A stretch of DNA of 64,000 nucleotides from Adineta ricciae. Taxonomy: Eukaryota; Rotifera; Eurotatoria; Adinetida; Adinetidae. The DNA lies in the NCBI GenBank assembly GCA_905250025.1, contig CAJNOJ010000005.1:186001-250000 (forward strand), read 5' to 3'. The notes beneath the pieces were generated by a model that was given only the letters and a program-made list of their open reading frames with translations, was not told the DNA's origin and searched no databases. Position 1 is the stretch's first letter. Each line of letters begins with the position of its first letter. Below, piece after piece: positions 1-64,000 of this stretch. The position numbers and the translations under genes were made by a program.

Positions 1-2167
1 GAAAATATTTACAGATGAATGGAAACTTTGGCTCAGTACAAACCATTTAGGAAAAGATTTTTTTTCGGCTCTTTCTCTTCTTCTATGCTTTCCTGGATAA
101 GAAAATCAACCAAAATAAGAAAGGATAATGAAAACACCATCGGAAGTCACGGCCGCTCGCATTTATATACGACGATAGAACAAAAACACCGCTTTCGCGC
201 ATACACACGTTCATAATCAACTGTCCGGGTGTTTGAGTCAGTGAATATAGAACGTGAGTTTTCTCGCTTTTTCTTCTTATTAATGAAATATTAGATAGGA
301 ACATGCTTTAGATAATAAGCGATGCTAAATGAAGAATAAAAGGAGAAAATATAACGAGATTGTCTCAAAGGTAAAACGATCCGCTAATAACTCTTATTAG
401 TGGAATGATGTATTCATTGAAATCGTGCGGAACATCACCTGTGTCTTCCTCGATGACAAAAGGAAATGGAAGAGAAATAAATCGTTATTTTTCCTCATCA
501 AATGATTATCAATGTACTGACATTTGAAACAGACGCCTATTAAACGAAACGAACTTCTCGATTAGTCGACGTCTCAGTAGACATGGGATAACTTAATGAT
601 TGTATTATAAAATAAAAAGATCTATCTAATCAGAACATGTATGGTAAATGGTTTGAATCTGACAGGAAATGATTTTCGTCAGATTATTGTAAACAACTGG
701 TGTGCGGAGAGATCGAGCGAAGTATTTCTTGTCGAAAAAGGTTGCAGTATCTGTCAAATCATCGTCGCTCTACAAAAGTAGAGATCTAACTGACTTCTTC
801 TTCTAACGAATATATTTGATCATTGTATATAACAAGGCATGACAATGATAGGATGACAGTCGATGTATTTTTGCCGAAAAAAAAAGAAAGAGATCGCCTT
901 GAGGGCAAAGGCGAAAGAAACCAACAGAGGAAAACTAGTCGCGTAAGTATAAATATATTTCGAAGAAAGAGAGAGAAAGAAAGAACGAGAGATCGATACA
1001 ATTACAGTTCTCTAACTCACTTTCTGCTGATGCTTGAGCTACTGCAGCAGCATAGTGTCGTTGTCGACGAGATGATTTATGAGGATTAAGAATATTGACA
1101 GCCAATGATGATGTACCGGTCTAAAGAACATACGAAAGGCAAAAAATGAAATCGTTGTATTTGATCTTTAAAGAATATTAATTGATGATGACAATCAAGA
1201 ACTATATTTTGATCTCAATCCTACAATGCTAGTCTCTCATACAAATGAATGAATCGATTCGGATCAAACTATCACATATTTCAATTAAATCTTTTTAGAC
1301 ACATGTCAACAGTTCATAGAAATCTTTTTTTTTCTCTCTCGGAGAGAAAATGTTTTGCATATTCATTTGTGATGTTTACACACATCGAGTAATCTTCGTT
1401 TCAATGGAAACTTGCTTGCTAACGAAATTAAACTTGATTCCAACTGATCATTTCGGATCTATGTCAACAAATCGTTTTGCATATCTATCTCATCTTCGGT
1501 AGCTTGGCGAAGAAGAAAAAAAATACTGCATCTATTAAGATGTGTTTGCTGAATAATACTGAAAGATCTCCCACAGGATATGCTGGAGATTTTTCTCTAA
1601 ATTGACGCGGTTCTTTCGCCGTACGATGGCATATTTATTTAGTTAACTTACATATGAGAAGGACTTCCGGTTTGAAAAAATAAACTTCAGATCTGATATA
1701 CTGAATCCGACTGTTTCCTTGCCTGATCTCATGCGTAAAAGAACGGATTACATAGGCAATAATGAAACTAATCTGCCGAGTTCTCTAATGAAAAGATTTA
1801 TATTTTTATCTATGAAAACAAATATGACCTACGAATTGCGACTGAAAATTGCATAATTAGATAGTTTTCTATCTGTATTAAATATCACTCGTAGTCGTCA
1901 TTGTCGAACAAATTTTCATTGATATCCGTTGACATTATAAACTTACAACGATTCCATTAATTATATATCGAGCTAATCATTTGCAGATTTCTTTTCGAGT
2001 CAAATAGTTTCTCACAGACATGATATATACATATCCATTCGGATAGTTCGAGTACAGTAAACAATCGATGTAATTATTCCAGATGATTACTGAGGGAAAG
2101 AGAAGCAAAAGGCACAGTTTAACCGATCGAGCCTCAAACCAACTAAAAATCATTACTGCCTATCGAA
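1..2167. other. gene-free stretch at left edge
   Basis: No exon could be supported. Open frames here are short and composed of polypurine or polypyrimidine low-complexity sequence, with no recognisable domain. The right end abuts the stop codon of the minus-strand ankyrin gene and should hold its 3' UTR. Confidence 0.6.
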
Positions 2168-4223
2168 TTACACGATCGACTTGTAAGCAAAAGCGCTTCT
2201 CATGCTTACTTTTCGTTTAACATTCAATGATCTTCCGAGATGAGCTATGTCTGTATCTTCACGTTCTTCGGATACTTGTCGAGATTCACTTCGGCCGATG
2301 GATGTTCCTGGTCCATTTGTTTGAAGATTACTTCCGGTTATTCGCTTTGATTTACCGATTGAACTTTGCGAGGAGAAACTTTTCTTAAACGATTTCGAAT
2401 CGTACGAATCGCTTCCACTGTATCGGAAAACACGTTTCAAGTTTTTCAATCCATGAGCTGGTACTAAGCCGTTATTATAATTCATCATTGATGATATCGT
2501 TTGGTAATGATCATTGTTCGTATCACGCGAGAGAAATCGATAACGCTTGGATACACACGAATGCTTACGACAGAGTTTACTAAATTCACGTTCAACAAAT
2601 GCGATTTGTAGTTGCTTGACGTTGGGCCAGAGAGACAAAGGTGTATCACCATATTTATTCGAAATTGTTATACAAGCGTGATGAGATATAAGAATATCAC
2701 ACACATCATGCTGCAGACGTGCAGCTAAATGTAATGGACTGCAATATTGTTCATCACGTACGTTAACATTCGCACCATATTTAAGTAAAAGTGTACAAGC
2801 ATAATGATTATTACGTTGAGCAGCAAGAAACAACGGTGGTAGCGTAAATAAACGTTCATTAGTGTAATAGTTCGTATAATCGAGAGTACCGTTTCGACAT
2901 GGTGATGCGCGTGGCAGATCAGGTGATAAACGCGTGCTTGAATGAGAGTAGGTGTTGGATGTTGGTGTTTGAGAATTTGATGAAGTATGGATGGTATTTG
3001 GATGAATACCGGGAGCATTGGGATCGATACCATATTTCAAACAAATCCGCATGACATCGCGAGCATCTGTAGAAGAAAAACCAAACAAATTTGATTACTC
3101 TGAATCTTAATGATTTCTATTTTGTTTTTCTTCTTTCTAATCGAACAATCAATTTGATATTTATAACTCATTCATCATCATCTAATTCTCTGAAGAATTC
3201 TTAATATGTTGTTGTTGTCTTCTCCTGCATATCAATTATTCGATTTTGATACATACCATACATAATAGCAACATGTAGAACATTTCGAAAGATGGGCGGA
3301 GCATCGTTTGGTGAGTCGCTTGTTGGATAAACCGATTCTTTGTTAAAACTGGTTGGAGCTGTGATCATTGAATCATGTTCGTTTTCCAGACGTTCAGTCA
3401 TTGGTGATCCAATGTTGATCGAGGAGGGATTCGATGTGAGATGATTATTTGAGTGTGCTTGTTGATGATAATTCATCAAAGCGATCGCTAACGGGCCACT
3501 TGTGTAGTTTAAGATACTATTTGCTGGTTCGAACATTGAATTTGTTTGTTCGGGTGACGAAATCGATGGTAATTCGTCATTTTCATTACTGATTAGTGCT
3601 TGTTTACTAACCACTTCTAATAGATCGGTATTACTTGTGATTGACGGTGAACCATATGATGCTGTAGGATGGAGAGTTAGATGTGTTGCAGGTAAAGGAT
3701 GTGTAGGAAAACCTGATTGTGTATGTGGTAAACTTGAACGATCTTTAATGAGATTAAATTTATTTTGATGGATATCTATTATACGACGAACGGTGTATTT
3801 ATCGTTACTAATAATTGCTTTTTCGAGATTTTCTGATTCATACTAGAAAAGAAAATAGAAATGATGAAATCAAATGTTTTATTGCATGGAAATATGTACT
3901 GTCATATCGAGAATTGAACATAGATCCGATCCATCATGTGGAGTAAAACGTACAACACTATTATTTGACGATCGTCGACTGTTATTCGTTGTTTCAGGTA
4001 CATCTAAGTAACTAGATGACGATTCGGGATCCATAACAATTCGCCAATAGGGTGAAAGTGAACGCGATGAATTCGATTCATAATCTGAAGCAATTGACTT
4101 CGCTGGTTGACTTTGATGTTGACCATCGAGTTCGTCATCAACGGGCGTTTGACGTTTTAGCTTCGGCGAGCGTACTCGACTCAGAGGTACAGATAACATT
4201 TGAGACATCTTTAGATTACTCAT
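2168..4223 (-). CDS. ankyrin-repeat protein, function unknown
   Basis: Three exons on the minus strand: 4223-3900, 3842-3257 and 3066-2168. All have GT..AG borders and their lengths sum to a 602-residue protein. The first third is Ser/Asn/Pro-rich and probably disordered. An ankyrin-like helix pair begins where exon 1 joins exon 2 (LEKAIISNDKYTVRRIID). The best repeats lie in exon 3: 'PPLFLAAQRNNHYACTLLLKYGANVNVRD' style, then 'SPLHLAARLQHDVCDILISHHA', then 'YGDTPLSLW'. A long disordered linker separates the first repeat from this block. The C-terminal third is Ser/Arg-rich. Ankyrin repeats mediate protein binding, and no catalytic, SOCS-box or membrane segment is visible. The start at 4223 is the first ATG of exon 1, and a further 5' exon is possible. 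I do not recognise the orthologue. Confidence 0.8.
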
Positions 4224-7200
4224 AATTAGGTTTCCTCTTGTCGTCAGATAATCTTCTATATAAAGATATCTAGAATAAGTTTGGATGCTCTTTAGCGTCC
4301 TTGACCAGCCACCAATATGACCACTGCCAGCAGTATTGAATGCCAGCCATTACCTAGAATAAGGAACCATACAATGATAATACAAACATGACAACTGTGT
4401 GTATAATGGGTAATGGTTCGTATATTCGATAAGATAAACATTGTTGCGTTTTTTTCCACACAGAAAGAATATAAGAAGAGGCAAATCGGGGGAGGAGAGA
4501 GAGAAAGGGAAAGAAAAGAGAAAAGAAGAACAACGAGAACATCAAAGGTATCTCTCCAAGAGAATGGCATTTCATTTTTTTTTGTCTTTTTTCTTCTCTA
4601 CATTTGCCCTTCATCAATATCTGATCAATACAATACTGATGTGTCAATGATTTGGAAAGTGTAGATGGAAAAGGTTGATCTTTTTAGTATATGTATCATA
4701 TGCATACTCATTATTTTACATGTATTGACAGAGAAGAAAACTAGAAACAGCAACTCGGTTCTGTTTTTGGTTTCGTAATTGCGCACAATGAATGAAAGAA
4801 TAGTTTTCACTATTAGATGTAATTATATTCAAAAGAAATAAGATTAATGTACTTTCGGAAGAAAACAACGTTCCTATATCTGGCGACTTCCTAATCTCAA
4901 ATTAGAGCTGAACACGAAAGAGAGGAAAAACCATATGGAACTCAGATCCTTTGCGATGTTGTGTAGAACATTATCAACTAGAAACTAGCCGACAAAAGAA
5001 GAAATAATAAAGAATACCCTTGCGCACGTTTCGTGTCTAACTAAACCTCTAATCATTATTCGTCGTCGGCTTTCTCGTCGTCTTATTTACTCACTTAAAA
5101 AGAATACGAATGTATACACACCTTGTCTTTTCTTTCTCTACATGAAAGTTAACTGAACCTAGATAGTAAAATTGACTAACAAATGTAGCCATAATCATTA
5201 CCGACCTATGAAACAAGGCCAAATAAAGCTCAATGCCATCTTATATATTCCATCGAATTCCCTCTATTCAGTTTTCCTATCTCATACCAGATGCTTCCTC
5301 GTATATATGTCTTGCTCTATATGAGATACATATACCTTGCGGGTAGAGAGAAAAGTTTTGTATTGTCTGAATAAAATATTCTTCCCGTTCGGATGTATGT
5401 TTATGTGTCATGTGTGATTGAATAGACTCTTCGTTAGATAAATAATAATATGCTAGTACTGCTAGTAATGATGCTATGCCGCTAGTTATTTTTTCTTGAA
5501 AACATATACAAAAGAGCACACGGCTGTTACAAAGTTGATTTGCACATAATCACCATCGTCTCTCGACTCATACTTCAGAACAGATAATCAGCAGATTCAT
5601 ATTCATTAGACTTTCCTATTCATCAAATTCTTACACATCAAGATCTGGAAAAAATACCGAAGTGCACCCTCACTAGAACTCATATCTCTTAACTAATCGC
5701 ATTTGATCAACCTTGATTACATAGGACAGATATAAATACGCTTGCTTACACACACACATACAGAGAACGCTTATGTCAGAAAATCATCTACACTCATTCA
5801 ATCGATCATCGATTGAATGAGCGATCATAAGCAGGAACAGAAGTTGCATTTTTCCTTCTCTCCGTCGTTTCTTGCCTTGAAAATTTGTAATAGAGAAGTT
5901 GTTTTCGATGGCAAGAACGCAAGGATATATCGATGTATGTCACTTGAAGCTATACATTTCCGATGTCCTTTGATTCTCTAAGGTCGAAAAACTTAACATA
6001 CAGTTGTCGTTCTTCTTCGTTGACATCGAAGAGAATAATCATATCTGTACATCTGTCGAACAAAGAAAAAAAAGGAAGAAGCAATAAGAGGGTGAAGAAA
6101 AGCTATCAACATACGATTTCAGATATGCTAAACCGAGTATCTAATTTCTTCTTTTTTTTTGTTCTTTTGTTAGATTTAGAACTGAAAACTAACATTAACA
6201 CTTCGTTCTTTGACACGACAATGATAGACAACATGAGAACAGCAAGAAAAAGTGCATTTGCTGTCTTGCACTTTGACAGTACATGTAGTAGAAAACCGAC
6301 GACTCGATTACTACCATTCTCGATCGTTTTCTTTCGTCTCCTACTGCTAAAGAATAATATAGATCCAGCTGACTTTCTTTCTTTTTTTGTCTTTGTATTT
6401 TCTAGCAACTGCACAATTGATTTATAACATATGGAGAGACGATAGTCTCTTCCTTTTGCTGCTTGCTTTCTTGACGATGTATTTTCTTAGGTCGATCAGG
6501 AGTATTTTCTTTCCGAAGATATACGCTTCACTGTTTGTTCAATAAGATGTGTGTACATGGGAGAGAGAAAAAATCTATGATGATGATGATGACAGCAGTT
6601 CGGGGAGAAAATTACCTTGGGCCAGCTACAAGTAGCTTGCCTGTGCTGTGCGAATGGAATAAGATGCATCACTAGCAGAAGAAGGAGAAAATGAGAGATA
6701 AGAGGATTGCGACATCACATTTTGCTTTACTACGTTCGTCCCAATGGAATTGACCTATTGTTACTAGTTGCTCATCGTCGTCGTCGTCCTCCTCCTCTTC
6801 ATCATCATCATCGTCGTCGTCGTCGTTGCTGTTGTTGTTGTTGTTGTCGTTATTGTCCGACGGATGATAGAAACCATTCGGCGTAGACGAATATATGTAT
6901 ACGCGAATTCTTGCGCTCAATAATTCATCATCAATGCTGTTGTTTGCTTGGCTTTTATTCTCCAATGAGGAAACGCATCTATCTTATATTCTATTTCTCG
7001 CTAAGAAGTCGTCAAATACGAACTAGGCCCGTTCGCTACTATGGATGCGATATCTAAATCTAACGCATTTGATGGAATCTCAATGTCAGATACCAATGGG
7101 CTACAGCTCATTGACAAAGAAAAGAAAAGAACTATGTTTTGAAGGAAAAATGAATGTTTTAGATATGCTTAGTTAATAATAACCAAACAGCGAAAAAAAG

Positions 7201-10200
7201 TACCGTGGTATCTATTTAATTAAAACCCTTCTAACCATAACTTGTCGCCTTCTCTGGATCTATTCTTTAATTATAGGTGCATTTGAAAGAAATTCTAATA
7301 TCAAAGATATACATAAAACAACGTGATGCGAAGCGTTGAGAAGAAAATCTCTAATGACGATCAATGACGCCGCTGATTAAAGTCATTGCACGCCCTTGAT
7401 TGCGCTTTTAACAAAAAACTTACTTGTCTTTGTATTCATACAAAAAAAGTATCTAACGACATGAAAATCCGGTCAAATATGAAAATGTCGAGAGAAAAAC
7501 TTCACTGCTGTTTTCTCTCTCGATGTCTCGTTCTTCGGCATAAGCTGTATTTCTGTCTCTCTAATGCGTCTTGTCTTCGATGATAATGAAATGGGGAAGA
7601 AAAAATGATGTATATGCTACGACAACTACCCGCTAGGATAGATCGAATTAGTGCACAAAATAAAAGGAAAATTCTTTTACCTTTGACAGAAAACGAGAGA
7701 TGGAATAATCATAGAAAGAAAATCGAAACTCATGAACTGCCGATTCTCGATCACAATTTCTTACTCTATTCAATGAATTATCTTGTCACTGTTGTGATGA
7801 TTTCTTCAACATGGAGTCTGTTTTCTTTTCAATACTTCAATAGATTCATCATAAATAAATCTAAGCAGGTTTATCATATTCTCTGAAAACATTCTTGATG
7901 ATTTCTTTCTTCTTCTTCTTCTTCTTCCTTTTCTCTTTCTGTTACAGAACAATTTCTACTGCGAGCAGATAAATGAGATCTAATAGAGTGCATATATAGT
8001 TTAAAAAATGATACGCTCTCCTCATTTCTATAAATATCGCTGCAATTAATTATCTATTAATCTACCGACTAGATGTCCTTTCATCTCAGAGATGCAAGAG
8101 CAACTAAACTGTTAACGTATGATGATTATCTAGAATTTCTATTGAATGACAAAAGAGAACAAAAAAAATATTCCAAATGTTATTTTTATTTTCTCGATAG
8201 TGACGTATGATAACGTTTTACATACTATTATGTGAGCTCGTCAAGCGCTTGTCCATAATGATCACTGTTGGTTAATAAATATGCGAAAAAGAACGGATTA
8301 AGAGAGTTACCAACTGCTGCTGATGACCACTTGGAGAGTATTTACGTGGAGAGATGTATGGAGAAATGTGAACTATTACTTCTTCTTCTTCTTCTCCTCA
8401 GCCTTGCTTTTCCTTCTGTACTCAGAGTGTTGATGGCATTAGGAAAAGAATGTGCACGGGAAGATTATATGAACGGAACCATATCGATAACTGCCAATAT
8501 AGGACAGAAGAAGAAATATGTGGTAACAACAGACATGATCAATTGCTCCCTCTTTCTCCTTCTCCTTTCATTTATATTTCTTTTCTTGTCTTTCGTTCTC
8601 GTTTTTCCGTACTTGAAGTGGATTAAGACTGATTTTCTCTCTCTCTCGTTCTTGTTCCTATATGTCTAAGTAATGTTCTAGTAACAACAGTAGTCTTACT
8701 TGCATATAGTCGCAAGAGAGGAAAAGATCGACATATTCCTATATGTATATGTCGCATAGACATGCGTACATTGAACACATCGAATGATAGACAAGTTTGC
8801 ACGATCAATCTTCGTCTTTTATTGTTGTTACTCGATGGTTAAATGTGATTGACTGCACGATTGTTCTAGCAGAATGCACACGATCTCAGCATATACATTC
8901 ACATTAAACGAGAGAGAGAGAAGAAAAGAGACAGAGAGCGAAGAATCACCCAAATCGATTGTTTCCATTTAGACAAAACGAGAAGATGGGGTACTTACGA
9001 GTGTCATCTGTCTTGGTGTACAACCATGAATAGTCAGTCCACTTGTATACTCTTCTGTATATACATCGTCTAATCAGCAGATCGTCTTCTCTCATATGAT
9101 TGCATGTTCTATCTTGTCAGCCCATATTCAACAATGAGTTGAACAGAGCTTATGAAACAAACTAACAAGTCTCAAGTTTCATCTATGACTGTTTCTTATA
9201 GAATGTCTCAAAAGTTTTCTTTTCGACTATTTGAATCTTAGCAAAGATAAAACATTCATTGCATGCATCTTTAGTGACACTCGATCATTTCACAGACGGA
9301 GAAGAACAGATGTATGACATAGGAAAAATATAATTAAAAAACCTTCCGTTTGCTTTCAATAAAATGAATGCTAGCAAGAATGTATACGTAAGTTTTCCTC
9401 CTGTACCGATGCATCGTTGGTACATCATCAAATGCAGAACATTAGGAACATTAGCCCGTCTCTCCGTTGATTTATGAAATCATTGTATGTGGTGGTATTC
9501 TTACAAAATCAGATATCGATGCCGAGTTTTTAGATGAAATTGGTGCGAGAGAAAACTATATTTATCTGCTTCGCGTGTTTGACGACGAAAATGTACGTTG
9601 AAATAGCGTGAGCAGCCTTCTTTTCATATCTTCTTCAATCAGTAATTAAATGTTCGATTCTATTTATATGAAATATTAGCATTTTTTTCTCTTTCCGAAC
9701 TCAATAGATCCTTCACCGATCGAATTTCATCTCAAAAGAAAAGTTTTATCTTCTCTCGAACGTTGTTCTCTAATGGTATATTAAACAATCATATTATCCT
9801 TAGAGGTCAACTATGTTAATGATACTAGTGATGTAATGGGTTAGTGAAGAAAAGAAAGCTTCTGTTAGTTGATACAATGGATGATATATAATCTATATAT
9901 TATTGAGATATTAACAAAAAAAGGCTTGATCTTGATGAAAAACTGCTGCAGTTCGGTTCGGAAACAATATGATGAATCTTTTCAAATGATTAGCAACAGA
10001 AACCAGAAGTAATTGTCATTGAAGGTCTATCGCATACCTTCATCTTTGATTAGATTTCTAATCGGAATATTCTGTTAATGTAAACCAGTTGTATACATTG
10101 AATGGTTGTATACAATTTTTCAATCGAGTAAAGAATGATCTAATCGTACAAGAAGCTATTCGAAGATGGCCATTGCTCGTCTGTCTTTTATGTAACATTC

Positions 10201-10899
10201 ATAAACAGTGCTTGTGCATTCGAACAAGGTTAGAACTGTGTTTGTTTGTTCGTAGTGACATCTTCTCGTTCATCTCTTTGTCCTAGATCTCGTCTTTATC
10301 AAATAACATCTGCTCATAACAGCATCAACACGCGACGTTGCGATTAAAGCAGAGATCGAACAGTTCGTGATACTTTCTCGGAAGAATTAGTGCTCATTAT
10401 GGAATAGTTCAGGATGGGAGAGGAACCCAACCCATCGTGCAATGAATGGATCGATTGATATAAGTCGATTGTGTTCAAATGATCAGCGCCCTCTTTTTCT
10501 AAACAGAAACAGTCATTAAAATTGCTTTTATTCGTTTGTTTTCTTTCTTGTTTTGTTATTTTCATCTCGATTTGCAAAGCAAAAATAATACTCGAGATGA
10601 CTTACAGTTTTGAACTTTTTATTTGATCGTTAGAATCAATGTTGAAGAAGACATTGTTCATAGCGCTGCATACAATATACATTGTATCGAAAATCAGAAC
10701 GAAAGTACAGACGGAGGAAATGAAAATCGAAAGTAAATAAAACAATTTTTTCTTTCTTTCTCCATCAAATGCTAATCTTGACTTTTGATTTAAGACATGA
10801 GAATATGTTATCGACGTGCCTATACATTTCTTTATAGATTTGATATTTCTATCATTTTCAATTTGATCTGTACGAAAACATAATGATCGAAATATCTTC
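4224..10899. other. 6.7-kb gene-poor stretch
   Basis: No coding exon could be supported on either strand over 6.7 kb, which is unusual beside the dense gene packing to the right. It holds polypurine/polypyrimidine tracts, a TTC run near 7908-7926 and a mixed trinucleotide run at 6777-6853. The left part should include the ankyrin gene's promoter and perhaps its 5' UTR exons. The last few hundred bases should include the SLK-like kinase promoter. Open frames such as 5963-6427 (+) and 8268-8669 (+) have low-complexity Ser/Leu/Phe composition and no domain. Confidence 0.5.
6777..6853. repeat. imperfect GTC/CTC/CAT/GTT trinucleotide run
   Basis: Consecutive triplets change type along the run: GTC, CTC, TTC/ATC, GTC again, then GTT. 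On the minus strand this reads as a stretch of Asn, Asp and Glu codons within a short open frame. It lies in a gene-free region with no splice-supported neighbours, so it is listed as simple-sequence DNA, not as a gene. Confidence 0.8.
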
Positions 10900-13800
10900 A
10901 TGTTGAAACGATTGAAAAATATCTTCAGTACGCCCAGCGGGGAAGAGCTCTGGCCAAGCAAGAACTCATCGGCGAAGAAAACTCGTCTTTACAAGGAACA
11001 ATCGCCATTAAACGAATGGAAATTAATCAAAGAATTAGGCGATGGAGCATTCGGCAAGGTTTATCAAGCCTGTCACGAACAAAGCAAGCAATACGCTGCC
11101 GCGAAAGTGATCGAAAATTGCACTGATGATGAATTACCCGAACACACTGTTGAAATCAATATTTTATCTGATTGCGATCATCCGAACATTATCGGATTCT
11201 ACGATGCCTACTATTTTGAAAAGAAATTGTACATTTTTCTCGAGTATTGTACATATGGAGCGGTCGATCATATCATGACGACACTTGAACATGGACTGGA
11301 TGAAAAACAAATACGTTTTATTGGATATGAAATGTTAGAAGCCTTAGAGTATTTACATACACAACAATTCGTCATTCATCGGGATGTTAAAGCCAGTAAT
11401 ATACTTCTCACACAAACTGGACAAGTGAAATTGGCTGATTTTGGTGTCTCAGCAATAAATACTCAACAAGATCAAAAGCGAAATGAATTTATTGGCACTC
11501 CATATTGGTAAGACATACTGACACAAGATACATCTAAAGTATAGAATATCTTTCTCTACGGATCTTTATGCAGGATGGCACCTGAAGTGTTCTTTTGTGA
11601 AGCAAGCACTGATAAGACGTATGATTATCGTGTTGATATCTGGTCGTTTGGTATCACATTGATTGAAATGGCTGAAATGGATCCACCGTACCATGAAATG
11701 CGTTCTGAACGTGTTGGTGCTAAAATTCGCCAAGCAGCGCCTCCAACTCTACGAGATATTCGTCGGTGGAGTACAGAATTTTCGGACCTCTTATCATGTT
11801 GTTTAAAACGCAATCCAGTAGAACGTTTAACATGTCACGAATTAAAACAACATCCATTTATGTCGAATGCCAAGTCTGTTCATTCGTCCATACTTTATTT
11901 ACTGGAAGAATACAAGGCTACACCTGTTGTTGAAGTTGTTGAAGAAGAAATCATCCTTCCAACATCTCAAGTAACGTTCGATTCGAGCTTGTATCGAGTG
12001 TCTCCAAATCTTCTTTTTTTTCATCTAGTCGAAAATCGATTTGGAAAGTGAACATCGTCTTTCAAAAAGTTCAATTACAGAAGAAGAACTTAAAAAGTAT
12101 TCTGTTCCTTCGGATGATGACGACGACAATGATGTTGATGATGATGATCATTCATTGATCGCTGATGGAGATATTGCAACAAACATTGATGATAATCAAA
12201 CGAGTGATAATAATAATAATAATAATCTAAGTGAACCAGTCATTGTGCTCAAGCAAATTCGACGTTTATCAAGTGTAGATAATGAACCGGGGCCACCCGT
12301 ACCGCCTACAAAACCAACAGTCATCGTCTCTGATATAGATACGAAAGTGAAACAATCAAATAATAAGTACGTTCATCTGATTTGTATTGTGTTTCTACCA
12401 GAAGTTGAAAAGATTATTAGAGTATAGGAATTGAAGCCGTAGAAGTCAGTTACCATTGATCATTATGTAGCATGTTTATGTAACGAGTTTCTTGAGTGTT
12501 TGTCATGTTTGTTTTACATGAGTTTTGAGTCTGGAGAAATATGTCTAATACTCCTACCATGAAGATAAACATTCCATGGATTTTTTGTGAAATAACACAA
12601 TCTACCTTCACTCTCGGATCAGACTAAAGAGAGAGATTTCTTTTTGTAATTGACTTCATTAATAAAAAATGCGATTTTTTAGTGTGACAAATAAACCACC
12701 TCCGATTCCAAATGCTAATTCAGCGATAAAAGCACCTCCAACGAAAGCACCAAAACCAACACCACCTCTGCTGAACAGTACTACAAATCCTTCCATTGTT
12801 ACTACTCACTTTACATCATCAAAAACGCGAGCTGCTTCAGAACCAAAAGAATCAAATACAACAACAACTACACATAAACTTCCATCCTTGTCACCGGCAC
12901 CAATCAAACGTCTCACTCCTACTCCGCCCCCACCTCAACCGTCCGTACCTATTACTAATGGACACAAAAAGAAAACATCGCCACCGGGTACTGTTGTTCA
13001 ACAAAAAGCTCCTTCACCTGAAAAACTTAAGCCAAGTGTTAATAAACCGTTACCATCGCCAATATTTGTTCCTCCCCCAACCATACCGACTACATCCAAT
13101 CGTTTGAATAATGCGACGGAAGTTGGTCGTGTTGAAACAGAAGATTTACTTTCCAAAGAATTGACTCGTATATACGAAGGTTATGTTAATGACTTGATTG
13201 AGGAAGTGATTCAATCCGACTTTGAAAAACCTTCCATACCCGAAGTTATACTTGCAGTTATAACTGATTTGACGAATGATGATGAAGAAGAAGATAGTGA
13301 TCATGTTCAACAACATCTCAATGGTTTTAATCAAATTTATAATTTCAATCAAGATAAGGGGCGTTCATCTTCGCCAACCATCTATAATAACAACGGGACA
13401 AATGGCGATATCGATCGTTATTATACACGTGTACATCAATCAACCACCCATTTAAATGGGGTCAATAATCATGATCTGGTACAAAGTACAAATAGTTCGA
13501 GTCAAAGTACTTCACTGGCGTCAGCAAATGACCCGACACCTGCATATTCCGAGGTACAGTTTCAATGTTTAATTCTTTTCTGAAGTAGATGTGTTCAATT
13601 TGTAGACCCGAGCAACGCGTCGGCGTACAATTCGAACAACTCGACGATTTGTTGGGCCAGACGGTAAACAAGAAGAGATCGTCACGACAAAAATCGTTGA
13701 ACCACATAATGATTACCAATCTCGATTATCTGAGCGGTAAGTTATGATCAACATCAGTTTATATTTAGAAGATCTCTGAGGCATATTTGCTTAATGAACT

Positions 13801-16683
13801 ATTTCATCTCGAACAGAGAATTAAGATCGTTCACTCGCATGAGAACAGTCTACTAAGAAATATTTTTCAAGAACAGAAAAGAAAACGCCAACTTTTTTTT
13901 TCTATTTGCGGAAGACGGCGTGTTCTTTATTACGTCTGTCGATGAAAAGAAAAAGAAAGTAGAAGTCCATGCATTCTATTTATTCTTCCATCATTGAACG
14001 CATTACTTTAACTGCAAAAGACGTGCATCCGCCCTATCGTGTGTATAATCAAAATGACTCTTTACACATCTAAATGCTAATTTGCTCAAACCTTCGCAAA
14101 AAAAACTTTCTGACGTCGTGCGTCATTTCAGAGTAAGTCCCTTCGACATCTTGAAAAATGTTAGCAAGCTATTTCAATCGTTTACTCACGTACATGAATT
14201 GTTTTTCTTTCGCCTCAGTAGTCGATAGACGAGATAATATTTGTCTCAACGTTTAACAATGCTATAAGTACACAATTCGTAAGTCTAAGATTTACATTTT
14301 CTTTCTTATCAACTGCGATCTGCATCTGTTATGATTCGAGAAAGCCGATCCTCTTCCATTGTATCTCGTTTACACAACAACTGAAATTCTATCGTTTGGA
14401 AAAACAAAGCGGATGAGAGTGGATTATCGAGTGTTTGGGTTTTATTTTGCAGGAAAGAAGCTCATCGGGAATTCCGTCGATTATATCATCTCGAAGAAAA
14501 ACGTCGGCAACAGTTGTTGAACCGTCATGAATTTGAAATCGACGAACAACGACAGGAATTTCGTCGGAAACGTGATGAACTCGTGAAAAAATACGATTTC
14601 GAGTTGCAAACCATGGAACAAAAGCAGAAGATCGAAATCGAACGGGAAAGTGTGATTCTGTCCAATGAGTGTAACAAGAAAATGAAACAAATCAAAATTG
14701 GTTAGTCATCGAGAAAATTCCTCGTGCTTGTGAATACAAATTCGTCTTCTTTTCTAGATCAAGAGAAAGAATTGAAACAATTCCGAGAACAAATTCGCGA
14801 ACAATTCAAACAAATCAAACGCGATTTCGATTCACCGTACAATAACGCCACAAATACGTTCTTAGTGAACAATAATGGTGATAACCTTTGTTCGAGACAC
14901 ATGACATATATTTAACATTTGTTTCCATAGGCACTCAATCAATCAAAGATCGTAAAGAACTATTCAAACGTTATCTTGCGGAAAAAGAAAACGAATCTTA
15001 TCTACGCGAAAAGCAATTCACCGACAATCAACAACAAATTCTCGACAATCAATTAAAAACCATTGAAAACTACCATAAGCAACGTATCCAAGTTTTAGAA
15101 CGGCAATTTCTCGTCGAAAAACAAAATCTAATCAAAACAAAAGAACAAGCTCTCTGGGAAATCGACGAACATGAATTGCGTTCACGTTATGATCTGTTAC
15201 GTAAACAAACGAAATCGTTCTATTCCTTGTTTCGAACGATGTTGACGCAGCAATCGGAAAAAGAAATTCAACAATTGGATGAACAAATTCGGTTAGAGCG
15301 TGAAATGTTAGAAACCCGATTAAGTGAAGACAGACGTGAGTGGCCGCGGACGTGGAAGAAAATGCAAAAAACACGTAATAAACAATTCCGACAACAATTA
15401 ATTATTAACAAAACACCATTCGAAGAAGAAAAACTTCTCATTAAAAAGGTAATTATACAAAATTTCTAATTAGAATCAATTAATCATGATACCCTATACT
15501 TCAACTTTTGCACCAATGGATTAATTAATGTTTGTCAGTTATCACAACTTTCTTTTTAACCGTAAACTTCTTACGGACGTTTCTCTCATCGAAAAGTCAT
15601 GAGATCATGAAGGAAAATATCTGTTTCCATCGGCTACATTCCTCCGGAAATAGGCCAAAGTTCCTGTTGTTTTCCTTTCTCACTATATTTATCGGAAGAA
15701 TCACTTGAAAAAGAAGGAATTTAATTACTATTTCTTTTTCTATCCTAACAAAAAGAAGTTTTCCGATTCATCGCATCATTTTCGCATTAGAATTCTAAGC
15801 TCTGGTTTGATTATATTCTCGTATGGACGTTAATTTGAGAGAACACGAGATCAGGAAGATCTAACCACCTCACGTTTACACAGACATTTTTTATTCTTGA
15901 TATTTTAGTTTGAAAATGATGAAAACGAGAGACGGCGTACTCATGAAGAACGTTTGAAAGAAAAACACCGCCATTTAATTCAAAATCTTCACAGTAAACA
16001 ACAAGCAACAAGAAACGAATTGTTACTTGTTCAAGTAAGTTAAAACTACGTCTGGTTTGCCAGTTGTATCGAATGATTTTTCACTTTCAGAGACAGAAAT
16101 TAGAACAATGTGTGGAATTCGAAACGCGAAAATTACAAGAACTTCAACAAACATTCGAAAGTGATTGGGTAGAATTTCGCAACACACAAAAGTCAAGAAA
16201 ATTGGTAAGTTTCTCATCATTCGAAAAGAGATTTATTTCTTCTTTTGATCTTCAATGAACAAATATGTTTTTGTTAACGACAGATATTTACGAATTGAAT
16301 CATTTTCTCTAATACAGATTGATCATTTCCATATTGATGTACCTCCTTGGTTACCGATAAAATCTACCGGTCAGACTAATGAGAAATATTCTAGCCCAAA
16401 TCGTCAGACATTTGTCTACAATGCAGATGAGATCTCTCTTGAAGCTCTATTGGATCCGAGTTTTCGTCCAATGACAACATCAACATCGCCTCAACAAGTC
16501 TATCCAACTAATTACCATTCCGCACCTCATTCATTAGCAAATGTAATACCAAATATTCGATACGATCGAGCTTCGTTTGATCCGTCAATTGATATACCAG
16601 CTAATCAACCATTTTCAACACTACCGACTCGCCGTCGTCGCCCACAGTCGAATGTAGACAATGTCGCCATCATTCACATTTGA
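10900..16683 (+). CDS. SLK: SLK/STK10 (LOK)-like Ste20 serine/threonine kinase
   Basis: Eleven exons: 10900-11507, 11574-11970, 12029-12366, 12683-13553, 13606-13736, 14453-14700, 14758-14877, 14931-15448, 15909-16034, 16091-16204 and 16318-16683. Phases all agree and give about 1277 residues, close to mammalian SLK. The kinase domain covers about residues 40-300. It has a Gly loop GDGAFG (47-52), a VAIK-type Lys (K69), HRD (160-162, as HRDVKASN), DFG (180-182) and the GCK-type loop FIGTPYWMAPE. A disordered acidic and Pro-rich middle (about 336-738) contains many P-P-x-P stretches. From residue 739 follows the family's C-terminal region, beginning with a basic RRTIRTTRRFVGPDG element and continuing as a long Glu/Gln/Arg coiled coil to about 1157. 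In animals these kinases phosphorylate ERM proteins and regulate the cortex and adhesion. Introns of 716 and 460 bases interrupt the coiled-coil part. The end beyond exon 10 may be alternatively spliced. Confidence 0.93.
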
Positions 16684-16845
16684 GAGACCGGTAGATCGAT
16701 AGTAAAATAGTTAGTATTAGCTCGCTAATCGATTTCGTTTCGCTAATGGCAAACGAGAGTCATTCTAATGATCGGTGATTGGTTCTAGAAATTGATTAAC
16801 TTGTCTAAGGTCGATTGTTTAACGGTGCTTTGTATTTCTCTCTAG

Positions 16846-17438
16846 CAATTGCCTATCTCTCTTCCATTTTCGAGTGCGACAGCTACTCGAACTCGATTTT
16901 CGCCCAACACGGCAAAAGTCGTTCAATCCCCAGTAACATCGCATGCACCTGCTCTACTTCGTTCAACTGGTGGTTATCGTCTTCAATCATGGCATTCATG
17001 GCCGGGTGTCGAGTTAACTGACGATGAGCAATTCTTCAAATTAAGCAATGATAGCGAGCATATTCTCTTCTAAAACCTGAGATACTCATGGAGAGGTAGT
17101 TTTCCTACGAATACTATTTCATCTTATATCCATTGGGCATTTCTTTTCTTCATATTTCTATTCACTAATCAACAATTATTATGACTATTGTTGTTGTTAT
17201 TGCTACTGTTGCTGCTGCTCGAACTGTCACATAATGTCCTATTCATCTGATATCACTCTGCACATATGTCTAACATTCTAAACGAAAAGCAATCTTTTGA
17301 TTTGCATTGACAAGGATTATATATCTTTTTGTTGTTATATTTTAGGAATTAGAAGAAAAATTTGCACGGGAAACATTAAAGCAAAGAGATTTCTATTTTG
17401 ATACTCCACCAGCATCAAATTTTGGAACATTGAATTAG
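16846..17438 (+). other. candidate alternative last exons of the SLK-like kinase
   Basis: Two more coding pieces follow the exon-11 stop. 16846-17073 is preceded by a TCTCTAG acceptor. It would join in phase 0 to a GTAGAC donor inside exon 11 (exon ending at 16653), replacing its last residues with a Ser/Pro-rich tail ending ...EHILF. 17346-17438, preceded by TTTTAG, opens with the charged sequence ELEEKFARETLKQ and ends with a stop. It is phase-compatible directly with exon 10, where it would extend the coiled coil. Both pieces being open, acceptor-flanked and in phase suggests real exons, but transcript data would decide which are used. Confidence 0.5.
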
Positions 17439-18122
17439 TTGCAAAGAAGATCTTCTCTTTACATTCATGTTATACTTTTAGTTTATTCTTTTTCTCAACA
17501 TCATCTATCTATTAGCTTCCCAGGAATTGTCTTTTGTCTTCGTTTCTTTTTTTCTCGTCTCCTCGTGTATATGTTAATACGTCCTTATCTTTGATCAAAA
17601 ATGCATACAAAAGAAACAACCAAATAGAATAGGTTTCTGTGTTCATTCGCTGTTTTTTCTTTCCAAAATTATCTATTGGTTACTGTGAATTACTTCTATC
17701 ATCGTCCTTCGATTGATGCAATGCATTCGACTCATTCTGTCAGATAACTTCTGCATCCATTTCATATTTTTTTCTCTTTACTGTTTATTTCGACGTATTT
17801 ATATACATATATCTATTATTGACTATCATGTTCTTTACTCTACTTTTGTGTTCCTATTGTATCTTTGCTATAACATTGACGAAATCCAAAATGACTGTTT
17901 TCTTTCTTTCTTTCACTTTTCTTTTTGTGACGACAGTGATATGTTTAAAGGCACCGCTTATTTATGACTCCACCGCTTTTGCTTGCATATCAGTGGCATT
18001 TATTTCTCTTCCACGTGCTTTGACATTGAAAAAGAAACTTATGATAATCATTGATGAAAAAATAAACTCAAATAATAATTGTTAACTTGTCTATTCTTCA
18101 CATCTGCATTCTGTTTAGATAA
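17439..18122. other. intergenic, no gene seen
   Basis: AT-rich spacer between the SLK-like gene and the TLC-domain gene. The open frames here are Phe/Leu/Ile-rich translations of T-rich DNA and lack ATG context and domains. A CTGTTTAG acceptor ends just 4 bases before the next start codon, so the downstream gene probably has a 5' UTR intron lying in this stretch. Confidence 0.55.
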
Positions 18123-19450
18123 ATGGTTACAATTAATGTAACACTTGGCCTTAGTTGCACGATCGTCTCTTTTGGTTTCTTCTTACTTTGTCGATATCTT
18201 ATACGTCCGTTGACGAATTATCGATTATTTATAAACAAAACAGATAATGAGAAGAATGCTCCTTCGCCGTCATTTCAAACTTGGCTGACCGATCCAAACG
18301 AAAAACGATGGCAACGATTGAATTTATTAATCAGTTGGCTACATGCTCTTATCACCGGTGTACTTGTTCTTTACAGTTTTCTCGCCTATCCAGATCTACG
18401 TAATGATTTCGTCGAACATGTTAATCTTGTCACATATGTCACTTGTTCTTTATCTTTCGGTAGGCAAAAGTCGATGTATTGAATGTTTTGAACTAATATT
18501 CTTGTATTCTCACTTAGGTTATTTTTGTTACGATCTATGTGATGTGATTTCCAATCGAAAAGGATCGGATCTGTTCGAAATACTTCTCCATCATATTGTG
18601 GTAAGTCATTTGACCGAAACATATTTCGTCTCCAAGGAAAAAACCTTCTCAATTCATTAAAGTTTCCCTGATGATCATGTCTCCGTAGACACAAACATCT
18701 TCATTTCGAGATCATGGTCAATGTTCTACTAATAGAACACGGAAAATAAGTCATGACATATTGTTTCCCTTTTGTCATGGAAAGGCCCATTGTCAATGAC
18801 AGTTGACGTTTGTCGACCGAGATCTAATGAGCTTCCTCTTCCAGCTCACCGTAACATATAGAATAGACCTGTTCCGGTTCGTAACAGGTATGAAGAATCA
18901 ATATTTATGTGTCTATAATTTACCTTACAAACAAACGTACCGTAACACATTACGATTGATATCTTGTTTGATTGATCAATTTTCCAATGAAACACTCGAA
19001 ACCAAATGTGTTACCGATTAAAAGACTTTGAATGCAAGTCAAACTCTAATTTGCTTCTTCCATTTCTTTTAGGTCTTGCTGTTTTTCGGCTGGAATATTT
19101 TTTGCAAGAAAAATATTGGCTATCAAATCTTTGCATTATTGGCTGAAGTCAATTCAATATTTCTTCATGCACGAAAACTTCTGCATTTATTTCATATTTC
19201 ACGAGAGAATTTTTTTGTTCGATTAAATATGATTTTAAATATTCTCACATTCTTTCTTTGTCGGTTATGTATGTTATTTTTTGTTACAATTTTTGTTTAT
19301 CATGATCGTCATCGTGTAGGAGATTCTTATTATGTGTTTGTGACATGTGTACTTATTCCAGTCATGTGGATTATAAATCCAATTCTTTTCTATCGCGTCT
19401 TAAATACAGATTTTCTTAAACGATATAAATCACGGCAATTAATGTCGTAG
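18123..19450 (+). CDS. TLC-domain membrane protein, TLCD1/TLCD2-like
   Basis: Three exons (18123-18459, 18518-18600, 19073-19450) join in phase to give 265 residues. There is an N-terminal hydrophobic segment (about 5-28). The TLC domain follows: a helix LNLLISWLHALITG, the GYFCYDLCD motif, EILLHHIVV, then LLAEVNSIFLHARKLL and a last pair of membrane helices. The spacing of D, H-H and E-x-N-S-x-F-L-H matches the TLCD1/2 branch, which acts in the plasma membrane on phospholipid composition and fluidity. It lacks the Lag1p motif of ceramide synthases. The 472-base intron 18601-19072 carries an unrelated open frame (18803-19021), which would break the domain if translated. That is why exon 2 is joined directly to 19073. 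Confidence 0.82.
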
Positions 19451-20435
19451 TCGAGTACATTGCGGAGAATGATTTGGTCGTTTTCTTTTTTTCGTAATGA
19501 GAACAAAATATTTTTTGATCTGAACGTCCAGAATTGTATTTGATGTGTCTTGCGTACAAATAGAAATCTTTAGTGTAACCACTTCTCATCGAAAATTCCA
19601 GTATTTCTTGCACAGAACCTTTTTGCTAAGCATCTACTATATAGAATGTGTATATAAGTCTTCAATCTCTTTTATTCCCAATAAACAAAAATGTTCTATA
19701 GACAAAGAATCAACAATTGAACCTCGATTGATGTTTATTCATTGATAGAAGTGAGAAAATATGTAAGCACGTCGTCGATATATTGATTGAATAACATCGT
19801 AATTATTGTAAATATACGAATCATCAGTTGGTAATGATTCGTCAATGAGGTGTGATAAGAAAGAATATACCTTCGTTGACAAATTTCGATCAATCAATTC
19901 CAGTCATAATTTCGTGTTTTGAATATGTAGTTCTTATGTGATAATTAGCTTTGAAGATAAAACTGATAATGATCTGTCAATTAATGACATTCAAAACATG
20001 AAGAAAGGTACGAAACTAATTGAAATCGAGTTTTTTTTTCATTTTCGTCTTTGACAAGGTTTTCTTTTCTTGGAACAAATTAGACAATTACGTTTCAATC
20101 AACTTCGACCTTTCCATTTTCTCTCTTTCTCTTTTCCATCCATGTTTATATTTTTTTCTCTTTCTGATTTGTAAATACGATTCATCAGGTAAAAATAGAA
20201 TAATTTCATGCACGTAAATAACCGAATCATCAACATATAGACACTTGAAATCACTGTTGCGGTCTGTATATTTCATATAACCAAGGTGTTTTTTTCTGTC
20301 CATACGTGTATATATTAAATATATTATATTTCTATTCTGTTCGTTCACCTGTTTCGTTTTATTACTTTCGTTCGTCAGTGTCGACAAGAACACAAGGAAA
20401 ACGACAGCTATCTATTCCAGTAGTTTCGTACAGTA
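19451..20435. other. intergenic, no gene seen
   Basis: AT-rich spacer after the TLC-domain gene and before the glutamine-rich gene. Nothing beyond short T-rich open frames is visible. It should hold the 3' UTR of the former and the promoter of the latter. Confidence 0.5.
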
Positions 20436-23400
20436 ATGTATCAATCACCGGTATCAACACATGGATTTAATCACCAATCATTCTATCGTCAACCAGTATC
20501 AAATCTAAGGCAGATTAATGAAATCGTCTGGAATCGCACTAACGAAGTACAACAATCACATACAATTCCTCAACGTGCTAATATGGATAAACATATATAC
20601 TCATCGTTGGAAGAAGCAATGAAACATCAAAGTGAATTGAGAAAAGAACCAAAATTTAAAAATGATAATCTTTCTCGAGAATGTATATGAGTTCCCTCTA
20701 AACCTATTTTTTACTAATTGTACACACTCGTCTTTTTAGCAAATAGGACTGCGACAGTTATGTCTAATCAAGTTCCAAATCGAACATTAGCTCGACAAGC
20801 AAGTTTAGGCGCATTGCCTACTATTGAAGATATATTACCGCAGCCTGCAGCACCTCTAACGAATTCACGTTCAATTGGTACGATACATGATTATATTCAA
20901 AGAGAACGAAAAGCTCATACAGTGGCTCCTCTAACTAAAATATCAGGACCGAATTATGCACAAAAAACAAGTATGTTCGCTAGTACTCTCGCTCCAAGTG
21001 ACGCTCAAACTATGAAGGCAAGTGGATTGCCACAATCACTGTCTGGTGCAGTTTTAAATTCGTATAGTCAACAAGCTGCTGTAGAGTTGGCTGACGTTGA
21101 TGATACTAATGTTGAAGAAGATGATGATGACGACGCACCAATCATTGTCAAAGTGCGCTATGATCCAGAAGCTGGTGGTCCACCATCGGAAGATGCTATT
21201 CGACAAGCTGTTGATAATCAATTGCAACGAGACTCAGGACAGCGAATGGCTAATGATCCAATTATTCTTAACTTTTTAAACGAGACTATAAATCCTCAGA
21301 TACTGCAGGCAGCATTGAGAGTACCACCGCCAACGCAGGTGCAACCACAACAAGCATTTAATCTTCAATCAACACTATCTGGAACAACTCTCAATCGGCC
21401 AAATATTCGCTTTCCAACACCGTTACAGCAACAACAAAGTCTACAATCGATACAGCGACAACACCTTCAGCAACAACAGCTGGTGCAGCAGTATCAACAA
21501 CTCGTGCAACAGCACCAACAACAACATCAGCAGCAACAGCAACAGCAACTGCAACAGCAACAGCAACTGCAACAGCAACAGCAACAACAGCAACAGCAGC
21601 AACAACAACAACAACAACAACAACAGCCGCAGCAACCACAGCAGCCGCAGCAACCACAGCATCAACAACAGTATCAACAGCAGCAACAGCATCCACAACA
21701 GCAACAGCAGTCGCAGCAACATCAGCAGGCACAGAGACAACAGCAGATACAGCAACAGCTGCAACAATTGCAACAGCTACAGCTATTGCAACAAAAACAG
21801 CAGCACTTATTTCAAAGTCAACAGCAGCAACAAAAGCAGGCCCCGTCACCACAAACACATCCACAAGCGGCACAATCGAAGCTGCAACAACTATCACAAG
21901 TGACACAACAAAAGCCGCAAACACCAATACAACAAGTGATACAACAAGCACAACAAAAACCGCAAACACCAATACAACAAGTGATGCAACAAGCACAACA
22001 AAAACCACAAACACCGGTACAGCAAGTAACACAATTACAAAAACAAAGTCAACCACTTCAGCCACAGAAAAAACAACAACAGCAACAAACACTACAGTCT
22101 AAACCTCCACTGCCGCAACTACAGCAGCCCCAACAGGCTACGCAACAAACTCAGAATAAAGAGCAGCAATTGCAGCAAAAACATCAATTGCAACAAAAAC
22201 AACAACTGCAACAAAAACAAACGCTACAGCCATCGCAGCCGCAGCAACAGAAACAACAACAACAACAACAAATTCAACAACAGCAAAAAGTGCAGCAACA
22301 AACGCAAGCTCTACAAAAGAATCCTCAACAAACACAAGCTCAACTACAAAGACCTCACAATCAATTACCAAGTCAAAACAAGCCGCCAGTGGCAAACCAA
22401 AAACAACAACAAAAGCAACATCAAACGCCGCTCCAGCAAAAACATCAACAGCAAGTTCAACAACATCAAAAACAACAGCTACAGCAGCTACAATCCCAGC
22501 AAAAACAACAACAGCTGCAATCACAGCAAAAACAACAGGAAAGTCAACAAAGCCAACAGCAAACTCAGCAACAGACTCAACAACAAAACCAACCGCTACC
22601 ACAGAAGCCGCAGCCGCTGAAACTTCAGCCTTCGGTACCGCAGAAACCGCAGCAAAGACTACAACAAGAGTTTCTCTTACAGCAACAAAGACAAAAACAA
22701 CAGCAGTTAGTGGAACAACAGTTGAAGCAACAGCAAGTGGTACAAGAACAACAAAAACAACAACAGTTATTACTGGAACAGCAACAACGGCAGAATATCA
22801 AAGAGCAACTGTTGCAACAAGAACAACAACAAATACACCAGCAACAACAGAAATATTGGCAACTGTTACAACAAAAACAACAACAAATTGAACAACAACA
22901 GGCGCAACTACAACAAGAACAACAAAGATATCGGCAGTTGTTACAGCAACAGCAAAATCAACAGAAGCAACAAGAACTACAACAGCAGCCAACACAGGAA
23001 AAAGTTACAATGTCCGCATATTTACCGCCAGTGGCTCCACGTCCACCCAGATCTCAGCCAACCAGCCGACCTATTTCTATGAATCGTTCGCCTGATATGT
23101 TTATACCAAATAGTAATAATCGACTAGGACATTCAGTTCCATTGGCCCCAATTCCGATCAGAAATATTCAAGCATCGGCTATTACTAGACATCGTTCGCC
23201 GATTCGAAATACAAGTGCGTCATTAGCTAGTAGTCCTCTATCAGCAGGTAAATAGATTTGTTCATTCATTCATTCTTTCTTTCTCTCTTCCTAATTTCGT
23301 GGAACGATCAATTAAAACTATGAATAGTCTATTAACCGTGTCTTTTTTGCTTGATTACAGCACCTAATTTGTACAAACATCAGGCTCATCGTTTCACTCC

Positions 23401-24076
23401 AAATAGTTTTCTACCAATTAACTTTGACTTGACTAATGGCAGATCACCAACATCAATCAACAGCAACAACAATAATTCTCTTCATATACCGGAGAATCTC
23501 ATCCCGAGACCGCACACTGCGCCATCGTTCACGGAAATGTTTCGACCTGCATCGGCATTGGACATACCTGAGTTAAGTGAAGTCAATCTTCGTAACATGC
23601 TCAAGTAAGGGTACACTTGAAATTAAACTTTTTCTTCGCATTTATTGCATTACAGCCAAATCCCTAGTCTAAATGGTTGTCAATTTAGTATTGAGTATGC
23701 AGAACCAACAGACATTCCAATACCATCGAAATCGCCCGATGCCGAGAATAAATATCCCGAACCTGTCATTGTTGATCAACTACCCAATGATATTATTCAA
23801 CATGTCAGAAGCAGTGACAATCTCGCATTGAAAGCTGCCTTAGATCTCAGTATGCAAATAGACGAAAATCTACAATTTGCCGGTCAATCACAAGTCAACA
23901 CATCCATGTTGAGTAAACAGTCATCAACAGTCATACGTCGGACAACACAAATCAATCAACATGTTCATCAATCTCCTCGATCGCCATCGCGAGACTCGAG
24001 TAGTACTCTGGACACATCTTCGTCCGAAAAAGAAAATGAAATCGAAGAAATCGAAATTGTTCCAATAGACATGTAA
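20436..24076 (+). CDS. very large glutamine-rich, prion-like protein
   Basis: Four exons (20436-20682, 20740-23247, 23361-23604, 23656-24076) join in frame to 1139 residues. The N-terminal 310 residues are non-repetitive. They contain RQASLGALPTIEDILPQP, a poly-Asp patch and a conserved-looking stretch around IIVKVRYDPEAGGPPSEDA. About residues 310-840 are almost wholly Gln, with interspersed Leu, Pro, Lys and His, and include three 15-residue units QQKPQTPIQQVxQQA. The C-terminal 300 residues again look structured or motif-bearing (RPHTAPSFTEMFRPASALDIPEL). CAG and CAA are mixed, so the tract is not a pure triplet expansion. Such tracts are typical of transcription cofactors and RNA-granule proteins, but no DNA- or RNA-binding domain is visible and I do not recognise the family. 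A GT donor overlapping the last codon (ATGTAAGC) could allow one extra exon. Confidence 0.78.
21420..23010 (+). repeat. CAG/CAA-rich tract coding for about 530 Gln-rich residues
   Basis: Interrupted CAG and CAA codons with scattered CTG/CTA/TTG (Leu), CCG/CCA (Pro) and AAA (Lys). The longest near-pure glutamine run lies around 21,570-21,630. Reverse-strand open frames over this tract give Val/Ala- or Leu-rich translations and are shadows. Confidence 0.95.
21906..22034 (+). repeat. three 45-base direct repeats (QQKPQTPIQQVxQQA)
   Basis: Three head-to-tail units inside the glutamine tract code for QQKPQTPIQQV followed by IQQA, MQQA or TQ. The first two copies differ at only a few bases. The T-P within each unit could serve as a proline-directed phosphorylation site; that is inference. 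Confidence 0.85.
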
Positions 24077-25180
24077 GCTGAATGGAAAGAACGTCTTCAC
24101 TCTTTTTCACTATTCTTCATTTATAGGCAGTAAAGTTTCCTTGACATTTGCGAAACTAAATAGTTCAATTTGAAATAAGTGATTTCAAAGCAAGATTCGA
24201 TATTCTAGTGTCACTTTTGTTTTATCCTGTGCATATTTATCTATTTTCATTACTCATTTTCCTTTCATAATACAATAACACGAGTATTTTCATTTCAACT
24301 CGATAATTTGACCATTTCGTTTTCATTCTAACAACAAACAAACAAGCAAACAGACGATAATTAAAAATCGACAAATAACCTTGACTCGACTTGCCAAATA
24401 GAGAAACACGGACGAGTACTGAATGCAATCAAGGTGACTATGTTGATATAAACTAATTTTCTCTTATCTATACCGACTGATTTACTAAAGCGTGAAATGA
24501 GAAAAAAATGGTTCGGAGAGATAAAAAATTAATTAAAGCCGAATCGTGAACAACTTTATTAGAACCCAATCTTGTCAATATTGTTCTCAGGTGTTTTGTA
24601 TCATATCGACTGGGGTGGAAACATGTCTGTTTTCTGTTCTAATTCTGATCTACGATCAAATTACGACAACTTTATCATGATAATTCCAGTTTTTTTGTTC
24701 AATAAAACGGAAATATTTTAAAGAGCTATTCAACACTGATGCAAAACTCTTTCATTTTCTATTCTTGATGAAAAGTTAATCGAGAAAATTGTTCAGATGA
24801 GCAACTTCCTTGATATGATTACATTGAATTTCTGTCAAGATGAGAAGTTAAATATAAACTTCATGTCAGAAAACTTAATTGGCGAAACTCTTCTTTGAAC
24901 TCTTCGTTAATTACGTCGCTGAAACACAAGAGGAACATATGGATTTCTCTGCAAAGAAAAACCCATATTGATATTCTTTCCGAGAGCATTTCTTATTGAT
25001 CATTCATTTCCAAAACATCTGAATTCTACTCTAACTGCCGCTTGCTTTGTTATTTAAAAGAACGTGATATTTTTCTCGTCGATGAATCTAATAGGAATAT
25101 CATCTGACAAAGTTAGACACAAAAATCAACATAGCTGATTCCTTCCGATAAGAACTCATTTGAACATTCTCACAAGTACG
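24077..25180. other. intergenic, no gene seen
   Basis: AT-rich spacer with no supported exon. It holds the 3' end of the glutamine-rich gene and the upstream region of the arrestin gene. Confidence 0.5.
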
Positions 25181-26290
25181 ATGGGCAACAATAGTACTTC
25201 CATTAACATTGTTCTCGATCGTGTACAACCGACGGTTTATTACACAGCCGAAGTCATATCCGGTGAGGTGCAATTTACTGTTTCGGAAAATATACCGACT
25301 ACCGATAGTATTCATCTAGTCTTGAAAGGAACTGTCGGCTATACGACAATCCATCAACATCGAATGCAAAACGGACAAGCAAATCGAGTAACCAATCGAC
25401 ATGATATATGTATTCTTAGACAACAAGTACGATTCGGTCAAATGACATATGCCGGACATCAACGAATGAAGAGTGGTTTTAGTGATATGACAAGCTTTGA
25501 ACCTGGTCAATATACATATCCCTTTTCAATTCGTTTACCGGATCTTCTCCCTCCGACGTTACATCCGAACGAATATCCATTTGTTCGTTATCAACTAGAG
25601 GTAAAGTATTCACGCATAAAGTAATGAAAAGACAACGTTCCTAATTTCAATTTTGAAAAGCTTCTAGTCGAAAAGAAATGGTATGTGGCAAATACTTATC
25701 TTGAATATCCATTACGTATTTACCCTCGTGTAAATCTGCATCACATACCCAATTCTCAATGTTCAGTTAAATTTGATACCGAACACAACGACGTGATCGT
25801 CAAAGGTGTTCTTCAACGTTCGGGCTTAATGCCAGGCGAAACGACAACCTTTTCACTTGACATTTTCAATCCGCTTCATTTAATGATTAAACGTATGGAT
25901 ATCTGCCTGATTCAACGTTATGAAATTGCACAATTTCGACGTCGTCTGGAAATCATACGTGTTCCGGTGCCTCAACTAACTAATTTTGATGATCAACACG
26001 TCGAAACAACGTGTCCGTTCACTGTTCCTATTGGCATTTCGCCAACCTACTACTTCGAACGGCAAGACGATCGTTACGACATACGTGTTAGAGTCAAATA
26101 TGACATCAGATTCGAAGTGAAAGCCAAAGGATTCTTCACTAACTTCGATTTACAAATTCCAGTAATCATCGGTACACATTCCGAACTGCATACAGATGGT
26201 ATTCATCAATCAGCAATACCAACGTCGATAGATTTGAATGCAATCGATCAACTTGAATTTCAAGCAACTGATGATAATGAACAAGCATAA
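25181..26290 (+). CDS. arrestin-domain (alpha-arrestin, ARRDC-like) protein
   Basis: Two exons, 25181-25600 and 25661-26290, give 349 residues. The N-terminal arrestin fold shows SINIVLDRVQPTVYYTAEVISGEVQFTV, the usual 'Y..GE.V.G.V' start of ARRDC proteins, and LVLKGTVGYTT. It is followed by FEPGQYTYPFSIRLPDLLPPTLH, matching the family's 'G.+.+PF.+.LP..LP.SF' element. The C-terminal arrestin half (about 160-330) includes SGLMPGETTTFSLDIFNP. Alpha-arrestins are adaptors for receptor traffic and ubiquitin ligases, but no PPxY motif is visible in the C-tail. The start MGNNSTS fits an N-myristoylation pattern. The acceptor TTGAAAAG before 25661 is pyrimidine-poor. A second AG at 25674-25675 also keeps frame and would delete five residues. 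Confidence 0.85.
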
Positions 26291-26669
26291 TAGTTTTCAA
26301 AGAAAAAAGAAACTCTTTTCAAAATCGATTCAAATTGTACCGATAGTGAATGTCTTACGCTTTTTGGAACGATGTACTTCTTCTCTTTCCAATGCTTTCT
26401 ATAACTAATATATTTGTATTTGCTTTGACAAGAATCATTAATAAAATTTGCACTTGTACTTTTGAGAGCTTTTCCATAGATGTCGATAGCAGTCAGTTAC
26501 AAATTGATTCTGGTTACATGAAATCCATTCTTTATTTGACTGTGTGACCAATGAAAGAATCGTTTCTTGTCGATAGCAGAAAAAAAACAACAATGTCTAT
26601 CTTGAACCTGTCCAAAAGAATTTTAGATTATTTTTGTGAACAATTTCTTCTAGTCAACTCTTACGAACA
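26291..26669. other. short spacer, no gene seen
   Basis: Holds the 3' UTR of the arrestin gene. A possible acceptor TTCTTCTAG lies at about 26645-26653, just upstream of the next ATG, so the following gene may have a non-coding first exon here. Confidence 0.4.
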
Positions 26670-26918
26670 ATGCCAAATAGTCAATCAACAACCGATGAAT
26701 TCAAGAAAGGTGATCGCGTTCAATGGAATTCATTAAATGGTCCAGTCGAGGGTGTGGTTATGAAAAAATTAACGTCGGATACTCACATTAAAGATCACCA
26801 TGTCAAAGCATCCAAAGATGAACCACAATATCTAGTCAAAAGTGATAAAACAGGCGCCGAAGCAGCGCATAAGCCAGATGCATTAACTTTACTTGATGAT
26901 GATGATGATGATGATTGA
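26670..26918 (+). CDS. HVA1/DUF2945 (TUDOR-like) small protein, likely acquired by transfer
   Basis: Intronless 82-residue protein. It shows the signature order of the DUF2945/HVA1 family: FKKGDRVQWNSLNGPVEG near the start, VVMKKLTS, then HHVKASKDEPQYLVKSD, TGAEAAHKPDAL, and a poly-Asp tail. The family is a single SH3/tudor-like barrel, common in bacteria and fungi, and of uncertain function (named after a 'hypervirulence associated' fungal protein). I know of no typical animal orthologue. It sits between an arrestin and COX10 on the same strand, both spliced animal genes, so it is integrated chromosomal DNA and not contamination. The seven-Asp tail is an addition typical of neither neighbour. 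Confidence 0.85.
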   Translation: MPNSQSTTDEFKKGDRVQWNSLNGPVEGVVMKKLTSDTHIKDHHVKASKDEPQYLVKSDKTGAEAAHKPDALTLLDDDDDDD

Positions 26919-27023
26919 ATTTATCAATAGGAAGTCTCCATTTAGGAACTTTTTTTTTGTATATATTCTAATCAAGCAATTCGTCAGCTATTTTCCTTGT
27001 TTTTAGATGCACTACCTTTAAGA

Positions 27024-28566
27024 ATGAATCGTTTATTATTCTCTTGTATGTCTTCTCGGTATGGTTTAACAATTCATACTATTCATAAACAATCTTTGTA
27101 TTTAATTTCATCGATAAATCGATCAGCGTCTACTGTGAGAAGTTGTAATTGATTGAAATGAATTTTTGTATTCATTTTATTAGACCTCGTTGATTTTTTG
27201 TCGAAACTATGCTTCTGCTCCTCGACCGAAACTCTCCGAAGTGACGAATACTGACGAATGGATTGCAAACTCGACATCGACGGTAAAATCCAATGAGAAA
27301 CTCAAACGTAGTTTCATCGATCTTGCATCGTCAACATCAACAACAAACACAACAACATCGACTGCATCACAACCGTTTTGTGATCCGCCAATAAAAGCTG
27401 ACGATGTGGAAACCAAACATACATTCAAAGAAACTGAACAAGAAGTTGCGATACTTCCGACCGATTTGAATAAAAACGCTCATGTATCAATCCGACAATT
27501 GTGTGACTATTACACCAGATTGTCAAAGAAGAATCTCACTAGTGCGTCGAGACTGTCTCTGTTTTCTTAGTGAATCATGAATCTTCTTGTTTACAGTTCT
27601 TGTCGCGACCACTGCTGCTTATGGGTTTGTTGTTGCACCTCTACCAGTCAATATCCCATTACTCGCATGTGTAACACTTGGAACTGTTTTGACATCCGCC
27701 TCAGCGAATACAATCAATCAATTGATGGAAATTCCATATGATGCACAAATGAAACGCACTCGAAATCGAGTACTTGTTCTTGGCCAAATGAGGTACCCGT
27801 CTTTCCAGGTCAAACCATTCTCCTCTACTCATTCATCTATTTCTAGTTATCGACATGCAATTGGCTTTGCCACTGTAACATTGATCTCAGGTGTCACTCT
27901 GCTTACATTAGGATGTAATACATTAACTGGCCTTCTTGGATTATCAAATTTTTTACTCTATACGTCTGTTTATACGCCAATGAAACGAAAACATATTATC
28001 AATACATGGTTAGGATCTATAGTTGGAGCAATACCACCCGTGATGGGTTGGACAGCATGTACCGGCTCGATCGATTCAGGTTTGTGTAGTATTCAATCTC
28101 GTTCTTCAAGAGAACTACATCTAACTTGTTTCTAGGTGCACTTCTGCTCGCTTTTCTTCTCTATGCCTGGCAATTTCCACATTTCAATTCTTTAAGTTGG
28201 AATATCCGACGTGAATACGATCGCGCAGGTTATAAAATGATGTGTGTCTCTCACGAACGATTATGTCTAGCCACGTCTCTTCGTTATTCAATTATGATCC
28301 TTCTTTCATGTTCATTCATTGCACCAGCGATTGACATGACGACTTGGTTATTCGCTTTAGATACACTACCTGTGAATGGTTATTTGATCTATCTTTCCTA
28401 TAAATTCTATCGTCAACGCGATGCGCAATCATCGAGAAAACTTTTTCGTTACAGTCTGATACATTTACCATTATTGTTCACACTTATGGTTATTCATCGG
28501 CAAGTCAAGTCCCAAACTCATCCAAGTTCGCCATCGAGAAATGAACTAATACCCGTGCCAATGTGA
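27024..28566 (+). CDS. COX10: protoheme IX farnesyltransferase, mitochondrial (COX10)
   Basis: Five exons (27024-27134, 27184-27541, 27597-27792, 27847-28079, 28136-28566) give 442 residues, close to the length of human COX10. The N-terminal residues (MNRLLFSCMSSRYGL...) form a basic, hydroxylated mitochondrial presequence. The UbiA prenyltransferase core begins at YYTRLSKKNLTILVATTAAYGF. It carries the first Asp-rich motif as NTINQLMEIPYDAQMKRTRNR, YTPMKRKHIINTWLGSIVGAIPPVMGW, and WQFPHFNSLSWNIRREYDRAGYKMM as the second substrate motif. About eight membrane helices are apparent. The enzyme transfers a farnesyl group to heme B, making heme O for cytochrome c oxidase, in the inner mitochondrial membrane. 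Exon 3 ends at CAAATGAG|GT and resumes at TTATCGACATGC, matching the family across the join. Confidence 0.95.
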
Positions 28567-28995
28567 TTGAGTCTTTCGCGTATATGATCATTTACTTTGT
28601 GTTTGTTTTCTTTTCCTTGTGCTGTTATTCACAGACGTTCTCGTTCAAATGCTTAGGTTCTAATTGTGTGTATGATGAATGGAATTTCACTTTTCTTTTA
28701 GCTTGTAGGAGAAAGATTTGTACGTGTTAACGATATAGTTGTTTCTTCCTATAGACATATTAAATTTGGTCCCAAAAGTTGCGGTGATGAACAGAATTCA
28801 ATTGATTATTGCACAAAAGAAGCTGAATAACGTGAGCGATGCTCGAAAAGTATAACTCAAAACGATCTAGTCGTTGGTTTCCCCTTCGACGATGATATCA
28901 TCGTGTAGAATTTATTTTAAAAGATTTATTTAACTAGAACAATAAATTAAACATCTACGAAAAGAATCAAATTGGTTCAAATGCTTCCTTTTGAT
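28567..28995. other. convergent 3' ends of COX10 and FLAD1
   Basis: Spacer between two genes that point at each other, expected to hold both 3' UTRs and polyadenylation sites. AATAAA-type signals occur near its right end (for example around 28940). No gene is seen. Confidence 0.5.
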
Positions 28996-29685
28996 TTATT
29001 GTTCTCGTCCATGTCGTTCACTGATCTCATCATCTAATAAATAAGCTGGTCTATATTCAACTAAACCTGTAGCACTATTATGGTATCGCAAATTCGCATT
29101 CGGACTGGTTCTTTCCTTATCACCTAAGGATGTAAAACCTTGATCATACATTGAACAATACGACACTTGATAGGTCCTTAAAAATGTCCAAATATCATTA
29201 TAAGAATAGTTCAGTATCGGATTGCATCTCATATATTCCGGCCAAGTTGGATCCGTTGGTGAGAAATCTTTTAAATTCGCTGAATGTGGATCGGTTAATC
29301 GTGATCCCATGACAACACACTGTATATCCGGATGAGATGATTTCAATTGAAACAGAGCGTCTTTAATCCAACCATTAATTTGAATCAGATCGATATCATA
29401 TCGTTGTACACATTCATCGATAAATTGTAAAACGCTATCGAATTGTGGTTTATTATGTATAAATAACGCACGCAATGTTGGTTTTTTACTTAAATGTGCG
29501 TATTTTTCTCGTAAGATTAAGGAATATTGATGAAGAACAACCGTGCAATCTTTGCCGCCATTGAAAGCAACAACGATTTGATCTGGCGTGTATTTCGTTA
29601 AGCATTGTTCAAGCACATTGAACGAATGACGAATTTTCACAGCTAAATGTTCGTCGGTGATTGATTGCAGGTAGTCAACTGTCAT
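28996..29685 (-). CDS. FLAD1: FAD synthase, PAPS-reductase-like domain only (FLAD1-type)
   Basis: Single-exon 229-residue protein. It adenylates FMN with ATP to make FAD. Visible motifs are the pyrophosphatase-type loop AFNGGKDCTVVLH (residues 40-51), MGSRLTDPHSANLKDFSPTDPTWPEYMRCNPILNYSYNDIWTFLR style core, and YDQGFTSLGDKERTSPN near the C-terminus. All are typical of the eukaryotic FAD1/FLAD1 PAPS-reductase domain. The N-terminal molybdopterin-binding (FAD hydrolase) domain of the long vertebrate isoform is absent, and no upstream exon for it could be found in the 0.7 kb to the right, so this looks like a monofunctional cytosolic enzyme as in yeast. The absence of introns contrasts with its neighbours. 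Confidence 0.92.
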   Translation of the reverse strand: MTVDYLQSITDEHLAVKIRHSFNVLEQCLTKYTPDQIVVAFNGGKDCTVVLHQYSLILREKYAHLSKKPTLRALFIHNKPQFDSVLQFIDECVQRYDIDLIQINGWIKDALFQLKSSHPDIQCVVMGSRLTDPHSANLKDFSPTDPTWPEYMRCNPILNYSYNDIWTFLRTYQVSYCSMYDQGFTSLGDKERTSPNANLRYHNSATGLVEYRPAYLLDDEISERHGREQ

Positions 29686-30370
29686 AATGGCTACTACAAG
29701 AAAATAGAAAGTTAATAGGTTGGAATTCTCAAAACTTTTTTATTGTTTGTTGCGTTTCTTTTCAAGTTTTTGACAGATGAATGAAGAAAAAGATGACAAA
29801 AGACAGACAAAATCATTTTTGTTTGTTGCTTTTCTTGTTTTTTTTGATTTGATGGTAAGGGGGGCAAGTCGAATGATAAAAAAATACGCACACACACATA
29901 CAGATACATGCCTTTCTTTGAGAATAACAACACGAAGCATAAGGGAACAAGATAGATAAATACTATATAGACACATAATACATTTTGAAAAGGATGGAAT
30001 GGTATATGTGTGTATACGATCGAAGAAAACTCACTGGTCTAGTTTAAGAATAGAAACAAAATGACATTGGAGAGGAGAAGATAGGATAGAGAAGAAATCA
30101 CCGAGGTTCCAGAATGAGAAAGATATAACAGTGATAGAAACGTGTTTCTGCTTCATTTTGAAGACAAATAAATAAATAAATGAAATTGGCGACTTTTCCT
30201 ATGCACTGGCTGATTCTTTTTCACCTACCATTCAAGATGATTTAGAAAGAAGCACACGAAAAGAAAAGAAATACATGCTGAAACGAAAAGAAAAATATAT
30301 AGAAACATATGTTGGTTTGTTCATTTGAATAATCTAATTTGAGTAGAAAAAAAGAAACGTGTTTGTTTAT
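29686..30370. other. intergenic, no gene seen
   Basis: Spacer upstream of FLAD1 and downstream of the PP2A B55 stop, both on the minus strand. It contains A/G-rich low-complexity sequence on the plus strand and no supported exon. Confidence 0.5.
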
Positions 30371-31573
30371 CTAAGATGACAACGTTGAAGACGAATCCTT
30401 GGCTACATATGTAAAAAGATTGTGCGCAGTAGCAATTGCTATAATATTATCTGTAGGATGGTAAGCACAATGAAGAATTTTCTTCGGATACTCTAAACTA
30501 TCCGGATTGATTTCATCCCGACGAGTTCGACGAGCAGATGGCAGAACTTTTTTCGCTTTTAACAATTGTCGTGGTCGAATGGCTTGTTCACGTGAAGCTT
30601 CGAATATTGCGTCTTTTCGTGTTGAACGTGAGGTGATTTTGAACAAGTTGTGATAAGAACCCGTAAGTAGATGACTAAACAAAGTCTCCGATAAATTTTT
30701 ACGCGAAGACAGCTACTAACAAACTTACTCGTCATGTGGCGACCAACAGCATTCGAATTTATCAAAAATACAATCATTCTCGTACAAAACACACAGTTTT
30801 GTTCGCAAATATTCGTGAATTGGATAGGTCTCGACTGGTTTATTATCCATCTGTAAATCCCAGATCTTGAGATTAAGGAAATCTCTTGTGAGCATATATC
30901 TGCCTGAATGACTGAATTTGATGTCGCTTATAGACGAAATAATTTCCGAGAAGAAACTTCGTGTCGTCGGATCTTCAGGTTCCTCGAAAACTAAACAAAC
31001 ACAGTTAAATGACGCTGAATTCGACCACTTTACCTTTGCAATGTCGATCACAAAGTGCGGACTGCCGCATGTCACAAAGACGAATAATACCTCTTGAACT
31101 ACTGTATACAAATATATTACATTCACGTGGATGAAATTCGGCACCAGTTATCACTTCAGTAAGATCTTCCATATTGGGCGGTTTGATATCCACAATATCT
31201 AAAGAGATGGGCTCATTAAGATGTTTTTTTTTCTCTTTGCTTTGTCGAGTTCTTCTCAGTGGATTCTAACAAGCAGAGGGATTATGTTGATTCATAAGTT
31301 CTCGTGAGGCAAATGGGTAATACAGGTCTTCTTTGCGGAACCGGAAATACGAATCGATTCCAGTTCAACGAAGCAAAAAGAATCTCAAGAAGACGTGATC
31401 TTACCTGAAACTTTGGACATGAAATTGCCACGGTTTTCTTCTATTCAATAAATTATCATGTTTCACCTACAACTCTCCAAGGGTTCATACTCAATAAGCG
31501 AACATTGTTGAAACAGCGGCAGTCTGAAGTTTAGTTTTCTTGGAGTTTCATCGCATTTTCTCTCTCTCTCTCT

Positions 31574-31612
<39 letters not shown>

Positions 31613-32917
31613 ATCAAAAACAAATTTCTTTTCATAAATCAAATGTCATTTTGATTCTAATTAATGATTCTCATGTCAAATAACGCGCAAATGCTACCAT
31701 TCATTATTATACAGACTGAATCATAACAGACAATTTCACGTATTTCCACAAGAAGAAAAAATACATAATGCTTATAATTATACTCGACATAGAAGAAACA
31801 ACCGTTCAATTATCTCATCCATGACTCTAATTGCGCTCTTTCGGTCTCAAGAAAATCAACATAATCTCATGTTCGAACTTGTCTCGTAGTTGATGTAATA
31901 CAACATATAATCGGCCATCAATGTCAGTATTCAGTTGAGTAGAATCTTTTTTTTAGTGGAAATCTTCGACGAAAGATTAGATGATTACGTTCAAATGGAA
32001 CGTCATTTGAAATGAAACTACTCTTAACAGGATGTTCGAAATAATTAGATATAATAACATCTACTTATTAGAGATTACTCTGATAAAAGTCAAGGTTAGA
32101 TTAGCAAGAAATACGTACTAAAACTTTGATCGGTTACTTCGGTATGCCAGAGATTAATACGCAAATCATCTGCAGAGAGAAATGTTTCTTGGTCACTGTT
32201 GAGTGATATTGAATTAATGTGATATGTATGAGCATTGCCAAAGACGCGCTTCGGAGTTGCTTCAACCATTAATTCCATGGGTTTGATCACTGGTATACGT
32301 AGATTTGCGATGTGATTTGTTGAACGAACGGTACCGTTGTCATCGCGTAAATTATAACCTTCGGCACGTTTGGTTTTCTCGGAAATTTTCCACAATTTGA
32401 CAGTTTTATCTAGAATGAAACCATGCAGAGTATGACATTCATGAAAATATTGATAGACATACCATTTGTTGACAGAAGAAAATGTGCGGCATTTTTTCTT
32501 TTCAACCAGCGTATTTGATTGATTTTCTCTTCAATTTCCAAACTCTTTAGATAATCGAATTCGGGCTCATGTGAGTGAAATGTTATGTAAACATTGTATT
32601 CATTGCGACGCGGCGATGTTTTCGTCTGAAATCAAATATTTTTCCCTGCAAATAGGATGAATTTGACACGAAATTCCTACTTGTTGTTCACGTTGAAATA
32701 CCACGATTCGTCCGCCTTTATCTCCCACAGCGAGGAGATTCCCATCATCGTTAAATTCAATCGTCGAGATTAAATCCGCTAGAAGATTCAAATGACAAGT
32801 TCAACAAACACTATCCGACTGAAATACACGAACATTTACCCTCCTGAACTTCATCATCAACCGGTCCTTTGACTTGTGATGGATACCACTCTAGTAAATC
32901 ATCGCCACTGCCGGCAT
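30371..32917 (-). CDS. PPP2R2: PP2A regulatory subunit B (B55 family), 5' end unresolved
   Basis: Seven minus-strand exons: 32917-32840, 32778-32681, 32625-32463, 32409-32119, 31198-31034, 30990-30729 and 30674-30371. They encode 453 residues of a seven-bladed WD40 propeller almost collinear with animal B55: [89 protein letters not shown] and [18 protein letters not shown]55 selects substrates for the PP2A holoenzyme and controls mitotic exit and signalling. The first listed exon starts in mid-codon after a clean TTTTCTTAG acceptor, so the start codon lies in a further exon to the right, which I could not fix. A weak candidate ATG lies near 32,999. The intron 32118-31199 is 920 bases, far longer than the others, and holds a CT microsatellite. 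Confidence 0.93.
31557..31612. repeat. (CT)n microsatellite in a PP2A B55 intron
   Basis: About 55 bases of nearly pure CT with a few TTT interruptions. On the transcribed strand of the host gene it is a GA tract. Confidence 0.95.
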
Positions 32918-33473
32918 CTAAGAAAAGAAAGAAAAGAAAGACGCTTTCTCTCTCTGTGTTTTAATTATTGCAATTAAAATAACAAACTCTGCATGTCGAC
33001 ATCAGGTGGATAATCCAGCTTGAAAGATTATTAAAAAATTGCGAAAAGAAAAGATTGTTGTCGTTTGACGAAGGAAATTTTCAGAGTAAGACGACTTTTA
33101 ATTGATGTTTGATATAATAAACCATGAAAATAAGTTGATAGAAATCAAAGTGACATCAAAAAGGATAGGAAAAGAAGAGAAGAAATAAAAGTAAACAAAT
33201 TTGTCGTGTTCTTCTTATTTCTTCGCATGCTATTGGCAAAAACCATTCGCCAATCGAGTGAATGTTTATTTTTTCGAATATTTCCAATGCAATCATGCAA
33301 TAGCACATATCCTCTTTCGTCGAGGTTCGATAAATACTTCTGTTGGTTTATTATTAGTTAGTTGTGTTGTATCACTTTCGAAATTTTCACATGGAAATTG
33401 CTCAGCTAAATCTCTTTTGTTGTCTTTTTTTAGAAGTTTCTTTTCGAACTAATCTATTTCCGATTTCATCAAG
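32918..33473. promoter_or_regulatory. shared divergent upstream region of PP2A B55 and ribosomal P2
   Basis: The two genes are transcribed away from each other from this 0.55-kb stretch, which should hold both promoters and the missing first exon of B55. On the plus side a TTTTTTTAG acceptor ends near 33,432, about 42 bases before the P2 start codon, suggesting a 5' UTR intron for P2. Pyrimidine-rich runs suitable for a ribosomal-protein TOP start are present, but I cannot fix the transcription start. Confidence 0.4.
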
Positions 33474-33889
33474 ATGCGTTACGCTGCTGCCTACGTTTTA
33501 GCTGTACTTGGTGGTAATGCCACTCCAGATGCTGCAACAATCGCCAAAATCCTCGGCAGTGTCGGTATCGACTGTGATAAAACCAAAGCACAAAAAGTAG
33601 TCGATGCATGTAAAGGAAAAGATCTTGAACAAATCATCGCCGAAGGTACAAAGAAACTTACAAGTTTACCAGCCGGTGGTGCTGCTGCACCCGCCGCTGC
33701 CGCTGCTGCTCCAGCTGCTGGAGGTGATGCTAAGAAAGGTGGTGCTAAAGAAGAACCAAAGAAAGAAGAAAAGAAGAAAGAAGAATCGGATGAGGAAGGA
33801 GATGATATGGTTTGTATTCTTTCGACTAAAGAGCAACAGTTCGTAAGAGTTGTTTATGTTTATTCTAGGGCTTTGGTTTATTTGATTAA
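33474..33889 (+). CDS. RPLP2: 60S acidic ribosomal protein P2
   Basis: Two exons, 33474-33809 and 33869-33889, give 118 residues. The N-terminal dimerisation domain (MRYAAAYVLAVLGGNATPDA, ILGSVGIDCD, IIAEGTKKLTSLPAGG) is followed by an Ala-rich hinge and an acidic Lys/Glu/Asp tail. The second coding exon is only seven codons including the stop. It encodes GFGLFD, the universal P-stalk tail that recruits elongation factors. Joining ATG|GGC across the GTTTGT..TATTCTAG intron restores the expected ...DDMGFGLFD end. Reading through the intron would instead add an unrelated Ser/His-rich tail, so splicing is needed for a working stalk. An AATAAA-like signal directly follows the stop. Confidence 0.97.
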
Positions 33890-34623
33890 AATAAATAACA
33901 AGCAAAGTAAATCATCGGTTCATTTCCATCAAACAAATTCACATCATCATCATTCGTACACGTTACGTTTGTTTTTGTTAATGTGTGTGTTTTGTATTGA
34001 TCTGTTATAAAAAAAAAAGAAAAGAAATGATTATCGAAAAAAATCCAACAGAAATATAAATGCCTTCATTACAAAATTCTCATTGTAATTTAACGAAAAT
34101 TCAAGGATGTCGATTTTTTCGAATGAAAATGAACTTCTCATATGATAAATATGTAGAGGATCTCTGAATGAATCTGATTGGTTGATTATATTCATTCGTA
34201 GTAACTAAGCAGACAAATAGACACACAGCGAGAAAAAGCAACAGGAAGGAAGACGTAGCTGCAAGAACGAGCGAGGCACGAAGGAAAGCAGGTGACTTTT
34301 CTGTTGCCGTCATCATTGGTCTAAATGACACTCCAGAAAACAAAATCTATTGATTATTTTTAGATATTTATTTCTAAATCCCTAGAAAAAGAACGCGACA
34401 CATATTTTTTCCTCCCACAATTTTCAATTTCGATGAGCAATTGTTTTCATCAGTGTCAATGTTCACATCAGAACAATAACAACAAATACCTTTCCAATCG
34501 TAAGCAAATAAATACATTAAAAGATCTTTGTTTTTTATTTGAATATATATTTATATACCTGCATGATATGCTTACTTATTTATCTACAATCTTACTGTTA
34601 TTGTTGTTTTTTTGTCCTACTAG
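33890..34623. other. intergenic, no gene seen
   Basis: Spacer between P2 and TRABID, with an A-rich tract near 34,011-34,025 after the P2 gene. It ends in TCCTACTAG directly before the TRABID start codon, which may be a 5' UTR splice acceptor. Confidence 0.5.
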
Positions 34624-37355
34624 ATGAATAATCCAGCCGATGATGATGATGACGATTCGTCGATCGATGATTTTGAACATCGAAATGAAAATTCCGAGAC
34701 GAATTCGGCAAATCCAACGGCAACAACGACTATTATTGAAGATAAATGGGCTTGCTCAATATGTACATATTTAAACTTTGCTGTTGCACAAAAATGTACC
34801 ATGTGTCGACAACCGAAACTAACAACAGTGAACGCTGCTTCAGCCGATATCTATCAACTAAATGCATCTTCAGAATCGAATACCCAACAAGAACAAGCTC
34901 AGCAACAACAAATACCAGCGACTTATATCGATTCAGTTGAAAAATGGCCATGTGATCAATGTACATTTCTTAATTATCCACGAGCAGTGCGTTGTACTCA
35001 ATGTGGCTCATATCGTATAATTGGTACATCACGTGTATCGCCTGTTCAACCATCGATCGATGCGAATGTCAATGAACGAATTTCCCCACCGGCGTCCACA
35101 GCTGATTCACGTCGTATTGCCCAACGTTTAAGAAAATGGACTTGTAATCGATGTACAACTGATAGTAAGTACATTGCTTTTCATTTGTATCGATCAATAT
35201 TTGCAATTATAACTCGAATCCAATAGAATAGATAATCTAATAGTATGAAAAATGTCCTTGTCAGTAAAAACACGTCGAACTCGTAAAGATCAAGGTCATA
35301 TAAACAACAATGGATTTATTTTTTTCTTTTTCTGTACTTGTTCTTTTCGTTTCTACATCTTTTCATTTCCATTAGATTATCCTGCAACAAAAAGATGTAT
35401 ATCATGTGGAAACTCACGCCATAATAGTGCCAACAGTTCGAATCCAATCATCCCAACACCAATATGTTCATCGTCATCATCATCGTCGACGTGTTCATCG
35501 ATCTTAATCGGTACTGACGAAGAACAGCGTATGAATGCTATCAACAAATCGATGGAAAATATCAATGTCGAAAGAGTATCGAATAAAGAAAGCAAAGCCA
35601 ATCGTCTCAGTAGTGAAAAACGTTTCATATCGAATCCGAAGAAAGCTTCATCGACGCCATCTGACCGATTATGGTTGAAAGCTTGTCAAACATTGTTGGA
35701 TCATGGTTCATTAACAATCGTTTTCGAATATTTACTTTGTGGCGGTGATCCAACCCGACAAATCACAATTGAAGATAGTCAATTTCTTACTTGTTCATAT
35801 TTATCCTCGATCGATCTCGTCGGACGAACGTTGAAGAATTTAGCAAACATCACTGGACAAATTGAACAATTCTGTAAATTTGAAAGTGCATTTCAACAAT
35901 TGATGAGACAACAAAAGAAACAGCCACATACGCGACGTGTACCAGCAAATATTTGTACTCGAATAAATGGAATGATTCAACATTTTTTTCACAGTCATTT
36001 GAAACTAAAGAAGATCACTGATTTTCATTCGTACTTTTTAACAGAATGGTTTACAGCTGTGTTACCAGCAGGTAAACGAATTCCGATTGAACAAATCGAT
36101 GTCGAACACGTTTATGTTTAGAAATTCGTGACTTCTCTCATCGAACCCAACAGCAAATATTCGATGATATTCTTGATCAACAAGTCCAACAAGGTAGTGA
36201 TCTCTCGCGAATAGACATTTCGCAGTGAATTTCATCTTTGTATAGAGCTTGAAATTGACAATCGAATCATCAACTGGAATAGTGAAGTCACCACTCGATT
36301 TCATTCTCGTTTATATGCATTGTGGAATCGAAAGAATGGCGATTGTTTATTAGATAGTGTTCTACAGGTTTGTCTAGGAGTATGGGATACAGAGAATACA
36401 TTACGTCGAGCCATGGCTGAGTGTTTACAAAATGGCTCAAATAAGTAAGACGGTTGATAAGGAGAACGAATGTTTGAAATAGACTTTTCTTAGATTTTTC
36501 GAACGATGGAGTGAATACGAACGATTGGTAGCTGAAAAACAGCAATATCGGCAAGATGAACATCAACTAAGAAGTGACTGGAATGACGTATTAACATTCG
36601 CAAATCAACCTGGTGAAAGCTTGGGACATGCACATATATTTGCATTATCACATATCCTTCGTCGACCGATCATCGTTTATGGTGTGACGAATGTCAAATC
36701 CTACCGAGGAGAATATTTCATTGGTCTTGCTCGATTTCAAGGTGTTTACTTACCATTACTTTGGGAAACGAATTTCTGTTCGAAATCACCTATATGTCTT
36801 GGTTTTACTCGTAATCATTTCTCCGCGCTTGTACCTATGCAAGAACGTATCAATATCTCATCATCATCATCATCCCGTTCATCGTCACCATTAATTCTCA
36901 ATCATGAAAACGATGTTCAACAACGTCCACCACCATCTTCATCTTCGTTAATAACTCAACCACAAAACGATAATAATGACCAACAAATTTTCTATCATCC
37001 ATTGATGGATTGCGATGGAAATCTTCTACCTGTCCATTTTCTCACGTCATCTGAAGTATGCCGTTTTTTCTATCTTCATCGGAACATTTAACAACCATTC
37101 ATCCTTTTAGATTGGCCATGAACAAGCAATCCTTCATCAATGGCTTGACTGCGGTTTCACAAGTAATGGTCTATTAGTAGCTAAACAAAAAGTTGGTAAG
37201 TCGAAAACGATCTTTTGCTGTGCTTCTTTGTATCATCGATTGCAAATTATGTTTTAGGGAAACGTCCTCAGGTGTGTCAACAGTCACTCGATGCCTGGCT
37301 TCAACTTTATTCGTCGAACAGTGGTACTCGTCGAATGGATTCCTCATCGAGATAG
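34624..37355 (+). CDS. ZRANB1: TRABID-type OTU deubiquitinase (ZRANB1)
   Basis: Seven exons (34624-35164, 35376-36071, 36122-36193, 36246-36444, 36494-37055, 37111-37195, 37258-37355) give 750 residues. Three NZF zinc fingers come first: WACSICTYLNFAVAQKCTMC, WPCDQCTFLNYPRAVRCTQC, and WTCNRCTTDNYPATKRCISC, the last assembled across an intron. Then come a Ser-rich linker, the ankyrin-like ubiquitin-binding region (about 225-430) and the OTU domain. Its catalytic Cys lies in GDCLLDSVLQ (C470) and its His in RNHFSALVPM (H611), with HIFALSHILRRPIIVYG and FQGVYLPLLWE between. TRABID cleaves K29-, K33- and K63-linked ubiquitin and acts in Wnt and epigenetic signalling. A Ser/Gln/Pro-rich insertion after the catalytic His, around residues 620-670, is longer than in vertebrates. 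All catalytic residues are intact. Confidence 0.95.
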
Positions 37356-38417
37356 ATTTGATTATAACTGTACAATTTTTCTTTCTCTCTCTCTCTCTCT
37401 TCGTTTTTTTTCAACCACTCTAGCCACAAAATATTTAGTCTGATGATTGATTCTCTCTCTCTCTCTCGCTCTCTTTTACACAGGGTGCTACTTGTCGATT
37501 AAAGCTTCTCGGTTTTTTTTTCTTTCTCTCTTTTTTTGTTTTTGTCACCTCGATTTGCTTGCATTCCATCGAGTTTATTATCTGCATCAGTCCCCACCAA
37601 GCTAAACGAAATAGTCGAAAAGTAACGCGGTAAACCCAAGCATAGTTCCCTCTTGTAACAGTATCTATCTATGAAAAACACGAATATTTCTTTCTCTCTC
37701 TCCTCCCTTTCTTCCGTGTGCGTGTGTTTTTCTTTGGCTTGATTTGTCTCCTTTTGCTGTTCCTCATGACTGGTGAAGATAAAAATAAATTTTCTTTTTT
37801 CTTTTTTCGTTCTATTATACACATATTAATATAACAAAATCGAAGAGTTTTCGTATCATTGACATACGCTGTTGTATCGAAGATTCCTAAACACAAACAG
37901 AAGAACACTGTATTACTATTTCTACGCGACAAATTCTATGAAACATCAATAATTAAATATTCACATGTCACAAGGATTAGATCAGAAATGAATAAATAAG
38001 AAACATTCATTAGCCCTCGTGAAATATTCATCGAACTTCACAAAATGATGTGTACCTGGATCGTGAGAAAAATTAAGAAACTTCTGCAGATATATCAACA
38101 ATTGCTTGACGGTAAATTATTACTCGTATCCAGAAATAATGATTCATTGTAGTTAAACATTCTATTTCTTTTTTTTTATAAGAAACTATTCTATTCGAGT
38201 CAATTTACTTTTACCTAGAAAGTACTATTACGACAGTATCGTATTTCTCACTTCAGTTTCGTTACATATGCGCAACTCTTAGATAAAGACCGTCTGCAAA
38301 ACCTTTTCATAAAATTAAACTTTTTCTCATTTCTCCTATTAAAATAACAAAAGAAATTAAAAATATCCGTACCAGTGAAACACTTTGAATTGTGTTTGAA
38401 TTATTACAACTATCGGC
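37356..38417. other. intergenic with CT microsatellites
   Basis: CT runs lie at about 37,385-37,401 and 37,452-37,475, just downstream of the TRABID stop and probably within its 3' UTR. No exon is supported in the rest. Reverse-strand Lys/Glu/Arg-rich frames here are translations of the pyrimidine tracts. Confidence 0.55.
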
Positions 38418-38708
38418 TTAAATTGTCGTCTTAAACGTCTGATCTCCAGAATCATTTGATTGGAACGCACGTCGGTACCGGTTTTTCCTGTATTGATAAA
38501 GTCGAACAAGATTATTCAGACATAATGACACGAACATCCAACAAAAAAGAATGAAGAAAAACGGTGCGGAACCAACAATCATTCCGAAAATCCATCGCTG
38601 TAACTTCGCTTGTCGATTGTTGATTATATTTTCATAACTGGCATTAATTCTTGTCGCTGTTCCCCATGAAGATCTCGTTGGGATCGAAGGCGAAGAAAAT
38701 TTACCCAT
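38418..38708 (-). CDS. small single-pass membrane protein, unrecognised
   Basis: A 96-residue open frame read from the ATG at 38708 (MGKFSSPSIPTRSSW). One hydrophobic segment lies at about residues 43-66 (FGMIVGSAPFFFILFCWMFVSLC). It is preceded by a polar segment and followed by an Arg/Lys/Tyr-rich stretch (RLYQYRKNRYRRAF) and a short polar tail. The charge pattern predicts a cytosolic C-terminus by the positive-inside rule. MGKFSS fits an N-myristoylation pattern. Its mixed composition, unlike the low-complexity frames around it, argues for a real gene, but no family is recognised and there is no splice evidence. An upstream in-frame ATG would add 21 residues. Confidence 0.45.
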   Translation of the reverse strand: MGKFSSPSIPTRSSWGTATRINASYENIINNRQAKLQRWIFGMIVGSAPFFFILFCWMFVSLCLNNLVRLYQYRKNRYRRAFQSNDSGDQTFKTTI

Positions 38709-40231
38709 GATAGTGTGTATACAGAAAAGTTTTCCTTCTTTCATATATCTATTCTTTCTTACTTCATTCATTTATTTTTTATGCAAGAAAACGAGTAGCG
38801 CAGAAAGAGAGAGAGAGAGAAGGAGAAGAAAAGCACGTCAGTCATCTATCATTACTTCTATGACATACTCACTTTTAGAAACTATATACCACACAAAAAA
38901 AGAAAAACGATGAGGAAACAGGAGGAACAACGAGCAAAGAAGAGAAGAATATAAATCAACGAACAGAATTCTCGCTATCTCATGGTTAAGATAGCACGGA
39001 GATATTAGCTCAATCTGTCTTAAGAATTTTAATGTCAAATGAGACAATACAAAAAAACATATTACTGTGACTTGTTCACATTTTGAAAACTGAGGTGTTA
39101 GTGATAATTATTTTAGGTTAATGATATAGACTTGTTGATTAAATGGCGAAGATCGTTCTTTTCTCAGAAAGAAGAAGAAGAAAAGGTCGACTGTTTGTTT
39201 TCCATTTAATTAAGATCAGTTTTTTGATAAAAAGATTTTATCGATAAAAGACTATCCTAATGTGAATGTTTGATTATTTACTTTCATGCTGATTTGTGTT
39301 GTATGAAAATCACGAGACATTGTGGATTCGAAATGCATTGAATATCAATAGAATCCAAAGGAGAAAACATCTACTTTCTCATACAGAAAGGAAAGGCAAT
39401 TTCGTTCGTGACATTAGTTTTGCGATACAATGTCTCGCCAAGGGCGGATCAAGACATTCCTCATCGCATTATTTCTTAGTTCCGGCCGACAATTCAATAG
39501 ATAATCCTTCATATTCTTGCATCATCATTCATACAAGTCTATTAGTATGCGCCGATCAAAATCAACACGAACAAATTTTCAAATCAACAAGATCTTTTTC
39601 TTTCAAAGTCGATATGCACATAATGTTACTTACATATCGATAAAATACGGAGACACTTATGCTTGCTGCAGCGTACAATTTTTCTTGTTCTTGTCTACAC
39701 GTATGACATGGCCTACAGGAGAAATGGGGTGGGATGTAGAGAAAGAAAAACATGCACAGCATACCTTTTTCCACATGGTGCAATGTTGACTTTGTGTCTG
39801 TATCTTTTACAACGAGATTTTGATTACTTTTTTCTTTTTCTAACAAAAATACGATTACAACAGTCTTATCTCGATGTTTCGTCGACAAATCAGTCGGACG
39901 AAATTAGTGGTTTCTGTCTTTCAAAAATAAAAGTTTCTTTAGGCGGAAAATTCCAATACAAAGTGATGGATAATAGGATATTTCTCCATTCATGTGTTCT
40001 ATATAAGCGATCGTTTCTTTCTCTTTTTTACTTTTGATTATTTTTTACGCATCTAGGACATTGTAAGCAAATAACTCACATCGATATTGTACATAACTGC
40101 GCAGACATTTTCATAAAAAATTTGTGATTCTTTGCAATTGTGAGCATCACTTCTAAACAACTGTTAAACAATTGACGAAAATTTCATTTCATTTCACATT
40201 CAACATATTGTTAAACATTATAGAACTAAAA
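38709..40231. other. intergenic, no supported gene
   Basis: Several overlapping open frames occur on both strands between 39.3 and 40.0 kb, but none has a domain, a signal peptide or a spliced partner. The right end is the upstream region of the p38-like kinase. Confidence 0.45.
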
Positions 40232-42310
40232 ATGGCAGCTGCCAATTCTGATCAAACTCAATGGCACATATTTACCTGTGACGAACAAGAATTCAGAGTA
40301 CCTATTCGATATCAAGATCCGAAAAAAATCGGACACGGTGCTTTCGGTGCTGTAGTGTAAGTACTTATATCCTCTTTGATTTTTCTATGAATACGTTCTT
40401 TGTCTAGTCAAATGACAGATACGGTATGAAAAATTACCGTTAAGATCACGAAATAAATATCACGGTATAATGAACTAGGTCACTGGCAAAAGTGTTGCTA
40501 TTAAAAGGTTAATTCAGCCATTTCGAGGCACAGAACATGCAAAACGAGCTTATCGCGAACTCAAATTACTCATGCATCTAAACCATCCTGGTGTGCATGT
40601 ACGTAAATGCTGACTTTCTATTAATGCTTTTTACATGGATGTGTATTATTTGTGAATATAGATTGTACGATTACTCAACGTTTTCACACCTGATAATAAG
40701 TTACGCGAATTTCAAACTTTGTATGTTTGTTTATAAGGAAGTTTATCACCTATTGAGAGCAGTAATTGTTTAGTTATTTGGTGATGAAATATGCCGGTGT
40801 TGATTTGAATCGTATTATTCGAAAACATAAATTCACTGAAGATCATATCAAACAGATCATTTATTCGATACTTCGTGCTTTGAAAGTAGGAGTTTTCTAT
40901 GGAATACGAACGATTTTGTTGTTTTTCAATTTCAGTTCGCACATTCAGCTGAAATCCTTCACCGTGTAAGAATTTTTTTTCAAATATAGGCAGGAAATTA
41001 TAATATGCTTTCAATATTTTAAATAGGATTTGAAACCATCAAATATTGGAATCGATGAAGATTCGAATCTCACGGTGAGTAGAAAGAGTATACACCTGCT
41101 TTTACTCGCTTTTGACACTTTCCTCGATTTATTCAATTAACTCTGATACATTTCAAGAGTTTTCATAAAATATTATTCAAATTACAAAACGAATGTTGTC
41201 GAGTGCACATGCAAACAAAAATATGAATAGTGTTTGTTTTTGATAGATTCTTGATTTTGGCTTAGGACGTGTTGCAGCCGACGGAGATCAAACCGGTTAT
41301 GTTCAAACAAGGTATACGATTCATCGTTTATAAGAAATATAATATTGAATTTGTTAGATGGTGGCGTGCACCGGATGTATATGCGAATTGGCAGAGATAT
41401 GATGATAAATTGGATACATGGTCTGTTGGTTGTATAATGGGCGAGTTGATTCTACGTAAACCAATTTTTCCTGGAACAGATCAAACCGATCATTTGAAGA
41501 AGATATTTGAAATGATCGGTACACCTGATATGTCAACACTAAAGGAAATTTGCACACCAGGTTCGTAGATGATGTGCAGACCAATTCTAGGTTTTAAAGG
41601 CTTTGAGAGGAATAATCTTGGATTGGGAATATTCGAGAGAAGTTCATAAGAATAAGAGAATACCTGTTGATTATAGTTTCTAAATTTATCGATGTAATAT
41701 TAGAGTTTGAAGAACTATGTAACATTCGCATTGCTATGAAAAATATTCGTTAGATGTTGCAGAATTTATCTCACAAATGCCGCGACAAGTCGGAAAAAAT
41801 CTCAATGAACTGTTTGGCTACAAATATGCTGCAGAAAATCCTCAACCAATATCCGGCATTTCACCAGTAGGTGTCGATCTTCTCAGACATCTTCTAACGT
41901 TCAATCATCTTGATCGGCCAACTGCTGCAGAAGCATTAGGTAAAATTAGTTTTCCAGACAGCAGTTCAAGTGATGTGATCAATTTTGTAAAAATGCTTTT
42001 GTCTGTATAGCTCATCCATTTCTGGCTGACTTTCATGATCCTATGGATGAACCAACTCTAAACCCACTGGTTGATGAACATCAAAATGCACGTCACAATG
42101 TTGAAAATTGGAAAAGTAAATGTAACATACTTTATTCGTCTATGAGCGATTGTTATAGCAATTTAGTAGAATGAGTGTAGTGATTTTAGTTATCGATTGT
42201 TTAATACGTTTGATGTCATTTTAGGTATTATCTGGGAACTAATTCAACGGTTTGAGGAACCCGTAGTAGTCGATGACGATGATGACGACGATATGGATGA
42301 CGATTCATAA
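40232..42310 (+). CDS. p38: p38-type MAP kinase, catalytically complete
   Basis: Twelve exons: 40232-40356, 40409-40424, 40479-40598, 40662-40720, 40774-40885, 40936-40965, 41027-41074, 41247-41311, 41358-41560, 41754-41939, 42011-42115 and 42225-42310. They give 384 residues. The Gly loop is GHGAFG (34-39), the ATP Lys K56 in VAIKR, and HRDLKPSN (153-160, split between exons 6 and 7). DFG is 173-175, and the activation motif T-G-Y is 186-188, diagnostic of p38, followed by TRWWRAPD. The common docking motif reads HDPMDEP. p38 kinases relay osmotic, oxidative and other stress signals. Unusual points are a 16-base second exon, G in place of A in DFGLGR, W for Y in RWWRAP, and an Asp-rich C-terminal tail. 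It is followed 0.6 kb downstream by a degenerate paralogue. Confidence 0.93.
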
Positions 42311-42916
42311 AACAGAACATAGATTACAAGATAACTAAGAAAAAAGACTCTCATCTGTGGTGTGTCTCCTTTATATCTTCACAGATCTATTACTTTTGAC
42401 TACATCAATATGTGATCGCTGTTTTTGTTTTCGTTGTATCACGAAGCTTTTAGTTAAATAGTAGCTTTTGAAATGTTGCCACTTTCTGCATGTGAATTTT
42501 TGCGTATATGTATGAAATCTTTAAGAAAATATTCTATCAACGATTGCACACATAACATACAATTAGATTTCAAAGACCGAATTCATATGAAAGAAACATA
42601 AAAAGAGGATTAAACGATTAATCCGACTTTTCTACTGAATTGCTGACGAAATATCACTTTCTATATACTTCAATAAAAAATATCATAAAAAGATGAATCA
42701 CTATAAAGCATATCATTCCTGTTTAGCTCGTTATGATTGCTTTCGTTTATCGCTACTATCGATCATTATATGTATATATCTCTCTCTCTCATCTAGTCTT
42801 AACCAATAGGTGAGAATCATCATTTGATTGTATTTTATGTTTGTATACAATCGTTCTCACATAAACTCAATCACGTTCGACAGGATTTCTTTTTATCATT
42901 GAGAATAGATATCAAT
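42311..42916. other. spacer between the two p38-like genes
   Basis: AT-rich, with no exon. A frame runs in phase upstream of the next gene's ATG from 42824. The downstream start at 42917 is preferred because it aligns with the start of the first kinase and gives a first exon of identical length. Confidence 0.5.
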
Positions 42917-44757
42917 ATGACTGCAGTAATCGAAAATCAAGGACAGTGGTATACGACAATTTCTAACAACGAGACATTTACATTACCTATACGATATCAA
43001 GATGCACATGTTACCGGAAAAGGAGCGTTTAGTATTGTTCTGTAAGTTCAAATATATTTTCCTCTTCTCTTTTGATCGTCTTTATACTTTAGTCAAGCAG
43101 TAGATACAGTACGAATGATAATATCTAGGGTTAGCAATGACTATCAATGTACTCTCATTTAGAAAACAGGTAAATACGTAGCTATTAAAAAGGTGAGAGA
43201 ACCTTTCAGAGATGTAATGCACGCAAAACGAGCGTACCGTGAATTAAAACTTCTTTTGGATTTCAATTATCCGGATACACAAGTATGCATTCTCAACTAT
43301 CATCTTACTTGCGAATAGCCATTTTCGATCATTGTAGGTAGTGCAACTATACAATGTCTTTACACCAGAACGAGATGTGAATAATTTTCAGACTTTGTAT
43401 GACTTATGAAAGGAAATTTGATTAGATGATGCATCATTCTATGTGAATACCTTGTAGGTACTTTGTTCTGAATTACATTGATTATGATCTGCACGAAGCT
43501 ATTCAGTGTACGACATTCACTGAAGAACATATCAAATTAGTGATATATCAATTACTTCGTGGTTTAAAAGTATTTTCGTTTGTCATCAGTAGCGATTCGC
43601 AGTATATTAGATGTTTTATTTTTATTTTAGCTTATCCATTCAGCGGGAATTGTTCACTATGTAATTCTGATATAGAAAAATGTAAATATCAGTTGATCAA
43701 TGTTTTTTGTTTGAAATAGGGTCTGACACCGCAAAATGTTAGGATAGACAGGTGTGGAAATGTCTCAGTAAGTGTTACAATCATCAAAGTATGCAGAGAA
43801 ATCTTCAATCAACATCGTCCCTATTAATATTGTTAAGATGCACTTTCATACTCTATTACTTATATTTAGATTACTACCAATTTTGTCGCTAATTTTCCAT
43901 TCAATGACAACAGTGCTTTCAATATTCCCTCTAGGTATATTAAGAAATCGATTTTGACTTGTCGTATTAAACACAATCTCTTTGATTAGATCTTGGGACG
44001 CACCAGAGATACTTACAAATCCAGCGCAATGTAGTAGCAAAGTAGACATATGGTCTGTTGGTGCCATCATGGCTGAATTGATCTTACATCAACCACTTTT
44101 CTGTGGAGCAGATCATATGGATTATTTAAATCAAATCATTGATGTTCTTGGTACACCTGATCCAACAAAAATAGACGAAATATGCATACCAGGTTTGTAG
44201 ATAACATTCAAACTAGACTTGTGAAAACATTTTTTCAGATGCAGCGTCGTACATCAAACAAATTCCAGCTCATCCACCACAAGATTTGAATAATCTATTC
44301 GGTTTCAAATACGTTGCAGAAAATCCGCAACCAGTATCCGGTGTTTCACCGATGAGTATCGATCTTCTCAAGCGTCTTTTAACTTTTGATCATCGTGACC
44401 GTCCAACTGCCGCTGAATCACTGGGTAAGCGAACTTTCAATACTGCGATTCAGTTGATGTAGTTAACTTATCGCAAATTTCGTTTTTTTTTGCATAGCTC
44501 ATCCATTTCTGACTGACTATCATGATCCTATGGATGAACCGACTTTACATCCAATAGTTGATCAACACCAAAACGCAGAATACAGCGTAGAGGAATGGAA
44601 AAGTAAGTGCATAGAACGATTCCGACTTGTTCATTAAAGTCTAGTTAATAGTTTAAATCTGAATGAAATATGTCCTTGAATTTCAGAAATCATCTGGCAA
44701 TTAATTCAAGATTTTGTTATACCATCTTGGGCTAACGAAAGCATTCACGATGATTGA
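42917..44757 (+). CDS. p38-like pseudokinase, tandem paralogue with lost catalytic motifs
   Basis: Twelve exons: 42917-43041, 43093-43108, 43163-43282, 43338-43396, 43458-43569, 43631-43660, 43720-43767, 43870-43934, 43990-44192, 44239-44424, 44498-44602 and 44687-44757. The first eleven have exactly the lengths of the neighbouring p38 gene (125, 16, 120, 59, 112, 30, 48, 65, 203, 186 and 105 bases), and the frame is open for 379 residues. The ATP Lys (VAIKK, K56), the helix-C Glu (YRELK), APE and the docking motif HDPMDEP persist. However, HRD has become H-Y-G (153-155), DLKPSN has become GLTPQN, DFG at 173-175 has become T-N-F, T-G-Y at 186-188 has become A-F-N, and the third glycine of the Gly loop is Ser. 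Phosphotransfer and activation by TGY phosphorylation should both be impossible. The intact frame and splice sites argue for a maintained protein, perhaps a decoy or scaffold for p38 partners. Confidence 0.88.
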
Positions 44758-45968
44758 GACGAATATATAAACTCATAGATAGTTTTCAAAAATAATAAAC
44801 AACATCGCGGCATTGTACTCGTCTTCCTCTGCGTATTCCTGAACTTCTGTTCGTAGGTAACAAAAACTCTCTAATATGAATAAATGAATACAGATAAAAT
44901 CGATATAAAAATATGTTTTCAATGAGATTTCTATCTAAATGAATCGAACGGTTCACAGTTTTCATAAGCGACAAAGATTGTATCTCTTGTTGAATATCAT
45001 CGTACATATTGCCAAGTTCTTGTTGAAACATCTATATCTATGATCGGTTCATCATTGTAACAAAAAAAAATCATTATTCAGTCATACAGAGGGTTATATT
45101 AATATTCAAATAAAATGCATCCAGCTAGTCTCCAGATGCGAATGTATATATTCAGTCAAACAATACGACAGTAGAATAAAAGAAATAAATCATCAAGGCT
45201 GAACAAATCAAACATGAACCTAAGACAGCAAGTTCAAACCAGAAATGTACTCTAATAACAATAAACAACCCGAATTCGACAGAGGGAATGTTTCTCCACA
45301 TGATAATCGATACAAAAAAGTAAATCGCTGAGATTATTTCTTGCAACTCAAGTTGTTTTCTCAACAATGTACTCTTCTAATCTAATTATACAATCAAACC
45401 AAAGGCGTCACACACTCTTGAGAGAAATTCGTCTAACGATCTTTCAACAATGAATCTTATGTCCTTATGCCTTATTTATGAATCATATGATAATATTGTT
45501 CAACTTCAGTTCTTTCTTTAAGATATTGATTGATTCGTACTGAAAGGAACAAGCGTCTTTGATAAGTCAGTTGTTTCCAATGATCGGAACTCTGGTGAGT
45601 GTCAAACAAACATAAACTAACTAACGATTTTCATGTTCTCTCATACGTAGATAATTTCTCACGAAAGAAACCCACGCAATCTTGATGAGTCGGTGCTCTT
45701 TCATCTACTTCTCAAAGTCTCAATTATACAACATGTTTGAACTTGCATAAAATTCCTCATATTTAATTCCAGTCAATGATTTGTCACGGTAAGGTTGTTG
45801 TTGTTTTTTTTTTGTTGGGGAATTTTTATTATGATCGTGATTAGATATATACACTGATTTAGACCAAAGTTGAGCTCATCAAAAAAGAAATCATGTTAAT
45901 GTTCATTCTCTTTTCAGTTCAATCAGGATGTTGACATTCCGTTTCTGTTCTTTGCCCTTTCGTGTCTC
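44758..45968. other. intergenic, no firmly supported gene
   Basis: Contains minus-strand frames at 44786-45031 (Gln/Glu-rich start) and 45152-45367 (two hydrophobic segments, no ATG) that might be pieces of a small spliced gene. I could not join them in phase. Confidence 0.4.
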
Positions 45969-46290
45969 TTAAAACAATTGGCGATAAGGTGGAGGTGTAA
46001 TCTAAAGCAAAAAAAAAACAAACGATTCGATTGCTTTTTCCGACAAATAAGTTTCGCCTTACTTCATCTTCTCGAATATTAAGTCGCCGAGCAAGATCTA
46101 GCAGTGTTGATGTATCTAGTAAGACATTACTGAATCGATGTTCATATTCGACAGGATTAACATGAGGAACAAATGTTTTTGTGTATTGTCGTTCGACTAC
46201 GACTTTCGGTTGATCATAGACGATGATAATTGTCGGAGGTTTACGATATCCTTCTTGTACACGTTGAGGATTCGGCTTAGAATTGTTCAT
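45969..46290 (-). CDS. 86-residue orphan protein, two exons
   Basis: Exon 1 (46290-46063, 76 codons) starts MNNSKPNPQRVQEG. It contains a compact block PPTIIIVYDQPKVVVERQYT, then HVNPVEYEHRFSNVLLDTST and LLDLARRLNIREDE. A GTAAGG donor and a TGCTTTAG acceptor join it in phase 0 to a 33-base exon (46001-45969) encoding ITPPPYRQLF and the stop. No signal peptide or membrane segment is present from this start. Using the upstream ATG at 46320 adds a short hydrophobic MKLIFAMVV stretch. A TATA box sits about 80 bases upstream. The composition is balanced and the short last exon is clean, so the gene is probably real. I do not recognise the family. Confidence 0.65.
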
Positions 46291-46368
46291 TGTCACAACC
46301 ATTGCGAAGATAAGTTTCAATTCGGTTTGTAAAGAGTACTGAAAGGAACGTCCTAAACTTTGCCCGTG

Positions 46369-46376
46369 TTTATATA
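46369..46376 (-). promoter_or_regulatory. TATA box of the 86-residue orphan gene
   Basis: TATATAAA on the minus strand, about 80 bases upstream of the ATG at 46290. It suits a transcription start near 46,345 and a short 5' UTR. Confidence 0.55.
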
Positions 46377-46807
46377 CAAAACAAGTGGAGTAATCAAATA
46401 ACTATTGAGAGAAATCAGTGAGATATCTCGTCTATTTATCAACTGATAAAAAATCATTTCTGTTAATGTTTTCTTTTGAATTGCTGTACTATTATGAATC
46501 ATATTTGATGTTATCTATGCTTTTCTCTTGCATATTCTCGATTGATTGATGACGTTTAGCATTTGTCATGTGACAAACAACATCAAGCGATGTTGCTAGT
46601 TGACTTTTTTTCCATCTTTATTAGTCAATACGAATAAACATTGTAATGAGAAGAAAAGAAGAAAAAAAAAACAAGACAAAAACGAACATTGTTAGCGGAA
46701 AAATGAAAAAAAAAGCAAATGAAAAGCAATATATGAACGAAAAGAAGAAAAAAAAAAGAAAAGTTTAGAGACAAAACAAGACGAGAAAATCTCGACGAAA
46801 AAACGAA
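46377..46807. other. spacer, no gene seen
   Basis: AT-rich sequence followed by an A-rich tract (about 46,640-46,770) just beyond the topoisomerase stop, probably part of that gene's 3' UTR (poly-T on its sense strand). Confidence 0.5.
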
Positions 46808-49800
46808 TTACGTATCTTCTGAATTTTGTTCATCATCATCAACATCGTCTTCATCATCACCTTCACCATTATTGTTACTCTCATCGATGTTACGCAAAAC
46901 AATTTCACCTTTGTAATTATGAAAATGATAGTCGGCAGTTGCCATATCAATCGCCCAACGAAATTTATCACGTTGAGTTTTGGAATAGACTTTCTCGATC
47001 GGAACATTCCATTTCTTACACCTAAAAAGTCAATGAGTGTCATGTGAGCAGTAGGCAAATGATTTTTTTACCATGCAACACTGATTCGCGGATCGAGATA
47101 GTTTAATTTGGACGTGCCCAATGCGATTTCTGCGTTTTCTCTGCGATCTAATTCTTGAACTTCAAGCTTCTTGAGCGCTTCGTCGGCACGTTGTAATTTC
47201 TTTTCGGCGGCTTCAACCTTCTTTTGCGATGCTTGGCTTTTCGAATTTTTATGTTCAGCTTTCGCTCGTTTTAACTCTCCTTTCAGTTCATTAACTTCGC
47301 TTTTCTTTGCATCGATCTAAACGCATTCATCAGCAAAAATCTTCATCAAGATTCGCATTGACTTACCTTTGTCTTTAAAGCACCCATGCTTTTCTCGAAT
47401 GTTTTCGGTATGGAACGTTGGTGATTACACAACAATGCAACTTGCCGATTAGCACGATTGTAAGCGAGGACTTTTTCGGCGACATTAGCTTTGCGATCTG
47501 TAAGAAGATCAAGTTGTTCTTGAAGAGTTTTCGACGCATTGTATGTTCGGAATACTTTTGCCGTAAGACCATCCATTAATTCACTTAGATATTGATTTAA
47601 ACTTGCCGTCTAAAATTCCAAACTAAAATTAAAAGAAAATTCATCAATTTTGTCGCGTCTTACTGTAAGACGATCGAATAATTCATCTTCGCCTTCTTTG
47701 TTTTCGATGAATAGTTTCAAGTTTTTATATACACGTGGCTCAACAGCAACTCTATTATTGTATCTAAAGATCAAATAGAATTGGTCAACAGATAAAGTTT
47801 ATGAAAGATTTGTTATAGTGTACCTTATACTATCTTTGCCAAGAAAGTCGAATTCGACAACGTTGTCGCCAAGTCTTTCATCACGATCATGTAATCGGAT
47901 GTGTTCGACACGTAATGAGCAGCAACCGACGGTATCTGCTTCGTCTTCATCTTTTTCGTTACCAGCACGAAGTGCGAGCTTCAAGAGAAAGAAAATATGT
48001 GCGTTTGAAAAGTGTCCGATGAATATTGAATTACCTTGTCGATAAAGTAAAGTGCAACAGCACGTTGACGTATTTTCATCTCTTTACTTTTCCAATCCAT
48101 TTGATAATTTTCACGTATTTTATCAATGATTCGATGAAGTTTTCGTGCTTTCTCGTACTTTTGCCAATCCCGTTCGCCCTGAAGGTAAAAAAAAGTTAAA
48201 TATAGCAATTGCAAAAAAACAAAGAACAAACCTTAACACGAGATGATGCACTTAACATAATATACTTATGATTTCCTCGAATGTTCTCTGTCCACATAAC
48301 AAGCCAAGTGACTTTGTTATCATGTCGAACTTCTTTCCATTTGTGTCCTTCCGGTGGTTTTGGTGTTGTTGCTGTTCGACCAATATTGATAATAACGTCT
48401 TCTGGTCGAATACGTTTTTTCAAACATCCCATTTTTGGATGTTCACCGCGACCGCGAAAGAGACCAGGAGGTTCGATTTTGTAATTTCCTACAGGTTGTC
48501 GATGTCCGTCCCATAGACAAAAGCCGTATTCTTTCCGAATCCGTTCATTTTCTTCTTTGATTTGTTTCTTTTCTTCTTTGCTCATGTTTTTGCGTAATTC
48601 ACTTTGTTCTTTAAAATAATTTGCTACTTGGGTAAAGTCGCATTTACGGATATCTTTAATAACTTCACGTTCTGCCGACGTCATTGATTCCCGCCAGTCA
48701 TTCATGAAATTTTCATTAAAAATCGCTTTCGAAGTATAATCGTGATCGAGCATGCGAGCATAGAATGTCATTATTTCTTCGGCTGCTGGTTTCAATTTAA
48801 CCTCGGAACCTAGAACATAACGAAGTTTTCAAAAACACCGGGTGCCAACCCAAGATCGAAACATACCATTGTAGAAAAACTTCACACGAGATGGCAAAGG
48901 TTCATACGGAGGAGGAAATAATGGTCCTTTGTGTTCGAGAGTTGTCCACTTGCGACCATCGGTGTATTGTTCATCTTCCCACCTGAAAAATAAAGGGATG
49001 AGAATGAGACCAACGAGAAAATATATGGATATTTACCATCGCCAAACATCTTCTTCTTCTTTTTTAGTTCGTTTTCCAGTAGTTGCTCCTTTCGTCGGTG
49101 AAGAATTGACAATCGGCTTCGATTCTTTTTTCGGTGTGACTTTTTCTTGCTTAACAGTCGCTGTTGACTTCTTTGTGGACGCGGATGACGGAGATTTAGA
49201 CGTAGATGGTTTTTCATTTTTGACAGCAGTCGGTGTTGTAGAAGTAATCGCTTTTTTTGCTATATGATTTTTGGCCTTTTTCGACTAGAAATATTGAAAT
49301 CAGCTGGAGAAAACGAGTTTGTAAGACTTTCTTACCAATGGGGCATCGTCATCATCGGAATCGTTAGTTGTACTTTTACGTTTCGGCGGCAATGGTTCGG
49401 TTTTTGGCTCTTTTTTAATGACAATAGTTGTTTCCTTCTTAACAACGGGTGTCGTCGATTCCTTTTTGATCGCAGGAGTTGTCGCTTCTTTTTTAACAGC
49501 TGGACTTGCTGTTGTAGATGTTGGTTCTTTTTTCACAATAGATGTTTGAGGTGTGTCGGTTTTAGTGGGTGTTGATGCAGGTTTTGGTTCACTGTTGGTC
49601 ATCGACGGGCCGTTTGACGCTGTTGTTGTTGTTGTTGATATTAATGTTGCTGCTTTCTTCGCCTAAGCAAAGAAAAATAAAGAAAACATGTAGATGTTAG
49701 TCTTTTTTTCCGACACGGACAAAATCATTTATTAGAATTGAAACTAAATATTCGAAGAGTGTGATTTGAATAGACATTTTTGAGGAAAAAAAACTAGGCG

Positions 49801-50082
49801 CAATGAGAGAAAAATTGTTTTTCTTCAACTCACCAATGATTGATTGTCATTGTCTGATTCGTCACTATCAGATAAAATACGAGTTTTGCGTTTTATTGGT
49901 GAACTCTGCATGGGTGGCCTTTTATTAACAACCGGCGATGATTTCGAACTATTTCCGTTCGATGCGACTTTTGTGTTATTATTCGACTCTTTTTTCATCG
50001 TTGGCGATGGTGAACTTTTTGTGCTGTTTGCATTGGTAGATAGAACAGATTGTGGTAGTTTCGGATTGGCAACACTCATCAT
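46808..50082 (-). CDS. TOP1: DNA topoisomerase I, nuclear type IB
   Basis: Eleven minus-strand exons: 50082-49834, 49662-49336, 49284-49037, 48982-48867, 48809-48232, 48178-48035, 47978-47824, 47763-47664, 47609-47367, 47316-47072 and 47021-46808. They give 872 residues. The N-terminal 270 residues are Lys/Ser/Thr/Pro-rich, with repeated VKKE/IKKE motifs and acidic DSDDDD patches, as in the mobile nuclear-targeting domain. The core starts at [20 protein letters not shown] and includes [37 protein letters not shown] and [20 protein letters not shown]. The active-site Arg lies in VFRTYN and the His in LCNHQR. A Lys/Glu coiled linker leads to the C-terminal domain with the nucleophile Tyr in [11 protein letters not shown] (Y789). 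The enzyme relaxes supercoils during replication and transcription. An acidic tail extends beyond the usual end. All catalytic residues are present. Confidence 0.96.
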
Positions 50083-52341
50083 GAAGAATGTTTGATTAAA
50101 TGTGAAAACAAGTTAAAATCAATTGCAGAAAAAAGAATGTTAATTATTTGGATTCGGCACACGATGAACAAACGAACGAACGGCTTGTTTGTGTGTTTAT
50201 ATATGGGACTTTATTTTTCTATGTGAGACTCGACAATTTATTCGATGAAAACATGAGTCATCGAAATACTATGCGTTGTGATGATGCAATAATAGGATTG
50301 TTTTTTAAAAATAATTTCATTTTTCAAATGAAATTAACATTCTTTTCGAATTCGTGGAGAGTTTTTACCTTTTCAAGATTTGTTAGAGAACAAACAAGAA
50401 TAGATGTCACTACATAATGATTGATACCGTTGTTACAATCTCGAGAGAGAAGGAATGAATAAATCACAAGGAAATGTTCATTTTTTATACCCAATGAATC
50501 TTTTTTTCATTGTATATTGATGTAAAATGACGTTTCTTTTGTTCAGTGGCAAACTAAATGTATTTTTAGCATATCTGTTCAAAACAATTGATCATATTTT
50601 GTTGCGCCTACACGCATGAACGAATGTTCTCTGATGAAAACAATTTCTTGAAAGCATTTGACGGTGTATAACAGAGCATCAGTCGATCGAAAAACTTTTT
50701 TGTAACAAGATTATTGGAATTGTCGTGTGATTCCATAAGGACTGTATTGACGTTTGCCATCATTCTCCCCCTTCGCGACCTTTTTCAGTCACGCAAAGAT
50801 TAACGAGGAGAGAAAAATAACAAGAAAACTTCTGATTTCTTATTATAACGCGTATTTCAATGATCTGAAAAACAGCATCAGCAATGATCATGCACACACG
50901 AAAGAATCCATGAGAAAAGAAAACAGATTAACAGATGGTGGATGAAAAACTTGAAATCTAAGTACCAACTCGGTTTGTTTCCAAATGAGGCATTGAGAAA
51001 TATCTTGAAATTCTATTTATAACAGATATATTCACATCAAGAGACTACTTTAATAACGAGCCTTTGATGCAGGATATAACAACTACCGGGTTTTGTGCGT
51101 CAATATAAGATTTCATTTCATTATCAGTTACCAATTAGAATCAATCTACCGACTTTTTTTCCCCTTATACGCCTATTGTGTAATACGACGAGAGTAAAAG
51201 TTTCTCTTTAATACGAGTCACATTCCAGGATGTTATTGAGCAGAAAAATCTTCGATGAAACGATGATTCAGAGAAATATACGTGTGAAAATCATCAGCCG
51301 ATTTGCTTTTGCACTAAAAACGTGGCGCATTTAAATGGATTATTTTATTAATCGATATCAATCTGTATGACGAATATCGAAAAAAAAAGATCTAATCATA
51401 CAGGTTTTCATTAGTTATTCATGACAGTTTCGACACGAAAGACATATTCCCGTATGGATAATATGCGAGCGGTTGATTCTACCATTGGATGATGTGCCTA
51501 GTTTTTTGTTTGTATGCTGTAAAGATATATGTAAGAAGGAAGAGAAGAGAGCAGAGAAAAATAATGATGATGGTGATAAAAAAAAAAGAAAGAAAGGTAG
51601 AAGAGAATTCCCTACGAAAACCCTTTTTTTCTTCGTTCTTATCTCTTCTGGCAACAGTTAGAAAATACGCTTCTAATTCAACTTTATCGTTATGTTCATT
51701 TCTACGTTAGTGAAAGACAATGAAAAGGGCAATTCTTTTGGTCGATGCCCAATTCCTCGGCCTTCTATCTCTTTATTATGCCTTTTCTTTTTCTCGTTAG
51801 CTATTCCATCATGTCTGTCATTATCTCCTACTCAAGTACTTCGTAGTTGCCATTGAGTAAACCTATCATTATCACTGTGTTCTCTTAGATAGTAGTTTTC
51901 GTCCGAAAAGAAACGTCGTAAGTCTGAGAAGAAGATTTTCTTCTCATTCCCTCTTTCTCTTGTTTTCCATTAGTAATCAGATATACATTTCTTTTCTTAA
52001 TTGATCTGTCTTCTTAAATTATTAAAGGTAATATTGATAAGAATGTTGATGGTTAAAAGTAACTGTCTACCTGAGTGTATATATATAATATCGAGTAGTT
52101 TTTTCTCATTTCACTTCATCCACAAGTATGTTATATGAAGGAAATGTATAGAAATGTCTATCCTCTTGGCGTATTTTTATCTTATCATATAATGAAGTTA
52201 ATTTACTACCCTTAAAGAGTTTTTTTTTCTTTAGTACTATTTGTTTCCTTTTTTATTTTCAAGATAGACATTCTGCTTGCCTTTGAAACCTTCAAATAAT
52301 GTAATCAGTCGAAAGAAGACAAACGCAAGATATTTACAAGC
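50083..52341. other. 2.3-kb intergenic stretch, no gene seen
   Basis: It lies between the divergently transcribed topoisomerase I and GPCR genes and must contain both promoters. Open frames are short, Lys/Arg- or Phe/Ser-rich, and unsupported. Confidence 0.5.
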
Positions 52342-54238
52342 ATGGACATGACATCCAATGTAACTATTGATGATTTAGTTATTGATAATTTAGCATTGTA
52401 TGAAACATTTCGTAAATCATTCTCACGCGATCCATTTGATCATTATGTCAATGGCGTTTGTGGTCTATTCATTTGTTTATTAGGCACACTAAGTAATGCA
52501 TTAAGTTTCTCTATTCTTGCTCGACGTACCATGCGTCTTTCGACTTATGTCTATTTGGCCGGTCTTTGCTTAAGTGATTTTACAGCTTGTCTTTTTCTCA
52601 TACCTGGCTATATTTTGGATGCGTATCCAGTCGAAGTACCTGATTTTGAATTGCCAAGAACGTACACTTATACGAAAATTCTCGTCATCGCAGGTACGAC
52701 ATCTAATCAACGAGATTATCGTTATCGTCTTGTTTTTTTTCTGAATGATTCTAGGTGCAATTAGCACGACGGCTCGTGCTCTTAGCGTCTGGCTTTGTGT
52801 CGCATTTACAATTGATCGATGGATTAGTATGTACATGAAGATTAGACAATTTGTATTCTACTCTTTCGTCTTTTTTTCCTGCTAATTTAGTGATTTGTCG
52901 GCCATTCGTTGGTCCACTTTACTGCACGATGAAAAATGCTCGACGTGTTACAGTCATTCTTTACATAGTTGCCATCTTCTATGCCGCGCCACTGTTCTAT
53001 GAATACGAACCACATGAAGAAACAGCCTTATCGGAAATTCTTGCTAATCAAAACAAAAAGTTCTATCGGTATATCTTAAGTGATGTGGGACAAAATTCAA
53101 TCTTTCGATGGACTTATGTAATTATTAATGCACTTGCTGTTTATATCATTCCAATAACGATTATTGTCATACTTAATCGAAAACTACTTATTGCGATACG
53201 TTTATTAGAGCAACGTTCAGCTGAATACAATGCGCCGTTGCCAACAAAACAAGGTAAGCTATAAATGATTGATTACAATCTCTCTCGTTTTTCTTTATAC
53301 GTACTAATGGAATTATTTCAAGGTCAGATGTTCAAGGCAGATGAGGAATAGTTATTTGTTCTTGTTGCTTTAGCAGAAAAAGTTTGAAAGATTATTTCTT
53401 ATGATAGATGGTGCATTCAACGTGAATAATCATATCCTGAAGGAATAGAAGAGAATGTTGTTGATCAATCGAATAAATCTTTTGAAGTTATCTCTTCTAT
53501 TATCAAACAGATTTGCAAAATAAAACACCGAAATATTGTGTGAATCTATTTTTAGGTGTAACAATCATGTTATTAGCAACGACAATAACCCTACTAGTAT
53601 TTCGTTCACCATGTGCTATTCTTTCTGTTATGTGGTTGATCCGTGCAAAGATGTTCGTTAATGAAAAGCCGCCATTTCCTCTACGAAAATTTCATTCCAT
53701 TGCCAATCTTTGTGCAACACTCAGTGCCGCCACAACATTCATTATGTTTATCGTCTATGGGACAAAATTTCGTTCGGAATTTACTCGAACCTGCTGTTGT
53801 ATGTTCACCAAAGTCGCCCTACCAACCCGAACAAGTCACATACGAGGTGATCAACAACAATTAAAACAACTAATATCAAATCATAGTCAAGGTTCCGACA
53901 AAAATTCAGCCAAAACCAAATCTTATCTAACTGTCGACGAGAGTTCAAACGGTAAAAATTATGCAAATACATCAAAACGTCATAGCAGTGGTACGTCAAC
54001 AGCGAAAACATCAATAACATCGCTTTCGCCAATGAGACGCTTCAGGCGACAACGATTATCCTATGATCACGAACACGACTTAGCACTGAGTTTAAATGCA
54101 AACACGCGCTATGATAATCAACAGCATGAATTAACAATACGGGAAGAGGAATGTGGCGGAGAGCAGATTAACACGAAACCGGTATCATTAACTGAATCAT
54201 ACTTTGGCTGGTTTAAAAATCTCTTCGGTCGACATTGA
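52342..54238 (+). CDS. class A (rhodopsin-like) GPCR, neuropeptide-receptor type
   Basis: Four exons (52342-52693, 52755-52826, 52891-53253, 53511-54238) give 504 residues. A 40-residue N-terminus carries an NVT glycosylation site. TM1 shows LFICLLGTLSNALSFSIL (the conserved Asn), TM2 YVYLAGLCLSDFTACLF (L..SD) and TM3 ends TIDRWIMICRPF. TM5 is YVIINALAVYIIPITIIVIL, TM6 ITLLVFRSPCAIL and TM7 IANLCATLSAATTFIMFIVYG. Overall it resembles FMRFamide/myomodulin-type receptors. The DRY motif is D-R-W (138-140). TM7 lacks a canonical NPxxY, with only the final Y retained. The long Ser/Thr/Asn-rich C-tail has a CCCMF cysteine cluster that could be palmitoylated. Its ligand cannot be inferred from sequence. 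Confidence 0.88.
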
Positions 54239-56039
54239 AAATAATGATACAATCGACTTTTCTTGTTTTTCTTCACTGTAAACATATATATATCAAATAT
54301 TCCCCTCTCCAATGTTGTTTTTTGTTGACTATTTGCTCAAAAATAGCAAATATAGACTTGTATGTATCTCGGTAGATGCTCATTTTACTTGATGGAAAAG
54401 CCCGGATTCTCTTGTTTGTGACTATAAATATCGGATAATCAGTTTTTGAAACGACTAGAGCCGCTGACATATGACTGCGCATGCTTGCCTTCCGTTTTAA
54501 TAGCTCTTGTAATTTCTAATAAGCCGATAGTATCTGTTCATCAATAGACTTCCAATGGTAAAGTAAAAAGACCTTGTAGTAAATCAAAGAGAATCTTTTC
54601 TAATTAGATTTCTTAGTTGTTTATGGATCAAAACATCAGTCATGAATGAAATTTTCATTAGATGATAAAGAAGAGATAAGTCATGACGTCAATGTCATCG
54701 AGTATCTGTGACGACGAATGATGTCAACATTAATAAAACAGCATTACAGATAGGTAAATTGTTCTTGATGCGAGATGTGATAGTCAGCTGCAGAATCGTT
54801 TTACGAAGTAGAATTATGTTAGCAACGATAATGTAGGCGTTTTATCGGTCAAAGGATTCTAATACAAGATGAAACATGTGTTGTTTGAGAGTGACAAACG
54901 GATGTTTCTAAAAATTAAAACGCCATCTGATCTTTGAAACATTCTTAATGAGAATCAAGTTTGAAATTCTAGTCTTTTGAAAAGATTGTTGAGAAAGAAT
55001 AGATTTAGATGAATTTTATATAGAATAATTGTTGCCCGCTCTTCCTTATTACTCTGTAATTCAAGAAGGGATGCTTACATTATAGTGATAAATTGACAGT
55101 TTACATACGTACAGAATGTTATATTTTGCTTAATGTTGAGTTCATGTCATTGCACTGTGCTTCGTTCTATTTATGGATAAACAATTCCTCGAGACGACAT
55201 ATGCGTTTCAACAGTCCATACATACAGATAAAGGAGTGGTATCAATTGTTAGCGAACAAACAATGTAAAAACTTCAGATCGAAGATAAGCTATACTCGTT
55301 GACCTGAATTTTAATTGAACAAATTATGAATACATGTCTTTAATGATATACTTCCTCGACATCTGTTTAGAAATCCATGTGTGAATACAAATGAAAGCAA
55401 GCGAGACTATCATCGAGGAGGATAAATGTTAAAGAGAACATTTGAAATGAAGATAATTAAGAAATGCTTGACGATAGTCTAAGATTTCATTGTTGAGAAT
55501 TACAAATGAAATTTCTTCGATACGCAATGTTTGCTTTTTCCTTTATAAAAGAGAATTGATGCTAAAGAGGGATCAACTAGTTCAAAAGAAAGATTTATAT
55601 GCACGACACGTTTTTCTTTGTCGATACTCCCGATTTTCGGTTTATGGTGTATAACCCCGAATTGACCGAAGGTTTATTCGATGTCGATTGTATTCAATGT
55701 CGAAGCCTTTTCTTGCGTGTGTTTCATAATATGATTACTCACAAGTAGACATGTCCAATAAAATCCGTCGTTTGAAAAAACATGTTTTTGTCTCTTCATA
55801 ATTAAGTTTGAAAATGTTTTCACGATGCTGAAGCCATGTGTTGGTTGTTAAGTGTTGTGTGTTTCTGTTCGAAATAGAAGAGATGAAAACATAGACTTAC
55901 GACAAATCTTACCTTGCCAAGAGGAAAAAATGGAAGAAGCAAAGCGAACGTAATCTTAATAAACGACTGATTATTTACTTTATTCAGTTGTACAAATAAA
56001 ATCAGAAGAATTTGTTGGGGGTAACAATTCGTATAGAAG
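54239..56039. other. 1.8-kb intergenic stretch, no gene seen
   Basis: AT-rich sequence with no supported exon between the GPCR and the histidine-rich gene. Short frames, for example 55093-55302, lack domains and splice partners. Confidence 0.5.
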
Positions 56040-56881
56040 ATGCCACCCAAAAAACGAGGATTTTTCAGTCGAAGAACTAAACAACCTAGTCAACCAAAGA
56101 ATATGATACTCGTGGATGACGATGACCCAACACCCGTCAATTGGCCAGCAAATACACCGATGGTGCCGACCGGCGCGGGTAAGTTTTAGAAATCAATGAT
56201 TCTATGAAATCTCCTAATTGAATGATCCTAGTCGATATCGATGAGTCCGTACAACTTCCAACACACACAGTTCAACCGAATAACGACCAAAACCATGGAC
56301 AAGTACATTTACCACCGATCTCTCAACAGCAGTATAACACGAATCACGCGCACAATCATCATCATCCTGATAATTCTTCACGCCTTTCAGCAGATCATCA
56401 GCATTCTCATCATCAGCATCATCATCATCATCATTCCGGACGTGCATCATTACCCCTACTGGATCATGATCATAATCCAGACCACGGTCAACATCACCAT
56501 GAGCACCAACCGGTCGAACATCATCATCACCATGAACATGAACCAGTCCAACATCATCATGAACATGAGCATCACCGCCATCATAACAATCATCAACAAA
56601 GTCATCATCATGAACACGGCCATACTCATCGAATCCTCGAAACATATGATCCTCGTTGGTGGTATCTGAATACACCGGTTCATGCACCGAAATCCTGGCG
56701 ATCGCCTGAGTATCATTATGTATCACCGAAATGGTATGAATCACCACGGCGGTATTATAAAATTTTAAAAAAACCGGAAGATTACACTTTACCACCACGA
56801 TTGCATATCGACTGTCGATGTTTAGTATGCAGACCACCGAGAGAAAAAACTCGTGGTATCAAATGGGTTCTCAACCAATGA
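56040..56881 (+). CDS. histidine-rich protein, candidate metal binder
   Basis: Two exons (56040-56178 and 56232-56881) join in phase to 262 residues. A basic start, PPKKRGFFSRRTK, could act as a nuclear signal. A short acidic/Pro stretch follows, then a middle block (about residues 65-185) dominated by His with Glu, Gln, Asp and Asn. I count 49 His in the whole protein, with runs of up to six and many H-x-H and H-E-H arrangements. The last 75 residues are different: aromatic and basic (DPRWWYLNTPVHAPKSWRSP, SPKWYESPRRYYKILKKPED), ending with C-R-C-x-x-C (DCRCLVC) and RPPREKTRG. The His block plus the Cys cluster suggest zinc, copper or nickel binding; this is inference. No signal peptide is seen. 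The family is unrecognised. Confidence 0.75.
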
Positions 56882-57251
56882 ATTGTATCATATCATCAGA
56901 CAATTAACGAAGAATCGAACAATTTTTTTTTATTTATCAGTCGCCAAATCGTTGTATTTACACGAGTAATTACTTTCTTTTTATGAGGCAAAGTCGTACA
57001 ACAAGTGATAATGGTTTATATTATTGAAATAATAATTTATAAACATTATAGCTTTAGGTTTTCTCTCTAATGAATATTTATTCGGGGCGAACTGCTGATA
57101 CGTAAAAGCACCTACCAGCCATATTGACAAGCGAGTTTTTCTTGATAATGCGACATGCCTGATGAGAATCAGCTAAAGGTTGAACAGTCATCATTAATTA
57201 GCAGAGACACGGCGCGAAAAACTAACTAACGTCCATCTCCAATCTTTTTTC
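56882..57251. other. short spacer, no gene seen
   Basis: AT-rich 3' region of the histidine-rich gene and upstream region of the next gene. Nothing else could be identified. Confidence 0.5.
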
Positions 57252-57677
57252 ATGCAGTCGTCTTCTTCTTCAATATTGTCATTGTCTCTGTCTGAAACAG
57301 CAAGTAAACCATGTCTATCACCGATATCACCATTACAGCCAATACATCCTATGGATTCGATGATTGATATCGTTGATGAAATCGATAACGGAGGTATTTT
57401 TCTATTTGAAACTGAACGACAACTTATCTATACGGATAAATACGCATGTGCGATACATAGTGTATGCTTTTTTGGTTGTTGGATATGTACGATTCCATCG
57501 GCAATTATCAATATCTTTGCGCAAATAGCAGCGAAGAAAAATCAAATGACTCGAGCGAAAGTTTTATTTAATATCGCTTTTGTTTTCTCATTTTTTGGTT
57601 TAATTTTATTTGTTGTCCAAGCTGGTTATCTAGCCTGGCTCCTACGATATCTTCTACACAGATTTTTCACACTATAA
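57252..57677 (+). CDS. two-transmembrane protein, loosely dispanin-like
   Basis: Single-exon 141-residue frame. The N-terminal 65 residues are Ser/Pro/Asp-rich and probably cytosolic. Two hydrophobic segments follow, HSVCFFGCWICTIPSAIINIF and FNIAFVFSFFGLILFVVQAGY, separated by a short polar loop (QIAAKKNQMTRAKV). The protein ends just after the second helix. The Cys-x-x-x-Cys-Trp and Pro pattern in helix 1 and the 'AK' loop before helix 2 recall the CD225/dispanin arrangement, but the match is too weak to assign. No splice sites are needed to keep the frame. Confidence 0.55.
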   Translation: MQSSSSSILSLSLSETASKPCLSPISPLQPIHPMDSMIDIVDEIDNGGIFLFETERQLIYTDKYACAIHSVCFFGCWICTIPSAIINIFAQIAAKKNQMTRAKVLFNIAFVFSFFGLILFVVQAGYLAWLLRYLLHRFFTL

Positions 57678-57914
57678 ACTATAAATAGAACTGTTTGAAA
57701 CCAAATACTTTCGTAAAGTACGCCTTTCAATAGGAATATACAGAATTGCAAGTCATATGCTGGCTTTGTACAAGAGATAATACCTCCTGAATTAAATAAA
57801 TATTCATGGGATCACGCCATGTTCTTTGAAAAAAACGGCGTATACTGATTTAGATACGTGGGAATCGTAGCAGATGATGGTGCGAGAACTAGAGTTTGTT
57901 TTCGATCGATTGGA

Positions 57915-57922
57915 TATATAAA
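57915..57922 (+). promoter_or_regulatory. TATA box of the modular secreted protein gene
   Basis: TATATAAA lies 32 bases before an initiator-like TTCAGT (A at 57947). Downstream, a GACG|GTGGGT donor at 57981 and a TTTAGCAG acceptor ending at 58044 define a likely 64-base 5' UTR intron just before the ATG at 58047. Confidence 0.7.
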
Positions 57923-58046
57923 CGAGGACCTGAAAATTATCACTTCAGTAATCTTTCAACTTGTTTTTCGAGTGGAGACGGTGGGTACTTTCATCTTGAA
58001 CTACATTGATAGCGAATGATTTGTTGATTATTGTTATTTAGCAGGA

Positions 58047-59747
58047 ATGCAACAACAAACGATTATCGTATTACTTCTCGGCTTGGCAGTATCTACATAT
58101 GGCCTCGACCTTTCCCATGCTAAACGTTCAGCTGCTCTTGAGCCACGCGTAGCCAACTTTATTGGCGATTTGTACGCTCAAGTTATCTTCCCACCACTCA
58201 AAGATATTGTTACAAGTACACCTGACTGCCGATGAAAGCGTTCTGACACCTTACCGATTCTCCTTTGTTCGTTTCAGAATTGGCAGTTTTAGTTGCTGAA
58301 ATTGTAGCTCGTGTTTCCCAAATCGGCGTTCTCTCTACTGATGGCCGACGAGTTCATCCATCAGATGAGCAACTCCGCGGTTTCTTCAGTGGTTTGTGGA
58401 ACGAAGCTCTTAAACCACCTCTTGAAAACACCATTCAAAGTTTGTCATCATTCAACAACGTTAAAACCATTGAATAATTTAAAATCTAATCTATTTAGAT
58501 GTTGCTCTTTTGGCTGCTCAAGTTTTGGCCGGTATTGGTTCAAATGGTATCAACCTCGGTATTGGCAAACGTGACTTAACAGAAGAAGAAATGCGCGGTT
58601 TCTTCAGCGGCTTATGGAACGAAGCTCTTAAACCACCTCTTGAAAACACCATTCAAAGTTTGTCATCATTCAACAACGTTAAAACCATTGAATAATTTGA
58701 AATCTAATCTATTTAGATGTTGCTCTTTTGGCTGCTCAAGTTTTGGCCGGTATTGGTTCAAATGGTATCAACCTTGGTATTGGCAAACGTGACTTAACAG
58801 AAGAAGAAATGCGCGGTTTCCTCGACTCCTTGGGTCAAGCCGTCAATGATGTCTACGCAAACGTTCTTCAAAAACCAATCGAAAACGCTCTTTCCAGTAA
58901 TTAAAAAGCTTTCTTTCGTTCATATCACTTGAAGACCGTATGTTAGGTGGTGCACTTATGTTAGCTCAAGTTCTCGCTGGACTTGGTACTAATGGTATCA
59001 ATTTATCTGGTCTCCTCGGAAAACGTGACTTGACAGAAGAAGAAATGCGCGGTTTCCTCGACTCCTTGGGCCAAGCCGTCAATGATGTCTACGCAAACGT
59101 TCTCCAAAAACCAATTGAAAATGCTCTTTCCAGTAATTAAAAAGCTTTCTTTCATTCATATCATTTGAAAATCGTATGTTAGGTGGTGCACTTATGTTAG
59201 CTCAAGTTCTCGCTGGTCTCGGTACTAATGGTATTAATTTATCTGGTCTCCTCGGAAAACGTGACTTAACAGAAGAAGAAATGCGCGGTTTCCTCGATTC
59301 ATTGGGTCAAGCCGTCAATGATGTCTACGCAAACGTTCTCCAAAAACCAATCGAAAACGCTCTTTCCAGTAATTAAAAAGCTTTCTTTCGTTCATTTGAT
59401 TTGAAGATCGTATGTTAGGTGGTGCACTTATGTTAGCTCAAGTTCTCGCTGGTCTCGGTACTAATGGTATTAATTTATCTGGTCTCCTTGGCAAACGTGA
59501 TGTCGACTTTAGCGGTCGCGAAGCTGAATTACGTGGAATCTTTAGCTCAGTCACCGGTGCTGTTGTCAATGGTTTAGCTGGTGTCTGGAACAACATTTTC
59601 CAAGTTCCACTTGAAAACTTTGTTCAAAGTGAGTTATTCTACGTATAACTTTTCCCGTTCATCATATTCGTCATTTTCATAGATAGTGCTCTTACTGCTG
59701 CTGGATGGCTCGCCAATTTAGCTACTGAGGGTGTCAATATTGGCTAA
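58047..59747 (+). CDS. secreted modular protein with six tandem exon repeats and G-K-R sites
   Basis: Eight exons: 58047-58215, 58278-58439, 58499-58657, 58717-58896, 58947-59132, 59183-59368, 59419-59628 and 59683-59747. All internal introns are phase 1, and the product has 438 residues. A signal peptide (MQQQTIIVLLLGLAVSTYG) is followed by an A-K-R. Exons 2-7 each encode one 53-70-residue module. A hydrophobic half (LMLAQVLAGLGTNGINLSGLL type) ends in G-K-R (G-R-R in the first module). It is followed by an acidic amphipathic half beginning DLTEEEMRGF in modules 2-5 and ending in PLENTIQ or PIENALS. The last exon encodes only the hydrophobic half and stops exactly at a terminal Gly (EGVNIG). 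The G-K-R pattern matches prohormone cleavage plus C-terminal amidation, so a multi-peptide precursor is a fair hypothesis. Alternatively it is a structural or lipid-binding repeat protein. No Cys pairs occur in the modules, and no family is recognised. Confidence 0.82.
58278..59628 (+). repeat. tandem exon-intron array, about 218- and 236-base periods
   Basis: Exons 2-7 of the secreted protein together with their introns form a head-to-tail array. Exons 5, 6 and 7 start 236 bases apart (58947, 59183, 59419), and the 50-base introns before them are nearly identical. Exons 3 and 4 start 218 bases apart (58499, 58717) and share an almost identical 59-base intron. Two waves of duplication are therefore visible. 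Confidence 0.92.
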
Positions 59748-61174
59748 CTTTTCACAGAATAGTTTCGGTCGTCGTTGAATAAGATCTAAATAAAAAGTTA
59801 TCTGTTGATACAGAGTCAAGGAGAGAAATGTTCGAGTCTTTGAAATACACGAAAAAATCTCTTAGATCAATTAATTCATTTGTTCATAAATCGATCGGCA
59901 AATAGAATTCGAAATGATGCAAAGAAATTCGATTGTCAATATCTTATTGTGAACCGAGCAGCTCAAGATGCGCATATTTGAACGATAGAACGAAAGTCTT
60001 TCTACAACTCAATAAATGATGAGATTATTTCAGAAGCATGTGTCACAATCAATAAACAAAGAAATCTATTATTTCTCTACAGTATATTCATAACTTGACT
60101 CATCCGTCGATCTACGTCATTGATCCATTAGAATAATAAATAAATATCTCAACTTATTACAATCATAAAGTGATCTCGATATTGAAATTATCATTTCCAA
60201 AGTACTGTTTGTCAGGGGTCGAACTATTTCTTGCGTGAACTTAATCAAGATAATATTTCCTCAAACAGACGTCATTCGATAGTTTAATTAAAATTTGCTT
60301 ATATAAATAATTTAGGCAGGAGACTCATGTAAATATATTTGTTGCTGATTATCAACATTCTTCGGTGTAAAACTTGTCAAAAAGAAATGTATTCACTTGT
60401 CACAGTCTACATTGATTAATCAATTGGGAAAACAATCCATTATTTTCCATATTTGCCTTTCGATGTTGTTCTCTCTAAGTCTGCGTCATAATTACCTTCG
60501 AAATAGCGTTTCCCATTCATATCCTGTGGTGTAATTAGAATTTTTTCTCAGCATAGCATGCTATCAAAAAAGTAGATGAAGGGTATGGAGCGAATCAAAC
60601 GGGGATCAAATAACAACCTAGATGAAGTCAATAGTCATGATTTTTCTTTCCACTAAATAAATATATATATATATATATATATAAATATCTTAAAAGTCAA
60701 GCGGATGAGTGCATCGTATGACAATAATTTAAATTGAGGCGCGGTTCAATGCTCTGATTACATTCCATGTAGACACCGTTCACTTCAAGTCAAAGATCAA
60801 GAAAAACGTTTATGGGAGCGCGATGATTACATGACTGGTTGATATTTCAAAGAGGGAGCCTGGAGAGCGAGTTCTCGGTGATATCTTTAATGCATTGAGT
60901 CAAGCTTGGAAATCAAGTTTTTCTTTTTTCATACAGTTTAAACTGAAAAGAAACATGAGGCACATTTGGGAATGGTTTGATCGTCTTTTATTTATGACTT
61001 CGAATGACATCTGTTTGCCGAACAGCCAAAAAGTAACCGGAATTGAAAAGCAAAAACTGAATGAGTATGAGAGAATTAAAGAGGTAGAGAAAAATAAACT
61101 GAATATGAGTGATAAAGAATATACACCGTAATTCGCGACTACTGGGTAAATCTGATGTTGTAAAGTGACTCGTT
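59748..61174. other. 1.4-kb intergenic stretch, no gene seen
   Basis: AT-rich, with one AT microsatellite. A plus-strand frame near 60,860-61,130 carries a short segment (LGDIFNALSQAW) faintly like the acidic half of the upstream secreted modules, but no splice signals or G-K-R support a decayed copy. Confidence 0.45.
60661..60683. repeat. (AT)n microsatellite
   Basis: Twenty-three bases of uninterrupted AT alternation in a gene-free stretch. Confidence 0.95.
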
Positions 61175-61525
61175 TTAGACCGCTTGACGACGTTTTCGTC
61201 TGCCCATCAATAACATACGATTGCGAACACAATCAGCATATTCTTGACCACGACCACTAGCTGGTATTTTGTTGCAGGGCTTTAGAATTTGTTCGAAATC
61301 AGCGGCTTTCTTTAAAAGAAAATGCTCATTTTCACTTGATTCATCATCTTGGGAGAGAGAATGGTGAGGCTGTTGGCCACGATGACGTGTCTCTTCGAAT
61401 CGGTCAATGCCGTTAAGATTGTCAACCATACCTTCTTCTACTTGATGATTCGATGTAGCCAAAACCACTAGTGGAACAGCCACAGCAATGCATATACAAA
61501 ATAAGAATGAAATTTGGATGCTCAT
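61175..61525 (-). CDS. small secreted protein with C-terminal basic cluster
   Basis: Single-exon 116-residue frame. An N-terminal signal peptide (MSIQISFLFCICIAVAVPLVVLA, about 1-24) is followed by a polar, His/Glu/Asp-rich segment (NHQVEEGMVDN to SSENEHFLLKK). The end of the protein contains the only two Cys of the mature chain, spaced 16 apart (CNKIPASGRG...YADC), and the sequence GRRKRRQAV. The last carries dibasic and furin-type sites four to eight residues before the stop. This suggests a short secreted factor or peptide precursor with one disulfide loop, but no known peptide family is recognised. It lies 1.4 kb from the modular secreted gene, on the opposite strand. Confidence 0.6.
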   Translation of the reverse strand: MSIQISFLFCICIAVAVPLVVLATSNHQVEEGMVDNLNGIDRFEETRHRGQQPHHSLSQDDESSENEHFLLKKAADFEQILKPCNKIPASGRGQEYADCVRNRMLLMGRRKRRQAV

Positions 61526-62547
61526 TGTTAGTTTAAGAAATTGCTGTGTAATTCTTATCTAGAAAACTAAATGACAAAGCACACGAGTGGCTAAAAAGTT
61601 CTTGAGAGTTCAAGAAAAAAAAAGAATAGACTTTTTCTCGATCATCGAAGATCACATCTTTCGTGTTTCTCTTCTATCAATTATTGAAGAAAAAACTTGA
61701 TCAGAGACTATGAGAGAACCTAGAAAAACAATTGTCATATGTCGATAGTTTTTAATAATCTGAGAGAGTGTGACATTTCTTCTTCGCGTCTCGAACATCT
61801 CGATGACTTCCCGTCATAAGACAAGAAGAGACTAATAAGCACATCGAACGCGAATCAAGTGAGGCCAAAGAGAAAAGGCACAAGTGGTGTTGCAAACAAG
61901 AGAAGGAAAACAGCGAAGAAAAATAAAAAGAAATTTAGTTATCAGTTCTCAGTGGAATACTTCATCTCGACAAAAGAAATAAGAAATGAACAAAAGAAAG
62001 GTAATAACACTAGTATTGAGGGCAACTATGTGTGTGTGTATGTATATGTATATATATGCCAAGGGAGACTGATCGCAGAAACAAAGAAGAAAAGTCATAG
62101 ATCATCTTTGATTAAGAGACCTATTCTTCAAAAGCAGGAAGAAGAATATCATCCGGAACCTTTTCTGTATTTTCAGTCAATGATAAACTCTCTTTTTTTC
62201 CTGTTTCGACAAAATCATATATCTCGTTTCTTGTTACAACCAAGAAGAAAATGTTAACATATGGCAAACAGGAAAACCTAGTATTAAGATCGGTATATTC
62301 ATCAAGAATACGAAAGGTTGGCCATCGGCATCAAGAAAGAGGAAAAATGAGTAATGTTAATAATTATCATGAAACGTTTCGATTAAAAAGAAAGTTTGTA
62401 ACTAAGAGAATGTTCAATGAGTTCAAAAAGTGAATTTTGCATGTTTGTTGTTCCAAATATGCGTCAATTAACACAAAGGAAATGAATTCCACATCATGAA
62501 ATCTATTTAGACATATTCGACACAAATTAGCAAAGCATGATTTCAGT
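61526..62547. other. intergenic, no gene seen
   Basis: Purine-rich, Lys/Arg-coding frames on the plus strand (61,859-62,433) look like simple-sequence translation. A GT/AT-rich run lies near 62,030-62,055. No exon is supported. Confidence 0.5.
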
Positions 62548-63408
62548 CTAATATTGGTGAATTTCATTTAGTTGTTTAAATAGATTTTCGATTCGCGGAA
62601 GTCGCGCAGGTTCTTCGTTAAGAGAAAAGTAAAAATATTTTTCTTGACTTCGGGAGTACAATGTCAATGTTTCAGTTATCAGACCACATTGCGATTTGTG
62701 TTCACTACATGTCCACATAACAATCGTCTGATAGTCAGACATGTTACTCGTTGGACTTAGTTTCCAAGTACGATCGAAACGAAATTCATTCGGTGTTTGA
62801 GACGATATAGTCGCTAATCGATTCGATGGATACGTCGGAGTTTCGTTAACGACGAATTCTGATGCGCCGAGTACTGTTGGAATTTTGATATGAGGATCTT
62901 GCTTTTGACGAAGACGGTCAATAGTTTCTAACGCGATAAGACCCGATGCTGTATGATGTCCATGCGATTGAGTGCTTGGTAACATAATGAGCATCATATG
63001 ATAACCTTCGTTTCCATTTCCAGTTCGAATTGTTTGCTCGAGTCTTTGAATGATCTCTTCTTTATTCCACTGATCAGCAAAAACAACGTCAACATCTCGG
63101 TCATACTTTAAGTCAAGTTGATCATAGAAAAAGATCTTCCGAATGCCTAGGATTCTTCCACTACCAAGTAGTTCTTGTTTCCGTATACGTGGCAAATGTT
63201 GTCTTCCAATAATTTCTCTTGATAATTGTAAATGACCGTATAGATACTCCGCTGGAGCAGAATGTCGATACCCACCCTCACCATTCGTCACACACACGAG
63301 ATCAACATTAGCTCGAATTTTATGCGCTAATGCATGAAGAAAACCAGCAAACATCGTTTCATCGTCCGGATGTGCGATGACGACGAGTACAGCAAGTGTC
63401 GAACTCAT
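62548..63408 (-). CDS. LmbE/PIG-L family zinc deacetylase, bacterial type
   Basis: Single-exon 286-residue protein. It has the family's metal site A-H-P-D-D-E at residues 12-17 and the distal H-G-H-H at 149-152, with a Rossmann-like start LAVLVVIAHPDDE and TNGEGGYRHS. LmbE-like enzymes remove acetyl groups from GlcNAc-linked substrates. The internal motifs NGEGGYRHS, RIRKQELLGSGRILGIRKIFFYDQLDLKY and the overall length resemble bacterial (especially Bacteroidetes-like) PIG-L deacetylases more than eukaryotic PIG-L, which carries an N-terminal membrane anchor absent here. There is no signal peptide, no intron and no membrane helix. All predicted metal ligands are kept, so it should be active. 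The substrate is unknown. Confidence 0.87.
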   Translation of the reverse strand: MSSTLAVLVVIAHPDDETMFAGFLHALAHKIRANVDLVCVTNGEGGYRHSAPAEYLYGHLQLSREIIGRQHLPRIRKQELLGSGRILGIRKIFFYDQLDLKYDRDVDVVFADQWNKEEIIQRLEQTIRTGNGNEGYHMMLIMLPSTQSHGHHTASGLIALETIDRLRQKQDPHIKIPTVLGASEFVVNETPTYPSNRLATISSQTPNEFRFDRTWKLSPTSNMSDYQTIVMWTCSEHKSQCGLITETLTLYSRSQEKYFYFSLNEEPARLPRIENLFKQLNEIHQY

Positions 63409-63557
63409 TTTACCCTCAACTCTATGACGATTTTTTTGTATTTAACTTATATTTATTTAGAAAATAAACACAAAGATTAGATTAAAAAAACTATATCGTA
63501 TATTCTTTCAATCTTTCTGGTTGTATGAGAACGTCAGACAAAGGAGAAAAATAACAT

Positions 63558-64000
63558 TTATTGTGCACTTTGCATAATTGAATGTTCGATGGCCTTGTTT
63601 AGTGCGTCACGCGCACATTCATAAACAAATCGATACTGTTGCTGTGTTTGTATAACGTTTGAGCGTTGCCGGCGGCATTCCTTCGCCATGGCATAAATAT
63701 CTAAAGTCCTGCCGCGTATCATTTTTATCAAAAGTAAACTCACTAATAAAGCGCAACCAGTTCGTCCTACACCTGTATTGCAATGAATTAATAATGGCGT
63801 TTCATTGGTTTGATAAGAATGTGCTAAATGAATCAAATTGAGAAATGGTTCTGTATCGTTAGGAGCATTTTCATCCGACGCCCATCCATTGTATGTTAGG
63901 AACATGATGCAATGACCTTGCTTGTGATTCGATTGATCGGTAGCATGAACGAGAAATTCTTTCACGTCTAAACCACCGTCCAACTGTCGTTGTTTCGTTA
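63558..64000 (-). CDS. protein tyrosine phosphatase, C-terminal part, cut by window edge
   Basis: The open frame continues to base 64000 and beyond, so the 5' part is missing. The visible 147 residues hold the P-loop LIHCNTGVGRTGCAL (C-x5-R, catalytic Cys and Arg present) and the Q-loop region QRSNVIQTQQQYRFVYEC, typical of classical PTPs. Upstream, where the WPD loop is expected, the sequence reads NGWASDENAPND: Trp and Asp are present but spaced W-x-x-D, and the usual Pro is Ala. The protein ends 40 residues after the Q-loop with no further domain. The enzyme would dephosphorylate phosphotyrosine, but receptor or cytosolic type cannot be judged. Further exons must lie to the right of the window. 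Confidence 0.88.
   Translation of the reverse strand, partial: TKQRQLDGGLDVKEFLVHATDQSNHKQGHCIMFLTYNGWASDENAPNDTEPFLNLIHLAHSYQTNETPLLIHCNTGVGRTGCALLVSLLLIKMIRGRTLDIYAMAKECRRQRSNVIQTQQQYRFVYECARDALNKAIEHSIMQSAQ

Follow-up and report, generated by a model that had tools for sequence, protein, structure and literature searches.

A p38-family pseudokinase gene under purifying selection beside an active-looking p38 paralogue in the rotifer Adineta ricciae

The window analysed here, a stretch of 64,000 nucleotides (C5:186001-250000) from a 130-Mb assembly of 1033 contigs, contains at 42917..44757 on the plus strand a gene of the p38 MAP kinase family which has lost its catalytic and activation signatures, has been under purifying selection since that loss and is maintained as a functional gene. 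The evidence supports its reading as a p38-family pseudokinase and not as a decaying pseudogene. A MAP kinase of this kind would represent a natural separation-of-function p38, useful for distinguishing the catalytic from the docking roles of the family, and a homologous copy on contig C2 supplies a test of selection within the same genome.

Gene model and genomic setting

The spliced model of the pseudokinase comprises 12 exons encoding 379 amino acids and closes with a TGA stop codon at 44755-44757. Exons 1-4 occupy 42917-43041, 43093-43108, 43163-43282 and 43338-43396 (125, 16, 120 and 59 nt), exons 5-8 are located at 43458-43569, 43631-43660, 43720-43767 and 43870-43934 (112, 30, 48 and 65 nt), and exons 9-12 at 43990-44192, 44239-44424, 44498-44602 and 44687-44757 (203, 186, 105 and 71 nt). 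All 11 introns are GT-AG, likewise in the C2 copy, as counted with an aligner that permits only GT/GC-AG introns. A tandem, active-looking p38 paralogue, hereafter the neighbour, lies at 40232..42310 on the same strand with 12 exons, 384 amino acids and intact HRD, DFG and TGY motifs. Exons 1-11 of the two genes are identical in length and agree in all 11 phases, and the last exon measures 71 nt in the pseudokinase against 86 nt in the neighbour. The model thus bears out the first-pass annotation, which had described an open frame of 12 exons with intact splice sites and neighbour-matching exons 1-11. Exon 2 (43093..43108) is a microexon of 16 nt, as in the neighbour, where its counterpart was found at 40408-40423; the same length of 16 nt occurs in 7/7 compared p38 models of this genome. 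The neighbour has an acidic C-terminal tail rich in Asp (VVVDDDDDDDMDDDS, 42263-42307), which the pseudokinase does not have.

The Pfam kinase profile PF00069 matches the pseudokinase with an E value of 5.9e-42 and the neighbour with 3.3e-57. In a PDB search, for which a 373-residue draft lacking exon 2 was the query, the best 60 of 1551 matches were all p38beta or p38alpha. Homology to human MAPK11 and MAPK14 extends over the whole length (best E 7.1e-72 among the matches listed; 38% identity to the MAPK11 chain), apart from an insertion of 12 residues relative to that chain which is common to the other p38s of the same genome. Relatives were also sought in viral contigs, where three pattern matches were obtained, none of them a relative.

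Contig C2 carries a region homologous to the window locus, with both p38 genes in conserved order and 91% identity over about 9.9 kb. A third and more distant region on C32 features a single p38 near a gene which we take to be topoisomerase-like and whose protein identity amounts to 100% on C5, 98% on C2 and 83% on C32. The gene on the opposite flank, presumably OTU-like, is present on C5 and C2 and was not found on C32. This arrangement of three regions looks like the degenerate tetraploidy that is a feature of bdelloids. Directly upstream of the pseudokinase, a splice-acceptor-like sequence (TTTCTTTTTATCATTGAGAATAG) at 42886-42908 ends 8 nt before the ATG, and its last 21 nt also occur in the C2 copy; the site could receive a spliced leader or mark the end of an intron in the 5' UTR. 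A 23-nt query, which we take to be the bdelloid spliced leader, had no exact match in the assembly and 44 matches at up to two mismatches (41 with one, three with two); its reversed form, taken as control, gave none. These matches make a bdelloid host likely, although they do not prove it.

Catalytic and docking motifs

The loss of motifs is concentrated in the catalytic loop and the activation segment. At the HRD site (43655..43722, plus strand, as for all motifs given here), the end of exon 6 and the start of exon 7 encode H-Y and G on either side of intron 6, identically in the C2 copy, and the catalytic loop HRDLKPSN accordingly reads HYGLTPQN (R154Y, D155G, K157T, numbered as in the pseudokinase). 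The DFG site (43876..43884, residues 173-175) is T-N-F in the window copy and T-D-F in the C2 copy, and the activation motif TGY (43915..43923, residues 186-188) is A-F-N and A-C-N, respectively. Retained features are the ATP-binding Lys56 of VAIK (43187..43189), the helix-C Glu74 within YREL (43241..43243), APE at residues 196-198 and the common-docking (CD) motif HDPMDEP at residues 330-336 (44521..44541). Gly34 and Gly36 of the P-loop are kept as well, and its third Gly is a Ser. The pseudokinase thus shares the two P-loop glycines, the VAIK Lys, the helix-C Glu, APE and the CD motif with canonical p38s and differs from them in HRD, the catalytic-loop Lys, DFG and TGY. As regards HRD, DFG, TGY, the ATP Lys, the helix-C Glu, APE and HDPMDEP, this pattern had already been reported in the first-pass annotation, with which the motif alignment agrees.

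With regard to the loss among the VAIK Lys, the HRD Asp and the DFG Asp by which a pseudokinase is recognized, both copies have Gly in place of the HRD Asp; the window copy moreover has no Asp at the DFG site, and the VAIK Lys remains. Of the features typical of the p38 family, the CD motif is present and both TGY and the acidic ED pair are absent, the latter being Arg-Cys in the window copy and Lys-Cys in the C2 copy. Human MAPK11 and the neighbour both have the ED pair, which is missing from the C32 gene despite its HRD, DFG and TGY. Among 101 residues constant in six active p38s (five from this genome and the human MAPK11 chain), 78 are retained in the window copy and 77 in the C2 copy. As many as 16 of the 23 losses of the window copy fall within the 24 invariant positions at residues 151-197 (hypergeometric p 6e-8), and none affects the 12 invariant positions at residues 100-150. 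An alternative exon that would restore HRD, DFG or TGY, the possibility of which had been raised at the outset, did not emerge when 42311-46000 was scanned in six frames for similarity to four active-site peptides, in ungapped 12-residue windows; the scan recovered exons 6-7 of the gene itself and some weak matches, of which the highest-scoring (28) was on the minus strand.

The DFG site differs between the copies, as TNFV in the window stands against TDFV on C2, and its alignment can be drawn in two ways. If a one-codon insertion ahead of the Asp and a deletion of the Gly codon are allowed, exon 8 of the C2 copy matches the active-looking C5b gene at 36/62 bases, compared with 30/65 without this indel pair; the shifted and unshifted alignments give 33 and 29 matches to C32, and 33 and 26 to C2AC. 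Codon shuffles attained 36 matches to C5b in 0/500 cases, which is neither a strict test nor proof of a shift, since shuffling also destroys ordinary homology. As the alignment with the indel pair matches more bases, the site may be read as D-F with the Gly lost in the C2 copy and as N-F in the window copy. On this alignment, the C2 copy may still bear the metal-binding Asp, and the window copy an Asn in its place.

These residues bear on the idea that the protein acts as an atypical or nucleotide-binding switch, which would bind ATP or have weak activity by means of Lys56, Glu74 and a displaced Asp. The kept Lys and Glu, together with Asp174 of the C2 copy at the shifted DFG-like place, may leave room for nucleotide binding; nevertheless, Gly has replaced the HRD Asp and Thr the catalytic-loop Lys, and the displaced site of the window copy is occupied by Asn. 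EphA10 and STK40, two comparisons for such sites, belong to other kinase groups and are not known to be CD-motif-bearing MAP kinases. EphA10, with HRG at the HRD site, and STK40, whose DFG site reads TNF, resemble the pseudokinase; the former is thought to lack phosphotransfer, and the latter does not bind nucleotides (PMC7586955). A point in favour of the switch comes from Drosophila p38c, likewise a p38 paralogue whose activation motif is altered (TDH in place of TGY). It was once proposed not to be activatable and yet phosphorylated ATF2 in vitro, and its authors prefer a kinase over a scaffold role (PMC4177744). Because p38c did so with TDH, the loss of TGY alone proves little; unlike p38c, the pseudokinase has also lost HRD and has an altered DFG site. 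Altogether, a nucleotide switch appears quite improbable.

Selection and possible function

Selection was tested by comparing the pseudokinase copy of the window (C5) with the one on C2 within one assembly, the losses being common to both. The pair showed an omega of 0.272 (dN 0.039, dS 0.142; LRT 24.9 against omega 1), similar to the value of 0.249 (LRT 29.8) for the active-looking C5b/C2b pair and below that of 0.484 (LRT 8.2) for the neighbour pair. The 64 changed codons comprise 31 nonsynonymous (N) and 33 synonymous (S) ones, whereas neutral simulations of 67 substitutions, in which stops were scored as nonsynonymous, gave a mean of 44.0 N and reached so few N in one of 2000 runs. Exons of the two copies are 94.1% identical and introns 90.2%. 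Since omega is 0.27 and neutrality is rejected, decay of a pseudogene is unlikely, as the first-pass annotation had proposed.

A recently decaying pseudogene would nonetheless account for the missing catalytic residues and for the near-neutral ratios in the relaxed-looking exons 1-2 (7 N:4 S) and exon 10 (9 N:4 S). Moreover, the lack of stops is weak evidence when taken alone, because 210 of the 2000 neutral simulations were stop-free as well. Still, neither copy contains a frameshift or stop although 2/11 introns differ in length, and the low omega and the single simulation with so few N speak against decay, which is therefore rated as very improbable.

Constraint is most pronounced in exons 4-7 (43338..43767, plus strand; residues ~88-170), where 1 N:10 S changed codons separate the window copy from the C2 copy. 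In structural terms, this block presumably spans the hinge, alphaD, alphaE, the catalytic loop and beta7-beta8, and thereby the alphaD-alphaE and beta7-beta8 parts of what we take to be the p38 docking groove. The remainder of exons 1-11 shows 30 N:23 S (Fisher p 0.006, or about 0.025 after multiplication by four blocks, the block having been picked post hoc). The same contrast is absent in two active pairs (7:7 against 39:22, p 0.37; 4:5 against 25:26, p 1.0).

The account to which we lean, with slightly better than even confidence, is that the pseudokinase would modulate p38 signalling through docking and without catalysis. A paralogue of the p38 MAP kinases would have arisen, probably by tandem duplication, and would have been retained as a non-catalytic protein after loss of the HRD base, the catalytic-loop Lys, DFG and the TGY phosphoacceptors. 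As the acidic CD motif and the alphaD-alphaE stretch are kept, it would occupy the D-motif partners of p38, i.e., upstream MAP2K, downstream MAPKAP-type kinases and phosphatases; while bound, it would neither become activated nor phosphorylate anything, and such occupancy would thus tune the three active-looking p38 loci. That the protein is expressed, folds and binds partners, and in which direction it acts, we infer from the sequence. The first-pass annotation had called it docking-competent, which is partly indicated by the CD motif and the alphaD-alphaE stretch and not by the acidic ED pair, whose replacement by Arg-Cys or Lys-Cys could weaken D-motif docking. A link to desiccation, also suggested there, is speculation.

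Several working modes are described for known pseudokinases (PMC7586955), and the protein might, instead of being a docking decoy, use surfaces outside the D-motif groove to act on a partner allosterically or by dimerisation, or to serve as an assembly platform. The lost ED pair fits such a role, as does the conservation of the C-terminal region as well, exon 12 being identical to the C2 copy at 71/71 nt. However, N:S is lowest in exons 4-7, which presumably cover part of the docking groove, and the gene has kept its CD motif, so that a role of this type is an unlikely though serious candidate. STRAD and the TRIB pseudokinases work in this allosteric or platform manner, and the latter are not known to derive from a MAP kinase. 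TRIB pseudokinases tune MAPK signalling through binding, as is proposed for the pseudokinase described here, and provide a scaffold for an E3 ligase (PMC7586955).

No report of a p38 or MAPK pseudokinase was found in the literature searched; as this search used a few phrases and mostly excluded subscription journals, earlier reports may exist. Hits for rotifers and pseudokinases concerned, by title, other proteins (MLKL, venus kinase receptors, DNA-PK).

Other p38 loci and descent

Besides the neighbour, an active-looking pair with HRD, DFG and TGY is located on the minus strands of C5 (C5b, locus L031, C5:706579-704540) and C2 (C2b, locus L032, C2:495221-493190). Its docking site reads HLPTGEP against HDPMDEP in the pseudokinase, i.e., the acidic motif is lost. 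It is conceivable, if rather unlikely, that bdelloid p38 paralogues split the jobs of a MAP kinase, in that the pseudokinase would provide docking and the C5b/C2b pair catalysis without the acidic motif; if true, stress signalling would be tuned by these genes jointly, as a natural split-function p38 module.

The neighbour had been regarded as the active parent of the pseudokinase, which the comparison of all loci disfavours. Protein identity between the pseudokinase and the neighbour is 50%, hardly other than the 51% between the pseudokinase and C32, and the neighbour is 64% identical to C5b/C2b. In a full-length tree calculated without the degraded copy on C137, which places the pseudokinase among the p38s of this genome and apart from JNK and ERK, the neighbour and C5b/C2b form one clade (99.6/100) beside the pseudokinase, and C32, human MAPK11, JNK and ERK are split from these genes (96.5/96). 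Inclusion of C137, which joins the C32 side, lowers the latter split to 81.4/74. Both the identities and the full-length tree suggest that the neighbour is a paralogue of the pseudokinase and not its parent.

Trees of single blocks conflict with each other. Exons 1-8 join the pseudokinase with the C137 copy (89.2/87), exons 3-7 do not settle how C32, C137 and the pseudokinase branch (4.9/32), and exon 9 also resolves little. Exons 9-12 set C32, C137 and the outgroups apart from the pseudokinase, the neighbour and C5b/C2b (96.7/93), and exons 10-12 pair the neighbour with the pseudokinase, not with C5b/C2b (80.2/74). The pseudokinase is closest to the neighbour in exon 11, with 80% nucleotide identity and a pS of 0.44 against 0.53-0.84 in six other blocks. 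Limited gene conversion near the 3' end may possibly have taken place.

The p38-like copy on C137 (locus L033, G000; C137:61123-59664, minus strand) lacks exons 1-2 and part of exon 3, and the frames upstream of it resemble what we take to be a nucleoside hydrolase. It reads HRN for HRD, has Lys in place of the helix-C Glu and has lost TGY; an extra intron splits its 186-nt exon into 117 and 69 nt, and a single N occurs at 61142. This copy may be another dead p38, or else a relic.
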